Positions 1-64,000 of a DNA stretch of 64,000 bases are shown piece after piece. A program made the position numbers and the translations under genes. Below the pieces are notes generated by a model that searched no databases, was not told where the DNA came from, and worked only from the letters and a program-made list of their open reading frames with translations. Numbering within the stretch: position 1 is the first letter of the stretch; each line of letters opens with the position of its first letter. The stretch is taken from assembly GCF_016464365.1 (NCBI RefSeq), contig NZ_JADCUC010000003.1, positions 248,001 through 312,000 on the forward strand, given 5' to 3'. The stretch is from Sandaracinobacteroides hominis (GTDB lineage: Bacteria > Pseudomonadota > Alphaproteobacteria > Sphingomonadales > Sphingomonadaceae).

Positions 1-154
1 CAATGAAGAGATCGCCGTTGGAATCGAACGCCAGCCCGCGCGGATTGTTCAGCCCGTCCGCGATCAACGTCGATGTATAGGTGGCGGCCGCCGCCGGCAC
101 CGCCGCAACCGCCAGCGCACCGCCGGCAAGCAAAGCTGCAAAAGCTCCACGCAT
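1..154 (-). CDS. N-terminus of secreted ScyD/ScyE-like (NHL-type propeller) protein, partial
   Basis: Only the first 51 codons are present because the gene runs off the left edge of the window. The ATG at 154 is preceded by GGAGG about 7 nt upstream, which fixes the start. Residues 1-24 form an Ala-rich signal peptide. The next part contains GLNNPRGLAFDSNGDLFI, the usual first strand motif of ScyD/ScyE and NHL-repeat beta-propellers that are exported. Many sphingomonad members end in a PEP-CTERM sorting signal, but that end is not visible here. A TTAACCAT element lies about 130 bp upstream. The family call rests on one motif, so the function remains open. Confidence 0.6.
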   Translation of the reverse strand, partial: MRGAFAALLAGGALAVAAVPAAAATYTSTLIADGLNNPRGLAFDSNGDLFI

Positions 155-285
155 CCCCAATTCCTCCTGTTCAACAAGGGCCCCCAAGGCCGGAAGGCGC
201 TGCGCAGTCAGCCGGTCGCGACTCGATTTTTTTCGGATTCTTCCCCGTGCTGCCCCAGCACGAGTCGGGCCTTTAGCAGATGGCG

Positions 286-293
286 TTAACCAT
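286..293. promoter_or_regulatory. TTAACCAT element (CtrA-half-site-like)
   Basis: The exact octamer TTAACCAT lies between the amidase stop and the secreted ScyD-like gene. Related TTAAC elements lie upstream of the PEP-CTERM genes in this window. TTAACCAT is a known CtrA half-site form in alphaproteobacteria, but control by CtrA is an inference. Confidence 0.3.
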
Positions 294-296
294 ATC

Positions 297-325
297 CACG
301 ATTGCTGCAGTCACGATTGCTGCAG
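297..325. repeat. Tandem 15-bp duplication across the amidase stop codon
   Basis: CACGATTGCTGCAGT is followed directly by CACGATTGCTGCAGC. On the minus strand the amidase ends Leu-Gln-Gln-Ser and its TGA, and the same bases are then repeated just past the stop. It looks like a recent slippage duplication with no effect on the protein. Confidence 0.8.
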
Positions 326-1033
326 CCGCTGCTCTTCCAGCACCTGCAGGGTAAACAGCACCGCCCTCGTCTCCCCGTCGACAATGCCGTCCACATTCTG
401 CTGCCGGAAATGCCGCTGAAACGCCCGCGTTGCAGCCGGCAGGTCGGCGATGTCATAGCCAAACCGCTCCAGCGCCAGCCCGAAGGCGCCGTCCCCCCAG
501 CCCGGATCGGCCAGCAGCTTTTCCGGCCGCGCAAGCGCGATCCGGTGCATCGCCAGCCGCGGCCAGTCGAACAGTTCGCCCGGATCCTCCTTGCGGGTGG
601 GGGCAATGTCGGAATGGCCGATCACGTTCGCCCGATCGATCCGGTGCCGCACGCACAGCGTCGACGCCAGCCGCAGCACGCTGCGCATCTGCTCGTCCGG
701 AAACGGCCGATACCCCCATTCATGCCCCGGATTCTGGATCTCGATGCCGATCGAGGAACTGTTCAGATCCTCCTCGCCACGCCAGCGGCTTTTCCCCGCA
801 TGCCAGGCGCGATCCATCTCCTCCACCATCTGCACGATCCGCCCGTCCTCATGAACGAAATAGTGCGAGGAAACCCCCGACTCCGGATTGGTCAGCCAGG
901 CCACCGCCTCCTCGGCCACCTGCATCCCGGTATAGTGCAGGATCAGATGCCGGATCGGCGCCTTCCCCTCGGGCACGACCCGCACATTATAGTTGGGCGA
1001 CGGGCGCCACTCGATCTCGTCAGCCAGGCTCAT
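311..1033 (-). CDS. N-acetylmuramoyl-L-alanine amidase (AmpD/AmiD type) with peptidoglycan-binding domain
   Basis: This 240-residue zinc amidase cleaves the bond between N-acetylmuramic acid and L-alanine in peptidoglycan or its recycling fragments. The Amidase_2 domain spans about residues 8-160. Its expected zinc ligands are His33 (LILHYTG), His140 (IGHSDIAP) and Asp150 (RKEDPG). A C-terminal helical segment at about 185-235 resembles PG_binding_1, as in AmiD. No signal peptide or lipobox is visible, so a cytoplasmic recycling role like AmpD is as likely as an envelope role. The start at MSLADEIEW was chosen because the upstream extension is low-complexity and spans a 26-bp intergenic repeat. 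Confidence 0.88.
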   Translation of the reverse strand: MSLADEIEWRPSPNYNVRVVPEGKAPIRHLILHYTGMQVAEEAVAWLTNPESGVSSHYFVHEDGRIVQMVEEMDRAWHAGKSRWRGEEDLNSSSIGIEIQNPGHEWGYRPFPDEQMRSVLRLASTLCVRHRIDRANVIGHSDIAPTRKEDPGELFDWPRLAMHRIALARPEKLLADPGWGDGAFGLALERFGYDIADLPAATRAFQRHFRQQNVDGIVDGETRAVLFTLQVLEEQRLQQS

Positions 1034-1067
1034 GCAGGGATTCAACCGATTTCCGCGCAGTCCGCAA

Positions 1068-1093
1068 GGGCCGCGCCCGGAATTCGCGGCCAG
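1068..1093. repeat. 26-bp hairpin repeat, copy 1 (GGCCGCG...CGCGGCC)
   Basis: A 26-bp stretch here is identical to one at 4440-4465, in the same orientation. It forms a 7-bp perfect stem (GGCCGCG/CGCGGCC) around the loop CCCGGAATT. This copy lies in the gap between the amidase start and the EamA gene stop, where it could act as a terminator or leader hairpin. Confidence 0.75.
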
Positions 1094-1119
1094 CAAGAAA
1101 CACGCTTCGAACGGCGAAC

Positions 1120-1989
1120 CTAAAGACGCTCAACAGACTTCTTCGCCGTTCGAAGCGTAATGATGGCCACCCCCATCAAGGTCAGCGCACCCCCCACCCA
1201 CATCAGCGGCGTCACCGGCTTCCCATAGACCACCGTCGCAATCGCCACCGCCAGCAAAGGCGTCGGCAAGGTGAACGGCGTGATCAACGTCACCGGATAG
1301 CGCTGCAGCAACCAGCTCATCCCGGCATGGCCAATGAGAGACGCCGCAATCGCCGAATAGGTCACCCACAGGAAGCCCGACAAGGGCACCGCCGGCAGCG
1401 CCGCAATCCCCCCCGGCTCCAGGAACCAGCTCGCCGTCAGCAGCACCGGAATCGAAACGATCGCCTGCCAGCCATACAGCGTCAGCACCGGCACCCCGGT
1501 CAGCCGCCGGAACAGCAGATTCCCCGTCGCCCAGCACAGCGAGGCGCCAAAGGTCAGGAAAATCCCCAGCCGCTCGTCGGCGATGCGCGGATCGAATACC
1601 AGCAGCATCACCCCCATCACCGCCAGCGCGATGCCCGCGGTGCGCCGCCACTGAATCCGCTCGCCATCGATCAGGATCGCCAGGATCAGGCTCAGCGGCA
1701 CACCCAGCTGCCCGGCGATCGCCAGCGCCGACAGGTTGGTCGTCACCTGATAGCTATAGGCGCCCAGCCCGAACTGGATTGCCCCGGTAATCAGCCCGGT
1801 CATCAGCACCAGCCGCATGCGTCCCTTCACCAGCCGCAAGCTGGTCGCACACACCAGCAACACCACGCCATAGCGCAGCGCCACCGACAGCAGCGGCGCA
1901 ATCAGCTGCACCGCCTCCTTGATGGCAACGATATTGAACGCCCACAGCAGGTCGATCAGCAGGATGAAGGCGATATGCTGTGCCTTCAT
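1120..1989 (-). CDS. EamA/DMT-family transporter
   Basis: This 289-residue inner-membrane protein has about ten hydrophobic segments arranged as two EamA repeats, at about residues 5-135 and 150-280. That is the usual size and layout of drug/metabolite exporters. The substrate cannot be read from the sequence. The ATG at 1989 overlaps the stop of the upstream DnaJ-type gene as ATGA, so the two are probably translationally coupled. No unusual residues were seen. Confidence 0.88.
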   Translation of the reverse strand: MKAQHIAFILLIDLLWAFNIVAIKEAVQLIAPLLSVALRYGVVLLVCATSLRLVKGRMRLVLMTGLITGAIQFGLGAYSYQVTTNLSALAIAGQLGVPLSLILAILIDGERIQWRRTAGIALAVMGVMLLVFDPRIADERLGIFLTFGASLCWATGNLLFRRLTGVPVLTLYGWQAIVSIPVLLTASWFLEPGGIAALPAVPLSGFLWVTYSAIAASLIGHAGMSWLLQRYPVTLITPFTLPTPLLAVAIATVVYGKPVTPLMWVGGALTLMGVAIITLRTAKKSVERL

Positions 1990-2702
1990 GCCCGCGTCTT
2001 CATCAGCTTGGCATAGGCGCTGTTGATCGTCGCCATCCGCGCCTCTGCAACGCGAATGAACTCGGGCGGCGTGCCTTCGGCCATATGCCGGTCCGGGTGA
2101 TGATCCCGCGCCAGCCGCCGATAGGCAGCGCGAATGTCCGCATCGCTCGCATCCGGCTGCAGCCCCAGCACCGCAAACGGGTCGTCCGGCGACAACGGCA
2201 CATGCCGCGCCCGGATCGCCCCCCATTCGCGCGCGCCGAATCCCATCAGCGCCGCCACCTTCTCCAGATAGTCCAGCTCGGCCGGATGCACGCCGTCCAC
2301 CGTGGCGATCATCAGCAGCGCCTCCAGCAGATCCTCCAGCACCGGCGAACCGGCCCCCAGCAACGCCAGCGCCTGCTTCGCATAGGCCTCATAGCCATCC
2401 ACCGATTGCCGCGCGAGCCGATAGAATCGGCGCATATTGTCCTGCTCGGCAGCCGGCACATGGAACAGCCGCTCGAATGCCGCCGCCTCGGTATCAGAGG
2501 CATGGCCATCCGCTTGCGCCATCTTCGCCGCCAGCGCGATCGCGGCAATGGTAAAGGCCACCTGCTTGCGCTGCGGAGAGGCCGCGCGCACCGCCATCAC
2601 CCGGTCCACGGCTGCGCCAAGGGCAGCGCCAGCCAACGCTCCCAGCGGACCGCCCAGCGCCAGGCCGGCGGCACTTCCCATCAGCAGCGCCCAGATTGCC
2701 AT
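1986..2702 (-). CDS. TerB-like/DnaJ-domain co-chaperone
   Basis: The protein has 238 residues. A Gly/Ala-rich hydrophobic N-terminus (about 1-30) suggests a membrane-inserted segment. A TerB-like helical region follows at about 40-150. A C-terminal J domain at about 170-238 carries the HPD triad at 202-204, needed to stimulate the ATPase of DnaK. The architecture resembles DjlA, a membrane-linked DnaK co-chaperone. The start at MAIWALLMG was preferred because the upstream extension is low-complexity. Its stop overlaps the EamA start by 4 nt. Confidence 0.82.
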   Translation of the reverse strand: MAIWALLMGSAAGLALGGPLGALAGAALGAAVDRVMAVRAASPQRKQVAFTIAAIALAAKMAQADGHASDTEAAAFERLFHVPAAEQDNMRRFYRLARQSVDGYEAYAKQALALLGAGSPVLEDLLEALLMIATVDGVHPAELDYLEKVAALMGFGAREWGAIRARHVPLSPDDPFAVLGLQPDASDADIRAAYRRLARDHHPDRHMAEGTPPEFIRVAEARMATINSAYAKLMKTRA

Positions 2703-2769
2703 TTGCAAGGGCCTTAATGGCAGGGCGGATAAAATGCCACCGCCCCGCAACGGCATGGCTGCCGTATCG

Positions 2770-3015
2770 TCAGCGTCGGCGGCCCGCCTGTTTCGGCGGA
2801 CGCTGGTTCTCCAACGGAATCACCCGCTGCGCGGTCAGCCGCCCGTCCCCGGTCTGCACCAGCTCGAACTCCACCTTGGCGCCCGCGGGCAGCCCCTCCA
2901 CCCCGGCCTCCGCCAGCGCCGAGACATGCACGAACACATCCTTCGGCCCCATGTCGGGCCGGATGAAGCCAAAGCCCCGCACGTCATCGAACCAGAGGAT
3001 TTCGCCTTGCGCCAT
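2770..3015 (-). CDS. Cold-shock-domain protein (CspA family)
   Basis: This is an 81-residue single OB-fold nucleic-acid-binding protein. The RNP1-like GFGFI motif lies at about residues 14-18 and the RNP2-like VFVHV at about 27-31, followed by a basic tail ending in GRRR. Such proteins bind single-stranded RNA or DNA and act as RNA chaperones or antiterminators. It lies 9 nt downstream of the JAB/MPN gene on the same strand, so the two probably share a transcript. Confidence 0.9.
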   Translation of the reverse strand: MAQGEILWFDDVRGFGFIRPDMGPKDVFVHVSALAEAGVEGLPAGAKVEFELVQTGDGRLTAQRVIPLENQRPPKQAGRRR

Positions 3016-3024
3016 GGCAGACTG

Positions 3025-3447
3025 TTACGAACCCGAATCCCGCAAAGCAACCGGCGCGAACCCGGCCGCATCCGGCTTCCACGCCGAAATCCGCCCATCC
3101 GCCACGATCAGCCACAGCCAGCCCATGTCCGCCACGCCCGCCCGGTCCGTCGCACTCGGCTGCGCCCGCCCGTTCGGATGCGAATGCCAGCAGCCGATCA
3201 ACCGCAGCGGCCCCGCCCGGTCGCGCCGATGCGCATCGAACAGGTGCGCCGGCTCGATCTCGAACCGATGCCAGGGTTCCCCGGATACATTGGCGGCAAC
3301 GCTGGCCTCCACGATCCGCCCCTCCACCCCAAACAACAGCCCGCAGGCCTCATGCCCCCCCGCCTCGGCTGCGGCCGCCAGCATATCCGCCACCGCCCGT
3401 GCGGAAATCGCCACCCTTGAACCTGCGTAGGAAATCCCAACATCCAT
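3025..3447 (-). CDS. M67 (JAB/MPN, Mov34-like) metallopeptidase
   Basis: The protein has about 140 residues. It carries the JAMM signature: an upstream Glu in the EACGLLFG block, HSHP in GCWHSHPNG, then Ser and Asp in PSATDRA. These coordinate the catalytic zinc. Bacterial members are thought to cleave isopeptide or thiocarboxylate-linked small proteins, or to serve in sulfur-carrier processing; the partner here is unknown. The start at MDVGISYAG was chosen; an upstream ATG at 3474 would overlap the divergent pseudouridine synthase gene. Only a few bases separate the two divergent starts. Confidence 0.85.
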   Translation of the reverse strand: MDVGISYAGSRVAISARAVADMLAAAAEAGGHEACGLLFGVEGRIVEASVAANVSGEPWHRFEIEPAHLFDAHRRDRAGPLRLIGCWHSHPNGRAQPSATDRAGVADMGWLWLIVADGRISAWKPDAAGFAPVALRDSGS

Positions 3448-3452
3448 CCGCA

Positions 3453-4427
3453 ATGAATGGGGGCCAAACGCCACACAGACAAGACAGCGAGGAACGGCGC
3501 GAAACCGTCCTCGCCACCGACGCGGCAGGCTGGCGCCTGGACCGCGCGCTTGCTGCCGCCATCCCCACCGTCTCGCGCGAGCGGCTGAAGAACCTCGTCA
3601 GCGGCGGCATGGTCGAGCTGGAGGGCAAGCTCTGCCGCGACCCCGCGCTCAAGATCAGGGGCGGCGAAGCGGTCAGCGTCCGCATCCCCGCGCCGCTCCC
3701 GGCCGAGGCCGTCTCGCAGGATATCCCGCTCGTCATCCCCTACGAGGACGAGCATCTGCTGATCGTCGACAAGCCCGCCGGCCTCGTCGTCCATCCCGCC
3801 GCCGGCAACCTCGACGGCACATTGGTGAACGCCCTGCTGCACCATTGCCACGGAAGGCTCTCCGGCATCGGCGGCGTTGCCCGCCCCGGCATCGTCCACC
3901 GCATAGACAAGGACACGTCCGGCCTGCTCGTCGTCGCCAAGACCGACCCGGCGCACACCGGCCTCGCCGCGCAGTTCGCCAGGCACACGATCGGCCGCCG
4001 CTATCTCGCGGCCGTGGCTGGCATCCCCACGCCTCCGGCCGGCCGCATCGAGGCCAATCTCGCCCGCTCCGAGCAGAATCGGCAAAAGATCAACGTCGTC
4101 CACGCCGGCAAGGGCCGCCACGCCATTACCCACTATCGCGTGCTGGAGCCGATGAAGGGCGCCGCCCTCGTCGAGTGCCGGCTGGAAACCGGCCGCACCC
4201 ACCAGGTGCGCGTCCACATGGCCCATATCGGCCATCCGCTGCTCGGGGATCCCGCCTATGGGCAGGGCCGGCTTTCCGACATCACCCGCAGTCTCCACTT
4301 TCACCGGCAGGCGCTGCACGCCGCCAAGCTGAAATTCGAGCATCCAGTCACCAAAGAAATCCTGCAGTTCGAAAGCCCGCTGCCTTCGGATATTCAGGAA
4401 CTGCTAACCGCCCTCCGTCTCAGGTAG
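3453..4427 (+). CDS. RluA-family rRNA pseudouridine synthase
   Basis: This 324-residue enzyme isomerises uridine to pseudouridine in RNA, most likely large-subunit rRNA. An N-terminal S4 RNA-binding domain spans about 26-80 and the catalytic domain about 95-310. The catalytic Asp152 lies in the invariant HRIDKDTSG motif. A later GRTHQVRVH block is also typical. The ORF extends upstream, but ATG 3453 avoids overlapping the divergent M67 start. It lies upstream of rpoH on the same strand, an arrangement common in alphaproteobacteria. The exact subfamily (RluC or RluD type) is not resolved. Confidence 0.9.
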   Translation: MNGGQTPHRQDSEERRETVLATDAAGWRLDRALAAAIPTVSRERLKNLVSGGMVELEGKLCRDPALKIRGGEAVSVRIPAPLPAEAVSQDIPLVIPYEDEHLLIVDKPAGLVVHPAAGNLDGTLVNALLHHCHGRLSGIGGVARPGIVHRIDKDTSGLLVVAKTDPAHTGLAAQFARHTIGRRYLAAVAGIPTPPAGRIEANLARSEQNRQKINVVHAGKGRHAITHYRVLEPMKGAALVECRLETGRTHQVRVHMAHIGHPLLGDPAYGQGRLSDITRSLHFHRQALHAAKLKFEHPVTKEILQFESPLPSDIQELLTALRLR

Positions 4428-4439
4428 ACGCGTGCCTGA

Positions 4440-4465
4440 GGGCCGCGCCCGGAATTCGCGGCCAG
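4440..4465. repeat. 26-bp hairpin repeat, copy 2, upstream of rpoH
   Basis: This copy is identical to the 26 bp at 1068-1093. It lies 12 bases after the pseudouridine synthase stop and 25 bases before the rpoH ATG. The GGCCGCG/CGCGGCC stem could end the upstream transcript or form a structure in the rpoH leader. Confidence 0.75.
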
Positions 4466-4490
4466 ACAAGAATGCGTTCAGGAGAGTAAC

Positions 4491-5390
4491 ATGGCCAAGA
4501 GCAATCTTCCCGCGAACATCCCCGCCATCGGGCCGGATGCCAGCATGAACCGCTATCTCTCGGAGATCCGCAAGTTCCCGCTGCTGGCGCCGGAAGAGGA
4601 ATATATGCTCGCCAAGCGCTGGCAGGAGCATGAGGACCCGCAGGCGGCGACGAAACTCGTCACCTCGCACCTGCGCCTCGTCGCCAAGATCGCCATGGGC
4701 TATCGCGGCTATGGCCTCCCCGTGTCCGAGCTGATTGCAGAGGGCAATATCGGCCTGATGCAGGGCGTGAAAAAGTTCGAGCCCGAGCGCGGCTTCCGCC
4801 TGGCCACCTATGCGATGTGGTGGATCAAGGCCTCCATCCAGGAATATATCCTGCGCAGCTGGTCGCTTGTGAAGATCGGCACCACCGCCGCCCAGAAAAA
4901 GCTGTTCTTCAACCTGCGCCGGATGAAGAACCAGCTGCAGGCGATCGACGACGGCGATCTCCACCCCGACGATGTGAAGAAGATCGCCACCGATCTCGGC
5001 GTTTCCGAAGACGAAGTCGTCAGCATGAACCGCCGCATGTCCAAGGGCGGCGACACCAGCCTCAACGCCCCCTTGCGCGAAGACGGCGAGGGCGAATGGC
5101 AGGACTGGCTGGCCGACGAAGGCCCGACCCAGGAAACCGTCACCGCCGACCGGCAGGAGGCGGGCATCCGCCACGACCTGCTGCGCGAGGCGCTGCTGAC
5201 GCTGAACGAGCGCGAACGCCACATCCTCACCCAACGCCGCCTCATCGACGAGCCGCAGACGCTGGAGGATCTCAGCCAGGAATATGACATCAGCCGTGAG
5301 CGCGTCCGCCAGATCGAGGTGCGCGCCTTCGAAAAGCTGCAGAAGGAAATGGTCCGCCTCAGCCAGGAACGCCGTCTGATAGAGGCCTGA
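4491..5390 (+). CDS. rpoH: RNA polymerase heat-shock sigma factor RpoH (sigma-32)
   Basis: This 299-residue sigma-70-family factor directs transcription of heat-shock genes. Region 2 starts near NRYLSEIRKFPLL, with core-binding and -10 recognition segments through about residue 115. The RpoH box QKKLFFNLR, diagnostic of sigma-32, lies at about 134-142. Region 4 carries the helix-turn-helix TLEDLSQEYDISRERVRQIE near the C-terminus. GGAGAG 5 nt before the ATG supports the start. A repeated hairpin lies just upstream in the leader, so RNA-structure control is possible but unproven. Confidence 0.97.
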   Translation: MAKSNLPANIPAIGPDASMNRYLSEIRKFPLLAPEEEYMLAKRWQEHEDPQAATKLVTSHLRLVAKIAMGYRGYGLPVSELIAEGNIGLMQGVKKFEPERGFRLATYAMWWIKASIQEYILRSWSLVKIGTTAAQKKLFFNLRRMKNQLQAIDDGDLHPDDVKKIATDLGVSEDEVVSMNRRMSKGGDTSLNAPLREDGEGEWQDWLADEGPTQETVTADRQEAGIRHDLLREALLTLNERERHILTQRRLIDEPQTLEDLSQEYDISRERVRQIEVRAFEKLQKEMVRLSQERRLIEA

Positions 5391-5405
5391 GAACGCCCCG
5401 GCATC

Positions 5406-5433
5406 CAACGACATCCCGCCAACGACATCCCGC
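5406..5433. repeat. Tandem duplication of 14 bp (CAACGACATCCCGC x2)
   Basis: Two perfect head-to-tail copies of CAACGACATCCCGC lie 15 bp after the rpoH stop and run into the terminator-like stem. The pattern is that of a slippage duplication. Confidence 0.85.
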
Positions 5434-5463
5434 TCGGCCTCCCACCCGGAGGTCGGGCGTTTG
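5431..5463 (+). terminator. Terminator-like stem-loop after rpoH
   Basis: CGCTCGGCCTCC pairs with GGAGGTCGGGCG, a 12-bp stem with two G-U pairs, around a 5-nt loop. A short T run (GTTTG) follows. The position directly downstream of rpoH fits a rho-independent terminator with a weak U tract. Confidence 0.5.
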
Positions 5464-5543
5464 CGTACCCGCCCCTGCGGCAATACGCCAGCCCCGATTC
5501 GCATCCATTCTGAAGCGAAGCCCTTGCCGCATGGCAAATGACT

Positions 5544-5550
5544 GTTAATC
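5544..5550. promoter_or_regulatory. GTTAATC element upstream of PEP-CTERM gene
   Basis: GTTAATC (reverse GATTAAC) lies 69 bp before the ATG of the PEP-CTERM gene at 5619. It resembles the TTAAC elements found at similar distances upstream of the other PEP-CTERM genes in this window. The match is imperfect. Confidence 0.25.
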
Positions 5551-5618
5551 TTCTCCCCAAGGTTCGGGCAACCTTGGCGGGCATGCATTCCCCGCCTTGA
5601 CAGAGGGGTTCAGATAAC

Positions 5619-6203
5619 ATGCGCAAACATCTCATTGGCGCCGCCTTCGCGGCGCTTGCTTCTGCGTCGCTGTTCGCAACGCCTGCGTCAGCGGCAACGC
5701 TGGTGATCGATGTCAGCGGCATCGACAGCTATGGCGGCTTTGGCGATCCTTCGAACGTCCTCCTCAGCTACGATCTGGGCGCCTTCGCCCACATCACCGG
5801 CATCTCCTACGATGTCACGCTGACGGCGTTCTCCCCGTCCTGGCTCTCCGAGATGGTGCTGGCCTTCACCAGCAGCAGCTTCGACGGCTGGGTAGAGCTG
5901 ACGCCGGCCTTCGTCGACGAAGATCCGGGTACCGGTTCCTATTCGGGCAGCGGCGATCTGGTCGCGCTCGGGCTGGATTTCAAGCTCGACGGCGACGGCC
6001 TGCTGAACCTCGAGTTCTTCGAATCCTTCGATGACCCTTTCATTTCTCCCGACGGTCTCTGGAACAGCGGCACCGTCACCATCACCTACGCCCCGGCAGT
6101 CGATCCGAACGTCGTGCCGGAACCGGCGACCTGGGTCATGCTGATCGCCGGCTTCGGCCTGATCGGCACGGCAGCCCGTCGGCGCCGCAACGCCGCGGCC
6201 TAG
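5619..6203 (+). CDS. Secreted protein with PEPxxWA-CTERM sorting signal
   Basis: This 194-residue exported protein has unknown function. Residues 1-26 are a signal peptide ending near PASAAT. The mature part is acidic and rich in Asp, Ser, Gly and aromatic residues, as in extracellular beta-sandwich proteins. The C-terminus has the tripartite sorting signal: VPEPATWVM, a hydrophobic helix (LIAGFGLIG) and a basic tail (ARRRRN). This is the sphingomonad PEPxxWA-CTERM type, which is processed by an exosortase-like system; no exosortase gene is seen in the window. The gene stands alone between rpoH and a convergent DUF924 gene. Confidence 0.88.
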   Translation: MRKHLIGAAFAALASASLFATPASAATLVIDVSGIDSYGGFGDPSNVLLSYDLGAFAHITGISYDVTLTAFSPSWLSEMVLAFTSSSFDGWVELTPAFVDEDPGTGSYSGSGDLVALGLDFKLDGDGLLNLEFFESFDDPFISPDGLWNSGTVTITYAPAVDPNVVPEPATWVMLIAGFGLIGTAARRRRNAAA

Positions 6204-6206
6204 GCC

Positions 6207-6740
6207 TCAGCCGGCAAACCCGCCGGACTTCAGGAACGCGATCTCCTCGGGCGTGGATTCCCGCCCGAGGATTTCATTGCGGTGCGGAAAGCGCCCGAAC
6301 TTCACGATGATGTCGCGGTGCATCACCGCCCATTTCAAAAGCTCCTCGCCCAGCGGCTGGAACAGCGCCACCGAGCGGTCCTGATCGGCCAGCTGCTCCG
6401 AATGCTCGAACGGAAGATAGACGAACGAGCGCAGCGCTTCCTCCACCTGCCCGTCCTGCCCCCGCTCCACCGCCGCGCTCGCCACGTCGCGCGCCTTGGC
6501 ATCGGTCGCAAACATCCGCGCCGTGTCGCGAAAGGCATTGCGCGGAAACTGGTCCAGCAGGATCAGCAGCGCCAGCGCCCCTTCCGCCGTCACCGCCCAC
6601 ATATCTAGCCCATCGCTTGCCGCCAGCTCATGTGCAGTCAGGAACCGCTCGCGAAACTCCGCGTCAAACGCCGGGTCCTTGCCAAACCATTTCCCGCTTC
6701 CGGCCTCCCGCCAGAATCTCACCACTTCCGATGGCAGCAT
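6207..6740 (-). CDS. DUF924 family protein
   Basis: This 177-residue all-helical cytoplasmic protein matches the DUF924 family in length and in conserved blocks: the VVRFW start, LLILLDQFPRN, and the LPFEHSE-type segment (YLPFEHSEQLADQ). The biochemical function of the family is not established. The gene lies 12 nt downstream of queE on the same strand and may be co-transcribed with it. It meets the PEP-CTERM gene tail-to-tail with 3 bases between stops. Confidence 0.9.
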   Translation of the reverse strand: MLPSEVVRFWREAGSGKWFGKDPAFDAEFRERFLTAHELAASDGLDMWAVTAEGALALLILLDQFPRNAFRDTARMFATDAKARDVASAAVERGQDGQVEEALRSFVYLPFEHSEQLADQDRSVALFQPLGEELLKWAVMHRDIIVKFGRFPHRNEILGRESTPEEIAFLKSGGFAG

Positions 6741-6752
6741 CGTCCATTTCTC

Positions 6753-7385
6753 CTAAGGAATCCCGGTCAGCTTGTGCGTCTGCAAACTCAGGCGCCACTT
6801 GGGATGTTCCAGGCACCAGCCGATCGCCGCATCGATGTTCGCCTTCTGCGCCGGCCCGTCCATCGGCTGCACGAAGAAGTGCGCAAAATCCCACCCCTCC
6901 ACCGCGTCCGGCAGCAACCCCGGCTGCGGATACACCAGCTTCAGCTCATCTCCGCGCCGCTGCACCGTCAACGAACCCGCCTTGGGGCTGATGCACAGCC
7001 AGTCGATCCCGGCAAGCGCCTCCACCGTGCCGTTGCTCTCCACCGCAATGCGAAACCCGCGCGCGTGCAGCGCCTCGATCAGCGGCGCATCCAGCTGCAG
7101 CAACGGCTCGCCACCGGTGCACACCACCAGCCGATGCTCCAGCCCGCTGCCCCAAGCCGCCACCACAGCCTCCGCCAGCGCCCCGGCCTCGCGAAACTTC
7201 CCCCCGCCCTCGCCGTCCGTCCCCACAAAATCCGTATCGCAGAACTGGCACACCGCCGTGTCCCGGTCCTGTTCCCGCCCGCTCCACAGATTGCACCCGG
7301 CAAAGCGCAGGAACACCGCCCGCATCCCCGTCTGCGCCCCCTCCCCCTGCAAGGTCAGGAACAACTCCTTCACCGCATAAGTCAT
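6753..7385 (-). CDS. queE: 7-carboxy-7-deazaguanine synthase (QueE)
   Basis: This 210-residue radical-SAM enzyme converts 6-carboxy-tetrahydropterin to 7-carboxy-7-deazaguanine in queuosine biosynthesis. The opening [10 protein letters not shown] is typical of QueE. The cluster-binding cysteines follow a C-x14-C-x2-C spacing (starting at AGCNLWSG and ending CQFC), the expanded QueE variant rather than the usual CxxxCxxC. The ATG overlaps the queC stop as ATGA, so the pair is probably translationally coupled. The next pathway step is encoded directly upstream by queC. Confidence 0.95.
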
Positions 7386-8095
7386 GCGTAAACGGTAGGG
7401 TCAGGCACCCCGGCTTCCGCAAAGCCCTTCTGCCGCAACCGGCAACTGTCGCACGCGCCGCAATGCGCGCCCTCCGGCGTCGGATCATAGCAGGACCAGG
7501 TCATCCCCATGTCCAGCCCTTGTGCCACCGCCGCCAGCACAATCCCGGCCTTGCTCAGCTTCAGCAGCGGCGTATGCACCCGATAGCGCGCCGTCCCCTC
7601 GACGCCCGCCTTCGTCGCCAGGTTCGCCATCGCCTCGAAACTCGCCACAAACTCCGGCCGGCAATCCGGATAGCCCGAATAATCCAGCGCATTCACCCCG
7701 ATCAGCAGATCCGCCCCGCCGGCCGCCTCGGCCCAGCCCAACGCCACCGACAGGAAAATCGTATTCCGCGCAGGCACATAGGTAACCGGAATGCCCGTCT
7801 CGGCCACACCACCCTTCGGCACAGCGATATCATCCGTCAGCGCCGATCCACCAAAGCCGCGCAGATCCAGCGGCAAGCGGATATGCCGCTCCACCCCATA
7901 ATGCGCCGCCAGCTTCGCCGCCGCATCCAACTCACACCGATGCCGCTGATTATAATCAATCGTCAGCGCCAGCACCCGCGCACCCGCATTCGCCGCCATC
8001 GCCAGGCAGGTCGCACTATCCAGCCCGCCCGAAAGCAGCAGCACCACAGGTTTCCCCGCCAGCATTGCCAGTGGATTCTCGTTCACAGTCACCAT
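7382..8095 (-). CDS. queC: 7-cyano-7-deazaguanine synthase (QueC)
   Basis: This 237-residue ATP-dependent ligase turns 7-carboxy-7-deazaguanine into preQ0. The PP-loop motif SGGLDS lies at about residues 22-27. The C-terminal zinc site is visible as Cys residues in [17 protein letters not shown]. The gene is followed by queE with a 4-nt overlap and diverges from hemA across a 112-bp gap holding a large inverted repeat. I saw no preQ1 riboswitch upstream. The start could lie ten codons later at a second Met. Confidence 0.95.
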
Positions 8096-8129
8096 ATTCC
8101 CTTAGTCTTGTCGCTTCCTAGACGCGGCG

Positions 8130-8169
8130 GTGCGGCATTGCTACGCTTGCATGTAGTCGCATGCCGCAC
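8130..8169. promoter_or_regulatory. Inverted repeat in the queC/hemA divergent promoter region
   Basis: Perfect 9-bp arms GTGCGGCAT and ATGCCGCAC enclose a second short inverted pair, CTAC and GTAG. The 40-bp element ends 38 bp before the hemA GTG and 34 bp upstream of queC. It could be a dimeric regulator site for one or both genes or a stem-loop in the hemA leader; the sequence does not decide. Confidence 0.5.
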
Positions 8170-8207
8170 TAGGGGCGCGGCCCAAAGCGGAAAGGCGCGA
8201 GCGCAAA

Positions 8208-9425
8208 GTGGTTGACTACGGCCAGGTCTTCAAGGCGGCAATTGATCGCCTGCACGAGGAAGGACGCTATCGCGTCTTCATCGACATCCTGCGCAACAAG
8301 GGTGCCTACCCCAACGCGCGCTGCTTCGCCGGCCACAATGGCCCCAAGCCGATCACTGTCTGGTGCTCCAACGATTATCTCGCCATGGGCCAGCACCCGA
8401 AGGTCGTCGCCGCCATGGAAGAGGCGCTGCACGACGTCGGCGCGGGCTCCGGCGGCACCCGCAACATCGGCGGCAACACCCACTACCACATCGATCTCGA
8501 AGGCGAACTGGCAGACCTGCACGGCAAGCAATCCGCCCTCCTCTTCACCTCCGGCTACGTCTCCAACGAGGCGACGCTCAGCACGCTCGGCAAGCTGCTG
8601 CCCGGCTGCATCATCTTCTCCGACGAGCTGAACCACGCCTCGATGATCGCCGGCATCCGCCACAGCGGTTGCGAAAAGCAGGTCTGGCGCCACAACGATC
8701 TCGTCCACCTCGAGGAGCTCCTCGCCGCCGCAGACCCCGAAGCGCCCAAGCTGATCGCCTTCGAATCGGTCTATTCGATGGACGGCGACATCGCCCCCCT
8801 GCACGAAATCTGCGACCTCGCAGACAAATACGGCGCCCTCACCTATCTCGACGAAGTCCACGCCGTCGGCATGTACGGCCCGCGCGGCGGCGGCATCTCC
8901 GATCGCGACGAAGCAGCCCGCCGCCTCACCATCATCGAGGGAACGCTCGGCAAGGCCTTCGGCGTCATGGGCGGCTATATCGCCGCAGACAAGAACATCG
9001 TCGACTGCATCCGCAGCTACGCCCCCGGCTTCATCTTCACCACCTCGCTCAGCCCGGTCCTAGTCGCAGGCGCCCTCGCCAGCGTCCGCCACCTGAAGGC
9101 CTCCGCCGCCGAACGCGAAGCCCAGCAAGCCAACGCCGCCTCGCTGAAGCGCCTGATGGCCGAAGCAGACCTGCCGGTAATGCCCAGCGTCAGCCACATC
9201 GTCCCGCTGATGGTCGGCTGCCCGATCAAGGCAAAGAAGATCAGCGACATCCTGCTCGCCGAATATGGCGTCTACGTCCAGCCGATCAACTTCCCCACGG
9301 TCCCCCGCGGCACCGAACGCCTCCGCTTCACCCCAGGCCCCGCCCACGACGAAGCCATGATGCGCGAACTGGTGGCAGCGCTAACCGAAATTTGGGGCCG
9401 CCTAGAAATGCGCGCCGCCGCCTAG
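8208..9425 (+). CDS. hemA: 5-aminolevulinate synthase
   Basis: This 405-residue PLP enzyme condenses glycine with succinyl-CoA to 5-aminolevulinate, the first step of heme synthesis by the Shemin pathway used in alphaproteobacteria. The PLP-binding Lys249 lies in EGTLGKAFG. The glycine-rich [10 protein letters not shown], and [10 protein letters not shown] around residues 215-224, are conserved. Translation starts at GTG 8208; no strong Shine-Dalgarno is seen. The gene diverges from queC across a region with a 40-bp inverted repeat. Confidence 0.97.
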
Positions 9426-9446
9426 GCCGCATTCTGCCTCCCGCGG

Positions 9447-9489
9447 GCAGGGCTTTGCCCTGCACCCAGCAGGGAAATGATTTCCCTGC
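9447..9489. repeat. Composite palindromic repeat after hemA (two hairpins)
   Basis: Hairpin 1 (9447-9463) is GCAGGGC-TTT-GCCCTGC. Hairpin 2 (9469-9489) has 10-bp arms GCAGGGAAAT and ATTTCCCTGC around a single G. The second palindrome recurs at 59906-59926 in the opposite orientation. It lies between the convergent hemA and unknown membrane-protein genes, where it could terminate both, and looks like a REP-like dispersed element. Confidence 0.8.
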
Positions 9490-9496
9490 ACCCTCA

Positions 9497-11413
9497 CTAT
9501 CGCGAACGTATAGGATCGCCCCTCGGAACGCCGACCGTCGCCATCTGTTGTCTAACCGATCCTGCCGGAACAGCCGCGACTGGAACAGGCAGGCATCCTG
9601 CCTTCTGAAGATAATCATCCCGCGAGGCCCTGACTTCCTTCAGGATTTGCGCCTCGAATTCGGCTCGGTGAAGATATTCATCTGCCTCGAGCATGGCCTT
9701 GGTCGCTGCAACTCCAGCAACCGTACCTGCAGCCGCTCCAGCTACTGCCGTGGCCCCTCGCACAACCGATTTCGTACTCCCCGCTACAACAGCCGCACTC
9801 TTTGGGCCTACGCCAACGCGTTTTGCCATCTTGGAGGTGAAGGTTTGCACAGTCTGGGAGCCGAATACTTTTGCGCTCACACGATTGCCGATCACGGCCA
9901 TTCCGCCCTGTGCCAGTAGAGCTGCCGACACAGCGGAAGCTGCCTTCCATTGTGGATCTGCCAATGTTGACGGTGGTATCAGCAACGACTGCAGGTCTGG
10001 AGCACGACCCACTTCTCGCATTCTGATGCCATAAGACGGTTTCAATTTATGCCGACCAAGTATTTCCTTTGCTTTTTCAACATAGCGTGCATCCACGTTT
10101 GCCGCCATGCCGCTTGCAGCATTGACCAGCGTGGCGCCTGCAGACATTTGTTTTGCAAAGCTATCACCAAATATGTGGGTCGTCATATCGTTTTTGGCCA
10201 TCTGTTCAGATTTTGAGGTAAATATATATCCCAATCTCATATATTCGGCGGGCATCGTGTAATATTGATCAACATACGATTTCGCCGATCTCTCAGCACC
10301 ATCAAAAGCTGATTTTGCCAATTTGCACATACTTGATTTAGCCTCGGACCGAATGGCGCCGACATCCGGTCTCATTTCAATTACAGTCATCACAACGTCT
10401 TTTGGAAAGAGCTCCTCGCCGATCCTGTAGACATCTATGATTGTGGTGCGACCAGTCTGCATTTTTGTTGGCAAACTGTAGCGTGAAGCCAACGCCTCAG
10501 CGCGCAACGCCCCATAATTGTAAGTTGCCCAATAAGCCGCGACGCAAGAAAGGATGCCAACATAGGCCACCGCGCTCAGTCTCGGCGGCCAACTGCTTTG
10601 ATCTGGTGCTGAAAACGCCCTGCGCATTTCGCGCCAGCGAATTCCCAGCGCCGTGAAAGCCATTGCGCTGACCCAGAAGGCTCCAATCCATTGCAGGAAA
10701 TACAAGAGGTTGGCTGAGGTGCGATACCCGCCTCCAATCGACTGGACCTCTTCTAGGGCGAAAACCTGCACGCCGTTGAGGACAGACAACGTGATCGAAA
10801 CCGATTCGAGCATTGCGCTTTGCTTGAAAGGGGTTGAATCCACTGCCTCTGATAGAGTGACGGCTTCCGGAAGTGGCAATACCCACATCATCGCCGCGGC
10901 CCCCAAAACCGCACCCGCGGGGACAACCAGCGCTCTTACCGCATATATTTGGGACCAAGGCTGGAAATGCGATGCAGTCCACCGGTGCGCCAACGGAGCG
11001 GCAATGCCGATAAATAGGGCCTGACAGATCAGTGCTATAGCAACCCTTCCGCCACTGTCCTGATCAAGCATGCTCATCGCCAGAACGACAGACAATAGAA
11101 CTGCAAGAACGATCGCAATCAGCGTGCGCAATACATATCCACGAAGCAGTGTCGGAAGTGTCGAACCCGGCTTGAGCGATGCCAGCAGCATGGTCCGGCG
11201 AACGACCGACCGATGAGCCACCAAAACGGCTGCCGGCGCGGAAATGACGAACAGTAGAGCGAAGAAAATAAACAGGCTCGTATCTGCTCGCGAACTACTC
11301 AATGCCGCAAGCAGCGCAATCCACGCGGCGCACAGCAGCATATGCCCCCATAACGGCCATTGCCTGTCTCGATCAGAAAATTCCGGATCAAGATCGGCTG
11401 AATCTGTCTGCAT
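9497..11413 (-). CDS. Large polytopic membrane protein of unknown function
   Basis: I do not recognise this 638-residue protein. The N-terminal half has about seven hydrophobic segments (near residues 22-40, 46-66, 95-113, 122-140, 152-172, 225-245 and 275-291). A hydrophilic domain of about 230 residues follows. A Gly/Ala-rich hydrophobic stretch at about 555-595 resembles a glycine-zipper membrane segment, then comes a charged tail. The DNA is visibly less GC-rich and uses more A/T-ending codons than its neighbours, which suggests horizontal acquisition. The start at MQTDSADLD was chosen; a GTG 12 codons upstream is also open. It stands alone between hemA and rpiB. Confidence 0.7.
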   Translation of the reverse strand: MQTDSADLDPEFSDRDRQWPLWGHMLLCAAWIALLAALSSSRADTSLFIFFALLFVISAPAAVLVAHRSVVRRTMLLASLKPGSTLPTLLRGYVLRTLIAIVLAVLLSVVLAMSMLDQDSGGRVAIALICQALFIGIAAPLAHRWTASHFQPWSQIYAVRALVVPAGAVLGAAAMMWVLPLPEAVTLSEAVDSTPFKQSAMLESVSITLSVLNGVQVFALEEVQSIGGGYRTSANLLYFLQWIGAFWVSAMAFTALGIRWREMRRAFSAPDQSSWPPRLSAVAYVGILSCVAAYWATYNYGALRAEALASRYSLPTKMQTGRTTIIDVYRIGEELFPKDVVMTVIEMRPDVGAIRSEAKSSMCKLAKSAFDGAERSAKSYVDQYYTMPAEYMRLGYIFTSKSEQMAKNDMTTHIFGDSFAKQMSAGATLVNAASGMAANVDARYVEKAKEILGRHKLKPSYGIRMREVGRAPDLQSLLIPPSTLADPQWKAASAVSAALLAQGGMAVIGNRVSAKVFGSQTVQTFTSKMAKRVGVGPKSAAVVAGSTKSVVRGATAVAGAAAGTVAGVAATKAMLEADEYLHRAEFEAQILKEVRASRDDYLQKAGCLPVPVAAVPAGSVRQQMATVGVPRGDPIRSR

Positions 11414-11628
11414 CAATTCCACACAATTCCCCCTATGCTTACCCACCAATCGAGACGCCGCTCATTGTCAGCAGATCAAGAACGCGGAAAGCGTGAGCAA
11501 GGACACAACAACGTCTCAACCCATTTCTGCACATCCACCCATCTTGGCGAAAGCTCACATATGGCGCATAGGGTCGCCGCGTCCCCACAAGGGCTGGCGA
11601 TTCACCATTCGGCAGGGCCTGAAAACCA

Positions 11629-12057
11629 TTGAAGATTGCAATCGCATCTGATCATGCGGGCTATCCGCTGAAGGCCGTTCTCGCCGAAGACCTGCGCGCT
11701 GCCGGCCACGATGTCCTCGATCTCGGCGCCGGCGACGCCACCACCAGCGTCGACTACCCCGATTTCGGCCGCGCCTGCGCCGAAAAGGTCGCCTCGGGCG
11801 CTGCAGAATTCGGCGTCGTCGTCTGCGGCTCCGGCATCGGCATTTCCATCGCCGCCAACCGCGTCCCCGGCGCCCGCTGCGCCCTTATCCACGACAATCT
11901 CGGCGCAAGGCTTTCCCGCCAGCACAACGATGCCAACATGATTTCCTTCGGCGCCCGCCTCACCGGCATCGAAACCGCCCGCGACGCCCTCACCGCCTTC
12001 CTCGAAACCCCGTTCGAAGGCGGCCGCCACGCCGCCCGCCGCGACAAGCTAGGATAA
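11629..12057 (+). CDS. rpiB: Ribose-5-phosphate isomerase B
   Basis: This 142-residue enzyme interconverts ribose-5-phosphate and ribulose-5-phosphate in the pentose phosphate pathway. The N-terminal [11 protein letters not shown], the active-site Cys in [10 protein letters not shown], and the RQHNDANM segment are characteristic of RpiB. The start codon is TTG, since the conserved N-terminus begins there and no ATG fits. The glyA ATG follows 5 nt after the stop, so the two are very likely co-transcribed, as is common in alphaproteobacteria. Confidence 0.95.
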
Positions 12058-12062
12058 AGCAC

Positions 12063-13364
<1,302 letters not shown>

Positions 13365-13393
13365 GGAAGCCTGTCCGCAAAAGGGAGCATTCG

Positions 13394-13960
13394 ATGACCG
13401 ACGAGACCACCCCCGCCAAGCCGCAAGCCGCTGCCAAGCCGAAGGCTGCCGCAAAGCCCAAGGCCGCGGCCGCTTCCACGGCAAAGCCCAAGGCTGCTCC
13501 CAAGCCAAAGGCGGCGCCAAAGCCGAAGGTGGACAAGGTCGACAAGCTCGCCGCCGAAGCGCTGGACGCTGGCAAACCGATCCTGGAATCGGAAACCGGC
13601 CGCAAAGCCGCCGCTTTCTCCGAAACCGCCTTCACCAAGGGGGAGGAACTGGTCGGCAAGGCGCTGGACAGCGACATCGGCAAGAAGGCCAGCGCCACCG
13701 CGCAGGAATATACCGCCAAGGCCCTCGAAACCGATCTGGGCAAACAGGCCAGCGCCTATGGCAAGCAGGCGATGGACAGCGAAGCCGGCCAGACCGCGAA
13801 AAAGGTCTGGAACACGCCGCTTGGCCGCAACGTCGGCACCGGCGCAGCAGCGGGCGCCGCGCTCGGGCTGGTGCTGCCGATTCCGTTCGTCGGCCCGTTC
13901 GTCGGCGCCGTCGTCGGCGGTGGCCTCGGCTATCTCCGCACGCTCGCCAAGAAGAACTGA
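13394..13960 (+). CDS. Lys/Ala/Pro-rich protein with glycine-zipper C-terminus
   Basis: The protein has 188 residues and no assigned function. Residues 1-52 are a histone-H1-like series of Lys-Pro-Ala units (repeats of AAAKPKA and PKPKA). The middle has imperfect repeats of about 21 residues around ETGRKA, DIGKKA, DLGKQA and EAGQTA, and the C-terminus is a Gly-rich hydrophobic hairpin ([25 protein letters not shown]). The basic tail could bind DNA or RNA, while the C-terminus could insert into the membrane. Its stop overlaps the nrdR start (TGATG). Confidence 0.75.
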
Positions 13961-14433
13961 TGCGCTGCCCTTTCTGTCACCACGACGACAGCCAGGTTAA
14001 GGACAGCCGCCCCACCGAGGATGGCAGCGCCATCCGTCGGCGGCGGCAATGCCCGGCCTGTGGCGCCCGCTTCACCACCTTCGAGCGCGTGCAGCTGCGC
14101 GAGCTCGTAGTGGTGAAGAAAAACGGCAAGAAGGAGCCGTTCGACCGCGAGAAGCTGGCGATGAGCGTGATGATCGCCTGCCGCAAGCGCGAGATAGACG
14201 GCGACCGCATCGAGCGCTTCGTTTCCGCCGTCCAGCGCCAGCTGGAAGCGATGGGCGAAAGCGAAGTCGAAGCCGGCCAGATCGGCGCCCTCGTCATGCA
14301 GGGCCTCGAACGTCTGGACCCGGTCGCCTACGTCCGTTTCGCCAGTGTCTACAAGGACTTCCGCGAAGCCCGCGACTTCGAAACCTTCGTCGGCGGCCTG
14401 TCGAAAGCCGTGCTCAAGGGCGATCCGCAATAA
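13960..14433 (+). CDS. nrdR: Transcriptional repressor NrdR
   Basis: This 157-residue regulator represses ribonucleotide reductase genes through NrdR boxes. The zinc ribbon has two Cys pairs, CPFC at the N-terminus and CPACG at about 31-35. An ATP-cone domain ([15 protein letters not shown] onward) covers about 49-139 and senses dATP/ATP. The ATG overlaps the preceding stop by one base. A strong terminator-like stem follows the stop. Confidence 0.97.
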
Positions 14434-14456
14434 AAGGGGGCGGCGCCCGCCCTTTT
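14432..14456. terminator. Terminator after nrdR
   Basis: AAAAGGGGGCGG is followed by CGCCCGCCCTTTT, giving a GC-rich stem with an A-run on one side and a T-run on the other. It starts on the last base of the nrdR stop codon and precedes the ModE-type palindrome of the next gene. Confidence 0.75.
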
Positions 14457-14464
14457 CACCGCCG

Positions 14465-14502
14465 CCCGTTGCTATATACAGGGGTATATATCCAGCAACG
14501 GG
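14465..14502. promoter_or_regulatory. ModE-type operator palindrome
   Basis: The core TATATA-N6-TATATA (14473-14490) matches the ModE recognition pattern. It sits inside wider perfect 9-bp arms, CCCGTTGCT and AGCAACGGG. The element ends 6 bp before the ATG of the secreted-protein gene, covering the expected ribosome-binding or promoter region. A ModE-type regulator is encoded less than 1 kb away on the other strand. Confidence 0.6.
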
Positions 14503-14508
14503 AATCCC

Positions 14509-15027
14509 ATGCGCAGTCTTGCAGTCCTTCTGACCATTGCCGTCACAACCCCGGCGCTCGCGCAGGCCCAGACCGCAACAGAGTGCAGCAAGGCCTTGGA
14601 CGCCGATCTGCCGCCCGGCTTTGTCGAATGGACAAAGCCCGCCACGGCGATAACGGCGGCCGCCAACACCGCGGCAGTGCCGGCGCTTCAACCCCGAACG
14701 CCGGCAACGCTTGCCCTGCATCCGGCGGCATCCGTCAAGCTGGCAGCCGCCCCTGAACAGCTGCGCACACGCCCCGACGCGCACGCGGGCCTCGTCTCCA
14801 TCCGCATCCCCACAGCCGGCAACTGGCGCGTAGCTCTCAGCAATCCAGCCTGGATCGACCTGCTCACAGTCGCCGGCCCGGCGAAGTCCACCGCCCATGG
14901 GCACGGCCCGGCTTGCAGCAGCATCCGCAAGTTCGTCGATTTCAACCTGCCGGCGGGCGAATATATGCTGCAGTTCACGGCCAATCCCGGCGCAGAGCTT
15001 CGTGTCCTCGTCAGCCCAGTGCCTTGA
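14509..15027 (+). CDS. Small secreted protein of unknown function, putative ModE target
   Basis: The protein has 172 residues. Residues 1-20 are a signal peptide ending at ALAQA. Two Cys residues (in ATECSKAL and GPACSSIR) could form a disulfide in the periplasm. The C-terminal part (FNLPAGEYMLQFTAN) looks like a small beta domain. I do not recognise the family. The ModE-type palindrome directly upstream suggests control by molybdate, and its 3' end overlaps the convergent ModE-like gene by 17 bp. A role in molybdate or oxyanion handling is inference only. Confidence 0.65.
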   Translation: MRSLAVLLTIAVTTPALAQAQTATECSKALDADLPPGFVEWTKPATAITAAANTAAVPALQPRTPATLALHPAASVKLAAAPEQLRTRPDAHAGLVSIRIPTAGNWRVALSNPAWIDLLTVAGPAKSTAHGHGPACSSIRKFVDFNLPAGEYMLQFTANPGAELRVLVSPVP

Positions 15028-15349
15028 CCAGCTTCGCTCCGCGCTTCAAGGCAGCGGCCTCCAGTTCTGCCTGCAGGCCGCGATACTCCGCCAGCACGGC
15101 GCGCCCAGCCTCGGTCAGCGCCGCGCCGCCCGGCCCGCCGCGCTTCGTTTCCACCAGCGGCTTCGCAAACAGCCGGTTCATCGCCTCCACCATCAGCCAG
15201 GCACGGCGATAGGAAAGCCCCATCGCCCGCCCGGCCGCGGAAATGGAGCCATGCTCCACAATCGCTTCCAGCAGGTCGGCCTTCCCCGGCCCCAGCGCAA
15301 TCTCGCCGTCAACGAGCAGCTGCGCCTTCAGCTTCAGAAGGCCGACCAA
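15011..15349 (-). CDS. Single-domain ModE-type winged-helix regulator
   Basis: This 112-residue protein matches the N-terminal DNA-binding domain of ModE: GPGKADLLEAIVEHGSIS, then AAGRAMGLSYRRAWLMVEAM and the wing with RGGPGGAALTE. The C-terminal molybdate-binding (TOBE/Mop) domains of classical ModE are absent, so it may sense metal through a partner or act constitutively. The start is TTG 15349, 4 nt after the SIMPL-gene stop, so the two genes form an operon. A ModE-type site is present upstream of the convergent gene. Confidence 0.88.
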   Translation of the reverse strand: MVGLLKLKAQLLVDGEIALGPGKADLLEAIVEHGSISAAGRAMGLSYRRAWLMVEAMNRLFAKPLVETKRGGPGGAALTEAGRAVLAEYRGLQAELEAAALKRGAKLVKALG

Positions 15350-15353
15350 AGGC

Positions 15354-16109
15354 CTATTCCAGCTCGAAGGTCATGTTGACAGTCGCCGTCAGCCCCACTT
15401 CGCCGGGCGCTACCGGCGGCGGCGCCGCCGCAACCGCATCCGCCTGCATCCGCGCCATCGGCCGCGGCGGCTGAAACTCCACGCCCTCGCTCAGCGAAAG
15501 GATGCGCTTCACCTTCATGCCCGCCGCCGCCGCATAGAGATCGGCGCGCGCCCGCGCCTTGCGCACCGCCTCCGTCCGCGCCTTGTCCAGCAGCGGTTCG
15601 GGGTTGCTGATGCGGAAATTCGGCCCGTCCAGCTGGTTCGCGCCCTGCGCCACCAGTGCATCGATCACCTTCCCCGCATTGCCGATCTCGCGCAGCGTCA
15701 CCTGCACCCGGTTCGAGGCCTGGAAGCCGGTCAGGATCGGCGGCTGGTTCTGCTCGAAGCGATATTGCGGCTGCAGGTTGATGCCCGTCGTCTGGATATC
15801 GCGGCTGGCGATGCCCGCCTTCTGCAGCGCTGCCATCACCCGGTTCATCTGCTCGCTGTTGGCGCGCAGCGCCGATCCGGCATCGGCCGCCTGCGTCACC
15901 ACCCCGGCGCCAATATCGGCGATGTCCGGCGGCGCCTGCACGTCGGCACTCGCCGTCAGCGTCGCCGTCGTCGGCATCATCCGAATCTCTTTGCGCACCT
16001 GCATCTGCTCCGGCGGCCCGCTCTGGGCCGTGGCGGCAGTAGCCATGGGCAGGGCGATAGCGACCCCCAGCGCGGCAATTCCCAACGCCGCAATCTCACG
16101 TGATTTCAT
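15354..16109 (-). CDS. SIMPL-domain (DUF541) periplasmic protein
   Basis: This 251-residue exported protein belongs to the SIMPL/DUF541 family (YggE, BP26 relatives). A signal peptide covers about 1-28. The rest is the SIMPL domain with the typical ATLTASADVQAPPDIADIG start and the DGPNFRISNPEPLLDKAR segment. Family members form periplasmic or outer-membrane oligomers and have been linked to oxidative stress, but the role is not settled. GGAGG before ATG 16109 fixes the start. The ModE-like gene follows immediately. Confidence 0.88.
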   Translation of the reverse strand: MKSREIAALGIAALGVAIALPMATAATAQSGPPEQMQVRKEIRMMPTTATLTASADVQAPPDIADIGAGVVTQAADAGSALRANSEQMNRVMAALQKAGIASRDIQTTGINLQPQYRFEQNQPPILTGFQASNRVQVTLREIGNAGKVIDALVAQGANQLDGPNFRISNPEPLLDKARTEAVRKARARADLYAAAAGMKVKRILSLSEGVEFQPPRPMARMQADAVAAAPPPVAPGEVGLTATVNMTFELE

Positions 16110-16206
16110 GCAAATCCTCCTGATGCACATGCGGCGATAACCGCAGATGGCGCCAAAAGAGCCGATGCCGGGTTTCCCGCCGATGAAGCGAAATTGCGCC
16201 CGCCGT

Positions 16207-16464
16207 TCAGGAAGACCGGCTCTTGATCAGGCGATAGATCCACAAAAGCAGCACGGCGCCCGCCGTCGCCAAGGCCAGGTTCCAGATGGAGCCGCCCGTG
16301 CCCAGCCCGATCAGCTCCGACAGGAAGCCGCCCAGCAAACCGCCGGCGATGCCGATCAGGATGGTTACAATGATGCCGCCCGGGTCCTTGCCCGGCATGA
16401 TCCATTTTGCCAGCGCGCCTGCGATCAGGCCCACCACGATCCAGCCCAGGATGCCATATTCCAT
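16207..16464 (-). CDS. GlsB/YeaQ/YmgE-family stress-response membrane protein
   Basis: This 85-residue inner-membrane protein has three hydrophobic helices and the family signature ILGWIVVGLIAGALAKWIMPG at the N-terminus (20 residues from Leu). A Gly-rich middle helix (GIAGGLLGGFLSELIG) follows. Homologues are transglycosylase-associated or stress-induced proteins of unknown mechanism. The start at MEYGILGW matches the family; an upstream extension is basic and low-complexity. Confidence 0.88.
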   Translation of the reverse strand: MEYGILGWIVVGLIAGALAKWIMPGKDPGGIIVTILIGIAGGLLGGFLSELIGLGTGGSIWNLALATAGAVLLLWIYRLIKSRSS

Positions 16465-16792
16465 ATCGCGTCTCCCACCCTTGCGGGCCCGCCCCAAAGG
16501 CCGGCCGCCACATTGGTCATGCTAGCACAACGCAAGGACAAATTGGCAAGTGGCCGCATGGTAACAGTGGCTGCCAATGATGTTTCCTGCACGCAACGGG
16601 CCTTTATCTTGGCAATCGGAATGTGTATGGGGGCGATGTCCAGTTTCATTGCCGGAAGGGCGGCAGTGGCGGGGCAGGTTCTTCGTCCGTCTTTGAGGGG
16701 AGCGGCCGGGGGTTCTGGGCAATCCTGAATTGGCAACGCACATCCGTGCCTGTCGTGCCGGGAACGCCCGCTCTACGAAAGCTTGAAACGGC
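16465..16792. other. 328-bp intergenic region upstream of the RND operon
   Basis: No gene is visible. The region separates two divergent transcription units and must hold their promoters. An inverted pair ATTGGCA (16542-16548) and TGCCAAT (16572-16578) with a 23-bp spacer lies near its middle, and further TTGGCA words occur nearby. These could be operators for an efflux regulator, but no regulator gene is adjacent. Confidence 0.4.
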
Positions 16793-18013
16793 ATGAACAT
16801 GCATTTGTCCCCTCAGGATCCCGGCATTCGGGAGCAGCTGGATCGTGACGCCGCCGAGGCGGATGCCGAGCAGCGCGCGCGCAACAAGCGCAAGACCTGG
16901 ATCATCGTCATCGCCTCGATCGCCGCGGTTGCAGCCTTCGTTGCCTTCCTCGTCTGGAAGGCGAGCGCTCCCAAGGCGCAGACGCCGCCTTCCCCGCCAC
17001 CGACGGTGACCGTGCTGGTGCCCGGCACCAGCGAAGTCGCCAGCCGCGTCGCCGCCGTCGGCACCATCAGCGCCCGCCGCGACATGCCCGTGGGTGTCGC
17101 CGGCGAGGGCGGCATGATTTCGGCCATCCGCGTCGAGGCCGGGCAATATGTCGGCAAGGGCCAGGTTCTCGCGGAAATCGATTCGTCGGTGCAGCGCGCC
17201 CAGCTTGCCCAGCTGCAGGCCAGCGTCGCGCAGGCGCGGGCAGATGCCCGCCTTGCCCAGTCCGAGCTGGACCGTGCCAACGCGCTCGTCTCACGCGGGT
17301 TCATCTCCAAGGCCGATATCGATCGCCGCACCGCCACCCGCGATTCGGCCAACGCCCGCGTCAGCGTGGCGCAGGCACAGGTTCGCGAAATGCAGGAGCG
17401 GCTGAACCGCCTCGCTATCCGCGCCCCGGAAGCCGGTCTGGTGCTCGCCCGCATGGTGGAGCCCGGCCAGATCGTTTCCCCCGGAACCGGCGCCCTCTAT
17501 CGTGTCGCCGCCGGCGGCCAGATGGAGCTGCGCGCGCAGATCGCCGAGCAGGACATGCCCGGCCTCGCCGTCGGCCAGCCCGCCACCATCACCCCGGTCG
17601 GTTCGCAGAACCGCTATGCCGGAAATGTCTGGCTGCTGGAGCCGGTGATCGATCCGCAAAGCCGTCAGGGCACGGCGCGCATCGCCCTGCCGCAGGCAAC
17701 GGAGCTGCGTTCGGGCGGTTTCGCCAATGTCGTGGTCGAAGGCGCGAAGTCGCAGCGGCCGCTGCTGCCGCAGTCGGCGGTCCTGTCCGACCGCGACGGC
17801 AATTATGTCCTCACCGTGGGCGCCGACAATGCCGTCAAGCGCATGCCGGTGAAGACCGGTTCGGTTACGCCCAACGGCGTCGTCATCCTCTCCGGCCTCA
17901 CCGGCACGGAGAAGGTGGTGCAGTCGGCAGGCGCCTTCCTGCATCCGGGTGAAAAGGTGACACCGAAGTTGGCCGCGCCTGCGGCGGCTCCGGCTGTCGC
18001 CACGGCCGGCTGA
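16793..18013 (+). CDS. RND efflux periplasmic adaptor subunit (HlyD/AcrA-like)
   Basis: This 406-residue membrane-fusion protein links an RND pump to an outer-membrane channel. A charged cytoplasmic N-terminus (1-33) precedes one transmembrane anchor (about 35-55). Lipoyl, coiled-coil (LDRANALVSRGFISKADID region) and beta-barrel domains follow, with a typical GQYVGKGQVLAEID lipoyl half-motif. It lies 13 nt upstream of the pump gene. No outer-membrane factor (TolC-like) gene is next to it, so the channel must be encoded elsewhere. Confidence 0.93.
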   Translation: MNMHLSPQDPGIREQLDRDAAEADAEQRARNKRKTWIIVIASIAAVAAFVAFLVWKASAPKAQTPPSPPPTVTVLVPGTSEVASRVAAVGTISARRDMPVGVAGEGGMISAIRVEAGQYVGKGQVLAEIDSSVQRAQLAQLQASVAQARADARLAQSELDRANALVSRGFISKADIDRRTATRDSANARVSVAQAQVREMQERLNRLAIRAPEAGLVLARMVEPGQIVSPGTGALYRVAAGGQMELRAQIAEQDMPGLAVGQPATITPVGSQNRYAGNVWLLEPVIDPQSRQGTARIALPQATELRSGGFANVVVEGAKSQRPLLPQSAVLSDRDGNYVLTVGADNAVKRMPVKTGSVTPNGVVILSGLTGTEKVVQSAGAFLHPGEKVTPKLAAPAAAPAVATAG

Positions 18014-18026
18014 GGAGCGAACCGCC

Positions 18027-21000
18027 ATGCGCAACATATCAAGCTGGGCGATCCGCAACCCCATTCCGCCCATCATGCTCTTCGTCCTGCTGACGGCCAT
18101 CGGCCTGCTCAGCTTCTACCAGATGAAGATCACCCAGATGCCCGACATCTCGGTGCCGATGGTGACGATCACCGTCAGCCAGCCCGGTGGTGCCCCCACC
18201 GAGATCGAGACGCAGGTCACGCAGAAGGTCGAAGGCGCGGTCGCCGGCATCGGCAACGTCAAGAGCATCAGCTCCTACGTCGCCGAGGGCGTTTCCAACA
18301 CCAACGTCGAATTCCACCTCGGCACCCCCGTCGACCGGGCGGTGAACGACGTGCGTGACGCCGTCACCAAGGTCCGCTCCGACATGCCGGAAGGCATCCT
18401 CGAGCCGCAGGTCAGCCGGGTCGAGATCGAGGGCGGGGTCATCGCCTACAAGGCGGTCAGCTCCACGGCGATGACGCTGGAACAGCTCAGCTGGTTCGTC
18501 GACAACAATGTGTCGAAGGCGCTCACCTCGATTCCCGGCGTGGCGCAGGTCGGCCGCGGCGGCGGCGTCAGCCGCGAGATCCGTGTCAACCTCGACCCCG
18601 TTCGACTGCAGTCGTTCGGTATCACGGCCGCGCAGGTCAACAGCCAGCTCCGTCAGCTGAACATCGACGCCCCCGGCGGACGCACCGAAATCTCCGGCTC
18701 CGAACAGGCTGTTCGCGTGCTGGGCGGCGCCCGCACGGCGCAGCAGCTGTCGGATACCCGCATCGCCATCGGCAACGGCCGCGACGTGCGGCTCGGCGAT
18801 GTCGCCGAAGTCGTCGACGGCGCCTCCGAACAACGCTCCATCGCCCGGCTGAATGGCCGGCAGGTCACCAGCTTCGGCGTCTTCAAGGCCAAGGGCGCCT
18901 CGGACGTCGAGGTCTATGACCGCATGAACAAGAAGCTGGAAGAGCTGGAAAAGCAGTTCCCCGGCGTCAAGTTCGAGGAGATGTTCACCACCGTCAAATA
19001 CACCAAGATGGAATACTCAAGCGCCATCACCGCCATGTGGGAAGGTGCGCTGCTGGCGGTCGTCGTGGTTTTCCTCTTCCTGCGCGACTGGCGGGCCACC
19101 GTCATCTCCGCCCTCGCCATTCCGCTCAGCGCCATCCCGACCTTCTGGTTCATGGAGATGATGGGCTTCACGCTGAACACCATCAGCCTGCTCGCACTCA
19201 GCCTGGTCGCCGGGATTCTCGTCGATGACGCCATCGTCGAGATCGAGAATATCGTCCGCCACATGCGGATGGGGAAATCCCCCTATCAGGCCTCGATAGA
19301 TGCTGCCGACGAGATCGGGATGGCGGTTGTCGCCACCACCTTCTCGATCATCGCGGTGTTCCTGCCCGTCGCCTTCATGCCTGGCATCCCGGGCCAGTAT
19401 TTCAAGCAGTTCGGCCTCACCGTCGCCATCGCCGTGTTCATGTCGCTGCTGGTCGCACGTCTCATCACACCGCTGATCGCCGCCTATTTCCTGAAGGATC
19501 ACGGCCATCGCACCCGCGCGGACGGACCGGTGATGAGCCGCTACATGAAGCTGCTCGCCTGGACGATCCACCGCGAACCGCAGAAGCGGCACGGCAATGC
19601 CCTGTCGCGCTTCTGGGGCCAGATCGTGGCGCACGCCCGTCCGCTCACCGTGGTCGGCCTCGGTGTCGCCTCCTTCTTCCTCACCATCTTCCTGTTCATG
19701 CAGATGCCCTCGGCATTCCAGCCGGATGGGGATTTCGGCTCGTCGCAGGTGCAGATCGAGCTTCCACCGGGCGCCACGCTGCCGGAAACCACGGCCGCCG
19801 TCGATCAGGTGGTAGCCATCCTGCGAAAACAGCCGGAGGTGAGCCAGGCGTTCGAATATATCGGCGATGATGGAGAGGTTCGACGCGCGAACATCTATCT
19901 GAACCTCGTCGACGCCGAAGAACGCAGCGTCACCACCAAGGAGTTCGAGCGCCGGATGGCGCCGCAGCTGATGGGAATTGCCGACGCGCGCATCAACTTC
20001 GCCTCGATGAACGGCGGTTTCAACGGCCGCGACATGGTGATCATGCTCGCCGGCGACGATCCGATCCTGCTCGACCAGACCGCCCGCAAGGTGGCGAGCG
20101 AGATGCAGGGCCTGAAGATCCTGCGCGACGCCCGCATCAACGGCGACATGGAGCGCCCCGAAATCCTGATCCGCCCCAAGTTCGACATGGCGGCGCAGCT
20201 GGGCGTTTCGGTGCAGTCGCTGTCACAGACGATCCGCATCGCGACCTTGGGCGACATCGAGCAGAACATGGCGAAATTCTCGCTGTCCGACCGTCAGGTT
20301 CCGATCCGCGTCAGCCTCACGGAAAATGCCCGCGCCGACGTCGACATGCTGGAAAATCTTCCGGTGCCCACGGCGTCCGGCGGTTCCGTTCCGCTGAAGG
20401 TCGTCGCCGACATCAGTTTCGGCAACGGCCCCACCAAGATCCGCCGCTATAACCAGACCCGCCGCATCGCCATCGAGGCTGACTTGAATGGCGTCGAGTT
20501 CGGCGACGGGCTGAAGGCCGTGCACAACCTGCCCACCATGAAGAACCTGCCGACCGGCGTGCAGGAAGTGAAACAGGGCCAGGCCGAAGTCATGGAAGAG
20601 CTGGTGACCGGCTTCATGGTCGCCATCGTCTCCGGCGTGATGCTGGTGTTTGCGGTGCTGGTGCTGCTCTATCGCCGGATCCTGCCGCCCTTCGTGAACA
20701 TGGGTTCGCTGCTGCTGGCGCCTCTCGGGGCCGCCATCGCGCTGATCCTCACGGGCCATGCCATCTCCATGCCGGTCTATATCGGCCTGCTGATGCTGCT
20801 GGGCATCGTCGCCAAGAACTCGATCCTGCTCGTCGATTTCGCCATCGAGGAAATGCGCCACGGCGTCGACCGCGAGACCGCCATCCTCGATGCCGGCCAC
20901 AAACGGGCGCAGCCGATCGTGATGACCACCGTCGCCATGACCGCCGGCATGCTGCCGGTGGCGCTCGGCCTGCACGGGGACTCCAGCTTCCGGGCGCCGA

Positions 21001-21173
21001 TGGCCATAGCGGTGATCGGGGGCCTCCTGCTCTCCACCGTACTGACGCTGGTGATCGTGCCGGCGGCCTTCACGCTCGCCGACGATGTCGAGCGGAAGAT
21101 GGGGCCGCTGCTCAGCCGCCTGTTCACCAACGGCGGCCGGGACGCCAAGGCGGAGCCGCATCCTGCCGAGTGA
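18027..21173 (+). CDS. RND efflux pump permease (AcrB/MdtB type)
   Basis: This 1048-residue inner-membrane pump exports lipophilic or amphiphilic compounds using proton influx. Twelve transmembrane helices and two large periplasmic loops are present. The TM4 proton-relay acidic pair is visible in [13 protein letters not shown]. The first periplasmic segment begins [20 protein letters not shown], as in HAE1-type pumps. Adaptor and permease form an operon, and the DUF445 gene follows 4 nt later. Substrates cannot be deduced from the sequence. Confidence 0.95.
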
Positions 21174-21177
21174 CGAC

Positions 21178-22416
21178 ATGGACGAAACGCCGGGCGCGCG
21201 GCTGGCCGAAGGCCAGCGCCTCCGGCGTTTTGCCACCGGACTGCTCGTCGCCATGGCGGCGCTGCTGGCCTTTTCCACCTGGGCGATCCCCAACCTTCAT
21301 CCCGGTTTCGTCTGGCTGCAGGCCTTTGCCGAGGCAGCGCTGGTCGGCGGCCTCGCCGACTGGTTCGCCGTCACCGCGCTGTTCCGGCATCCGATGGGAC
21401 TGCCCATCCCCCACACGGCGATCATCCCGCAATCGAAGGACCGCATCGGCGAAGCGCTCGCCACCTTCCTGAAGGAAAATTTCCTCACGCCGATGAACGT
21501 CGCCCGTCGACTCGACGGGTTCGACGCCGCCGGCACGCTCGCCAACCTGCTGGAGCGCCCCGCCTCCGGCGGCAAGGTCCGGCGCGGCGTCTCCCGCCTA
21601 GTCACCCAGCTTTCCGACACGCCCGCCGCCCATGCCATCGTCCAGCGCCTGCAGGATGGCGCCATGGTCCGCCTGCGCGAACTGGAGGTCTCGCCCCTGC
21701 TCGGCCGCACGCTGGCGGCAATGATCGCCGACGGCCGCCACCGCCCGGTGCTCGACCAGCTGATCGAATGGGCCAGCCGCACCATCGACAGCCAGGAGGG
21801 GCTGATCCGCTCGATGGTGGAGGAGCGCACCAGCTGGGTGCTGCGCCTCGTCAACGTCGACGAGCGCATCGCCAACGAGCTGGTGAACGGCCTGCGCGGC
21901 CTGCTGCACGATCTCGCGACAGACCCCGATCACCCGGTCCGCGAAAAAGCCGACCGCGCGCTCGAAAACCTCGCCTTCGATCTGCAGCACATGCCCGAAA
22001 CCCGCGAGAAGGTGGAGCGCGCCAAACGCGAGCTGCTCGCCAACCCGGCCGTCGCCGACTGGCTGGAGGGACTGTGGGGCCGCTTCAAGGAAGGCCTGCT
22101 CACCATGGCGCAGGGCGACGGCATCGGCGAAATCGGCGAAGCCGTCTCCCGCTCGCTGCGCGAAGACACGGCGCTTGCCGCCGCCGTCAACCAGCTGGCC
22201 CGCCGCGCCGTCGTCGGCACGGTTGCCGAACATGGCGACAGCATCGTCACGCTGGTATCCGACACGGTAAAGGGCTGGGACGCGCAGACCATCACCGACA
22301 AGCTGGAAACCGCCGTGCTGCGCGACCTCCAGTTCATCCGCCTCAACGGCACCCTGATCGGCGGCTGCATCGGCCTGGCACTCCACGCCGTCCTGCTGCT
22401 CGCCGGCCACGCCTGA
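21178..22416 (+). CDS. DUF445-family membrane protein
   Basis: This 412-residue protein has one N-terminal membrane segment (about 22-40), a conserved block FAEAALVGGLADWFAVTALFR, long amphipathic helices, and a C-terminal membrane segment (GTLIGGCIGLALHAVLL). This is the usual DUF445 layout (YjiN-like), whose function is unknown. The ATG at 21178 lies 4 nt after the RND pump stop, so it is probably part of the efflux operon. The upstream in-frame extension lies inside the pump gene and was rejected. Confidence 0.88.
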   Translation: MDETPGARLAEGQRLRRFATGLLVAMAALLAFSTWAIPNLHPGFVWLQAFAEAALVGGLADWFAVTALFRHPMGLPIPHTAIIPQSKDRIGEALATFLKENFLTPMNVARRLDGFDAAGTLANLLERPASGGKVRRGVSRLVTQLSDTPAAHAIVQRLQDGAMVRLRELEVSPLLGRTLAAMIADGRHRPVLDQLIEWASRTIDSQEGLIRSMVEERTSWVLRLVNVDERIANELVNGLRGLLHDLATDPDHPVREKADRALENLAFDLQHMPETREKVERAKRELLANPAVADWLEGLWGRFKEGLLTMAQGDGIGEIGEAVSRSLREDTALAAAVNQLARRAVVGTVAEHGDSIVTLVSDTVKGWDAQTITDKLETAVLRDLQFIRLNGTLIGGCIGLALHAVLLLAGHA

Positions 22417-22434
22417 AGACCCTCGGCGGTCGTC

Positions 22435-22929
22435 TCAGTTCCCGGTTTTTCGATAGGCCTCTATCAGGGCGGCAAGTTCGACACCCCGCCGCGTCGCGAC
22501 GCGGATCGCACCCGGACGATCCTTGATGAACAGCCGGATTCCATTGCGCCCCACTGCGATATGGGAAAGATCCGCCAAACGGATCGTCGTGTTGCGTCGC
22601 GGGATTACAATCTTCTCCGATGCGATCACCATCATCGGCTCCCCCCAGTGCCATAGTCTCCAGATTTCCCGGGCACCCGTCCAGGCCGCCAACATGCAGA
22701 ACGGCGCTGCCAGCAGAGCGAGCAAAGCGCCAACCCAGTCGCGGGTATCCATGAACGTCCAAAGAGCTCCCCATAACGGAAAGCCGAAAAGCAGGAACAC
22801 AAGCATGGAGGTCACGACGCGCCAGACGACCGCCCTTTTGCGTTCGCCAACACCCAGCTGGATCAACGCATCCCCGCCGGCCTCAACCGCCAGATTGGCG
22901 AGCAACTCGGCTACAACCTCACCCGCCAC
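22435..22929 (-). CDS. Small membrane protein of unknown function
   Basis: The protein has about 164 residues. Two adjacent transmembrane helices (about 33-53 and 62-82) are followed by a cytoplasmic domain with beta-strand pattern (EKIVIPRRNTTIRLADLS) that resembles a PH-like module. I do not recognise the family. The start is uncertain: GTG 22929 has GGAG 9 nt upstream, but GTG 22938 and TTG 22989 are also in frame. It is convergent with the DUF445 gene, with 18 bases between stops. Confidence 0.6.
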   Translation of the reverse strand: MAGEVVAELLANLAVEAGGDALIQLGVGERKRAVVWRVVTSMLVFLLFGFPLWGALWTFMDTRDWVGALLALLAAPFCMLAAWTGAREIWRLWHWGEPMMVIASEKIVIPRRNTTIRLADLSHIAVGRNGIRLFIKDRPGAIRVATRRGVELAALIEAYRKTGN

Positions 22930-23046
22930 GCTACGCACTCCGCCACATCCCAATCCGGAATTACTGACATTCTCACCGCCAACAGGCAATCGAAAGGGAT
23001 ACCTGCCATCGGCATACTGCTAGAGTGCCAATAGGGAGAAAAGCGC

Positions 23047-24000
23047 ATGTCCTACGCCAAAGGCCTCACCGACCTCGGCAACGGCCTCTGGGCCTGGCTG
23101 CAGCCCGATGGCGGCTGGGGCTATTCCAACGCCGGCCTCATCACCAACTCCGGCGAATCCGTCCTCGTCGACACCCTCTTCGACGAGCATCTGACCGACG
23201 AGATGCTGCGCGCCATGGAGGCCAGCTGCGGCATCCGCCGGGATCTCGTTGAAACTGTCATCAACACCCACGCCAACGGCGATCACACCCACGGCAACGC
23301 CCTCCTCACCGGCGCCGAAATCGTCGCCAGCGAAGCCTCCGCACGCGAGATGGAGGCCTTTCCGCCCTCGCTCATGGCGCAGCTGAAGGCGGCCGGCCAA
23401 GCCAATCTGATGGGGGAGGCCGGGCGCTATTTCGCCGAGATCTTCGCCCCCTTCGATTTCGCCGGCGTCCACCACAGCGCCCCCACCCGCACCTTCTCCG
23501 GCACGGCCAGCCTGGATGTCGGCGACACCCGTGTGCAGCTGCTGGAGGTGGGCCCCGCCCACACCGCCGGCGACATCCTCGTGCATGTCCCCGACAGCAA
23601 CACCATCTTCACCGGCGACATCCTGTTCATAGAGGGCACGCCCGTCGTCTGGGCCGGCCCGATCTCCAACTGGATCGCGGCCTGCGACCTGATCGAGGCA
23701 ATGGACCCCACCCATATCGTCCCCGGCCACGGCCCGCTCACCGGCCTCTACGGCGTGCGCGAAGTCGCCGACTATCTCCGCTTCGTCGAAAGCGAGGCGC
23801 ACGCCCGCTTCACCATCGGCATGGGTCCGGAAGAAGCGGCGATGGACATCGGCCTTGGTCGCTACGCCAGCTGGCGCGACGCCGAGCGCATCGCCGTAAA
23901 CGTCGACACCGCCTGGCGCGAATGGAGCAACACGCCCGAGCCGACACCGGCCACCGAACTGTTCGGGCGGATGGCAAAACTCTACTACGACCGCCGCTGA
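23047..24000 (+). CDS. Metallo-beta-lactamase-fold hydrolase
   Basis: This 317-residue cytoplasmic enzyme has the MBL zinc motif as HANGDHTHG at about residues 76-84, a later His in VGPAHTAGD, the bridging Asp in FTGDILF and a C-terminal His in VPGHGP. No signal peptide is seen, so it is not a classical secreted beta-lactamase. Family members include quinoprotein relay-like and glyoxalase II-like hydrolases; the substrate is unknown. GGGAG upstream of the ATG supports the start. Confidence 0.88.
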   Translation: MSYAKGLTDLGNGLWAWLQPDGGWGYSNAGLITNSGESVLVDTLFDEHLTDEMLRAMEASCGIRRDLVETVINTHANGDHTHGNALLTGAEIVASEASAREMEAFPPSLMAQLKAAGQANLMGEAGRYFAEIFAPFDFAGVHHSAPTRTFSGTASLDVGDTRVQLLEVGPAHTAGDILVHVPDSNTIFTGDILFIEGTPVVWAGPISNWIAACDLIEAMDPTHIVPGHGPLTGLYGVREVADYLRFVESEAHARFTIGMGPEEAAMDIGLGRYASWRDAERIAVNVDTAWREWSNTPEPTPATELFGRMAKLYYDRR

Positions 24001-24094
24001 CGCACATGCTGCACTTGCGAAGAAACCGGTTCGCCGCTATCTGACTCGCAACCGGGCCGACCGCCGCCCCGCTTTCCAATCAACCGAACCTTTT

Positions 24095-24113
24095 GCGTAA
24101 CAGTTGGTTACGC
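24095..24113. promoter_or_regulatory. GCGTAAC-N5-GTTACGC palindrome upstream of PEP-CTERM gene
   Basis: Perfect 7-bp arms with a 5-bp spacer lie 57 bp before the ATG of the gene at 24171. A near-match, CGTTAACCAATGTTACG, occurs at 32905-32921 upstream of another PEP-CTERM gene, which suggests a shared regulator. Confidence 0.45.
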
Positions 24114-24170
24114 CGATGCCGCCGGCAATCATGCTAGGGCGGTCTCGCGAATTACGGAGAAGCAATAAGA

Positions 24171-24803
24171 ATGAACGTCGCCAAACTCGCGCTCGCCGCT
24201 TTCCTGCTGGCCGGCTCGGCAACCGCCGCCAGCGCCGTCGCGGTCGTCAACGGCAGCTTCGAAGATTCCCCGGCCTTCGGCGCCGGCTTCGTCACCTATG
24301 GCACGGGTTCCACGAACCTCACCGGCTGGACCATTTCCAACGGTTCGATCGATCATATCGGCAGCTACTGGAACGCCAGCAACGGCAACCGCAGCATCGA
24401 CCTGAACGGCAATTCCGCAGGCACCATCTCGCAGGCGCTGAACACAGTTGCCGGCACGCGCTATCGCGTGTCGTTCGACATCGCCTCCAACCCGGACAAC
24501 CAGGCGCTGAAGTCGATGCTGGTCGGCTTCGGGGACGCCACCCCGGTCTCGGTCCAATATACCGGCGCCATCAGCCAGCCGCTGGGCTGGCAGTCGGTGG
24601 TGCTGGAATTCACCGCTTCTTCGAACGCCTCGGTGCTCAGCTTCACCGGCGGCGACACCGGCGCCTATGGCATCGCGCTCGACAATGTGTCGGTCTCGGC
24701 CGTGCCGGAGCCCGCCATGTGGGCGATGATGGTTGCCGGCTTCGGCTTCGTCGGTGCCAGCCTGCGCCGCCGCAAGTCCGGCATCGGCCAGGTCAACGCC
24801 TGA
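24171..24803 (+). CDS. Choice-of-anchor C-type secreted protein with PEPxxWA-CTERM signal
   Basis: This exported protein has 210 residues. A signal peptide covers about 1-22. The mature part begins VVNGSFEDSP and contains NLTGWTISNGSIDHIG and RSIDLNGNSAGTISQAL, as in DUF642-like/choice-of-anchor C carbohydrate-binding beta-sandwich domains. The sorting signal VPEPAMWAMM, hydrophobic helix and RRRKS close the protein, with 7 extra residues after the basic tail. It is likely exported and processed at the cell surface. A palindromic operator candidate lies 57 bp upstream. Confidence 0.9.
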   Translation: MNVAKLALAAFLLAGSATAASAVAVVNGSFEDSPAFGAGFVTYGTGSTNLTGWTISNGSIDHIGSYWNASNGNRSIDLNGNSAGTISQALNTVAGTRYRVSFDIASNPDNQALKSMLVGFGDATPVSVQYTGAISQPLGWQSVVLEFTASSNASVLSFTGGDTGAYGIALDNVSVSAVPEPAMWAMMVAGFGFVGASLRRRKSGIGQVNA

Positions 24804-24845
24804 CCAGACGGCCGGCCTTCGGCCAGTTCCGCGCACTGGCGCGGG

Positions 24846-24889
24846 CGCGCAGTCGCGCTTGCGGCCTTCGGGCCGTAGGCGGCTGCGCG
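24846..24889. repeat. Long imperfect stem-loop between convergent genes
   Basis: CGCGCAGTCGC pairs with GCGGCTGCGCG through an inner CGGCC-TTCG-GGCCG hairpin, giving an almost continuous 44-base stem-loop. It lies between the PEP-CTERM and SDR stops. It probably serves as a bidirectional terminator and looks like a dispersed GC-rich repeat. Confidence 0.6.
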
Positions 24890-24899
24890 TCCATCGCAA

Positions 24900-25670
24900 T
24901 CAAACAATCACAGCGCCCCCGTCGATCACCATTGCCTGACCGGTGGTGAATGTCCCGGCAGGGCTCGCCAGAAACACCGCCATCCCGGCAATCTCGTCCG
25001 GCTCCCCGATCCGCTTCAGGCTGCTGCCCGCCGTCGCCATCTTCAGCGTATCGGGGTTCTCCCACAGCGCACGGGCAAAATCCGTCTTGATCAGCCCCGG
25101 GCAGATGCAGTTCACCCGCACCCCCTTCGGCCCGAACTCGGCCGAGAGGTTGCGCGCCAACTGCAGGTCGGCCGCCTTGGACACATTATAGGCACCGATC
25201 ACGGTGGAGGCCTTCAGCCCGCCGATCGAACTGATGATCGTCACCGATCCCTCGCCGCGCTCCAGCATCTGGGGGCTGAGCATCTGGATCAGCCAGTGGT
25301 TGGAAACCACATTGTTCATCAGGATCTTCACGAACTGCTCGTCGGCAATCCCCAGCATCGGCCCGTAATAGGGGTTGGATGCGGCATTGCAGACCAGCGC
25401 CGTCACCTTGCCGAATGTCGTCAGCGCAAAATCCGCCAGCCCCTGCAGATCCTCTTTCGAGCTGATGTTGGCAGCCCGCGCCACGCAGGCGTCCCTCCTC
25501 ACCAACCCGTTGATCTCGGCCGCTGCAGCATCGCAGGCATCCTGCTTCCGGCTGGAGATCACCACGCTGGCGCCATGCTCGGCCATGCGGTGCGCGATCG
25601 CCTTGCCTATCCCGCGTGAGGATCCGGTAACAACGGCCACCTGGCCGGTCATGTCGAACAGTTTTCCCAA
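24900..25670 (-). CDS. SDR-family oxidoreductase
   Basis: This 256-residue NAD(P)-dependent short-chain dehydrogenase has the cofactor loop TGSSRGIGKA at about residues 14-23, the catalytic Ser in IISSIGG and YNVSK (Tyr and Lys). The start is taken at TTG 25670 (GKLFDMTGQVAVVTG), because GGGAGA lies just upstream and related proteins begin with this stretch. The substrate is not deducible. It diverges from the MFS transporter gene. Confidence 0.9.
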   Translation of the reverse strand: MGKLFDMTGQVAVVTGSSRGIGKAIAHRMAEHGASVVISSRKQDACDAAAAEINGLVRRDACVARAANISSKEDLQGLADFALTTFGKVTALVCNAASNPYYGPMLGIADEQFVKILMNNVVSNHWLIQMLSPQMLERGEGSVTIISSIGGLKASTVIGAYNVSKAADLQLARNLSAEFGPKGVRVNCICPGLIKTDFARALWENPDTLKMATAGSSLKRIGEPDEIAGMAVFLASPAGTFTTGQAMVIDGGAVIV

Positions 25671-25744
25671 CGAACGTCTCCCTCGCTTTTTGTCGTGATG
25701 GCCCGCTTGCGGGGTGGGCGCAATCATGCTTGTGAAGAGGTTCC

Positions 25745-26941
25745 ATGATCGCCGGTCGCCCCCTCAATTCCAGCGCGCTCAAAGCCATGCTGGCCGTTTG
25801 TCTGTTCTACGCCAGCTTCGGCGGTCTCATCCAATGGTTCCCCATCTGGCTGATCGACGCGCGCGGCTTCACAGGCGAACAACTGGGCCTCGTCATCTCG
25901 CTTGCCGGCGTCGGCCGCATCGTCGCCGGGCCGCTCACCAGCGCCTGGGCCGATGGCCGCAGCGACCGGCGCGCGCCGATCAAGCTGCTCGCCGCCATCA
26001 CGCTGATGGCGCTGGGCGGGCTCTGGTTCTCGCAAAGTTTCGGCATCAGCTTCGCGTTGGCCTTTGCCGCTGAAGTCACCTTCTGGGCGCTGATCGCCTT
26101 CCTCGAGGCCGCCCTCCTTCGCCTCTGCCATCCGGGCGCCGTGCCCAACTATGGGTTGGCGCGCGGGCTCGCCTCGCTGTCCTTCGTCGTCGGCAATATC
26201 GCCACTGGCATGCTGGTCGATGCAATCGGCACCGACGGCATCTGGTGGTGGCTAACCCTCACCACCGTCGGCCTGATCGCCGCCACCTTCGGCATGAAGC
26301 CCGAGCCCGTCGCGCGCGACAGGGAGCCACCCTTCGGCCAGCGCCTCGCAGACGGGCTTTCGATGGTAAAGCGCCCGGAATTCGCCCTGCTGATGTTCGG
26401 CTGCGGCCTGATCCAGGCCGGCCACCAATTCTACTATATCTTCGGCACCAAGCTCTGGATCGACGAGATCGGCATCAGCGCCACCGCCGCCGGCTGGCTG
26501 TTCGCGCTTGGCGCCATCATGGAAGCGCTGTTCCTGATGTTCATCGCGCCCCGCATCGAGCATGTGCGGCCGGCCTCGCTGATGCTCATCGGCGGCATCG
26601 GCGCCCTCGTCCGCTGGAGCCTGATGGCAACCTCGCCGGGTCTTGGCCTGATCGTGCTGCTGCAGTGCCTGCACGCCGTCAGCTTCGCCTGTACCTTTCT
26701 GGGCGCCATGCGCGGCATCCAGCAGATGTGGGGAGACGATCGCACCCCGACGGCGCAGATGATGTTCATGGCATTGGCGACGGCGCCAGCACAGGCGCTC
26801 GCCAGCTGGATCGCCGGACGCGTCTTCGACAGCGGCGTAGGCAGCGACGGCTATCTCGCCATGCTCAGCGTGGTCGGCGTTGGTACTGCGCTGGTGTTCC
26901 TGCTGTGGCGTCGCACGCCCCGGCCGGCACTCGCACAATAG
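25745..26941 (+). CDS. MFS transporter (HcaT-like, MFS_1_like type)
   Basis: This 398-residue inner-membrane protein has about twelve transmembrane helices and a charged loop after TM6. The N-terminal LFYASFGGLIQWFPIWLID and the overall pattern match the phenylpropionate/nucleoside-symporter-like branch of the major facilitator superfamily. The substrate is unknown. The ATG has AGAGG upstream. The gene ends just before a bidirectional terminator and diverges from the SDR gene. Confidence 0.88.
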   Translation: MIAGRPLNSSALKAMLAVCLFYASFGGLIQWFPIWLIDARGFTGEQLGLVISLAGVGRIVAGPLTSAWADGRSDRRAPIKLLAAITLMALGGLWFSQSFGISFALAFAAEVTFWALIAFLEAALLRLCHPGAVPNYGLARGLASLSFVVGNIATGMLVDAIGTDGIWWWLTLTTVGLIAATFGMKPEPVARDREPPFGQRLADGLSMVKRPEFALLMFGCGLIQAGHQFYYIFGTKLWIDEIGISATAAGWLFALGAIMEALFLMFIAPRIEHVRPASLMLIGGIGALVRWSLMATSPGLGLIVLLQCLHAVSFACTFLGAMRGIQQMWGDDRTPTAQMMFMALATAPAQALASWIAGRVFDSGVGSDGYLAMLSVVGVGTALVFLLWRRTPRPALAQ

Positions 26942-26969
26942 CACGAGCTTATAGAACACGAGCCTATAG

Positions 26970-26999
26970 AAAAGGCCGACGGTTTCCCGCCGGCCTTTT
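26970..26999. terminator. Bidirectional terminator between MFS and CsbD genes
   Basis: AAAAGGCCGACGG pairs with CCGCCGGCCTTTT, a 13-bp stem with one mismatch or wobble and A- and T-runs at its ends. It lies between two convergent genes. Confidence 0.85.
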
Positions 27000-27019
27000 C
27001 CATCAGGTTCTGACGGGCA

Positions 27020-27202
27020 TCAGATATTGTTGCCCATCTTCCCCTTGACCTTCCCGGCCACTTGCTGGGCTTCGCCCTTGCGTTCCTGTGCAATACCCTC
27101 GGCCTCAAGCTCCGGATTGTCGGTCAGCTTGCCCCAGCCTTGCTTGATATTGCCGGCGGCTTCGTTGGCGAGCCCCTTGGCCCGATCCTTGACTTCACCC
27201 AT
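27020..27202 (-). CDS. CsbD-family stress protein
   Basis: This 60-residue hydrophilic protein has the CsbD pattern: VKDRAKGLANEAAGNIKQGW, then ELEAEGIAQERKGEAQQVAG. Homologues are abundant general-stress proteins with unknown mechanism. The ATG at 27202 has AGGAGAA upstream. The gene ends close to the bidirectional terminator it shares with the MFS gene. Confidence 0.9.
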   Translation of the reverse strand: MGEVKDRAKGLANEAAGNIKQGWGKLTDNPELEAEGIAQERKGEAQQVAGKVKGKMGNNI

Positions 27203-27288
27203 GGGATTTCTCCTTGGCTTGCTCGGAGGCGCGGGATGCGCCGTCCGCTCGTGGAAAGAACCATCGAACGGCCGCTGGGTTCCGCTCG

Positions 27289-27993
27289 CTATCTGCGTTT
27301 CGTCGCAGATTCGGCCCGTTCCTGCGCCTGCTTCTCGGCCTGCAGCTGCGCCCGGCCCTTTGGCAATTCCGCCAGCAGCAGCTCGCCGGTCGGCAGCGCC
27401 GAACCCTTCTTTGCCTTCGCCCGCTTCTCGGCCGCCGCAAGGTCCAGCATCTCGAAGCGCGACGTCATCACCTTGTGATATTCTCCCGGCGTAACGCGGG
27501 AGTTCATGTCCTGGTCCGCCGCCTTGATCGGGTGCGGAATATCGATCAGCCCATAGGCTCCGGCCCCCCGCGGCGGCGCCTCGCCCCGCTTCGGCCGGCC
27601 ACCTCCCGGCGGAGGCCCGCCAGCCCCCGCACCCGCGGCAGGCGCCCCCATCCCCGGCCGCCCGGTCAAAGGCGCCAGAACGGCCGCCTCATAGGCATCT
27701 ATCTCGGCCGCCTCCAGCACGCCGTTGCGGCTGGAATCCAGTGCCTTGAACCAACGGTCGCCATCGGCCACAAACTCGGCAAGCGTCAGCTTCCCGTCGC
27801 CATCTGCATCGGCGCCGGCAAACCATTTCGCCACCGGATAGGGTTCATCCAATCCTGCGCGAAACGGCTCGCCCGAAGGCGCAATGAACAGGTGCGTGCC
27901 ACTGGCCGACGGCGCCTGTGCGCCCTCGATTTGCGGCGCCGCCGCAGCGACAGGCGCCGCAACCAAGGCGGCCAGAACGGCAATCCGGATCAT
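27289..27993 (-). CDS. Secreted EF-hand protein
   Basis: The protein has 234 residues. A signal peptide covers about 1-19. One clear EF-hand calcium loop is DADGDGKLTLAE at about 66-77. Two degenerate loops follow (DSSRNGVLEAAE and DQDMNSRVTPGE). A Gly/Pro-rich linker lies between loops 2 and 3, and the tail is Lys/Glu/Ala-rich and helical. It is likely periplasmic and may sense or buffer calcium. It follows ilvC on the same strand with a 35-bp gap. Confidence 0.82.
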   Translation of the reverse strand: MIRIAVLAALVAAPVAAAAPQIEGAQAPSASGTHLFIAPSGEPFRAGLDEPYPVAKWFAGADADGDGKLTLAEFVADGDRWFKALDSSRNGVLEAAEIDAYEAAVLAPLTGRPGMGAPAAGAGAGGPPPGGGRPKRGEAPPRGAGAYGLIDIPHPIKAADQDMNSRVTPGEYHKVMTSRFEMLDLAAAEKRAKAKKGSALPTGELLLAELPKGRAQLQAEKQAQERAESATKRR

Positions 27994-28028
27994 CTGGCCG
28001 CCATCGGCAAAACCGCCTGAACGGCAGC

Positions 28029-29060
<1,032 letters not shown>

Positions 29061-29125
29061 TCAACATGCGGACACCCCAGCCGAAGCCGTGGCCCAATTT
29101 CCAGCCCATACGGGCAAACTGATTG

Positions 29126-29659
29126 TCAGGCGGCAGTCGCTCCCCGAGAGAGCGCAACAACCCCACCGCGCGCCACTTCCACCAGCCCCACTTCGCGCAT
29201 CAGCTCGATGAACTGATCGACCTTCTGGGTGCTTCCGGAAATCTCGAACACAAAGCTCTGCGTGGTTGTATCCACCGGCCTTGCCCGAAAGATGTCGGCC
29301 AGCCGCAGCGCTTCCACCCGCTTCTCGCCGGTGCCGGCCACCTTCACCAGCGCCAGCTCGCGCTCGATATGCGGCCCCAGCTCGGAAAGATCGGTCACCG
29401 AATGCACCGGCACCAGCCTGTCCAGCTGCGCCGTGATCTGGTCGATCACCCGCCGCGGTCCGCTCGTCACGATGGTAATGCGCGAAACGCTCTCGTCCTC
29501 GGTAACGTCCGCCACCGTCAGGCTCTCGATATTATACCCGCGCGAGGAGAACAGGCCGGTAATCCGCCCCAACACGCCCGCCTCATTGTCGACCAGGATA
29601 GACAGCGTATGCCGCTCAGGCGCTTCCTCGGGGAACAGATTCTTCACTTTCGCCACCAT
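29126..29659 (-). CDS. ilvN: Acetolactate synthase small (regulatory) subunit
   Basis: This 177-residue subunit controls the catalytic IlvB subunit and mediates feedback inhibition by valine. The ACT domain starts with HTLSILVDNEAGVLGRITGL at about 17-36. The C-terminal ALS_ss_C domain follows. The ATG at 29659 overlaps the ilvB stop as ATGA, so translation is coupled. The longer upstream frame lies within ilvB and was rejected. Confidence 0.96.
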   Translation of the reverse strand: MVAKVKNLFPEEAPERHTLSILVDNEAGVLGRITGLFSSRGYNIESLTVADVTEDESVSRITIVTSGPRRVIDQITAQLDRLVPVHSVTDLSELGPHIERELALVKVAGTGEKRVEALRLADIFRARPVDTTTQSFVFEISGSTQKVDQFIELMREVGLVEVARGGVVALSRGATAA

Positions 29660-31410
29660 CACACCAGCGCCTCTGCCGATTTGTCCACCTTGCCCTCGAC
29701 CTGCTCCGGCCCCAGGATCATGTCCACATGGCTCGCCCCCGAAGGGATCATCGGGAAGCAGTTCGCGTGGCGTTCCACCATGCAATCGACAAACACCGGC
29801 CCGTCATACGCCAGCATCTCGGCGATGCCCGCGTCCAGCTGGTCCTCGGTCTCGATACGGATGCCCTTCCAGCCATAGGCCTCTGCCAGCTTCACGAAAT
29901 CGGGCAGGCTGTCGGAATAGCTCTGCGAATGCCGCCCTTCATAGGTGAGGTCCTGCCACTGGCGGACCATCCCCATATATTCGTTGTTCAGCACGAACAC
30001 CTTCACCGGCAGCCGGTATTGCGACGCCGTCCCCAGCTCCTGGATGTTCATCTGGATCGACGCCTCGCCGGCGATATCCATCACCAGCGCCTTCGGATTG
30101 CCCAGCTGCGCGCCGATGGCGGCCGGCAGGCCATAGCCCATCGTTCCCAGCCCGCCGCTCGTCAGCCACTTGTTCGGCTGCTCGAAATCGAAATGCTGTG
30201 CCGCCCACATCTGGTGCTGGCCGACTTCGGTGGTGACGATCGGATTGCGCTTGTGCGTCGCTTCCCACAGCCGCCGGATGGCGTGCTGCGGCTGGATCTT
30301 TTCGCCCTTCTGGCTGAACGCCAGCGACTGGCGCGCGCGCCAGCCCTTGATGCGGTTCCACCAATCCTCCTGCACCGGCGCCTTCAACCCGCGCGCCCGC
30401 CACAGCTTCACCACATCTTCCAGCACATGCCCCACATCGCCCTCGATCGTCAGGTCGACGCGCACCGTCTTGTTGAAGCTGGAGGGGTCGATATCGACAT
30501 GGATCTTGCGGCTGTTGGGGCTGAATCCGTCCAGCCGGCCGGTCACCCGGTCGTCAAAACGCGCGCCCAGGCACAGCATCAGGTCGCACTGGTTCATCGC
30601 CAGATTGGCCTCATAGGTGCCGTGCATCCCCAGCATTCCCAGAAACTGCGGGTCGCTTGCCGGAAAGGCGCCAAGGCCCATCAGCGTCGAGGTGACGGGC
30701 GCCTTTGTCAGCCGCGCCAGATCGCGCAGCAGGGTCGAGGCGCCCGGACCTGCGTTGATCACCCCGCCGCCCACATAGAGGATCGGCCGCTCGGCGCTGG
30801 CCAGCATCTCCATCGCCGCCTCGATGGCGGCAAGGTCGCCCTTCACCTTCGGGCGATAGGTCTTGTGCTCGATCTTGCCCGGCTTCAGATAGCGGGCGGT
30901 CGCCACCTGCACATCCTTCGGAATATCGATCACCACCGGGCCGGGGCGGCCCGAAGTTGCGATATGAAACGCCTCGTGGATGATCGGACCCAGCCGCGCC
31001 GTGTCCTTCACCAGATAGTTGTGCTTGGAACAGTGGCGGGTGATCCCCACCGTGTCGCATTCCTGAAAGGCGTCGCTGCCGATCAGGTGGGTAGCAACCT
31101 GCCCCGTCAGCACCACGATCGGGATCGAATCCATCAGCGCGTCGGCGATGCCGGTCACGGCATTGGTGGCGCCGGGGCCGGAGGTCACCAGCACGACGCC
31201 GGGCTTGCCGGTGGAGCGCGCATAGCCTTCCGCCGCATGCACGGCGGCCTGCTCGTGCCGCACCAGAATGTGGCGAATGGCGGTCTGCCTGAAAATTGCA
31301 TCGTAAATGGGAAGAACCGCACCGCCCGGATAGCCGAACACGGTGTCGACCCCAAGGTCGATCAACGCGTTCACCAGGATATCAGCGCCGCTCAGCTCCC
31401 GGCCGTGCAT
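29659..31410 (-). CDS. ilvB: Acetolactate synthase large (catalytic) subunit
   Basis: This 583-residue ThDP enzyme makes acetolactate or acetohydroxybutyrate from pyruvate, the committing step of branched-chain amino acid synthesis. The catalytic Glu lies in [18 protein letters not shown]. The ThDP/Mg motif in the third domain begins [18 protein letters not shown] before ATG 31410 fixes the start. The ilvB-ilvN-ilvC order is the usual one. The motif uses GEA where many family members have GDG/GDA, a small variation at a metal-binding loop. Confidence 0.96.
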
Positions 31411-31670
31411 TCCAAGGCTCCTTTTCCTTTTGCCGCTGCTGCATATGCAGCTAGGCTCCGCCCGCGGGGTGCGGGCAAGAGCGGGCGGCTTAGGTAGGCC
31501 AATGCCGGCTGTCAACGCCAATTATGACATGGCGTTGCGAAAACGGTCTCTTCGTTGTATTTTTATGTCTCAAACGGGCGACTTTGAACATGATTCAAAG
31601 CCGCCCGCTTGCCACTGGTCAAGAATCACCAACCCTGATGATTTGCTACGCAACGCTTACCAAAAAAGCG

Positions 31671-32822
31671 TCAGGCGATGCTTATCCTCAGGCCCGCATT
31701 GGCGCGGCGGCGACGAGCGGCAACGCCCACAAGGCCGAAGCCCGCAATCAGCATCGCCCAGGTCGCGGGCTCAGGCACCGCTTCGGAGAACATCGCCGGG
31801 TCCAGATTGCCCTGGTAGGTGCCCAGATGCACCTGACCGCCCTGGTTGAAGCTGCCGGCCACGATCGAGCCTTCCAGATCGGCGCGGTTTGCGAGCGCCG
31901 CATAGGGGGCCAGGATGGAGCCGTGCGTCATACGGTTGACGTTCAGCCCGGTCGCGTCCGAGAAGTTCCAGATGATGTTGTCGTTCAGCGCCGCATTCAG
32001 GCCGCCGATCGAGTTGGCGTTCCAGTCATACTTGCCGTCACCGGTGATGTTGATGAGGATCGTCATCGCCGGGTCCGACACCTTCATGTCGAACTCGCCG
32101 AAGTTGAAAAGGCTGTCGGACATGTTGAAGACCGAATAGCCCTTGCCATTGTCGACGGCGTTGAAGGTCAGACGGCTGCCGAACACGCTGGTCGAGTTGC
32201 CGGCGGTGGCTTCCAGCCCGGCCAATTCCACCGAAAGCGCCTTCAGGTCGGCCGACAGCTGCGACTGTTCGGCGGTGAGGCCGGCAACCAGCGGCTGGGT
32301 GAAGCTGTCGCCCAGGTTGAATTGCGAGGAGGCGCCGTTCGAGTTGAAATTGCCTTCCTTCTTGCCGCCGGCCTGAATGGTCGAACCGTTCGAGCCGTTG
32401 ATGTTCTTCGCAACGCCGCCGATCTTCACCGTCGCGCCCTGGGCGTTCAGGTTCACGCCGCTGTTCAGGCTGCCGCCCACGATCAGGCCGGGCTTGGAAG
32501 CGGCGTTGGTCCCGTTGTTCAGGTTGATGCCGTTGCCGGTCACATTGCCCACCACGGTCAGCGTAGCGCGCGACGAATCCGTCGCGCCCTGCGATCCGCG
32601 ACCGGTGCCGAACGTGGAACCGTTGCTCAGGTTGCCGCCGACGAAGGTCTTGCCTTCGACATTGGAGCCGCCCTTCATGTCGCCCAGCACGATCAGGTTC
32701 ACTTCGCGCATGGCTTGCAGGCCGGCGAGCGGGTCACCCACGGGAGCGGCTGCCATTGCAGGCATCGAAACGGTGGAAACGAGCGCGCTGGCAAACACGC
32801 CAGCAAGAAGGCGGGAGTTCAT
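31671..32822 (-). CDS. Choice-of-anchor A-family secreted protein with PEPxxWA-CTERM signal
   Basis: The protein has 383 residues. A signal peptide covers about 1-25. The mature domain begins near MREVNLIVLGDMKGGSNVEG, the hallmark opening of choice-of-anchor A (ice-binding/adhesin-like beta-helix) proteins, and has many Asn/Gly-rich turns. The C-terminal signal is VPEPATWAML, a hydrophobic helix and ARRRRANA with a short tail. GAGGA upstream selects ATG 32822. It is likely surface-displayed and may act in adhesion or biofilm. A palindromic TTAAC element lies about 83 bp upstream. Confidence 0.9.
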   Translation of the reverse strand: MNSRLLAGVFASALVSTVSMPAMAAAPVGDPLAGLQAMREVNLIVLGDMKGGSNVEGKTFVGGNLSNGSTFGTGRGSQGATDSSRATLTVVGNVTGNGINLNNGTNAASKPGLIVGGSLNSGVNLNAQGATVKIGGVAKNINGSNGSTIQAGGKKEGNFNSNGASSQFNLGDSFTQPLVAGLTAEQSQLSADLKALSVELAGLEATAGNSTSVFGSRLTFNAVDNGKGYSVFNMSDSLFNFGEFDMKVSDPAMTILINITGDGKYDWNANSIGGLNAALNDNIIWNFSDATGLNVNRMTHGSILAPYAALANRADLEGSIVAGSFNQGGQVHLGTYQGNLDPAMFSEAVPEPATWAMLIAGFGLVGVAARRRRANAGLRISIA

Positions 32823-32904
32823 TTGCATCCTCATGTCGGGAGACGGCCTCTTGCCGCCACCAATCATGTGGATATTGACGGCCCGATTTTCCAGACCCTG
32901 CGAA

Positions 32905-32921
32905 CGTTAACCAATGTTACG
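32905..32921. promoter_or_regulatory. CGTTAAC-CAAT-GTTACG element upstream of PEP-CTERM gene
   Basis: The near-palindrome CGTTAACCAATGTTACG lies 82 bp upstream of the choice-of-anchor A gene. It closely resembles the reverse of the palindrome at 24095-24113. It also contains TTAACC, a CtrA-half-site-like word. Confidence 0.4.
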
Positions 32922-32927
32922 GCCGCT

Positions 32928-33968
32928 CTACAGGCGTAAAAACGCCCTGTTGCGACGCCGTGCTGCAACCCCTACTGCCCCGAAGCCGGCAAGCATAAGA
33001 CCCCATGTCGCTGGTTCGGGAACTGAAGCGATTCCAATCTGTTCTGCGACGCGCACGGCAATTGCCCGCTGCACGTCGGTGGTTACATGGATGCCGTCGA
33101 AACTCAGATATCCGGTGCAGTCGATATTTGGCGATGGCGTCTCTCCAACCAGGCAGGGCGTCACGAAATCCAGTGTTGCCGGCAGGCCGAACTGGGTGGG
33201 ATCGGCCAACAGATCGTTGAAGAAATCGAAATAGTCGAAGCGATAGAGGCTGGAGCCGAGCAGGTCGAAACCGGACTGCGCGGCATCCAGGCTGGAGTTG
33301 AGCAGACCCTGCAGGAACTGCCCTTCCACTTCGGTCGGGTTCGGCACGCCGGCGATCAGGATATGCTTGGCGCCAGCCGAGGCCAGCCCCAGCGCCACGC
33401 CGGTCATGTTCTGCACATAGGCGGTCTGCACCGCGGAAATGGCGGCCGCCTTGTCGGCGGGCGAAAGACCGGGATCAGCGCCGATCTCCTGAATGTAGTT
33501 CACATCATTGTTGCCGAAGTTCAGCACATAAAGCGCGCCGGCATCGACGGTCAGGCCGAAAGTCGCCAGATAGCCCTGATAGAAGGCGACCTGTGTCGGC
33601 AGGCCGGGGATGGTGCCCAGTGGCTGCACATCGTCGCCCGAAGCACGTGCGCCGCCGACGGCGAAATTGGTTGCGCCCAACGTGAAGGGCGGCGGCACCA
33701 CCGCGGCGCCGACATTGAAGGCTTTGGTGGGCCTGCCGAAATTCGCATAGCCCAGATAATCGATCCAGGTCGGCCCGTCGGAGAAGCGGCCCTGCCAATA
33801 GCCCTGCGAGGCGGGCGCGAACGCGCCGCCGGTCGCCCGGTTCACAGCGCCCGCATCAACGAAACTGTCCCCGAAGATCACGAACTGCGATGGCGTGAAC
33901 GCGGCCTCGGCAGCGGTCGGCAAGGCGACGACAAGCAGCGCCGATGCCAGCATGGCAAATCTCTTCAT
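32928..33968 (-). CDS. SGNH/GDSL esterase-lipase with PEPxxWA-CTERM signal
   Basis: This 346-residue exported hydrolase has a signal peptide at about 1-23. Block I is FGDSFVDAG (catalytic Ser in GDS), the block III GNND appears in NFGNNDVNYI, and block V is FDGIHVTTD (catalytic Asp and His). The enzyme probably hydrolyses ester bonds in lipids or acetylated polysaccharide outside the cytoplasm. The protein ends VPEPATWGLM, hydrophobic helix, ARRRNRAF. GGGGGAGA upstream fixes ATG 33968. TTAACCAT lies about 60 bp upstream. Confidence 0.9.
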   Translation of the reverse strand: MKRFAMLASALLVVALPTAAEAAFTPSQFVIFGDSFVDAGAVNRATGGAFAPASQGYWQGRFSDGPTWIDYLGYANFGRPTKAFNVGAAVVPPPFTLGATNFAVGGARASGDDVQPLGTIPGLPTQVAFYQGYLATFGLTVDAGALYVLNFGNNDVNYIQEIGADPGLSPADKAAAISAVQTAYVQNMTGVALGLASAGAKHILIAGVPNPTEVEGQFLQGLLNSSLDAAQSGFDLLGSSLYRFDYFDFFNDLLADPTQFGLPATLDFVTPCLVGETPSPNIDCTGYLSFDGIHVTTDVQRAIAVRVAEQIGIASVPEPATWGLMLAGFGAVGVAARRRNRAFLRL

Positions 33969-34027
33969 GCGCGATTCTCCCCCGAAACCCTCATCGGAGG
34001 CTCTCACTTTGCCTGGCACTCCGCAAG

Positions 34028-34035
34028 ATGGTTAA
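34028..34035. promoter_or_regulatory. TTAACCAT element (minus strand) upstream of SGNH hydrolase
   Basis: ATGGTTAA on the plus strand reads TTAACCAT on the minus strand. It lies 59 bp before the SGNH-hydrolase ATG, within the 74-bp gap to miaA. It is identical to the octamer at 286-293. Confidence 0.35.
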
Positions 34036-34042
34036 TCCTGAT

Positions 34043-34909
34043 TCAGGAATGCCGCGGCCAATCCCCGGTCTGGTTACGCGCCCAGGTCGCCTGCCGCTTG
34101 GCATATTGGCGGGTGTCCAGCTTCCACCGCTCGATGGCCTCCGCTTCGGACAATTCACCCGCCAGCAGCGCCAGCAGCGGCGGCACGCCGATGGCGCGCA
34201 TCACCGGCAGCGCCGGCGGCAGCCTGCGCGCGGCCAGCCGCTCCACTTCGGCCAGCGCGCCTGCCCTCCACATCGCCTCGATGCGGCTATCGATGCGCTG
34301 CACCAGCACGTCACGGGGAACCTCTACCACCAGCGGCTCCAGCTCCACCTCGTCCAGCAGGCCGCCCTGCGGAGAGGCCAGCTGCCAATCGGCCAGCGAT
34401 CGGCCGGTGGAGCGGATCACCTCCAGCGCGCGGGCGTTGCGCTGGGTATCGTTGGCGTGAAGGCGCGAAGCCATGGCCGGATCCTCTGCCTCCAGTGCCG
34501 ACCGCACATCCAGAAGCTGGCGAACATTTGCCCGGACTTCCTGGGATATCGGCGGAACGGCGGCGATGCCCTCCAGCAGCGTGCGCAGATAGAGGCCGGT
34601 GCCGCCGACGAGGATCGGCAGCAGCCCGGCCGCATGGGCGGCGGCGATTTCCGCGCGCGCCAGTTCGGCCCAGCGGGCGGCGGTGCAGGCCTCCGCGCCA
34701 TCGATGGCGCCGAACAGGCGATGCGGGGCCTGCTGCATTTCCGCCGCGGAGGGCCGGGCCGAGAGGATGGAGAGGTCGGCATAGACCTGGCTGGCGTCGG
34801 CGTTGATGACCACGCCTCTCCGCTCAGCGGCCAGCTTCAGGGCCAGCGCCGACTTGCCGCTGGCGGTCGGGCCTGCAATGACGGCCAGCGGAGGCCTTAA
34901 CCCTGACAT
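34043..34909 (-). CDS. miaA: tRNA dimethylallyltransferase
   Basis: This 288-residue enzyme transfers a dimethylallyl group to A37 of tRNAs that read UNN codons. The P-loop is AGPTASGKSALA at about residues 12-23. DASQVYADL and LVGGTGLYLRTLLEG are conserved MiaA blocks. The ATG at 34909 shares the bases CATG with the divergent serB ATG, so the two genes have no intergenic space. The long upstream reading frame crosses serB and was rejected. Confidence 0.96.
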   Translation of the reverse strand: MSGLRPPLAVIAGPTASGKSALALKLAAERRGVVINADASQVYADLSILSARPSAAEMQQAPHRLFGAIDGAEACTAARWAELARAEIAAAHAAGLLPILVGGTGLYLRTLLEGIAAVPPISQEVRANVRQLLDVRSALEAEDPAMASRLHANDTQRNARALEVIRSTGRSLADWQLASPQGGLLDEVELEPLVVEVPRDVLVQRIDSRIEAMWRAGALAEVERLAARRLPPALPVMRAIGVPPLLALLAGELSEAEAIERWKLDTRQYAKRQATWARNQTGDWPRHS

Positions 34910-35795
34910 GCTGATCTGCACCCTGATTTCACCCACCGGCTTGTCGCAGGCCGATATCGATGCCGCAAGCAATGCCCTCGGTTCGATGGGCGGAATCCTT
35001 TCCGCCGAAGTGGCGCTGGACCCGCCGTTTGCGACCGATCTGGTCGTGCGCGGGCTCAGCAAGTCTGCGGCTCGGACGTTGCTGGAGGCTCTGCCGGGCA
35101 TCGATGTCGTCGTGCAGCCTGCCGGCGGCGTGCGGCGGAAAGGGCTGCTGGTGGCGGACATGGACTCCACGATGATCGGGCAGGAATGCATCGACGAACT
35201 GGCGGATTTCGCCGGAAAGAAGGCGGAGATCGCCGCGATTACCGAGCGCGCCATGCAAGGGGAACTGGACTTTGCCGAGGCGCTGGATGCGCGGGTTGCG
35301 GCTTTGGCGGGGCTGGAGGCGGATGCCATTCGGCAATGCCTGGAAGAGCGGATTTTCCTGACGCCGGGCGCCCGTACCTTGATCCAGACCATGAAGGGGC
35401 TTGGGGCGCGGACCGTGCTGATTTCGGGTGGGTTCACGGCTTTTACGGAGACGGTGGCTTCGTTGATCGGGTTTGACCGGCAGGTTGCGAACTTGCTCCA
35501 TGTTGAGGCTGGCAGGCTGACCGGGACTGTCGGAAAGCCGATTGTGGATTCTGCGGTGAAGCGGACGACGCTGGTTGCGGAGCGGGAGGCTTTGGGATTG
35601 GCGGAGGAGGCGACGCTGGCAGTGGGCGATGGGGCGAACGACATTCCCATGCTGGAAGCTGCCGGGCTGGGCATTGCCTATCATGCGAAGCCCAAGGCAG
35701 CAGCGGCGGCCGACGCGGCCGTGCGCGTCGGCGACCTGACCAGCCTGCTATGGGCGCAGGGGATTCCCCGCTCGGAGTGGACTATCGACCAGTAG
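34908..35795 (+). CDS. serB: Phosphoserine phosphatase
   Basis: This 295-residue HAD-family phosphatase makes serine from phosphoserine. The nucleophile motif is DMDSTMIGQE (two Asp) at about 85-94, the second motif is LISGGFT, and the third is GDGANDIPML. The N-terminal 75 residues form an ACT-like regulatory region. The start overlaps the miaA start. Base composition changes inside this gene: the first 100 bases are C-rich and the later part is strongly G-rich. The 3' end overlaps the convergent S10 gene by 14 bp. Confidence 0.96.
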   Translation: MLICTLISPTGLSQADIDAASNALGSMGGILSAEVALDPPFATDLVVRGLSKSAARTLLEALPGIDVVVQPAGGVRRKGLLVADMDSTMIGQECIDELADFAGKKAEIAAITERAMQGELDFAEALDARVAALAGLEADAIRQCLEERIFLTPGARTLIQTMKGLGARTVLISGGFTAFTETVASLIGFDRQVANLLHVEAGRLTGTVGKPIVDSAVKRTTLVAEREALGLAEEATLAVGDGANDIPMLEAAGLGIAYHAKPKAAAAADAAVRVGDLTSLLWAQGIPRSEWTIDQ

Positions 35796-37317
35796 TTCCC
35801 TGGCGGATGAAGCCGCGGACGTCGTCCGTCAGCTTCACCAGATCGGCTTCACGGACGTACATCATGTGGCCGGCATCATAATAATGATATTGGATGCGGT
35901 CCTGCGGGATGCCGGTGCGCTGCAGCGAATATTCGGCGGCGAAGAAGGGCGTGGCGAAATCATACCAGCCCTGCCCCACGAAGACGCGAAGCCCTGAATT
36001 CTCGCGCAGCGCCTTGCCGATATTGGGGGCGAGGTTGAGATAGGCGTTGTCGTCGCGGCCGCCGATGCGCCAGTCCCAGTCGCTGACGCCGCCGATGGTG
36101 ACATATTGCTTCGGCGTATCGAACTTCAGGTCTTCGCGGGCATAGGCGTTCATCGCCGCGGTATAGCTGGCATCGATGCCGTAGAAGCTGGGATCGTTGT
36201 CAGGCCCCTCGCCGGCGTTGTCGTAGTCCTTGCCGGTATAGCGGGAATCGAGGCGGCCGACGGTGACTCCGCGATCGCGCAGCAGCTCCTTGTAGAAGCG
36301 GTCGGGGACGACGCGGAGATCGGCTTTTTCCAGATAGTCTTCGGAAAGGCCGGTGTAACGGGCGAGCTGGGTGCGGATCTGCGCGCGTTCGGCGGCGGGG
36401 AGCTTCTGGCCCCTGGCGAGCGCGGTCAGATAGGGGCCGATTGCCCACTGCCGGGCTTCCTCGACGAAGGCGGCGACGTCTGCCGGCTTGTTGGCGACCT
36501 TGTTGTGATACCAGGCGGTGGCGGCCATCGAGGGCAGGTTCGTCACATAGACCAGCTCGTTGCCGGGCGCCTCTGAGCCGAGGGCGAAATCGAGCACGGT
36601 GGAGATGAGGATGATGCCGTTCAGGCCGACATCATTGTAGCTGCCCTCCAGCTCCTTCACGAGCGCAGCGGAGCGGGTGGTGCCATAGCTTTCGCCGCCG
36701 ATATATTTCGGGCTGTTCCAGCGGTTGTTGGTGCTGAGCCATTTGCGGATGAACTGATCGATGGACTTGGCGTCTGCCGTGACGCCCCAGAAGGTCTTCG
36801 GATCGGTATCGCCCAGCGCGCGGGAGAAGCCGGTGCCGACGGGATCGATGAAGACGATATCGGTGACATCGAGCAGGCTGTGCGGGTTGGCGATGAGCGG
36901 ATAGGGGGGCGCGCCGTCATCGCGGGCGTCGCTGGGGATGGCGACGCGCTTGGGACCGAAGGCGCCCATGTGCAGCCAGAGCGAGCCGGAGCCGGGGCCG
37001 CCGTTGTAGAGGAAGGTGACGGGGCGGTTCGTGTCCTTGCCGTCCTTTACATAGGCGGTCGAGAAGATGGCAGCGGTGGGCTTGCCCTTCGCGTCGGTCA
37101 GATAGGTCTCGCTGGCGGTGGCGGTGTAGCTGATCGACTTGCCGTTGAAGGTCCCGGAGTGCTTTGTCACCGAGACATTGGGCGGCGGGATTTCGGCAGG
37201 CGCTTCCTTGGCGGCATCGGCTTTCGCATCGGGTTTTCCCTGTGCGTGCAGCGGTGCGGTGGCAAAGGTGGCGGCGAGGCCGGCGGCGAAGATGGGTGCG
37301 ACGAGTTTCTGGATCAT
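35782..37317 (-). CDS. S10-family serine carboxypeptidase, secreted
   Basis: This 511-residue exported peptidase removes C-terminal residues from peptides. A signal peptide covers about 1-25 (ends LHAQ). The oxyanion segment is YNGGPGSGSLW, the nucleophile Ser is in GGESYGTTR, the Asp is in QGWYDFATP and the His in YDAGHMMY. This is a complete serine-hydrolase triad. The gene ends within the last codons of convergent serB. A parS-type palindrome lies about 65 bp upstream of its ATG. Confidence 0.94.
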   Translation of the reverse strand: MIQKLVAPIFAAGLAATFATAPLHAQGKPDAKADAAKEAPAEIPPPNVSVTKHSGTFNGKSISYTATASETYLTDAKGKPTAAIFSTAYVKDGKDTNRPVTFLYNGGPGSGSLWLHMGAFGPKRVAIPSDARDDGAPPYPLIANPHSLLDVTDIVFIDPVGTGFSRALGDTDPKTFWGVTADAKSIDQFIRKWLSTNNRWNSPKYIGGESYGTTRSAALVKELEGSYNDVGLNGIILISTVLDFALGSEAPGNELVYVTNLPSMAATAWYHNKVANKPADVAAFVEEARQWAIGPYLTALARGQKLPAAERAQIRTQLARYTGLSEDYLEKADLRVVPDRFYKELLRDRGVTVGRLDSRYTGKDYDNAGEGPDNDPSFYGIDASYTAAMNAYAREDLKFDTPKQYVTIGGVSDWDWRIGGRDDNAYLNLAPNIGKALRENSGLRVFVGQGWYDFATPFFAAEYSLQRTGIPQDRIQYHYYDAGHMMYVREADLVKLTDDVRGFIRQGTTGR

Positions 37318-37381
37318 ATTGGCTGGATTGCACCGCCGCGCGCGCAGCGCAAGGCCCCATCGACTGATACCATTATGGTAA

Positions 37382-37399
37382 TTGTTCCACGTGGAACAA
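37382..37399. other. parS (ParB-binding) site
   Basis: TTGTTCCACGTGGAACAA is a perfect 18-bp palindrome. Its inner 16 bp, TGTTCCACGTGGAACA (37383-37398), match the bacterial chromosomal parS consensus TGTTNCACGTGNAACA at every position. It lies in the 206-bp gap between two genes, upstream of the S10 peptidase. The parA and parB genes are not in this window. I saw no second full match. Confidence 0.85.
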
Positions 37400-37523
37400 A
37401 TCCAACAATATTGGGCTGATTTTGTACAGGATCAAACGCTTGCACCCGACTGCGTAGGAGAAAGTTACAAGATTCCACCGTTTGCCTTGTATCTACGCCG
37501 ATCCCATGGCTGATCTGTGTTGC

Positions 37524-38204
37524 CTACTTGCAGGCCGTATTCTCCGTGTTGTTACAGACAAGAATGGGACCCAGCACTGCCAGCCTTGCCTCGGCTTCTT
37601 CAAACGGAATCGGCGCCTTGTCGGTGTAGGGTTTGCCGCGATACGCATACTGAACGGTGTAGATATTTTTGTCGTCCCGCAGGACATAGATAAACGCCTG
37701 CTCGCCAACTTCTCCGGCAGCCGTCGGCGAACGGCCACAGCCCATGGTGACAAGCCTGACCTTTGCGTCGCCGAAGTCAGGCCGGTCTCCCAGATCCTTG
37801 AATACCGAGGGCGAGCAGCGGGCAGAGGGATCAAACTTGGAGCCGATCTGCTCCATGGTGACAGGAAGCGCGCCAACGTCATTCATCGCAACCACCGTGA
37901 TCATCTGCTTCCAATCATGGACGGTTTGCCCATCCGGTACATACTCCGCCAGATACATATCCGCCGATCGCTGGATCGATCCTGGAACAAAGCCTCGGGG
38001 AATTTTAAGATTTACGAGCCGCCCGAAGAGCGTGGTTGGGATGCTCACAGACTTCACTTCCGAGGCCTTAGGATCGGCCCAGACGTCGCGGAACATCTTG
38101 GCCATCGCCTCGACTTCTCCCGGTGTAGACCCGGACTGCGCGCGAACAGGGGAAAGGCCGGCGACCATCGTGATGGCAGCGAACACAAACGCAAAACGGA
38201 ACAT
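37524..38204 (-). CDS. Secreted protein of unknown function
   Basis: The protein has 226 residues. A signal peptide covers about 1-22 (ends PVRAQ). The mature part has mixed alpha/beta character, a central EYVPDGQTVHDWKQMITVVA block, and four Cys near SARCSPS, TMGCGRS, LVCNN and TACK that may form disulfides. I do not recognise the family. GGAGG 6 nt before ATG 38204 fixes the start. It lies between the parS-containing gap and gatB, on the same strand as gatB but 58 bp from it. Confidence 0.75.
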   Translation of the reverse strand: MFRFAFVFAAITMVAGLSPVRAQSGSTPGEVEAMAKMFRDVWADPKASEVKSVSIPTTLFGRLVNLKIPRGFVPGSIQRSADMYLAEYVPDGQTVHDWKQMITVVAMNDVGALPVTMEQIGSKFDPSARCSPSVFKDLGDRPDFGDAKVRLVTMGCGRSPTAAGEVGEQAFIYVLRDDKNIYTVQYAYRGKPYTDKAPIPFEEAEARLAVLGPILVCNNTENTACK

Positions 38205-38262
38205 CAATCCTCCGGACACAGGTACAACCTACAACCAGTTCGGCCTATGCGAAGACTATTGG

Positions 38263-39774
38263 CTAGGCCAGTGCCTTTTTCAGTAGTTCATTGACCACAG
38301 CCGGATTAGCCTTCCCGCCCGACGCCTTCATCACCTGCCCGACGAAGAAGCCGAAGAGCTTGTCCTTGCCTGAGCGGTATTCGGCCAGCTTGTCGGGGTT
38401 GGCTGCCAGCACTTCGGCGATGGCGGTTTCCAGTGCTCCGGTGTCGCTTACCTGCTTCAGGCCGCGGGCTTCGGCGATGTCGCCGGGGTTTTCGCGGGTT
38501 TCGAGCATGATCTCGAACACCTGCTTTGCCAGCGGGCCGGAGAGGGTGCCGTCTGCCATCAGGGCGAGGAGTTCGCCGCCTTGGGTGGGGGTTACAGGGC
38601 TGGCGCTGATGTCGAGATCCAGCTTGTTGAGGGCGCCGAAGAGGTCGCCTGTCATCCAGTTGGCGGCGCGTTCGGCTACGTCGATTTCCGGCTTGCCCTG
38701 CCGTCTGGCGCTGTCGGCCAGCAGCGTTTCGAACCAGCGGGCGTGTTCGGCGTCTGCGGTGAGGACGCCGGCGAGATAGGGGCTGAGGGCCAGTTCATTC
38801 TCATAGCGGGCGCGCTTGGCGGCCGGGAGTTCGGGGAGGCTCGCCTTGCATTCGGCGATGAATTCCTCGGTCAGTTCCAGCGGCAGCAAGTCCGGCTCCG
38901 GGAAATAGCGGTAGTCGTGCGCGTCTTCCTTGGAGCGGAGCGAGCGGGTTTCCTGGGTTTCGGGATCGAACAGGCGGGTTTCCTGACGGATTTGGCCGCC
39001 GGATTCCAGGATTTCGACTTGCCGCTTCGCCTCGGAGACGATGGCCTGCTGGATGAAGCGGATCGAGTTGACGTTCTTGATCTCGCACCGCGTGCCGAAG
39101 GGGGCGCCGGGCTTGCGGACGGAGACGTTGACGTCGGCCCGCATCGAGCCTTCCTGCATGTTGCCGTCGCAGGTGCCGATGGCGCGCAGGATGGAGCGGA
39201 GCTGGCCGACATAGGCGCCGGCCTCTTGCGGCGAGCGGATATCGGGCTTGGAGACGATTTCCATCAACGCCACGCCGGAGCGGTTGAGATCGACGTAGCT
39301 CATTGTCGGCGACAGGTCGTGGATGGACTTGCCGGCATCCTGCTCCAGGTGGATGCGCTCGATGCCGACGGTGGTTTTCTGGCCGTCGTCGGTTTCAACC
39401 TCGATTGCGCCCTCGCCCACGACGGGGTGCTGGAATTGCGAGATCTGGTAGCCCTGCGGCAGGTCGGCGTAGAAGTAGTTCTTACGGTCGAAGCGGCTCC
39501 AGCGGTTGATCGTGGCGCCGAGCGCGAGGCCGGTGCGGACGGCCTGGGCGACGCATTCGCCGTTCAGCACGGGAAGCATGCCGGGCATGGCGGCATCGAC
39601 GAGGCTGACCTGGCTGTTTGGCTCTGCGCCGAATTCGGTGGCGGCGCCGGAGAAGAGCTTGGAATTGGACGTGACCTGGGCGTGGACTTCGAGCCCGATC
39701 ACGAGTTCCCAGGGGCCGGTCTGGCCTTCGATGGTATAGGTGCCGGCGGGGCCGTCGGTGTAGGGGGTGGTCAT
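38263..39774 (-). CDS. gatB: Asp-tRNA(Asn)/Glu-tRNA(Gln) amidotransferase subunit B
   Basis: This 503-residue GatB subunit binds and activates the mischarged tRNA so that the ammonia released by GatA can amidate it. The catalytic domain opens with [20 protein letters not shown], and the C-terminal YqeY-like tail ([20 protein letters not shown]) is present. The start at MTTPYTDG lies a little upstream of the conserved domain; no stronger alternative is seen. Unlike the usual gatCAB order, an acyltransferase gene separates it from gatA. Confidence 0.97.
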
Positions 39775-39815
39775 GCGCGCGTAATGGCGCGCGGGCGGGC
39801 CGGAGGCAAGGTGCC

Positions 39816-41000
39816 TTAGGTGCGCAGGCGGGGCAGTTTGCCGGCGTTCAGCAGCGACAGCAGGCGCGGGGCGGTGCCGCGGAGCGCGAACGACATGGCG
39901 AAGGCGGCGGCGATGGCCAGAGGCGGCTGGATCAGGAAGATGAGCGGCAGCCACTGGGTATCGTCCGGGAGGACGTGCCCGAGCGCGCGGAATAGCAGGA
40001 AGTGTGAACAGAAGGCGAGGAAGATCACCGATTCGACGCGGGCGATGCGGCTGTAGGCGCCGGAACGCTGCAGGGCGAGGCAGGCCATCCAGACCAGCCA
40101 GGCGACGGCGAAGCGGGCGCTGTTGGAGAGGAGCTGGATGAAGAGATCGTGGCTGCCCGCCTTCTGCGGAAGGGGAAGCCAAACGCGCAGGGTGCAGATG
40201 ATCAGCACCACCGCCGCCACCCAGGTGGGCCAATCCAGCCGCACCTTGCGCGGAACCTGCCAGTGGAGCGCGAAACCGATGCCGACAAGATAGAAGAGCA
40301 GCAGCTGCGGGCGGAGGATGATCGGCTGTTCGGGGTGAAAAATGGCGAAGGCGGCTGCCAGCGCCAGCACCGGCCAGGGGGCGAGTTGCATCAACCGGAT
40401 GAGGATTGGCGACAGCAGGGCGCAGACGAACATGTCCCGCAGGAAGGCGAGCGGGAGGGTTGCTGGACGGCCGGTGAGGGCGAAGATGCTGTTATACCAG
40501 GGTTCTTCGATCACATAATCGGGCAGGTGGCCGCCAAACAGCGTGACCGCACCCCAGATCATCAGCAGCAGCGCGCCGTTCCATAGCCACATCGGCACCA
40601 GCAGCGTGCGCGCCTTGTCGGCGACGACTTCGCGCCAGTTCCTGCGGCGATAGCCGGCGGTGACGAGCAGGTAGCCCGAGATGATCGTGAGCAGCGGAAC
40701 TGAGGAGCGGCCAAGAACATCGACCAGCAGGTGGACCACTGTACCGAAGGAGCCGGTGAAGGCGTCGTCTGGGGATTCAGCCGCGCCGGCCCAGGCGTGA
40801 ACGTACATCATGAAGAAAATCGCCACGGCGCGGGAGACGACAATCGCGCGCATGGCGGACGGGTCCATGGCGACTGCCGGGGGCGGCGCGGTGAAATCGG
40901 GGACGCGAGTTTGGATTTCCGCGTAGCCGTCGGCTACCGAAAAGCTTCCCTCTGGCACAGTGGCCAGCCGTTCAGACCGATTATACCGTTGCCCGGCCAT
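39816..41000 (-). CDS. Acyltransferase 3-family membrane protein
   Basis: This 394-residue inner-membrane protein has about ten transmembrane helices. It matches the acyltransferase 3 family: an early helix with [11 protein letters not shown] (the conserved His in the first helix) and [14 protein letters not shown]. Members O-acylate sugars in lipopolysaccharide, exopolysaccharide or osmoregulated glucans. An unusually long N-terminal tail of about 55 residues precedes TM1, so a later Met (45 or 50) may be the true start. It sits between gatA and gatB on the same strand. GGTTAAC lies 51 bp upstream. Confidence 0.85.
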
Positions 41001-41050
41001 AGACCTTGCCCATTGAGTCTAGCTTGCCCCCGCATATTCGACGGAAACAA

Positions 41051-41057
41051 GGTTAAC
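41051..41057. promoter_or_regulatory. GGTTAAC element upstream of acyltransferase
   Basis: GGTTAACG occurs in the 75-bp gap between gatA and the acyltransferase gene, 51 bp before the acyltransferase ATG. It resembles the TTAAC elements upstream of the PEP-CTERM genes, so the acyltransferase may have its own promoter. Confidence 0.25.
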
Positions 41058-41075
41058 GCATTGGGCCGGTCTAAG

Positions 41076-42554
41076 CTACCACCAATGTTGCGGTGCAGCA
41101 GTGAACCCGGCGCGGCATTCCAACGCATGGCCGGCATCCAGCACGCCCTGCTCGTCCAGCGGTTTGCCGATGATCTGCAGGCCGAGCGGCAAGCCTTGTG
41201 AATCGAGGCCGGCCGGAATCGACATCGCCGGGAGGCCTGCGAGCGAGGCGGGGACGGTGAAAACGTCGTTCAGGTACATGGCGATCGGGTCGGCGGACTT
41301 GGCGCCGAGGCCGAAGGCGGCGGTGGGGGCCGTGGGGGTGAGCAGCAGGTCGCAGCTTTCCCAGGCGCGCTCGAAATCCTGCGCGATGAGGGCGCGGACC
41401 TTTTGCGCCTTCAGATAATAGGCGTCGTAGTAGCCGGCGGAGAGGACGTAGGTGCCGATCATGATGCGGCGCTTTACCTCGCCGCCGAAGCCGGCTCCGC
41501 GGGTGGCCTCGTACATGTCGTTCAGGCTGCCGCCGGGGGGCGTGACGCGCTGGCCGTAGCGAACGCCGTCATAGCGGGCGAGGTTGGAGGAGGCCTCTGC
41601 CGGGGCGACGATATAGTAAGTGGGGAGTGCTTCCCTGGTGTGGGGGAGCGAGACTTCGACGATTTCGGCGCCGGCGTCCTTTGCCCAGTCTATGCCCTGT
41701 TGCCACAGCGCTTCGAGCTGCGGGTCCATGCCCTCCACGCGATATTCGCGCGGGATGCCGATGCGCTTGCCCTTGAGACTGCCGTTCAGCGCTGCCGCCC
41801 ATTGCGGGACCGGGGCGTTGATGGAGGTGGAATCCTTGGGGTCGTAGCCGGACATCGCCTCCAGCATGATGGCGCAGTCGCGGACGTCGCGGGCCATGGC
41901 GCCGGGCTGATCGAGCGAGGAGGCGAAGGCGATGACGCCCCAGCGCGAGCAGCGGCCGTAGGTGGGCTTGATGCCGGCGATGCCGGTGAAGGCGGCGGGC
42001 TGGCGGATGGAGCCTCCCGTGTCGGTGCCGGTGGCGGCCGCGCAGAGCCGGGCGGAGACAGCGGCGGACGAGCCGCCGGAGGAGCCGCCGGGGACGAGGT
42101 TTTCGCTGGAACCATCCGCGCGCCAGGGCGAGATGACCGGGCCGTAGGCGCTGGTTTCGTTGGAGCTGCCCATGGCGAATTCGTCTAGGTTCAGCTTGCC
42201 GAGCATGGCGGCGCCGGCTGCGAACAGCTTTTCGGTGACTGTGCTGTCGTAGCGGGGCTTGAAGCCTTGCAGGATCTTGCTGGCGGCGGTGGTTTCGACG
42301 CCCTTGGTGCAGAAGAGATCCTTGATGCCGAGCGGGATGCCGGCGAGCGGGCCTGCGGTGCCGGCCTTGAGGGCGGCGTCTGCGGCGTCTGCGGCGGCGA
42401 GGGCGTGATCGGGGGTTTCGACCAGGAAGGCGTTCAGTGGGCGCGCGGCTTCGACGGCGCTGACGTGCGCGGAGACGAGTTCGCGGGCGGAGAATTCGCC
42501 GGCGGCGAGGCCGGACTGCATCTTGGCGAGCGAGAGATCGGTGAGGGCGGACAC
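41076..42554 (-). CDS. gatA: Asp-tRNA(Asn)/Glu-tRNA(Gln) amidotransferase subunit A
   Basis: This 492-residue amidase-signature enzyme releases ammonia from glutamine for transamidation of tRNA. The catalytic Lys is in [13 protein letters not shown], and the Ser cluster lies in [13 protein letters not shown] and [13 protein letters not shown]. The GTG start shares one base with the gatC stop (TAGTG), giving translational coupling. The longer upstream reading frame crosses gatC and was rejected. Confidence 0.97.
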
Positions 42555-42841
42555 TATTCGATCACCTTCGGGACGGCGAAGAAGCCGTGCGCGGCCTCCG
42601 GGGCATTGGCGAGGACATCTTCGGCGATGTTGCCATCGGTGACGACATCGGCGCGCCATTCGCGGGTGATCGGCATCACCGCGTTCATCGGCTGGGTGTT
42701 GCCGGTTTCGACCGCCTGCAGCTGATCGATCCAGCCGAGGATATTGTTGAGCTCGCGCGTCATCTTCGCGCCCTCTTCCGGCGCCAGTTTCAGGCGCGCG
42801 AGACCCGCTACGCGGGCTACCATCTTGTCGTCTACTGCCAT
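42554..42841 (-). CDS. gatC: Asp-tRNA(Asn)/Glu-tRNA(Gln) amidotransferase subunit C
   Basis: This 95-residue subunit wraps around GatA and GatB and holds the complex together. The N-terminal [19 protein letters not shown], the [10 protein letters not shown] segment and the FFAVPKVIE end are typical. It is the first gene of the gatC-gatA run. With no separate glnS or asnS gene visible in the window, whether the complex acts on Gln- or Asn-tRNA cannot be told. Confidence 0.96.
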
Positions 42842-43099
42842 GGGAGGAGCGCCTAGCAGCGCGGGTGGGTTGGGGCAATTGGGGTTTGGGGTGTGAAGGG
42901 CGGAGGGGGATTGAGATTTTGTTGTCGCGGGGGAACGCTTCCGAAGTTTCGCGCCCCCCCTTTTCCGCGAGCTGCCCTTTGGTAGGAGTTGTCGGGGGTG
43001 ATTTGGCGTTCTGTCCTCAGATTTTCAAACTGCGCCGCATCGCTTGAGTGACGCGCTGACCCGTGTCATCTTGTTTGTGGCTTTGGCGGAGAGTGCAGA

Positions 43100-43489
43100 G
43101 TGCGTATCTTCTTGACGTTGATGTTGTTCAGTATAATCACGTTTCCAGCGCATGGTCAGTCTGCAAGACCAATTCGCATTTCTCACTCGGGCAGCGATAA
43201 TATCGGCCAAATTTTGGCCTTTCAGCTACGCGAACAAATCGCGTCCTCAAAAACACTTCGCCCTGCCGGCGAGCACGACTATCCGCGGTTCGAAATAGTG
43301 TTTGTAACAATGAATCCGGACAATGATCGATCCACGCAAACGATATACAGTGCAACTTTAATTTTGTCTCCAAAGGATGGAGAATTGAAGTTTTTTGCGA
43401 GTTCTTGGGTCGGCGTTTGCGGGAGCTCTCGGACAAAAGAGTGCGCAACCGGAATTATTGCTGGAGCTCAAAGTTTTCTGGAAGAGTAG
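43100..43489 (+). CDS. Small secreted protein of unknown function
   Basis: The protein has 129 residues. A signal peptide covers about 1-19 (ends FPAHGQ). The mature part contains a strand pattern (FEIVFVTMNPDNDRSTQTIY) and two Cys (GVCGSSRTKEC) that may pair. The start is GTG 43100. Its base composition is clearly more AT-rich than its neighbours, matching the toxin-antitoxin and Imm11 area that follows, so it may be part of a mobile accessory stretch. I do not recognise the family. Confidence 0.6.
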   Translation: MRIFLTLMLFSIITFPAHGQSARPIRISHSGSDNIGQILAFQLREQIASSKTLRPAGEHDYPRFEIVFVTMNPDNDRSTQTIYSATLILSPKDGELKFFASSWVGVCGSSRTKECATGIIAGAQSFLEE

Positions 43490-43666
43490 TCAAGAGTTTC
43501 GAAATTCTGAGAATTCTGGCGACGATACAACATTTCCACATGAATCAAGTTTGGTAGTTTATACAAATGACGGCCGACGCGTTGCGAATACATGTGACCA
43601 TGCGAGTGAGTGAGCGATGCAGTTTGTCCATGACGCACACGACTGACTTGCTTCCCTAGGCCACAA

Positions 43667-43861
43667 TCAGGCTATATGCTTGCTGCCGTCCCGTTTGCCG
43701 ATGAAGATGATTGGGCGGGTGCCGGGTGGTTGGACGTGCAATTCCAGCTTGCCTCCGGTGGCTTCGATGAAGCGGCAGAGGGCGGAGAGGTAGACGTCGG
43801 TTTGGCGCTCGAAATTCCTTTGCTCCGCGATCGAGAAGCGCCGAAGCTGTTGCGCATCCTG
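43667..43861 (-). pseudogene. C-terminal remnant of an XRE/HTH antitoxin-like regulator
   Basis: In the frame that continues straight past the toxin stop codon, 64 sense codons follow without a start. They contain SIAEQRNFERQTDVYLSALC, then RFIEATGGKLELHVQPPGTR and a short tail. This resembles the C-terminal end of XRE antitoxins, where a TDxYLSxLRxxIEAxGG pattern is common. The HTH part is missing. It is most likely debris from an older toxin-antitoxin locus; a programmed readthrough extension of the toxin is less likely. Confidence 0.5.
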
Positions 43862-44143
43862 CTACCAGCCCAGTTCCGCGTGCGATCCCAAGCGTACCAG
43901 TTGCAATGTCTCGTCGTCGGGCTTGCGGTAGATGAGCACCAGATCCGGCTTGATGTGGCAATCCCGGTGGTCGCGCCAGTCTCCGGTGAGGGCGTGATCG
44001 CGGTGACGCGGTTCGAGTGGTGCGTCATCTGCCAGCAGAACGATCACCGGGAACAGGTCGTCGTCCAACGTTGCGCGATGCTGGCCTTTCTTCTCCCTCT
44101 TGTAGTCGCGCTTGAATTGTCCGGTGCGTTCAATCGTCCGCAT
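43862..44143 (-). CDS. YafQ-family mRNA interferase toxin
   Basis: This 93-residue RelE-superfamily RNase cleaves mRNA, normally at the ribosome. The YafQ hallmarks are present: the DH in HRDHALTGDW, CHIKPDLVLIY (His and Asp conserved) and GSHAELGW with the catalytic His. The Trp that follows the Asp in E. coli YafQ is Leu here. The toxin ATG lies inside the 3' end of the antitoxin gene (14-bp overlap), the usual antitoxin-first order. Confidence 0.9.
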   Translation of the reverse strand: MRTIERTGQFKRDYKREKKGQHRATLDDDLFPVIVLLADDAPLEPRHRDHALTGDWRDHRDCHIKPDLVLIYRKPDDETLQLVRLGSHAELGW

Positions 44144-44393
44144 TAAGATCGGACATCAGGTCGGCGATCGAGCCGACGCGCTTGGCCTTGCCTTCCCGCG
44201 CTTCCTTCATTGCCGCAATCGTGGTGGCGTTGGGCGTCAGCGGTTCGAACGGCAAGGCCTTGTCGCGGGCGACGCGGATGAGCATCAGGCGCACGGCATC
44301 CGACACGGTCAGCCCCATGGCGGCGAGCACGGTCGCGGCTTCGTCCTTCACGGTTCCATCGATTCGGGTCTGGACTAGGGCATTGGCAGCCAT
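44130..44393 (-). CDS. RelB/DinJ-family antitoxin
   Basis: This 87-residue antitoxin neutralises the downstream YafQ-type toxin and represses its own promoter. The N-terminal ribbon-helix-helix is LVQTRIDGTVKDEAATVLAA with GLTVSDAVRLML, typical of DinJ. The C-terminus (AKRVGSIADLMSDL) would wrap the toxin. AAAGGA precedes the ATG. The palindrome ATTACATTGTAAT 16 bp upstream is a likely autoregulatory operator. Confidence 0.9.
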   Translation of the reverse strand: MAANALVQTRIDGTVKDEAATVLAAMGLTVSDAVRLMLIRVARDKALPFEPLTPNATTIAAMKEAREGKAKRVGSIADLMSDLNADD

Positions 44394-44408
44394 GGGATTC
44401 CTTTCTGC

Positions 44409-44421
44409 ATTACATTGTAAT
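44409..44421. promoter_or_regulatory. Toxin-antitoxin autoregulatory operator
   Basis: ATTACA-T-TGTAAT is a perfect 13-bp palindrome just upstream of the antitoxin ribosome-binding site. Ribbon-helix-helix antitoxins bind such short palindromes to repress their own operon. Confidence 0.6.
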
Positions 44422-44450
44422 TCACGAAGAGGGAGTTTTCAATGTGCTGA

Positions 44451-45734
44451 TCAGTCTCCGGGCGGCCCTACATAGTCCGCACCGTATACTGCCTTGCGGA
44501 TGTCGGTGTGGAGGGTGCCGTCGAAGGGGATTACCTGGACGAAGAAGACTGTGGCGAGGTGGTTGGCTGGGTCTACCCAGAATAGGGTGGAGGCCATGCC
44601 GTCCCAGAAATATTCGCCTGTTGCGCCCCGGTTTTCGCCGGGTTTGGGTTGGCGGTCTCTTACGGCGAAGTCGAAGCCGAAGGCGCCTCCTGCCTTGCCT
44701 GGCATCCATTGTCGGTCGGTGATCGCCGGGTCGAGCTGGTTGGTGGACATCTGGTGGACGGTGGAGGGTTTGAGGATGCGGGCGCCTTCCAGTTCGCCGC
44801 CGTTCAGGAGCATTCTCGCGAAGCGCATATAGTCGTCTATGGGGGCGACCAGGCCTGCGCCGCCCATGGTCATTTTCGCGCCGGGGAAGTTCATCGCGCG
44901 GAGTTGCGCGTCTGGCCAGCGGGTGAGTTTGCCATCTGCGCCCTTGGTGTAGGCGATGGCGAGGCGCGGCAGGCGGTCCATTGGCTGGTGCCATGCCGTT
45001 TCGGTCATCTTCAGCGGGCTGGTGATGTTTTTCGCGACATAGTCGGCAAACGGCATGCCGCTGAGTTTTTCGACGAGGAGCGCCTGCACGTCGACCGCGG
45101 CGCTGTAGTGCCAGATGGTGCCGGGATCGGCGACCAGCGGGACGGTGGCGAGTTTCGTGCCGAATTCGGACAGGCTGTTGGTGAGCGCCAGCGGGTCGGC
45201 CTTTACGAAGGCTGCCTCTGCGGCGCTGGGGCCGGGGCCATAGGCAAAGCCCGCCGTGTGGCGGAGGATGTCGCGGACGGTGATCTGGCGTTTGGCGGGG
45301 CGCCAGACGGGGTTGCCCTGCGCGTCGGTTCCGTTCTGCACCTGCATGTTTGCGAATTCGGGGAGGTAGGTGGCGAGCGGGTCGTCGAGCTTGAACTTGC
45401 CCTGTTCCCAGAGCTGCATCAGGGCGACGCCGGTGACCGGCTTCGTCATGGAATAGATCTGGACCAGCGTGTCGCGGCTCCAGGGGCGGTTGGCTTCGCG
45501 GTCTGCGAGGCCGGTTTGCCCGTAATAGACTTCGCGGCCGTCCTTCCAGACGAGGGCTGCGGCACCGGTGGCCCGGCCAGTTTTGACCATATCGGCTAGG
45601 GCTGCGTCTATGCGGGCCTTGTTCAGCTGGACCTGTTCGGTGGGAGCCGGCGGGCGGGCCTGTGCGGCGGGCGCGGCGGCGAGGACGGCACAGGCGGCCA
45701 GAAGTACGGCCCAGCGCTTGTTCGGATTTGTCAC
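44451..45734 (-). CDS. Class C beta-lactamase-fold serine hydrolase, secreted
   Basis: This 427-residue exported protein has a signal peptide at about 1-26. The SxxK catalytic motif is SMTK at about 95-98 and the YxA/YxN-type motif is YSA in WHYSAAVDVQ. The late HTD replaces the KTG box, as in many esterase-like members. It could be an esterase, carboxypeptidase or beta-lactamase-like enzyme; resistance cannot be assumed. The start is GTG 45734 with GGAGG 5 nt upstream. It diverges from the VOC gene. Confidence 0.9.
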   Translation of the reverse strand: MTNPNKRWAVLLAACAVLAAAPAAQARPPAPTEQVQLNKARIDAALADMVKTGRATGAAALVWKDGREVYYGQTGLADREANRPWSRDTLVQIYSMTKPVTGVALMQLWEQGKFKLDDPLATYLPEFANMQVQNGTDAQGNPVWRPAKRQITVRDILRHTAGFAYGPGPSAAEAAFVKADPLALTNSLSEFGTKLATVPLVADPGTIWHYSAAVDVQALLVEKLSGMPFADYVAKNITSPLKMTETAWHQPMDRLPRLAIAYTKGADGKLTRWPDAQLRAMNFPGAKMTMGGAGLVAPIDDYMRFARMLLNGGELEGARILKPSTVHQMSTNQLDPAITDRQWMPGKAGGAFGFDFAVRDRQPKPGENRGATGEYFWDGMASTLFWVDPANHLATVFFVQVIPFDGTLHTDIRKAVYGADYVGPPGD

Positions 45735-45769
45735 TTGCCCTCCCCGGGGTTGTTGCGTGAAGCTTGTGT

Positions 45770-46189
45770 ATGGAACAGCGACTCTCGATCGTCACCCTGG
45801 GAACTTCCGATCTGGGGCGGGCGACCGCCTTCTGGGAGGCGATGGGGCTGGAGCGGAAGGGGAAATATGGCGGCGTCGCCTTTTTTCAGCTGAACGGCGT
45901 GGCGCTGGCGATCTATCCGTTCGAGAAGCTGGCGGAGGATTGCGGGCTGCCGGGCGGGGTTCCGGCCGGGGGCGTGACGATTGCCTATAATACGCGGAGC
46001 GAGGCCGAGGTGGATGCCGTGCTGGCGGAGGCCGTGGCCGCCGGGGGCAAGCTGCAGGTGGCGGCGCACAAGGCCTTCTGGGGCGGCTATTCGGGCTATT
46101 TTCTGGACCCGGACGGGCATCCGTGGGAGGTGGCCTATAACCCGTTCTTTGAGCTGGGGCTGGATGGAGAGGTTATTTTGCCCGCTTGA
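45770..46189 (+). CDS. VOC-family (glyoxalase/bleomycin-resistance fold) protein
   Basis: This 139-residue protein has the paired beta-alpha-beta-beta-beta modules of the VOC superfamily. Family features are SIVTLGTSDLGRATAFWEAM at the N-terminus and GYFLDPDGHPWEVAYNP at the C-terminus, with a metal-ligand-like Glu in WEVAYN. The substrate is unknown. The ATG at 45770 was chosen over an upstream TTG. Its 3' end overlaps the convergent Imm11-like gene by 17 bp. Confidence 0.88.
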   Translation: MEQRLSIVTLGTSDLGRATAFWEAMGLERKGKYGGVAFFQLNGVALAIYPFEKLAEDCGLPGGVPAGGVTIAYNTRSEAEVDAVLAEAVAAGGKLQVAAHKAFWGGYSGYFLDPDGHPWEVAYNPFFELGLDGEVILPA

Positions 46190-46817
46190 ATATACGGCAC
46201 GACTTCCAAATTGATCGTTGGGACTGTATTTCCTTAATATAGGAAATATCTATACCTTTCATCTTGCTTGATATTATCCATTCTCCCAATTGATCAGAAA
46301 TCATTTTATATCCGGGCATATCTCGCACGCCCTCCCAAATTTGCATGTCTCCTATCAATTGTTTTGATAGAACTATATTGTCCAGATTTCTATTTTCCGG
46401 GTACCGACGGGATTTGTATTGATCGGATAATATGCTTTGATCGACGTCTATTGTATCTGCACGGTTTGCCACATTCAACAAATAGTATGGCGTTTGTAAT
46501 TCATTGCCGTCTGGGCCCAGTACTGCAGGGCCACGTTTCCGCTGCACTGTAAACGGGAACAGCTGGTGACGATTGGGCTCAAGCTCTTCAATCTTGTCGC
46601 GAACCCTTTGACTGACCGCCATCCAAGTCTGGACTACGATGAAGTCGGTCATCCGCTTGCGCCCTGTCTCCGGCGCCGCCATCGAGGGCATGTCGGCCGG
46701 GTCGTAGAGCTTCAGCTCCCCGCTATTAAAAAAGGCCGAATGGAAGTGCTGATCCTGGACAAACTTTACCGGGCATTGCCAGCGGTAGTCGCTCGTTATC
46801 TTGATATGGTACGCCAT
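46173..46817 (-). CDS. Imm11-like (MXAN_0049 family) immunity protein
   Basis: The protein has 214 residues. It shows the order of blocks common to Imm11-family immunity proteins: VRDKIEELEPNRHQLFPFTV, YYLLNVANRADTIDVDQS, and a C-terminal DMPGYKMISDQLGEWI segment where the family has a short LxVSDxxxxAL helix. Such proteins protect against a polymorphic toxin. The gene is far more AT-rich than its surroundings, and no toxin gene lies upstream. It is likely an orphan immunity gene gained by transfer. Confidence 0.65.
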   Translation of the reverse strand: MAYHIKITSDYRWQCPVKFVQDQHFHSAFFNSGELKLYDPADMPSMAAPETGRKRMTDFIVVQTWMAVSQRVRDKIEELEPNRHQLFPFTVQRKRGPAVLGPDGNELQTPYYLLNVANRADTIDVDQSILSDQYKSRRYPENRNLDNIVLSKQLIGDMQIWEGVRDMPGYKMISDQLGEWIISSKMKGIDISYIKEIQSQRSIWKSCRIFKRAK

Positions 46818-46904
46818 ACTCGACCTTGCTTATCCGACACACGCCGTCGCTTTTTACGAACGATATACGACTATTTGCACCAGACAAGCCAATTGATATA
46901 GTTT

Positions 46905-47543
46905 TCAGGCTGCTTGGGCGGCCATTTTCTGCAGGGCGATTGCGAGGCGTTCGGGTTCCTGGGCGCCCATTATGAGGCCTTTTTCGGCGAGGATCATGGC
47001 GGGGACGCCGGTTATACCCATTTCCTGCCAGCGTTGTTCGAGAGCCCGGACTGCGGGAGCGTAGCGTTGGTCGTTCAGGATTTCCTCTGCTTCGGCGCGG
47101 TTGAGGCCGGCTTTTTCGACGGCGGCGAGCAGGATCTCGCGGTCGGAGATGTCTTCGCTGCGGCTGAAATAGGCGTCGAAGAGGGCGAGTTTGAGCGCTG
47201 TCTGCTTCTCCGTGTCTTTCGCCCAGTGCAGGAGCTGGTGGGCGTCGAAGCTGTTGTAGATGCGCTTGTCTGGCGAGCGGTCGAACGCGATGCCGAGCGG
47301 GCGGGCGATGGAGTCCATGTGGCTGCGGCTGGTGGCGGATTGTTCGCGGGTGGCGCCGTATTTGCGGGCGATATGTTCCGCGACGTCTTCGCCTTCGGGA
47401 GCCATTTGCGGGTTCAGCTCGAACGGATGCCAGCGGATGTCGGCCTGAAGGCCGGCGATTTCGAGCGCCTTTTCGAGCTGGCGGTAGCCGATCAGGCACC
47501 AGGGGCAGACGACGTCGGAGATGATGTCTACCTTGATGGCCAT
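46905..47543 (-). CDS. DsbA-family oxidoreductase (FrnE-like)
   Basis: This 212-residue thioredoxin-fold protein has a CPWC active site in SDVVCPWCLIGY at about residues 13-16. The helical insert and the GVPAMIL cis-Pro segment (TGVPAMILAEKGLIMGAQ) match the FrnE/polyketide-type DsbA family. No signal peptide is present, so it acts in the cytoplasm. GGAG upstream supports the start. It diverges from prfC with a 51-bp gap. Confidence 0.92.
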   Translation of the reverse strand: MAIKVDIISDVVCPWCLIGYRQLEKALEIAGLQADIRWHPFELNPQMAPEGEDVAEHIARKYGATREQSATSRSHMDSIARPLGIAFDRSPDKRIYNSFDAHQLLHWAKDTEKQTALKLALFDAYFSRSEDISDREILLAAVEKAGLNRAEAEEILNDQRYAPAVRALEQRWQEMGITGVPAMILAEKGLIMGAQEPERLAIALQKMAAQAA

Positions 47544-47594
47544 GGGTTCGCTCCGCTGATTGAGAATGGCGCATATTCGCGCTAGGGGGCCGCG

Positions 47595-49154
47595 ATGTCC
47601 ACACAGCCTGCCGCCCGGCCGGGGGGAATCCCCGACCGAAGAACCTTTGCCATCATTTCGCACCCCGATGCCGGGAAGACGACGCTGACCGAGCGGTTGC
47701 TGCTGGCGGGCGGCGCCATCCATGCGGCGGGCGAAGTGAAGGCGCGCGGGGCGGCGCGGCGGGCGCGGTCGGACTGGATGAAGATCGAGCAGCAGCGTGG
47801 AATTTCCGTCACTTCCTCGGTGATGACGTTCGAGCGGGACGGCTTGCTGTTCAACCTGCTGGATACGCCGGGGCACGAGGATTTTTCCGAGGATACCTAT
47901 CGCACGCTGACCGCCGTCGATTCGGCGGTGATGGTGATCGATGCGGCGAAGGGCATCGAGGCGCAGACTTTGAAGCTGTTCGAGGTGTGTCGCCTGAGGA
48001 ACGTGCCGATCATCACCTTTGTGAACAAGGTGGACCGCGAGGGGAAATCGCCGTTCGAGCTGCTGGACGAGATTGCCGACAAGCTCGCGCTCGACGTGTG
48101 CCCGATGAGCTGGCCGGTGGGACTGGGGGGCGAGTTCGAGGGGCTGTGGGATATCGAGCGGCAGCGCTTGCAGCGGCCGGATGGGTCGCTGGTGGCCGGA
48201 CCGCTGGAACCTCTGGTTTCGGGGCCGATTTACGAGCGGGTATCGGAAGAGCTGGAGCTGGCGGAGATGGGCTATCCGGCGTTTGATGCGGCCGCCTATC
48301 GGCATGGGGATCTGACGCCGGTCTATTTTGGCTCGGCTTTGCGCGAGATTGGCGTGGAGCCTTTGATCGAGGCTTTGGCGCGCTTTGCGCCGGGGCCGCG
48401 TCCGCAGCCGGCTGAGCCTCAGCCGATCGATCCGGGTTCGCCGACGGTGACGGGGTTCATCTTCAAGGTGCAGGCGAACATGAACCCGATGCACCGGGAC
48501 CGGGTGGCCTTCATGCGGCTGTGTTCGGGGAAGTTCAAACGCGGGATGCGGCTGAATCAGGTGGGGCGTGGCAAGCAGATCGCCGTGCATTCGCCGGTGC
48601 TGTTCTTTGCGCGCGACCGGGAGGTGGCGGACGAAGCCTTTCCCGGCGACATCATCGGCATTCCGAACCATGGGACGCTGCGGGTGGGCGATACGCTGAC
48701 CGACGGGCCGGACGTGACGATCACCGGGCTGCCGAACTTTGCGCCGGAAATCCTGCGGCGCGTGGCGCTGAAGGACCCGACCAAGACCAAGCAGCTGAAG
48801 AAGGCGCTGGACGACATGGCCGAGGAGGGCGTGATCCAGGTGTTCGTGCCGCAGATCGGGGCGCAGACTGTGGTCGGCGTGGTGGGGCAGCTGCAGCTGG
48901 AAGTGCTGATTTCGCGGCTGGAAGTGGAATATAAGGTGGAGGCCGGGTTGGAGGCTTCGCCCTATGATACCGCGCGCTGGGTGGCTTCGGATGATGCGGC
49001 GGCGGTGCGCAAGCTGACCGAGGAGCATCGCAGCCAGATCGCGAGCGACCGCGATGGCTTCCCGGTGTTCATGGCGAAGGACATGTGGGACCTGAATTAT
49101 ATTCAGGGCCGGCATCCGGCGGTGCGGTTTTCGGCCACGCGGGAGCGGAACTAG
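47595..49154 (+). CDS. prfC: Peptide chain release factor 3
   Basis: This 519-residue GTPase recycles class I release factors from the ribosome. The G1 motif is SHPDAGKTTLTERLL at about 18-32, with the DTPGHEDFSEDT switch II region and the NKVD motif at about 138-141. The length matches the family. The G-rich coding composition typical of the right half of the window is evident. The stop overlaps that of the convergent VUT gene. Confidence 0.97.
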   Translation: MSTQPAARPGGIPDRRTFAIISHPDAGKTTLTERLLLAGGAIHAAGEVKARGAARRARSDWMKIEQQRGISVTSSVMTFERDGLLFNLLDTPGHEDFSEDTYRTLTAVDSAVMVIDAAKGIEAQTLKLFEVCRLRNVPIITFVNKVDREGKSPFELLDEIADKLALDVCPMSWPVGLGGEFEGLWDIERQRLQRPDGSLVAGPLEPLVSGPIYERVSEELELAEMGYPAFDAAAYRHGDLTPVYFGSALREIGVEPLIEALARFAPGPRPQPAEPQPIDPGSPTVTGFIFKVQANMNPMHRDRVAFMRLCSGKFKRGMRLNQVGRGKQIAVHSPVLFFARDREVADEAFPGDIIGIPNHGTLRVGDTLTDGPDVTITGLPNFAPEILRRVALKDPTKTKQLKKALDDMAEEGVIQVFVPQIGAQTVVGVVGQLQLEVLISRLEVEYKVEAGLEASPYDTARWVASDDAAAVRKLTEEHRSQIASDRDGFPVFMAKDMWDLNYIQGRHPAVRFSATRERN

Positions 49155-49801
49155 CGCCCGTCGAGTTTTCGCCCTGCCCCCACCGCCACATAGAGCAGCG
49201 GGACTGCCAGCACCCAGATTATCGCCTTGGCGGTCAGCTGGCCGCCGATCACCGGCAGCAGCGGAAATTTGCCGAGGAAGGCGATGGTGACGAAGATCAG
49301 CGTATCCACCGTCTGCGCGACGAGCGCCGCCACGGTTGCGCGAAGCCACAGCATGTGGCCGCCCGGCTGGCCGCGCATCCAGGTGAAGATGGTGACATCC
49401 AGAGTCTGCGAGATGCCATAGGCGACGATGCCGGCGAGGATCAGGCGCATCGACGAGCCGAACACCTCCTCGGCGACGGCCTGCCCGCCCCAGCCCTGCG
49501 CCGGGGGTAGCGCCAGCACCAGTTGCATCAGGCCGATGGAGACGAGCAGCGGCACGAAGCCCATGAACACCATGCGCTGGGCGACGGCGCGGCCGTGCAG
49601 TTCGGCCGTGGCGTTGGTGATGACGATGGCCAGCAGGAAGCCGAAGACTCCGCCTGGCACGGCCAGCGGGCCGATATCGAAGATGGGGCCGAGCTTGATG
49701 AGCTTGAAGCCGAGCACGCCGGCTACGACGAGCAGGCCGCCATAGAGCACCGCAAATTGCTGCAGCGAGGCTGCGGGCTTCGGTTGTGCGTCTTCGCTCA
49801 T
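49151..49801 (-). CDS. Queuosine-precursor transporter (VUT/YhhQ family)
   Basis: This 216-residue inner-membrane protein has about six transmembrane helices. The family features VVITNATAELHGRAVAQRMV and the late SQTLDVTIFTWMR plus QTVDTLIFVTIAF are present. YhhQ/QPTR members import preQ0 or preQ1. The ATG overlaps the MATE stop (ATGA), so the two are coupled. Queuosine synthesis genes queE and queC lie 41 kb away, so the cell can probably both make and salvage the precursor. Confidence 0.9.
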   Translation of the reverse strand: MSEDAQPKPAASLQQFAVLYGGLLVVAGVLGFKLIKLGPIFDIGPLAVPGGVFGFLLAIVITNATAELHGRAVAQRMVFMGFVPLLVSIGLMQLVLALPPAQGWGGQAVAEEVFGSSMRLILAGIVAYGISQTLDVTIFTWMRGQPGGHMLWLRATVAALVAQTVDTLIFVTIAFLGKFPLLPVIGGQLTAKAIIWVLAVPLLYVAVGAGRKLDGR

Positions 49802-51177
49802 GCGTCTACCTGCTTCATGCGATCGCCTAACATATAGAAACGTGCCGTCAGCCCGCCGCCCGAGACGAGGCTGGCGATGATGACGGCCCAGATGATTCCG
49901 TCCAGCCCCCGGCCCTGTTGAATTGCCAGCCACCAGGCCAGCGGGATCATCACCACGACATAGGAAATGAAGTGCATGCCCGTGGGCCACCAGATGTCGC
50001 CGCGTGCGCGCAGCGCATTGGAGGCGACGACCTGTGCGCCGTCGGCCATGAAGAAGAGACAGGAGAGGAGGAGCGCGCTGCCGGTCATGGCCAGCAGCTT
50101 CGGATCGCTGGTGTAGGCGCGCCCGACGAGGCCGGCATCGAGGAAGACGATGACGGAGAGCAGCAGCAGCACGACCATCGCAAGGCGCATGCCCATGCCG
50201 AAGGCGCGCTTGACCGAGGTGACGCTGTTCGCGCCGACCGAACGGGAGACAAGGACTGCGGTGGCCGCGGCAATGCCCATCGGCACCATGAAGACGGCGG
50301 CGGCGACGTTCGTCACCACCGCCCATCCCGCGACGACGAGGACGCCGAGCTGGGCGGCGATGAAGTTCATGCCGGAGAAGCTGCCCGCCTCGATCGCGTA
50401 GGAGAGGCCCGAGGCATAGCCGATGCGGCGCTGCTCCTGTGACTCGGCGGGGTTGGGCGGGCTCTTGCGGAAGACGCCGACTTCGTGCGCGACCGGCCAG
50501 CGCCAGATGAACCAGCCGAGCATCGCCATCAGGCAGATGCGGGCGACCAGCGTGACCCAGCCGGCGGCGACCGCGCCCGAGACCGGGAAGGGCGAGGTGC
50601 CGGGGATGACCCACAACGCGAGCACGAGGTTGATGCCGTTGGCGATCCACATCACGACCATCGGCACCTTGGGCTTGCCGTGCGCCTCCAGCCAGAACCA
50701 CATGGAATCGGCGACGAGATAGGGCGTGAGGCTGAGCGAGAAGACGATGAGAGCAGCCGATGCCCCGGCCGCCAGCGATGGGGTGAGGCCGATGTGCTGC
50801 AGCGCCCAAGGCCCCAGCAGGATGAGGGCGACAGTGGAGGCAAGGCCGATCTTCACCGCGTAGGAAATGCCGCGGCGGAGGACGGCGCCGGTTTGCTCGG
50901 GCGTGCCGGCGCCGATGTGGCGGGCGGTGAGCACCTGCACGCCAAGCAGCAGGCCGATGCCGGCGACCAGCACGGTGACGGTGGGCGCCCAACCGAGCGA
51001 GTGATACCCGAGCTCGGTTGCGCTATACTGGCCGACGACGATGGCATCGGTGATGCCCATCGCCATGATGCCGAGGCGCGAGAGGACGTTCGGCCCGGCC
51101 AGGCGCAGCAGCTCGGCGTAGCTCCCTTCGGGGGCTCCGCTGAGGGCATGTTCTTGGGGTTTCACTGCTGCGTCCAT
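49798..51177 (-). CDS. MATE-family efflux transporter
   Basis: This 459-residue inner-membrane antiporter has twelve predicted helices in two six-helix halves, starting near [20 protein letters not shown] and with the second half opening near [19 protein letters not shown]-like residues ([18 protein letters not shown]). It belongs to the NorM/MATE exporters that expel cations or drugs using sodium or proton gradients. The substrate is unknown. The start at ATG 51177 matches the family; the downstream VUT gene is coupled to it. Confidence 0.93.
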
Positions 51178-51294
51178 CGCGGGCCCATAGCGAGCTTCGC
51201 CGGTTGCGAAAAGCGGGGGCGCCCTCTAGCACGGCGGCTCTTTTCCCCGATTCCCCCAAAACCCTCCCAATCCCCCTCAGGAACAAGGACCGCC

Positions 51295-51540
51295 ATGTCG
51301 ACCGCCAACGTCCACGCCGAGCAGCTGAAACTCTTTATTGAGCGCATCGAATCGCTGGAGGAAGAAAAGCGTGGGATCGCCGACGACATCAAAGGGGTCT
51401 ATGCGGAGGCCAAGTCGAACGGCTATGATGTGAAGACCATGCGGGCCATCATTCGCCTGCGCCGGATGGACAGCAATGCCCGGGCGGAAATGGAAGCCCT
51501 GCTGGAAACCTACATGTCGGCGCTCGGGCTGACACTCTGA
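51295..51540 (+). CDS. DUF2312/GapR-like DNA-binding protein
   Basis: This 81-residue protein matches GapR of Caulobacter and DUF2312. It is all-helical with an N-terminal coiled coil ([20 protein letters not shown]) and a basic segment AIIRLRRMD. GapR clamps overtwisted DNA and helps gyrase ahead of replication and transcription; it is nearly confined to alphaproteobacteria. The ATG at 51295 was chosen over the long upstream frame, which overlaps the MATE gene on the other strand. Confidence 0.92.
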
Positions 51541-51662
51541 TCGCCGACCCCTTTGATGGGAGGCGACAAGATGACTGCGGCGCTGGAAGTGTGGCGCGCC
51601 GCGGCCTGACCCCTAATTGAGGGGGCTGGCGGAACGGCGTTTTCCGGGTCTATCGTGGTGGA

Positions 51663-52148
51663 ATGAAGGCGACATTCACCCTGAACGGCGCTGCGCACAG
51701 CGCCGATGCTCCGGCGGAAACGCTGCTGAGCGAGTATCTGCGCGACTGGCTGGGGCTGACCGGCACGCATATCGGCTGCGACACCAGCCAGTGTGGAGCC
51801 TGCAACGTGCTGGTGGATGGCGAGAGCGCCAAGGCCTGCACGCTGCTGGTGGCGACGCTGGATGGGGCGCGGGTGACAAGCATCGAGGGGCTGGGGACGC
51901 CCGAACATCTGCATCCGATGCAGGCGGCATTCCGCAAGGCACATGCGCTGCAGTGCGGGTTCTGCACGCCGGGGATGGTGATTGCCGGCATTGCCATCGC
52001 GGAGCGGCATGGGGCCGATGTTTCCGAGGAGACCATCCGCCACGAGCTGGAAGGCAATCTGTGCCGCTGCACCGGGTATCAGAATATTGTCGAGGCAATC
52101 CGCATCGGCGCGCGCGAGATGCACGCTGCTGCAGGCGAGACGGAGTGA
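51663..52148 (+). CDS. (2Fe-2S) small subunit of a molybdenum hydroxylase (CoxS/XDH type)
   Basis: This 161-residue iron-sulfur subunit passes electrons between the molybdenum and FAD sites. The N-terminal cluster motif is GCDTSQCGACNVLVDG and the second cluster motif is CGFCTPGM followed by CRCTGYQNI, as in xanthine dehydrogenase and CO dehydrogenase small chains. Eight cysteines are present. It is followed by a medium subunit gene but no large subunit, so the enzyme encoded here lacks its molybdenum-binding partner. Confidence 0.94.
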   Translation: MKATFTLNGAAHSADAPAETLLSEYLRDWLGLTGTHIGCDTSQCGACNVLVDGESAKACTLLVATLDGARVTSIEGLGTPEHLHPMQAAFRKAHALQCGFCTPGMVIAGIAIAERHGADVSEETIRHELEGNLCRCTGYQNIVEAIRIGAREMHAAAGETE

Positions 52149-52175
52149 GCCATATGCTGAACTGTGAGACGGAGT
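52137..52175. repeat. Direct repeat GAGACGGAGT flanking a 7-codon ORF (possible deletion scar)
   Basis: GAGACGGAGT occurs at 52137-52146 (end of the small-subunit gene) and again at 52166-52175, just before the medium-subunit gene. Between them lies an ATG-started seven-codon ORF (Met-Leu-Asn-Cys-Glu-Thr-Glu-stop). The large-subunit gene usually sits between these two genes, so this may be the scar of its deletion. Confidence 0.55.
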
Positions 52176-52182
52176 AACGCCG

Positions 52183-52962
52183 ATGCATCCGTTCGAGCTG
52201 GTTCGGCCGGCAAGTATTGCTGCCGCGACTGACGCCTTTCAGGGCGATGCGGCGTTTCTGGCTGGTGGGCATACGCTGATCCCGGCGATGAAATCGCGGC
52301 TGCGGGCTGTGGAGCGGCTGGTGGACCTGACCGCCATCCCCGGCCTGTCGGGGATTGCTGTCGAGGGTGATCGGCTGTGGGTGGGGGCGACCGCGCGGCA
52401 TGCGGCGGTGGCTTCTTCAGCGGTGGTGAAGGAGGCGATTCCGGGGTTGGCGGCTTTGGCGCAGCTGATCGGCGATCCGCAGGTGCGGAACCGGGGGACT
52501 TTGGGCGGATCGGTTGCGAACAACGATCCGGCGGCCGACTATCCGGCGGCGCTGGTGGCGCTGGATGCCGTGGTGGAGACGAGCCAGGGGACGCATGCGG
52601 CCGACGATTTCTTTCAGGGGATGTTTGCCACGGCGCTGGCGGATGGCGAGATCGTGACGCGGGTCGGGTTCCGCATCCCCGAGGCGAGTGCCTATGCCAA
52701 GCACCGGCATCCGGCGAGCCGCTATGCGCTGGCGGGGGTGTATGTGGCGCGCTTTGCCGAGGGGGTCCGGGTGGCGGTGACCGGCGCGACGACAGGCGTG
52801 GTGCGCTGGCCCCAGGCGGAGGCGGCTGTTGCTGGTGGGGCTAGCCTCGCCGGGATGGCGCTGGAGTCGGACGAGCTTTCCTCTGACATCCATGCCGGGC
52901 CGGAATATCGTGGGCATCTGGCGGGCGTGATGCTGCGGCAGGCAGTGGAGAAACTGGCATGA
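52183..52962 (+). CDS. FAD-binding medium subunit of a molybdenum hydroxylase (CoxM type)
   Basis: This 259-residue FAD subunit has [20 protein letters not shown] near residues 26-45 and the second FAD loop [17 protein letters not shown] at about 106-122. It matches the FAD_binding_5 and CO_deh_flav_C domains. The ATG at 52183 has GGAG upstream. The last bases overlap the YbjQ start (ATGA). It lacks the usual large-subunit neighbour. Confidence 0.93.
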
Positions 52963-53276
52963 TCATTTCGACAACTCCCACGCTGGAGGGGCGGCCGGTG
53001 CGCGAATATCTGGGCATTGTCGCCGGGGAGACGATTGTGGGCGCCAATGTGGTCAGGGATTTCTTTGCCTCCATCACCGACGTGATCGGCGGCCGGGCTG
53101 GCGCCTATGAGGAAGTGCTGGGCCGGGCGCGCGCCGAGGCGCTGGAAGAGATGAGCGACCGGGCGCACGATCTGGGTGGCAATGCCGTGGTGGGTGTGCA
53201 TCTGAGCTATGAGGCGGTGGGGCAGACCGGATCGATGCTGATGGTTACCGCCACCGGGACTGCGGTGAAGGTCTAG
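52959..53276 (+). CDS. YbjQ/UPF0145 family protein
   Basis: This 105-residue protein matches UPF0145 (YbjQ): [20 protein letters not shown] opens the domain, then [14 protein letters not shown] and a Gly-rich [17 protein letters not shown]. The family is sometimes annotated as heavy-metal-binding, but its role is not established. The ATG overlaps the medium-subunit stop by 4 nt, so it is co-translated with the molybdenum hydroxylase locus. Confidence 0.9.
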
Positions 53277-53308
53277 CCAATCGGGCCTTCGCTGGCTAAG
53301 GCGCGCGC

Positions 53309-54049
53309 ATGGCAGGACATTCCAAATTCAAGAACATCATGCACCGCAAGGGTGCGCAGGATGCTAAGCGCTCGAAGGTGTTTTCCAAGCTGGCGCGTGA
53401 AATCACCACGGCGGCGAAGGGCGGCAATGCCGATCCGGCGTTCAACCCCCGTTTGCGGGCGGTGATCGCGGCGGCGAAGGCCGTTTCGATGCCGAAGGAC
53501 AATATCGACCGGGCGCTGAAGAAGGCCGAAGGCGGCGACGCGGAGAATTACGAGGAAATCCGTTACGAGGGCTTTGGCCCGGGCGGGGTTTCGGTGATCG
53601 TCGAGGCGCTGACCGACAACCGCAACCGCACGGCTACCGATGTGCGCACGGCCTTTTCGAAGAATGGCGGCAATGTCGGCTCTTCCGGATCGGTTTCGCA
53701 CGGGTTCGAGCGGCTGGGGCTGATTACCTATCCGGCGAGCGCCGGCGATGCCGACAAGGTGTTTGAAGCGGCGCTGGAAGCCGGTGCCGACGATGTGGAA
53801 TCGGGCGAGGACGAGCACGAGATCTGGACCGCGCCCGACGCGCTGCACGAAGTGGCGAAGGCGCTGGAAGCGACTTTGGGCGAATCGTCTGGTGCCAAGC
53901 TTGCCTGGCGGCCGAAGGAATGGACCGAGGTTGGCCCCGATACCGTGCAGCAGCTGCTGAAGATGATCGACACGCTGGAAGACCTGGACGATGTTCAGAA
54001 TGTCTATGGCAATTACGACGTGCCGGACGAGGTGCTGGCAAACCTGTGA
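53309..54049 (+). CDS. YebC/PmpR-family regulator
   Basis: This 246-residue protein has the YebC three-domain architecture: [18 protein letters not shown] at the N-terminus, [14 protein letters not shown], and the [16 protein letters not shown] core. Members act as transcriptional regulators and some are translation-rescue factors at polyproline stalls. The stop overlaps a possible ruvC GTG start (GTGA). It is placed upstream of ruvC as in many bacteria. Confidence 0.96.
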
Positions 54050-54063
54050 GAAAAAATGGGCCT

Positions 54064-54549
54064 GTGATCCGCATCATCGGCCTTGACCCGAGCCTGTCGC
54101 GAACCGGCTGGGGCCTGATCGAGGCCGAGGGGAACCGGCTGGTGCATGTGGCGCACGGGGCGATTGCGACAAAGGCCGGAGAACCGCTGACGGCCCGGCT
54201 GGGGGTGCTGCACGCGGCCCTGTGCGCGGTTCTGGCCGCGCATGGCCCGCAGGAGGCGGCCGTCGAGGAAGTGTTCGTCAACAAGAACCCGCAGAGCACG
54301 TTGAAGCTGGGGCAGGCGCGGGGCGTGGTGCTGCTGGCGGTGGCGCATCTGCCGGTGGCAGAGCATGCGACGCGGCTGGTGAAGAAGGCCATCGTCGGCA
54401 CCGGGGCGGCGGAAAAGGCGCAGGTGATGGCGATGGTGCAGCGGCTGTTGCCGGGGTGCGGGCCGCTGGGCGAGGATGAGGCGGATGCGCTGGCGGTGGC
54501 GATTGCGCATGCGCATTTGCGGACGGCGGCAAGGATCGCAGCGGCATGA
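54064..54549 (+). CDS. ruvC: Holliday junction resolvase RuvC
   Basis: This 161-residue endonuclease cuts Holliday junctions. The first acidic residue is in RIIGLDPSLSRTGWG at about 3-17, a second acidic cluster is AAVEEVFVNKNPQST, and the last is GEDEADALAVAIAHA. The start is GTG 54064; GTG 54046, which overlaps the YebC stop, would give 6 more residues and cannot be excluded. The stop overlaps the ruvA start (ATGA). Confidence 0.95.
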   Translation: MIRIIGLDPSLSRTGWGLIEAEGNRLVHVAHGAIATKAGEPLTARLGVLHAALCAVLAAHGPQEAAVEEVFVNKNPQSTLKLGQARGVVLLAVAHLPVAEHATRLVKKAIVGTGAAEKAQVMAMVQRLLPGCGPLGEDEADALAVAIAHAHLRTAARIAAA

Positions 54550-55193
54550 TCGCGTCGCTCAAGGGCTTTGCACAGCATGTTGGCGCCGATCATGTGGTGA
54601 TCGAGGTCGCCGGCGTGGGCTATCTGGTGCAGGTGTCGGCGCGGATAGCGGACCGCTTGCGGGCGCAGCCGATCGGCGATGTGAACATCGGCGATATTGC
54701 CGCCGGGCGGCCGCAGCCGGTGTTCCTGTTTATCGAGACGCAGGTGCGCGAAGATTCGATCACCCTGTTCGGCTTCCTGACGGCAGCCGAGCGGGAGTGG
54801 TTTCGCAAGCTGACCAGCGTGCAGGGCGTTGGCGGCAAGGTGGGGTTGGCGATCCTGGGCGCCGTGCCGGTGGAGGATCTGGCGCGCGTGGTGACGCTGG
54901 AGGACAAGGCGATGATCGCCCGCGCCAATGGGGTCGGCCCGCGGCTGGCGGCGCGCATCGTGACAGAGTTGAAGGGCAAGGATCTGCCCGGAGCCGGAAC
55001 GGAGCTGGCGGCTGCAGCGGCGGTTTTGGCGGCGCCGGTGGCTTCGGCCGCATCGGACGCCGTTTCGGCGCTGGAGAATCTGGGTTTCCGCGCTCCGGAG
55101 GCTGCACGCGCTGTTGCCGAGGCGCAGCGCGAGCTGGGCGAACTGGCGACGCCGGCGCTTATCCGCGAGGCGCTGAAGCGGGCAAGTCGCTAG
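54546..55193 (+). CDS. ruvA: Holliday junction branch-migration protein RuvA
   Basis: This 215-residue protein binds four-way junctions and loads RuvB. The domain I OB fold starts at IASLKGFAQHVGADHVVIEV, domain II has the helix-hairpin-helix VQGVGGKVGLAILG and ANGVGPRLAARI, and the domain III C-terminus holds the RuvB contact. It is coupled to ruvC. The downstream genes are in the opposite direction, so ruvB is not in the same operon. Confidence 0.95.
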   Translation: MIASLKGFAQHVGADHVVIEVAGVGYLVQVSARIADRLRAQPIGDVNIGDIAAGRPQPVFLFIETQVREDSITLFGFLTAAEREWFRKLTSVQGVGGKVGLAILGAVPVEDLARVVTLEDKAMIARANGVGPRLAARIVTELKGKDLPGAGTELAAAAAVLAAPVASAASDAVSALENLGFRAPEAARAVAEAQRELGELATPALIREALKRASR

Positions 55194-55428
55194 GCGGGCT
55201 TTTCTCAGCTCGGAAGAGGTCCCATTCGTCCACAACCCGGCCGTCGGGCAGGTGGCAATAGCCGCGCTGGCCGTTGGCTTCGGTGCGGATTTCGCTCTTG
55301 CCGCCCTTTTCGACGCAATAGACCGATGCCGGGTTGGCGAGGCCAACCGCTGGCGTTTCGGGCGGTTTTTCCGCCGGCTTCGGGGAGCAGGCGGCGAGCA
55401 GCAGCACGGCCGGAAGCGCGTATTTCAT
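55159..55428 (-). CDS. DUF333-type small lipoprotein
   Basis: This 89-residue protein has a lipoprotein signal peptide with the lipobox LLLAAC (Cys at about residue 14). The DUF333 core is ANPASVYCVEKGGKSEIRTE followed by GQRGYCHLPDGRVVDEWDLF. Family members are called hemolysin-like, although the function is unknown. GGGGAGGA upstream fixes ATG 55428. Its 3' end overlaps the ruvA stop region by 35 bp on the other strand. Confidence 0.9.
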   Translation of the reverse strand: MKYALPAVLLLAACSPKPAEKPPETPAVGLANPASVYCVEKGGKSEIRTEANGQRGYCHLPDGRVVDEWDLFRAEKSPPSDLPASAPRG

Positions 55429-55429
55429 C

Positions 55430-56542
55430 CTATCCTCCCCAGACATCGCGATAGAGACGCAGCAGGTTGCCGCCGAGCAGCTTTTCCAGTTTTGCCTGTC
55501 CGTGGCCGCGGGCGGCCAGGGCTTCGGTCAGGTGCTGGAAGCGGTCGATGCGATTGAGGTCCATCACCAGCGGGAAGACGTCCGGGCCTTCGCCGGGGGC
55601 GGCGAAGCCCATTTTGGTGCGATATGCATTGTCCTCGCGGGCGGCCTTGCGGGCTTCGTCGTCGATTACGCGGGGGAGTGGGCCGTTGTCGGTGCCGATG
55701 CCTACATGATCCTCGCCGCACACCTTCCACGCATGTTCGATGTGGGTGACGACATCGGCGGTGGTGGGCTGCGAACTGGCGACGAGGAAGGGCATGAAAT
55801 AGATGCCCACCACGCCGCCCTTGTCGGCGACGGCCTTCATGTCTGCGTCGAAGACGTTGCGGGGATTGTCGTGCAGGTCGCGGCAGCCGGTGTGACTGAT
55901 GGTGAGCGGTCGTTTGGCTTGGGCGATGCCTTCGCGGATGGTGCGGGCGCCGCCGTGGCTGAGGTCGAAGAGCATCTTCTCGGCCTCGATGCGCTCGATG
56001 GTGGCCTTGGCGAGCCGCGAGAGGCCGGCGTTGTCGGGCTCGAGCGAGCCGTCTCCGGAGAGGTTGCGGAGATTGTAGGTGAGCTGGACGGCGCCGACGC
56101 CGCGTTCCTTCATGGTCTTCAGCCGGTCGAGATCGGTGCCGACCATCGACGTGTCCTGGGTGCCGTAGATTATGCCGAGCTTGCCGCTTTTCCTGGCGGT
56201 TTCGATGTCGGCGGCGGTTTTCACCTTGATCAGGAAATCCGGGTTGGCGTTGAAGACCGAATCCATGCTGTCCATGAAATCGGTCACCCGTTCCCAGACA
56301 TCGGGCTGGTTGCCGACGGGGACGAGGGTGGTGCGCAGCGCGGTGACTCCTGTCTGGCGGAGCTCCTTGATGGCGCGGTCGGACAGGCGGGTCTGTTCCT
56401 CCGGGGCGTAGGGATCGCCGAGGCCGGAGAGGCCATCGATGACGATGGCGTTGGCGAACCATTTGGGGGTTGCCGCGCGCAGCATCGAGGGGGCCAGCAT
56501 CGCGGCGCTGCCTGCCGCCATCATCGTCCGCCGTGTCAGCAC
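55430..56542 (-). CDS. M19-family (renal dipeptidase-like) exported protein with altered metal site
   Basis: The protein has 370 residues. A twin-arginine signal (TRRTMMAAG) occupies the N-terminus. The fold matches membrane dipeptidases: the late [13 protein letters not shown] and [10 protein letters not shown] supply the two conserved His, and DHVGIGTD is present. The first metal motif (normally HxD in DGHNDLP) reads [11 protein letters not shown] and lacks the His, and the bridging Glu region reads GIIYGTQD. It may be inactive, bind one metal or have a different substrate. It lies 1 base from the DUF333 gene start. Confidence 0.8.
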
Positions 56543-56576
56543 TTGTCGCCCCTTTTCTGCCTGCTACAGACCTCAC

Positions 56577-57605
56577 ATGGACGATGCCGACAGGCTGATC
56601 AATCCGGCCGCAAGGGCCGACGATGCGGATGCGGCGCTGCGCCCGAAGAGCCTGGCCGAATTTGTCGGCCAGCAGGCCGCGCGGGAGAATCTGCGCGTGT
56701 TCATCGATGCCGCGCGGCACCGGGGCGATGCGCTGGACCATGTCTTGCTGGCTGGCCCCCCGGGGCTGGGGAAGACGACGCTGGCGCAGATTGTGGCGCG
56801 CGAGCTGGGGGTGGGGTTTCGCGCCACTTCCGGGCCGGTGATCGCCAAGGCCGGGGATCTGGCGGCGCTGCTGACCAACCTGGAGCCGAACGATGTGCTG
56901 TTCATCGACGAGATCCATCGGCTGGCGCCGCATGTGGAGGAAATCCTCTATCCGGCGATGGAGGACCGGGCGCTGGACCTGATGATCGGCGAGGGGCCTT
57001 CGGCGCGTTCGGTGCGGATCGATCTGCCGCCCTTCACGCTGGTGGGGGCGACGACACGGGCGGGGCTGGTGACGCAACCGTTGCGCGACCGCTTCGGGAT
57101 TCCGATCCGGCTGATTTTCTATACCGAGGCAGAGCTGCATTCGGTGGTGACGCGGGCGGCGCGGCTGCTGGACCTGCAGCTGACCGAGGATGGCGCACGG
57201 GAGATTGCGCGGCGGGCGCGGGGGACCCCGCGGATTGCCGGGCGGTTGCTGCGGCGGGTGCGGGATTTTGCGGCCACGCGCGCCGAGCCGGTGGACGCAG
57301 GCTTTGCCGACCAGTCGCTGTCGCGGCTGGAGGTGGACCGGCTGGGGCTGGATGCGCAGGACCGGCGCTACCTGTGGATGATCGCCGACCTGTATAAGGG
57401 CGGGCCGGTGGGGATCGAGACCTTGGCGGCGGGGCTTTCCGAAGCGCGCGATACGCTGGAGGATGTCGTGGAGCCCTATCTGATCCAGACCGGGCTGGTG
57501 GCGCGGACGGCGCGCGGGCGGGTGCTGAACGCGCCGGCCTGGGCGCATCTGGGGCTCAGGGTGCCGGCCGCGCAGACGGTGCTACCGCTGGACGAGGGCG
57601 ACTGA
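56577..57605 (+). CDS. ruvB: Holliday junction branch-migration ATPase RuvB
   Basis: This 342-residue AAA+ ATPase drives branch migration with RuvA. The Walker A motif is [16 protein letters not shown] at about 59-74, Walker B is LFIDEIHRL, and sensor 1 lies in [10 protein letters not shown]. The RuvB C-terminal domain is complete. Unlike the common ruvCAB operon, two minus-strand genes lie between ruvA and ruvB, so it needs its own promoter. Confidence 0.97.
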
Positions 57606-57740
57606 CGGGAAGCGTTCGGCCGGAGCCACAAACCCCACTCTGTTCGACGAACGGCGTTCATCGAACGACGGTTGTTCGCAAGGCCGATCGCGGCTTTGAG
57701 GGTCGTAACAAGAGATACGCGTTCAGGGATAATCCATTTC

Positions 57741-59792
57741 ATGTCCGTTTTCACTGCCGGCGGCAGGCTTCTGCCGCTTGCCTTTCTGATTTTGCCCCTG
57801 GCCCCGCTGCAGGCGCAGGAGCGGGTGGGCAACCGCACGCTGTATCAGGCCGGCTTCTTCACCCAGTTTGCGCCGACCACCGCCCTGCAGCTGGTGGAGC
57901 GGGTTCCGGGTTTCCGGCTGGAAGATACCGACGAGCAGGTGCGCGGGTTTGGGCAGGCCGCCGGAAACGTGGTGATCAATGGCGAGCGGCCGAGCACCAA
58001 GAGCGAGCAGCTTTCCTCTGTGCTCGCGCGCATTCCGGCGGCGCGGGTGGCGCGGGTGGAAGTGGGGCCGGGTGACGGCTTCGGTGCGGAATTCGCCGGC
58101 AAGCCGCAGGTGCTGAACCTGATCCTGAACGACGATACCGGGGTGACGGGCACCGGCGCCCTGCGCTTGCGGCAGCCGCAATCGGGCGGCCTGCGCGTGG
58201 ACGGCAATGGCTCGGCGATCCTCAAGCGGGGCAAATCCAGCTTCAACCTGGCTTTCGACTATACCAACGACCAGATCACCAATTTCGGCACCGATACCCT
58301 CACCAGCCTGCCTTCGGGCGAACTGCTGGAGCAGCGGCGGAAGTTCAATACCACCAACGACCCCAAGGGCAGCATCGCCGCCGGCTGGCACCATGACGAC
58401 GGTCCGGACAAGCGCATCAACCTGAACCTCAGCCTTGCCAAACAGCATTTCCAGCTGTGGCAGGACAATCGGGTGACGCCGGCTGACGGGCCGGGGCGCG
58501 ATGACGAGCTGGAGCAGAATTACCGCTATCGCCAGTTCGAGCTGGGCGGCGACATCAGCCGGCCGCTGGGCAGCGGGGTGATGAAGCTGATCCTGCTGGC
58601 GACGCGCACGCCGCAATATCGCGAGGATACCCAGCTGGTCGGAGTCGATCAGGGGGTGACGGGCGGATATTATCAGCTGCAGGACAGCGAGAGTGCGGAG
58701 AGCGTGGCGCGGCTGGTATGGTCGCGGCCGGCGAACGGCGGCTGGTCGCTGGAGCTGGGCGGCGAGGCTGTGCTGAACCGGCTGGACAGCGCTGTCGACC
58801 TCTATTCGATCGAGGCGGGCGGCGGGCGCGTGCCGATCGAGCTGCCGCTGGCAAACGCAACTGTGCGCGAAATCCGCGTGGAGCCGTTCGTGAACATGGG
58901 CCGCAAGCTGGGTTCCGGCCTGCGGGTCGACCTGGGGCTGACCTTCGAACGCTCGCGGCTGACGATGAGCGGCGATGCAGAGGCGGAACGGACGCTGTCC
59001 TATCTGAAACCGAAAGCCAGCGTCGACTGGCGGACGGGGAAATGGGCGCTGCAGGGGAAAGTGGAGCGCACCGTCAACCAGCTGAACTTCGGCGACTTCA
59101 TCAGCTTTGCCGAGCTGACCAACGACCGGGTGACCGGCGGCAACGCCGACCTGGTGCCGCAGACGGCCTGGGAATTTCTGGTGACGGCGGAACGGCCGTT
59201 CCTCGGATCGGGCGTTATCCGCGGCGAACTGGGCATGAACTTCGTGCAGAATGTGCAGGACCGGATTCCGGTGGAAGACGGTCTGGACGCGCCGGGCAAT
59301 CTGGGCTCGGGCACGGTGAAGATCGCCCGGCTGAACATGGACGCGCCGCTGAACGACCTGGGCATCACCGGCGGGCGGCTGAACGTCCGCTTCTCGTTGA
59401 TGGATACGAGCGTGGTGGACCCCTACACACAGAAGCACCGCCACTTCACCAACTATACGCTGTGGCTGCTGGACGTGAACTTCCGACAGGATCTGGGCAA
59501 GTTTGCCTGGGGGGTGGACGCCTATGCCAACACCGGCTCCACCCAGTTCTGGCGGAACGAAGAGGATTTCAACTATCGGCAGGACCCGTGGATAGACGTG
59601 TTCGCCGAATTCCGGCCCGACAAACGCACGACGCTGACAGCACGCGTGGTGAACCTGCTGGACCTGCACTTCTATCGCGACCGCACCTTCTACGCGCCGG
59701 ATCGGTCGAGCCCGGATCCGGTGATGCGGGAGTTCCGGATGCGACAGGAGGGGCAGACGGTGTCGCTGACGTTGAAGCGGACGTTCGGGTAG
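57741..59792 (+). CDS. TonB-dependent outer-membrane receptor-like protein
   Basis: The protein has 683 residues. A signal peptide covers about 1-25 (ends PLQAQE). A plug domain follows with QLVERVPGFRLEDTDEQVRG and NVVINGERPSTKSEQLSSVL, and then a beta-barrel whose last residues are a terminal strand ending in Phe-Gly (VSLTLKRTFG). It should import a bulky ligand across the outer membrane with TonB energy; the ligand is unknown. No classical TonB box was clear at the mature N-terminus. It stands alone between ruvB and an SDR gene. Confidence 0.88.
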   Translation: MSVFTAGGRLLPLAFLILPLAPLQAQERVGNRTLYQAGFFTQFAPTTALQLVERVPGFRLEDTDEQVRGFGQAAGNVVINGERPSTKSEQLSSVLARIPAARVARVEVGPGDGFGAEFAGKPQVLNLILNDDTGVTGTGALRLRQPQSGGLRVDGNGSAILKRGKSSFNLAFDYTNDQITNFGTDTLTSLPSGELLEQRRKFNTTNDPKGSIAAGWHHDDGPDKRINLNLSLAKQHFQLWQDNRVTPADGPGRDDELEQNYRYRQFELGGDISRPLGSGVMKLILLATRTPQYREDTQLVGVDQGVTGGYYQLQDSESAESVARLVWSRPANGGWSLELGGEAVLNRLDSAVDLYSIEAGGGRVPIELPLANATVREIRVEPFVNMGRKLGSGLRVDLGLTFERSRLTMSGDAEAERTLSYLKPKASVDWRTGKWALQGKVERTVNQLNFGDFISFAELTNDRVTGGNADLVPQTAWEFLVTAERPFLGSGVIRGELGMNFVQNVQDRIPVEDGLDAPGNLGSGTVKIARLNMDAPLNDLGITGGRLNVRFSLMDTSVVDPYTQKHRHFTNYTLWLLDVNFRQDLGKFAWGVDAYANTGSTQFWRNEEDFNYRQDPWIDVFAEFRPDKRTTLTARVVNLLDLHFYRDRTFYAPDRSSPDPVMREFRMRQEGQTVSLTLKRTFG

Positions 59793-59820
59793 CGGCGCGG
59801 GGGAAGTGTTTGCCTCCGGC

Positions 59821-59951
59821 GGGCAGGGCTCTGCCCAGCGCCGCAGGCAATTATGTTTCCGGAACCACAACCGGCAATTTTGAAGCGGACTCAACTATTG
59901 CGGGTGCAGGGAAATCATTTCCCTGCCGGGGTGAAGGGGCGGAGCCCCTTC
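59821..59951. repeat. Composite palindromic repeat region with three hairpins
   Basis: Three perfect stems lie in the gap between the receptor gene and the convergent SDR gene: GGGCAG/CTGCCC (59821-59836), GCAGGGAAAT-C-ATTTCCCTGC (59906-59926), and GAAGGGGC/GCCCCTTC (59933-59951). The middle one is the exact reverse complement of 9469-9489. They form a REP-like mosaic and may terminate both convergent transcripts. Confidence 0.8.
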
Positions 59952-59961
59952 GTTCTTCCCC

Positions 59962-60711
59962 TCACGCGTTCCTAGCCATCAGCCCGCCATCGACGGGGAT
60001 CGTCGCGCCGGTGATGAAGCTGGCGCCGGGTTGGCATAGAGCGACTGTCATGTGGGCGACTTCTTCGGGGCGGCCGTAGCGGCGGAGTGCCGTGCGGCGT
60101 TTTGCATAGAGTTGCTTGTCGGCTTCGGGGACGTCGGCGGTCATGCCGGTGTCTATGGGGCCGGGGCAGATGCAGTTGACGGTGATGCCTTCCTTGCCGA
60201 GTTCGACGGCGAGGCCTCGGGTGAGGCCGGTGACGGCGGCTTTGGCGGCGCAGTAGGCGCTGTCGAGGGCGGTGGCGCCGAGAGCTTCGGTGGAGGCGAT
60301 GTTGACGATGCGCGGGCTGGCGGAGCGGCGGAGGTGTGGGAGCGCGGCGCGGATCACGCGCATTTCGCCGGTGGCGTTGATGCGGACGATGCGTTCCCAC
60401 AGCGCCTCGTAATCGTCGTGATCGATGGGGAGGAAGCCGGAGATGCCGGCGTTGTTGACGAGGATGTCGAGGCCGCCGGCCCATTCGGCGATTTCGGCGA
60501 GGGTGTTGGTTACGCTGGCCGGGTCGCCTACGTCGAGGTGGAAGGCGCGCGCTCCTATGGCGCTGGCGACGGCTTCGGCTGAGGCCAGGTTTACGTCGGT
60601 TACGGCGACGGTTGCGCCGCCTTCGGCCAGCAGGCGGGCGGTTGCTGCGCCCATGCCGCTGCCCGCGCCTGTGACCACGGCCTTCAGGCCTGAAACCGAT
60701 TGCGATGCCAT
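59962..60711 (-). CDS. SDR-family oxidoreductase
   Basis: This 249-residue classical short-chain dehydrogenase has TGAGSGMGAATA at about 15-26, NNAGISGF near residue 85, the catalytic Ser in NIASTEA and Tyr/Lys in YCAAKAAV. The C-terminal PGPIDTGM and SFITGATIPVDGGLM blocks are standard. The substrate is unknown. It is unrelated in sequence detail to the SDR at 24900-25670. It lies between the palindromic repeat region and serS. Confidence 0.9.
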   Translation of the reverse strand: MASQSVSGLKAVVTGAGSGMGAATARLLAEGGATVAVTDVNLASAEAVASAIGARAFHLDVGDPASVTNTLAEIAEWAGGLDILVNNAGISGFLPIDHDDYEALWERIVRINATGEMRVIRAALPHLRRSASPRIVNIASTEALGATALDSAYCAAKAAVTGLTRGLAVELGKEGITVNCICPGPIDTGMTADVPEADKQLYAKRRTALRRYGRPEEVAHMTVALCQPGASFITGATIPVDGGLMARNA

Positions 60712-60864
60712 GTGTCTCTCTCCTTCGCGGTGGAGGCTAGGCCGTGCTGGCGGGGCGACCCACTATGAAAAGAGGCGATTGGGGTGGGGACGGTTCCGGG
60801 GCAGGCCTCGACCGACATGCCGGATATTGCGTGGTAGCGCGCCCGACGCCATAGGCCTTGCCCC

Positions 60865-62133
60865 ATGCATGACCTGAAGACCCTTCGCGCGGATCCAGCC
60901 GCATTCGACGCAGCGCTTGCCCGGCGGGGCGTGGCCGATGCCTCGGCGGCGGTGCTCGCTGCCGATGCCCGGCTGCGGGCGGCGCAGACGGCGCTGCAGG
61001 CGGCGCTGGCGCGGCGCAACGATGCCTCGCGCGCGATTGGTGCGGCCAAGGCGGCGAAGGACAATGCGACGGCGGATGCGCTGATGGCAGAGGTGGCCGA
61101 GCTGAAGATCGTGATCGCTGATGGCGAGGCCGAGGAGCGCGAAGCGGCGGAAGTGGTCGACGCGCTGGTTTCCGCGCTGCCGAACCAGCCGTTGCCGGAA
61201 GTGCCTGCCGGCAGCGACGAGCATGGCAATGTGGAGGAGAAGCGCTGGGGCACGCCCCGCAATGGCGGCGCGGAGCATGATGCGCTGGCGGCGAGGCTTG
61301 GCTCCAACCCGGATGCGGCGGCCAAGGTGGCCGGTGCCCGCTTCATGGTGCTGGAGGGGCAGCTGGCGCGGCTGCATCGGGCGCTGGGGCAGTTCATGCT
61401 GGACCGGCAGGTGGCGGCCGGTTGGCGCGAGACGGTGGTGCCGTTGCTGGTGAAGAGCGATGCGATGTTCGGCACCGGGCAATTGCCGAAGTTTGCAGAG
61501 GACAGCTTCAACACCATTGACGGGCGCTGGCTGATCCCCACTGCAGAGGTTTCGCTGACCAATCTTGTGCGCGAGCAGATTTTGGACGGCGAAGAGCTGC
61601 CGTTGCGGCTGGCCGCTTTGACGCCTTGCTTCCGGAGTGAGGCGGGAGCTGCGGGGAAGGACACGCGCGGGCTGATCCGCCAGCACCAGTTCGAGAAGGT
61701 GGAGCTGGTGACGATCTGCGCGCCGGAGGCAGCGGACCCCGAGCATGAGAAGATGCTGCTGGCGGCGGAGGCCATATTGGAGGCGCTGGAGCTGCCCTAT
61801 CGGCGGATGCTGCTGTGCACCGGCGACATGGGGTTCACCGCGCGCAAGACCTATGATCTGGAAGTGTGGCTGCCGGGTGCGGGGGCCTATCGGGAGATTT
61901 CCTCGATCTCCCAGTGCGGGGATTTTCAGGCGCGGCGGATGGATGCGCGCTTCCGGGTGAAGGGTGAGAAGGGCACGCAATTCGTGCACACGCTGAACGG
62001 ATCGGGGCTGGCGGTGGGCCGGGCGCTGGTGGCGGTGCTGGAAAATTACCAGCAGCCGGACGGAAGCGTCAGGATACCTGACGCGCTGAAGCCCTATATG
62101 GGCGGTATCGAGGCCCTGATCCCCACCAGCTGA
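60865..62133 (+). CDS. serS: Seryl-tRNA synthetase
   Basis: This 422-residue class II synthetase charges tRNA-Ser. A long coiled-coil arm (about 25-105) precedes the catalytic core. Motif 2 is [20 protein letters not shown], and motif 3 lies in [19 protein letters not shown]. The length is as expected. It is followed by surE after 11 bp, so the two are probably co-transcribed. Confidence 0.97.
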
Positions 62134-62144
62134 AGCGAGATTTC

Positions 62145-62903
62145 ATGCGTATTCTCCTGACCAACGACGACGGCATAAACGCGCCGGGTTTTGCAGCCCT
62201 GGAGCGGATTGCCGCCCAGATTTCCGACGATGTGTGGGTGGTGGCGCCGGCGGAGGAGCAATCGGGGGCCGGGCATTCGCTGACGCTGACGCGGCCCATC
62301 CGCGTGCGGCAGCTGGGGGAGCGGAAGTTCGCCGTGGCCGGCACGCCGACGGACAGCGTGATGATGGCGCTGGGGCATCTGATGGGCGGGCTGAAGCCGG
62401 ACCTTATCCTGTCGGGCGTGAACCGCGGGCCGAACCTGGCGGAGGACGTGACCTATTCCGGCACCGTTTCGGCGGCGATGGAAGGGACTTTGGCCGGCAT
62501 CCGCTCGATCGCGCTGTCGCAGGCGATGGCGGATTATACGCATGGCCGGGAGAGCTTTGCCGGGGCCGAGGCGATGGGGCCGGACATCATCCGCAATATC
62601 GCCGCCGCCGATTGGGGCGACGGAATCCTGGTGAACGTGAACTTCCCGCCGGTGCCGCTGCCCGCGGGCGTGCGAGTGACCGAGCAGGGTTTCCGCGATT
62701 ACGGCCATATCCGCATCGATGCGCGCACCGATCCGCGCGGATTTCCCTATTACTGGTTCGGCTATGGGCGCGAAGTGGAAACGCCGGGGCATTGCACCGA
62801 CCTGGAGGCGATCCGCGACGGCTATGTGTCTGTAACGCCGCTGCATCTGGACATGACGCATCGGCAGACCATGGCAGCCCTGAAGGCGAAGCTGGGCGAA
62901 TAA
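62145..62903 (+). CDS. surE: 5'/3'-nucleotidase SurE
   Basis: This 252-residue metal-dependent nucleotidase hydrolyses nucleoside monophosphates. The N-terminal MRILLTNDDGINAPG supplies the metal-binding Asp pair, and VSGVNRGPNLAEDVTYSGTV is the second conserved block. It sits after serS and before a LysM/M23 lipoprotein gene, a frequent order in sphingomonads; the usual pcm gene is not between them. Confidence 0.97.
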   Translation: MRILLTNDDGINAPGFAALERIAAQISDDVWVVAPAEEQSGAGHSLTLTRPIRVRQLGERKFAVAGTPTDSVMMALGHLMGGLKPDLILSGVNRGPNLAEDVTYSGTVSAAMEGTLAGIRSIALSQAMADYTHGRESFAGAEAMGPDIIRNIAAADWGDGILVNVNFPPVPLPAGVRVTEQGFRDYGHIRIDARTDPRGFPYYWFGYGREVETPGHCTDLEAIRDGYVSVTPLHLDMTHRQTMAALKAKLGE

Positions 62904-63243
62904 TCCTAACCGGGGAGGCTGATATCGAAAGGGGTGGCAACGCCCCCGCGTTGCCACCCCTGCCGTGACGATTCTTCTTGGTGACGAACCAGTCTCGTGC
63001 CGGCGATTTGCCCCCGCCGACCCCCATTGGAATGCATGTGTCGTGCCAAGTGCAGGAAATTTTTGATATCCCTTGTTTTTCAATCTGTTGACGAAACAGG
63101 CTTGGGAATGCGGATTTAGGCTTTGTAAAGAATCCCGACGAGTCGTTGGATTTGCTGGCGGATTCACCATTCTCGTCTCCTGTCTGTCTCGGTCTGGCGA
63201 TGCGCGGGATTCCCTCTGGCGGTTGCGTTCGCTATGGCGGGGC
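62904..63243. other. 340-bp intergenic region between surE and the LysM/M23 gene
   Basis: No gene is visible. The first part holds a strong hairpin (62930-62961). The middle, at about 63055-63135, is AT-richer than the surrounding sequence and contains TTGACG and the short inverted pair CTGTT/AACAG, so a promoter for the LysM/M23 gene is likely there. No RNA gene was recognised. Confidence 0.5.
62930..62961 (+). terminator. Perfect hairpin after surE
   Basis: AGGGGTGGCAACGC and GCGTTGCCACCCCT form a 14-bp perfect stem with a CCCC loop. No T run follows, so it is a strong stem but a weak classical terminator. It starts 26 bp past the surE stop. Confidence 0.6.
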
Positions 63244-64000
63244 GTGCGTTTCCTGCTTCTGCTCCTGCCGCTGCTGCTGGCCGCCTGCGCCGCCCCTTCG
63301 CCCCCCAAGCCGAAGGCGGGGGCAGCGCGGCCGCCGATGCGCCAGCCGGTCGCGCCGCAACCGCAGAAGCCGCGCTGGCAGGCGGTGCCGGCAAAGGCCG
63401 ATGGCGTGGCGGTGCCTGGGGGCCGACGGCACATCGTGAAGTCTGGCGAGACCGGCATTGCCATCGCGCGTGCCTATGGCGTGAACTGGAGCCGGATCGC
63501 CGCTGCCAATTCCTTCGACCGCGAGGCGGTACTGCAGGTGGGGCAGGCGATCTTCATTCCGATGGCGCCCGCCCAGCAGGCAAGCACCGGACAGTCCCCG
63601 CGCCCGGCGCCGAAGCCGGGGAAGCCTGGAACGCCGGAACAGCAGGCGGCCGCCTTTTCGCTGGACATAGACGATGTGATCACCGGATCGGCGCCCGCCG
63701 AGAGCGGGGCACGGCAGCGGCCGGCGGCGCCTGCGGGCGTGGTGCCCCCTGCCCCGGTTCAGCTGGCGAATGTGCCGCCGCTGGCCTGGCCTACCGATGG
63801 GCGGGTGATCCTGTCGCGCTTTGGGCCGAAGTCGAACGGGCGGGTGAACGACGGCATCAGCATCAAGACGTTACGTGGGGCGCCGGTGCGATCTGCAGCG
63901 GATGGCGAAGTGCTGTATGTGGGCGATGCGATTGCCAGCTATGGGCTGATGATGCTGGTGCGGCATCCGGGCGGCACGATCACCGCCTATGGACATCTGG
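63244..64000 (+). CDS. LysM/M23-peptidase lipoprotein (NlpD/murein hydrolase activator type), partial
   Basis: The first 252 codons are visible; the gene runs off the right edge. The start is GTG 63244 (VRFLLLLLPLLLAAC), with an alternative TTG at 63223. The lipobox LLAAC places the lipid-anchored Cys at about residue 15. A LysM domain (RRHIVKSGETGIAIARAYGV) lies at about 65-110, then a Pro-rich linker, and the start of an M23 domain (WPTDGRVILSRFGPK, NDGISIKTLRGAPV). NlpD-like proteins activate amidases at division. The M23 catalytic residues cannot be checked fully here. Confidence 0.85.
   Translation, partial: MRFLLLLLPLLLAACAAPSPPKPKAGAARPPMRQPVAPQPQKPRWQAVPAKADGVAVPGGRRHIVKSGETGIAIARAYGVNWSRIAAANSFDREAVLQVGQAIFIPMAPAQQASTGQSPRPAPKPGKPGTPEQQAAAFSLDIDDVITGSAPAESGARQRPAAPAGVVPPAPVQLANVPPLAWPTDGRVILSRFGPKSNGRVNDGISIKTLRGAPVRSAADGEVLYVGDAIASYGLMMLVRHPGGTITAYGHL

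What the first reader, a model, noticed from the sequence alone, without database searches (positions are those of the whole stretch)
34900..37400. Strand-composition switch at about 35.0 kb next to a perfect parS: likely replication-origin neighbourhood
Left of about 35 kb the plus strand is C-rich whichever strand the genes use: 12061-12120 has C 26, G 12, and 2641-2700 (a minus-strand gene) has C 28, G 17. To the right it is G-rich: 35281-35340 has C 15, G 27, and 42361-42420 (a minus-strand gene) has C 16, G 30. The crossing falls inside serB (34921-34980 is still C 23, G 14). A change from negative to positive GC skew along the strand is the pattern of an origin, not a terminus. The perfect parS at 37.4 kb fits, since parS sites cluster near oriC. 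No clear DnaA-box cluster was found; a one-mismatch box (TGTGGATAT) lies at 32867-32875.
Basis: partly seen in the sequence, partly recalled or inferred. Interest (0 to 1): 0.75.

Follow-up and report, generated by a model that had tools for sequence, protein, structure and literature searches.

The report
parS-marked strand-composition switch, not main origin
The DNA strand bias really flips here beside a chromosome-partition site, but similar rises recur at other such sites around the chromosomes of this bacterial clade, so it looks like one of several secondary origin-like sites and not the main replication origin.

Summary
GC skew changes from -0.109 to +0.127 near 35 kb, whatever the gene strand. 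A perfect parS lies at 37383-37398. But parB, five of 13 parS and hemE are on another contig (C16), and each of the genome's 7 exact-parS clusters lies at a rise in skew. In this genome and seven relatives, 33 of 33 parS clusters fetched (32 exact, one one-mismatch) rise more than they fall within 4 kb, against half of 104 background centres; 26 of 33 go from negative to positive over 10-kb flanks, 7 do not. Secondary parS carry extra motifs (TGTWGGA boxes, ACC-N5-GGT) that main-cluster parS lack. The parS-plus-box pattern, in 7 of 397 family genomes, pointed to an unseen site in a complete relative where skew jumps from -0.20 to +0.22. A congener without this parS keeps the gene order with one skew sign, so 35 kb is no inversion or assembly junction. 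Best reading: secondary fork-divergence (origin-like) sites marked by a ParB-site element. Initiation is inferred, not shown; published reads of one relative could test it.

The parts
33500..37400 (.). zone of the GC-skew sign change (cumulative minimum 34367; about 3 kb left of parS)
37383..37398 (.). parS TGTTCCACGTGGAACA, perfect 16-bp palindrome
37368..37380 (.). TACCATTATGGTA palindrome, left part of the composite element (ACC-N5-GGT)
37401..37407 (-). TCCAACA = TGTWGGA box, 2 nt from parS
37318..37523 (.). stretch between the S10 peptidase gene and the next reading frame; holds the composite element
28029..29048 (-). ilvC, left synteny anchor
29659..31521 (-). ilvB (named from its G035 orthologue), left synteny anchor; negative skew here and in G005, positive in G035
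34043..34909 (-). miaA (IPP transferase), at the skew minimum
35782..37317 (-). S10 peptidase gene whose upstream region holds parS
38263..39770 (-). gatB (start approximate), right synteny anchor; positive skew here, negative in G005
41076..42878 (-). amidase gene, right synteny anchor

Best explanation
The 35-kb switch is one of several parS-marked places on this chromosome from which leading-strand composition diverges in both directions. The 37.4-kb parS belongs to a clade-specific composite element (TGTWGGA box, parS, ACC-N5-GGT palindrome). The most likely mechanism is that forks start, or restart, bidirectionally at such elements in a large enough share of cell cycles to leave a replication-type strand bias: ParB binds parS (inferred from sequence), an unknown factor binds the TGTWGGA boxes (inferred), forks leave in both directions (inferred from skew), and forks from neighbouring sites meet at variable places in between (inferred from the gradual decline between sites). 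Shown here: the rises, their coincidence with parS, the extra motifs, and the intact gene order across the window jump.
For: 33 of 33 parS clusters rise more than they fall within 4 kb, against half of 104 background centres; secondary only n=28, Mann-Whitney p=3e-10 (relatives share loci, about 21 distinct loci by my grouping); 26 of 33 go from negative to positive over 10-kb flanks. A site pointed to by the parS-plus-box pattern and fetched afterwards goes from -0.20 to +0.22. Window locus: G005 is collinear from 23.0 to 42.9 kb, no parS, skew -0.08 to -0.21 in every 2-kb bin; G002 is collinear, no parS, near zero. The bias is strand-specific at third codon positions whatever the gene strand. 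On C1, skew falls steadily from +0.12 after parS 121 kb to -0.12 before parS 358 kb, crossing zero near 249 kb by interpolation (midpoint 239.6 kb). TGTAGGA: 21 copies near secondary parS against 0.61 expected; 17 of 29 secondary parS but 0 of 21 main-cluster parS have a 7/7 box at 0-5 nt.
Against: No DnaA-box cluster at the window site. Seven of 33 clusters rise without changing sign over 10-kb flanks: G035 624504 and 732808, G000 C12:436867 and C1:120861 (positive on both sides; at these two the left side is near zero over 20 kb), G001 C19 and C21 and G005 C37 (negative on both sides); only 13 of 33 exceed the background 95% point. G035 624480, a one-mismatch parS with a 6/7 box beside the exact one, has no jump. 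Upward jumps without parS exist in G000, e.g. C1 about 75 and 858 kb, C12 about 70 kb, C15 about 188 kb, C16 about 95 and 363 kb, C19 about 134 kb. G001, without an exact parS at the orthologue of C1:358, still goes from GC3 -0.10 to +0.16 there (5 kb of that locus unread), and G005, also without, is less negative on the right (-0.40 to -0.15). Between parS 3129 and 3365 kb of G035 the profile is not a simple decline. The parS-free 584-kb contig of G002 is nearly flat, not sloping. G035 has three rRNA genes, so probably one rRNA operon and no obvious need for extra origins.
Confidence: 0.42

Rival explanations
1. Rearrangement history: upward jumps are old inversion or translocation ends, or relics of former origin positions, and parS sites are kept or selected there. 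No extra initiation occurs.
For: Upward jumps without parS exist; G000 C16 about 329-369 kb looks inverted against G002 and G001 and has a non-parS jump near 363 kb; G001 keeps a jump without an exact parS at one locus; some parS lie near synteny breaks in distant comparisons.
Against: Inversions would give falls at parS as often as rises: 0 of 33 clusters fall more than they rise. The window jump lies inside a gene order shared with G005, G002 and Thermaurantiacus. A parS-plus-box match led to a new jump.
Confidence: 0.27
2. ParB/SMC polarity: condensin loaded at parS travels outward and, through an unknown effect on mutation or selection, imposes strand bias without initiation there.
For: At the main locus the switch sits at parS (G000 about 327.3 kb, G035 3128-3131 kb, G001 16-18 kb), not at the hemE-side DnaA-like boxes, which lie about 57 kb right, 14 kb right and about 10 kb left of it. 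Bias fades with distance from some parS. In Caulobacter the zone that tolerates extra parS follows the native parS, not ori (PMC5815017, passages).
Against: No known route from SMC travel to third-codon-position bias (my knowledge). The main switch may simply mark an oriC beside parS. Two exact parS of G035 lie in unbroken positive skew.
Confidence: 0.18
3. This is the chromosome's main oriC neighbourhood.
For: Origin-type polarity and a parS about 3 kb away.
Against: The best ParB match, five of 13 parS, hemE and its upstream boxes are on C16; no DnaA-box cluster here; six other parS clusters of this genome show rises. In 8 complete relatives with both positions listed, serB is more than 1 Mb from hemE in 6 and about 0.24 Mb in 2.
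Confidence: 0.05
4. Chance or assembly artefact.
For: The own genome is a draft of 21 contigs.
Against: 0 of 2000 permutations; rises at parS also in a complete single-contig genome and in other drafts; gene order intact across the switch in relatives.
Confidence: 0.02

Closest known systems
Bacterial oriC region with parABS (Caulobacter, Bacillus, Pseudomonas types)
   Same: Neg-to-pos GC-skew switch beside a perfect parS.
   Different: Here the pattern recurs at several sites of one chromosome; the window site has no parAB nearby and no DnaA-box cluster.
Pseudomonas/Caulobacter-type parS (16-bp ParB site)
   Same: The same 16-bp palindrome; the exact string is in six papers of the held library (listing only), among them two on P. 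aeruginosa chromosome segregation.
   Different: Most secondary copies carry TGTWGGA boxes, and many an ACC-N5-GGT palindrome; main-cluster parS have no full box next to them.
Multiple chromosomal origins of archaea; single-chromosome Vibrio strains with two origins (PMC4595724, PMC6284228, search listing only)
   Same: Several divergence points on one molecule would be expected.
   Different: The Vibrio cases unite two known chromosomal origins; here the loci lie among conserved syntenic genes with a shared parS element, and initiation is not shown.
Upward skew jumps with gradual declines at eukaryotic replication origins (N-domains; recalled, no call)
   Same: Sharp rise at the site and near-linear fall to the next, best seen on C1 121-358 kb.
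   Different: Bacterial chromosome, 16-bp ParB site near the jump, and not every interval follows the shape.

Membership tests
chromosomal oriC neighbourhood | local neg-to-pos GC-skew switch | tested here: met
chromosomal oriC neighbourhood | only (or main) such switch of the chromosome | tested here: not met
   seven parS clusters with rises in G000, in sampled stretches
chromosomal oriC neighbourhood | cluster of DnaA boxes | tested here: not met
   10 boxes with up to one mismatch in 64 kb, 8.48 expected; no exact TTATCCACA in the window
chromosomal oriC neighbourhood | usual neighbours (parB with the parS cluster, hemE) | tested here: not met
   they are on C16
chromosomal oriC neighbourhood | read-depth maximum / initiation | not testable with these tools
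   no reads on hand
parS (ParB site) | 16-bp palindrome TGTTNCACGTGNAACA | tested here: met
   in G000 13 exact copies and one further site within two mismatches
parS (ParB site) | chromosomal ParB in the genome | tested here: met
   C16:322743-323231, 178.8 bits, beside five parS
parS (ParB site) | ParB binding | not testable with these tools
   needs ChIP or a binding assay
inversion or assembly junction | gene order broken at the switch | tested here: not met
   collinear in G005, G002, Thermaurantiacus
secondary replication origin | strand bias diverges from the site irrespective of gene strand | tested here: met
secondary replication origin | bidirectional initiation | not testable with these tools
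   replication profiling needed

The most novel reading that the evidence does not exclude
Sandaracinobacteroides-type bacteria replicate one chromosome from several origins: besides the main parS/hemE region, about six dispersed composite elements (TGTWGGA box, parS, ACC-N5-GGT) each start bidirectional forks and at the same time act as ParB/SMC sites, so replication and segregation are organised from many centres as in archaea and eukaryotes.
Probability: 0.33. Interest if true: 0.95.

Novelty: new variant of a known kind. Interest (0 to 1): 0.77.

Why it matters
Wild bacterial chromosomes are taught to have one origin and one skew minimum, with parS clustered at it. A clade in which dispersed parS sites sit at skew rises, most of them within a conserved composite element, either has several natural initiation sites on one chromosome or shows that ParB/SMC polarity can shape strand composition. 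Either would be new to my knowledge, and the question is directly testable with read depth.

Tried and rejected
Unique-oriC reading: rejected (main region on C16). Inversion or assembly junction at 35 kb: rejected by collinearity. Gene-strand or transcription cause: rejected. DnaA-box cluster in the window: chance level. A candidate oriC at C16 about 361 kb (DnaA-like boxes, two TGTWGGA boxes, a jump): not adopted, because its TGTAGGA stretch belongs to a repeat also seen at C12:165 kb (no jump) and C19:138 kb (mild rise), and gene order against G002 and G001 suggests an inversion. Degenerate parS plus box at the non-parS jumps: no convincing match. Degenerate parS without a full box (G035 3109906, 3135238, 624480): no jump.

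Limits: statistics use sampled stretches (2,945,025 bases), not whole genomes; orthologous loci are not independent. The flanks were chosen on either side of the visible switch. G001 C24:249001-254000 and G005 C29:63001-67000 were not read. Clusters tested at 14-20 of 33 offsets because of stretch ends: G002:C15, G004:C62, G004:C77; the two main clusters G028 and G001 at 29. G002:C8:193 was left out (contig edge). The main clusters of G004, G005, G105, G158 and G059 and the parS of G118, G195 and G086 were seen only as pattern hits, not fetched. The 28 secondary sites include the one-mismatch G035:232269. One row (C1:358324) was cut out wrongly by the script; later counts use another extraction.

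Literature: no paper linking parS to several skew switches turned up in the searches (listings; open-licence PMC only). PMC5815017: passages. PMC8407754: whole text. All others: search listing only.
Full report
WHAT IS THERE. The window is bases 248001-312000 of contig C15 of a 3.53-Mb, 21-contig draft. The nearest named relative is Sandaracinobacteroides sayramensis RS1-74 (locus L099; its serB coordinate matches handle G002). G035 is Sandaracinobacter sp. M6: the contig length 3,364,212 bp equals that in PMC8407754 (whole text). Plus-strand GC skew goes from a mean of -0.109 to +0.127 at 35 kb, 0 of 2000 permutations as good, cumulative minimum 34367. A perfect 16-bp parS lies at 37383-37398, upstream of an S10 peptidase gene.

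NOT GENES, NOT CHANCE. Pooled over six parS loci of this genome, with flanks chosen on either side of the visible switch, GC3 skew is -0.28 (+ genes) and -0.20 (- genes) to the left and +0.27 and +0.37 to the right; DNA outside the called genes goes from -0.08 to +0.10. That is the signature of replication-type strand bias, not of transcription.

NOT THE MAIN ORIGIN REGION. The best ParB match (178.8 bits) is at C16:322743. Five of the 13 exact parS copies lie at C16:324.7-327.3 kb, and hemE is at C16:384.9 kb with DnaA-like boxes upstream. At the main locus the GC3 sign change falls at parS: in G000 between the gene ending at 326970 (-0.24) and the one starting at 327342 (+0.49), with parS at 327300 (I take these genes for gidA and trmE from memory, no call names them). 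In G035 the switch (3128-3131 kb) is about 14 kb from the hemE-side boxes, and in G001 it is about 10 kb off on the other side. Either the main oriC is beside parS, or skew follows parS and not oriC; I could not decide.

THE PATTERN RECURS AT parS. The other parS of G000 were fetched with flanks: C1:121, C1:358, C12:437, C17:263 and C19:15 all show a rise, C19 weakly; at C1:121 and C12:437 the sign change lies some kb to the left, from values near zero. In G035, parS at 3128-3130, 1 and 2289 kb sit at sharp rises; 624.5 and 732.8 kb lie in positive skew on both sides. Seventeen secondary and three main clusters of G001, G002, G004, G005, G105 and G028 all have higher skew on the right than on the left. 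In all, 33 clusters (32 exact, one with one mismatch): the largest rise within 4 kb exceeds the largest fall in 33 of 33, against half of 104 background centres. Thirteen of 33 exceed the background 95% point. Mann-Whitney p=3e-12; secondary only (n=28) 3e-10. Over 10-kb flanks 26 of 33 go from negative to positive; the other seven are G035 624504 and 732808, G000 C12 and C1:121, G001 C19 and C21, and G005 C37. Relatives share loci, and by the alignments I count about 21 distinct loci. Weakest rises: G001:C26, G035:732808, G004:C77.

A COMPOSITE ELEMENT. Around the secondary parS (29 sites, 400 bp each side), TGTAGGA occurs 21 times against 0.61 expected and TGTTGGA 18 times against 1.37; TGTWGGA density is 1.65 per kb against 0.086 in the background, mostly within 100 bp. 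A full 7/7 box lies 0-5 nt from 17 of 29 secondary parS and 0 of 21 main-cluster parS. On the other side many carry an ACC-N5-GGT palindrome. In the window these are TACCATTATGGTA (37368-37380), parS (37383-37398) and TCCAACA (37401-37407). The parS-plus-box pattern is in 7 of 397 family genomes searched, 3 of 91 genera. TGTWGGA pairs without parS also occur in a dispersed repeat: C16:361, C12:165 and C19:138 kb.

A PREDICTION. That search also hit G035 at 232271, where the parS has one mismatch. I had seen only positive values at 150-162 and 340-352 kb. Fetched afterwards, the flanks go from about -0.20 to +0.22, GC3 -0.29 to +0.39. Against this, one-mismatch parS without a full box show no jump (3109906, 3135238, and 624480 with a 6/7 box).

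NO BREAK IN GENE ORDER AT THE WINDOW SITE. G005, same genus and without parS here, is collinear from window 23.0 to 42.9 kb, S10 peptidase included; its skew is negative in every 2-kb bin (-0.08 to -0.21). G002 keeps ilvC, ilvB, miaA/serB, gatB and the amidase gene in order (the S10 peptidase was not detected), has no parS and is near zero. Thermaurantiacus (L101) keeps the same order and is near zero. So the same genes in the same order have opposite strand bias on one side only in the genome that has parS. A second comparison is mixed: at the C1:358 orthologue G005 is negative on both sides (GC3 -0.40, -0.15), but G001, with no exact parS, still goes from -0.10 to +0.16. The jump therefore does not strictly need an exact parS, or outlasts it, or a degenerate copy lies in the 5 kb not read.

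SHAPE BETWEEN SITES. On C1 sampled values are +0.117 (160 kb), +0.047 (200), +0.006 (240), -0.079 (280), -0.111 (300-320) and -0.123 (338-358), between parS at 121 and 358 kb; zero is crossed near 249 kb by interpolation, the midpoint is 239.6 kb. C15 falls from +0.145 to -0.021 over about 125 kb to the right of the window. Other intervals are less regular, and upward jumps without parS exist. The parS-free 584-kb contig of G002 lies mostly between -0.08 and +0.03, with one sample at -0.207.

HOW IT MAY WORK. Divergence of leading-strand bias from a point normally means forks leave it in both directions. The simplest reading is initiation or restart at the composite elements in many cell cycles, with forks from neighbours meeting at variable places. 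ParB binding, the TGTWGGA-binding factor and initiation itself are inferred. Rivals are rearrangement history with parS kept at such ends, and an effect of ParB/SMC travel. In Caulobacter extra parS are disfavoured at mid-arm and the permissive zone follows the native parS, not ori (PMC5815017, passages), so dispersed parS in this clade are unusual in themselves.

NOVELTY. The library searches listed no paper on dispersed parS at several skew switches; they cover open-licence papers only, and I read listings. I rate it a new variant of a known kind, since initiation is unproven. If proven it would be categorically new for a bacterial chromosome that is not a fusion.

Noticed in passing
G035 232269-232294 (L260 and the end of L259): One-mismatch parS with a full TGTWGGA box at a sharp skew jump (-0.20 to +0.22); found by pattern, then fetched.
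   Followed up: yes
G000 C1:858 kb, C12:70 kb, C15:188 kb, C16:95 kb, C1:75 kb, C19:134 kb: Upward skew changes without a recognisable parS composite; cause unknown.
   Followed up: partly
G000 C16:329-369 kb: Segment beside the main parS cluster appears inverted against G002 and G001, with a non-parS skew jump near 363 kb.
   Followed up: partly
G000 C16:361.1 kb, C12:165.4 kb, C19:138.3 kb: Three copies of a dispersed intergenic repeat that contains TGTWGGA boxes but no parS.
   Followed up: partly
L082 7338-7517 and many places in G001, G005, G035: Dispersed repeat of about 180 bp with many matches per genome; copies lie close to parS at G001:C19:126092 and G001:C21:116536.
   Followed up: no
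L037 1061-1076 (G035): A perfect parS inside the mutS reading frame, about 3 kb from a skew switch.
   Followed up: no
hemE upstream in L033, L060, L197: hemE-side region with DnaA-like boxes, a likely oriC, lying 10-57 kb from the skew switch and on different sides in different genomes.
   Followed up: partly
window 31671-34019: Two adjacent PEP-CTERM proteins: an ice-binding-like adhesive domain protein and a GDSL lipase-like protein.
   Followed up: no
G002:C1:450001-462000 (L229): Isolated strongly negative skew (-0.207) on an otherwise nearly flat parS-free contig, perhaps an island.
   Followed up: no
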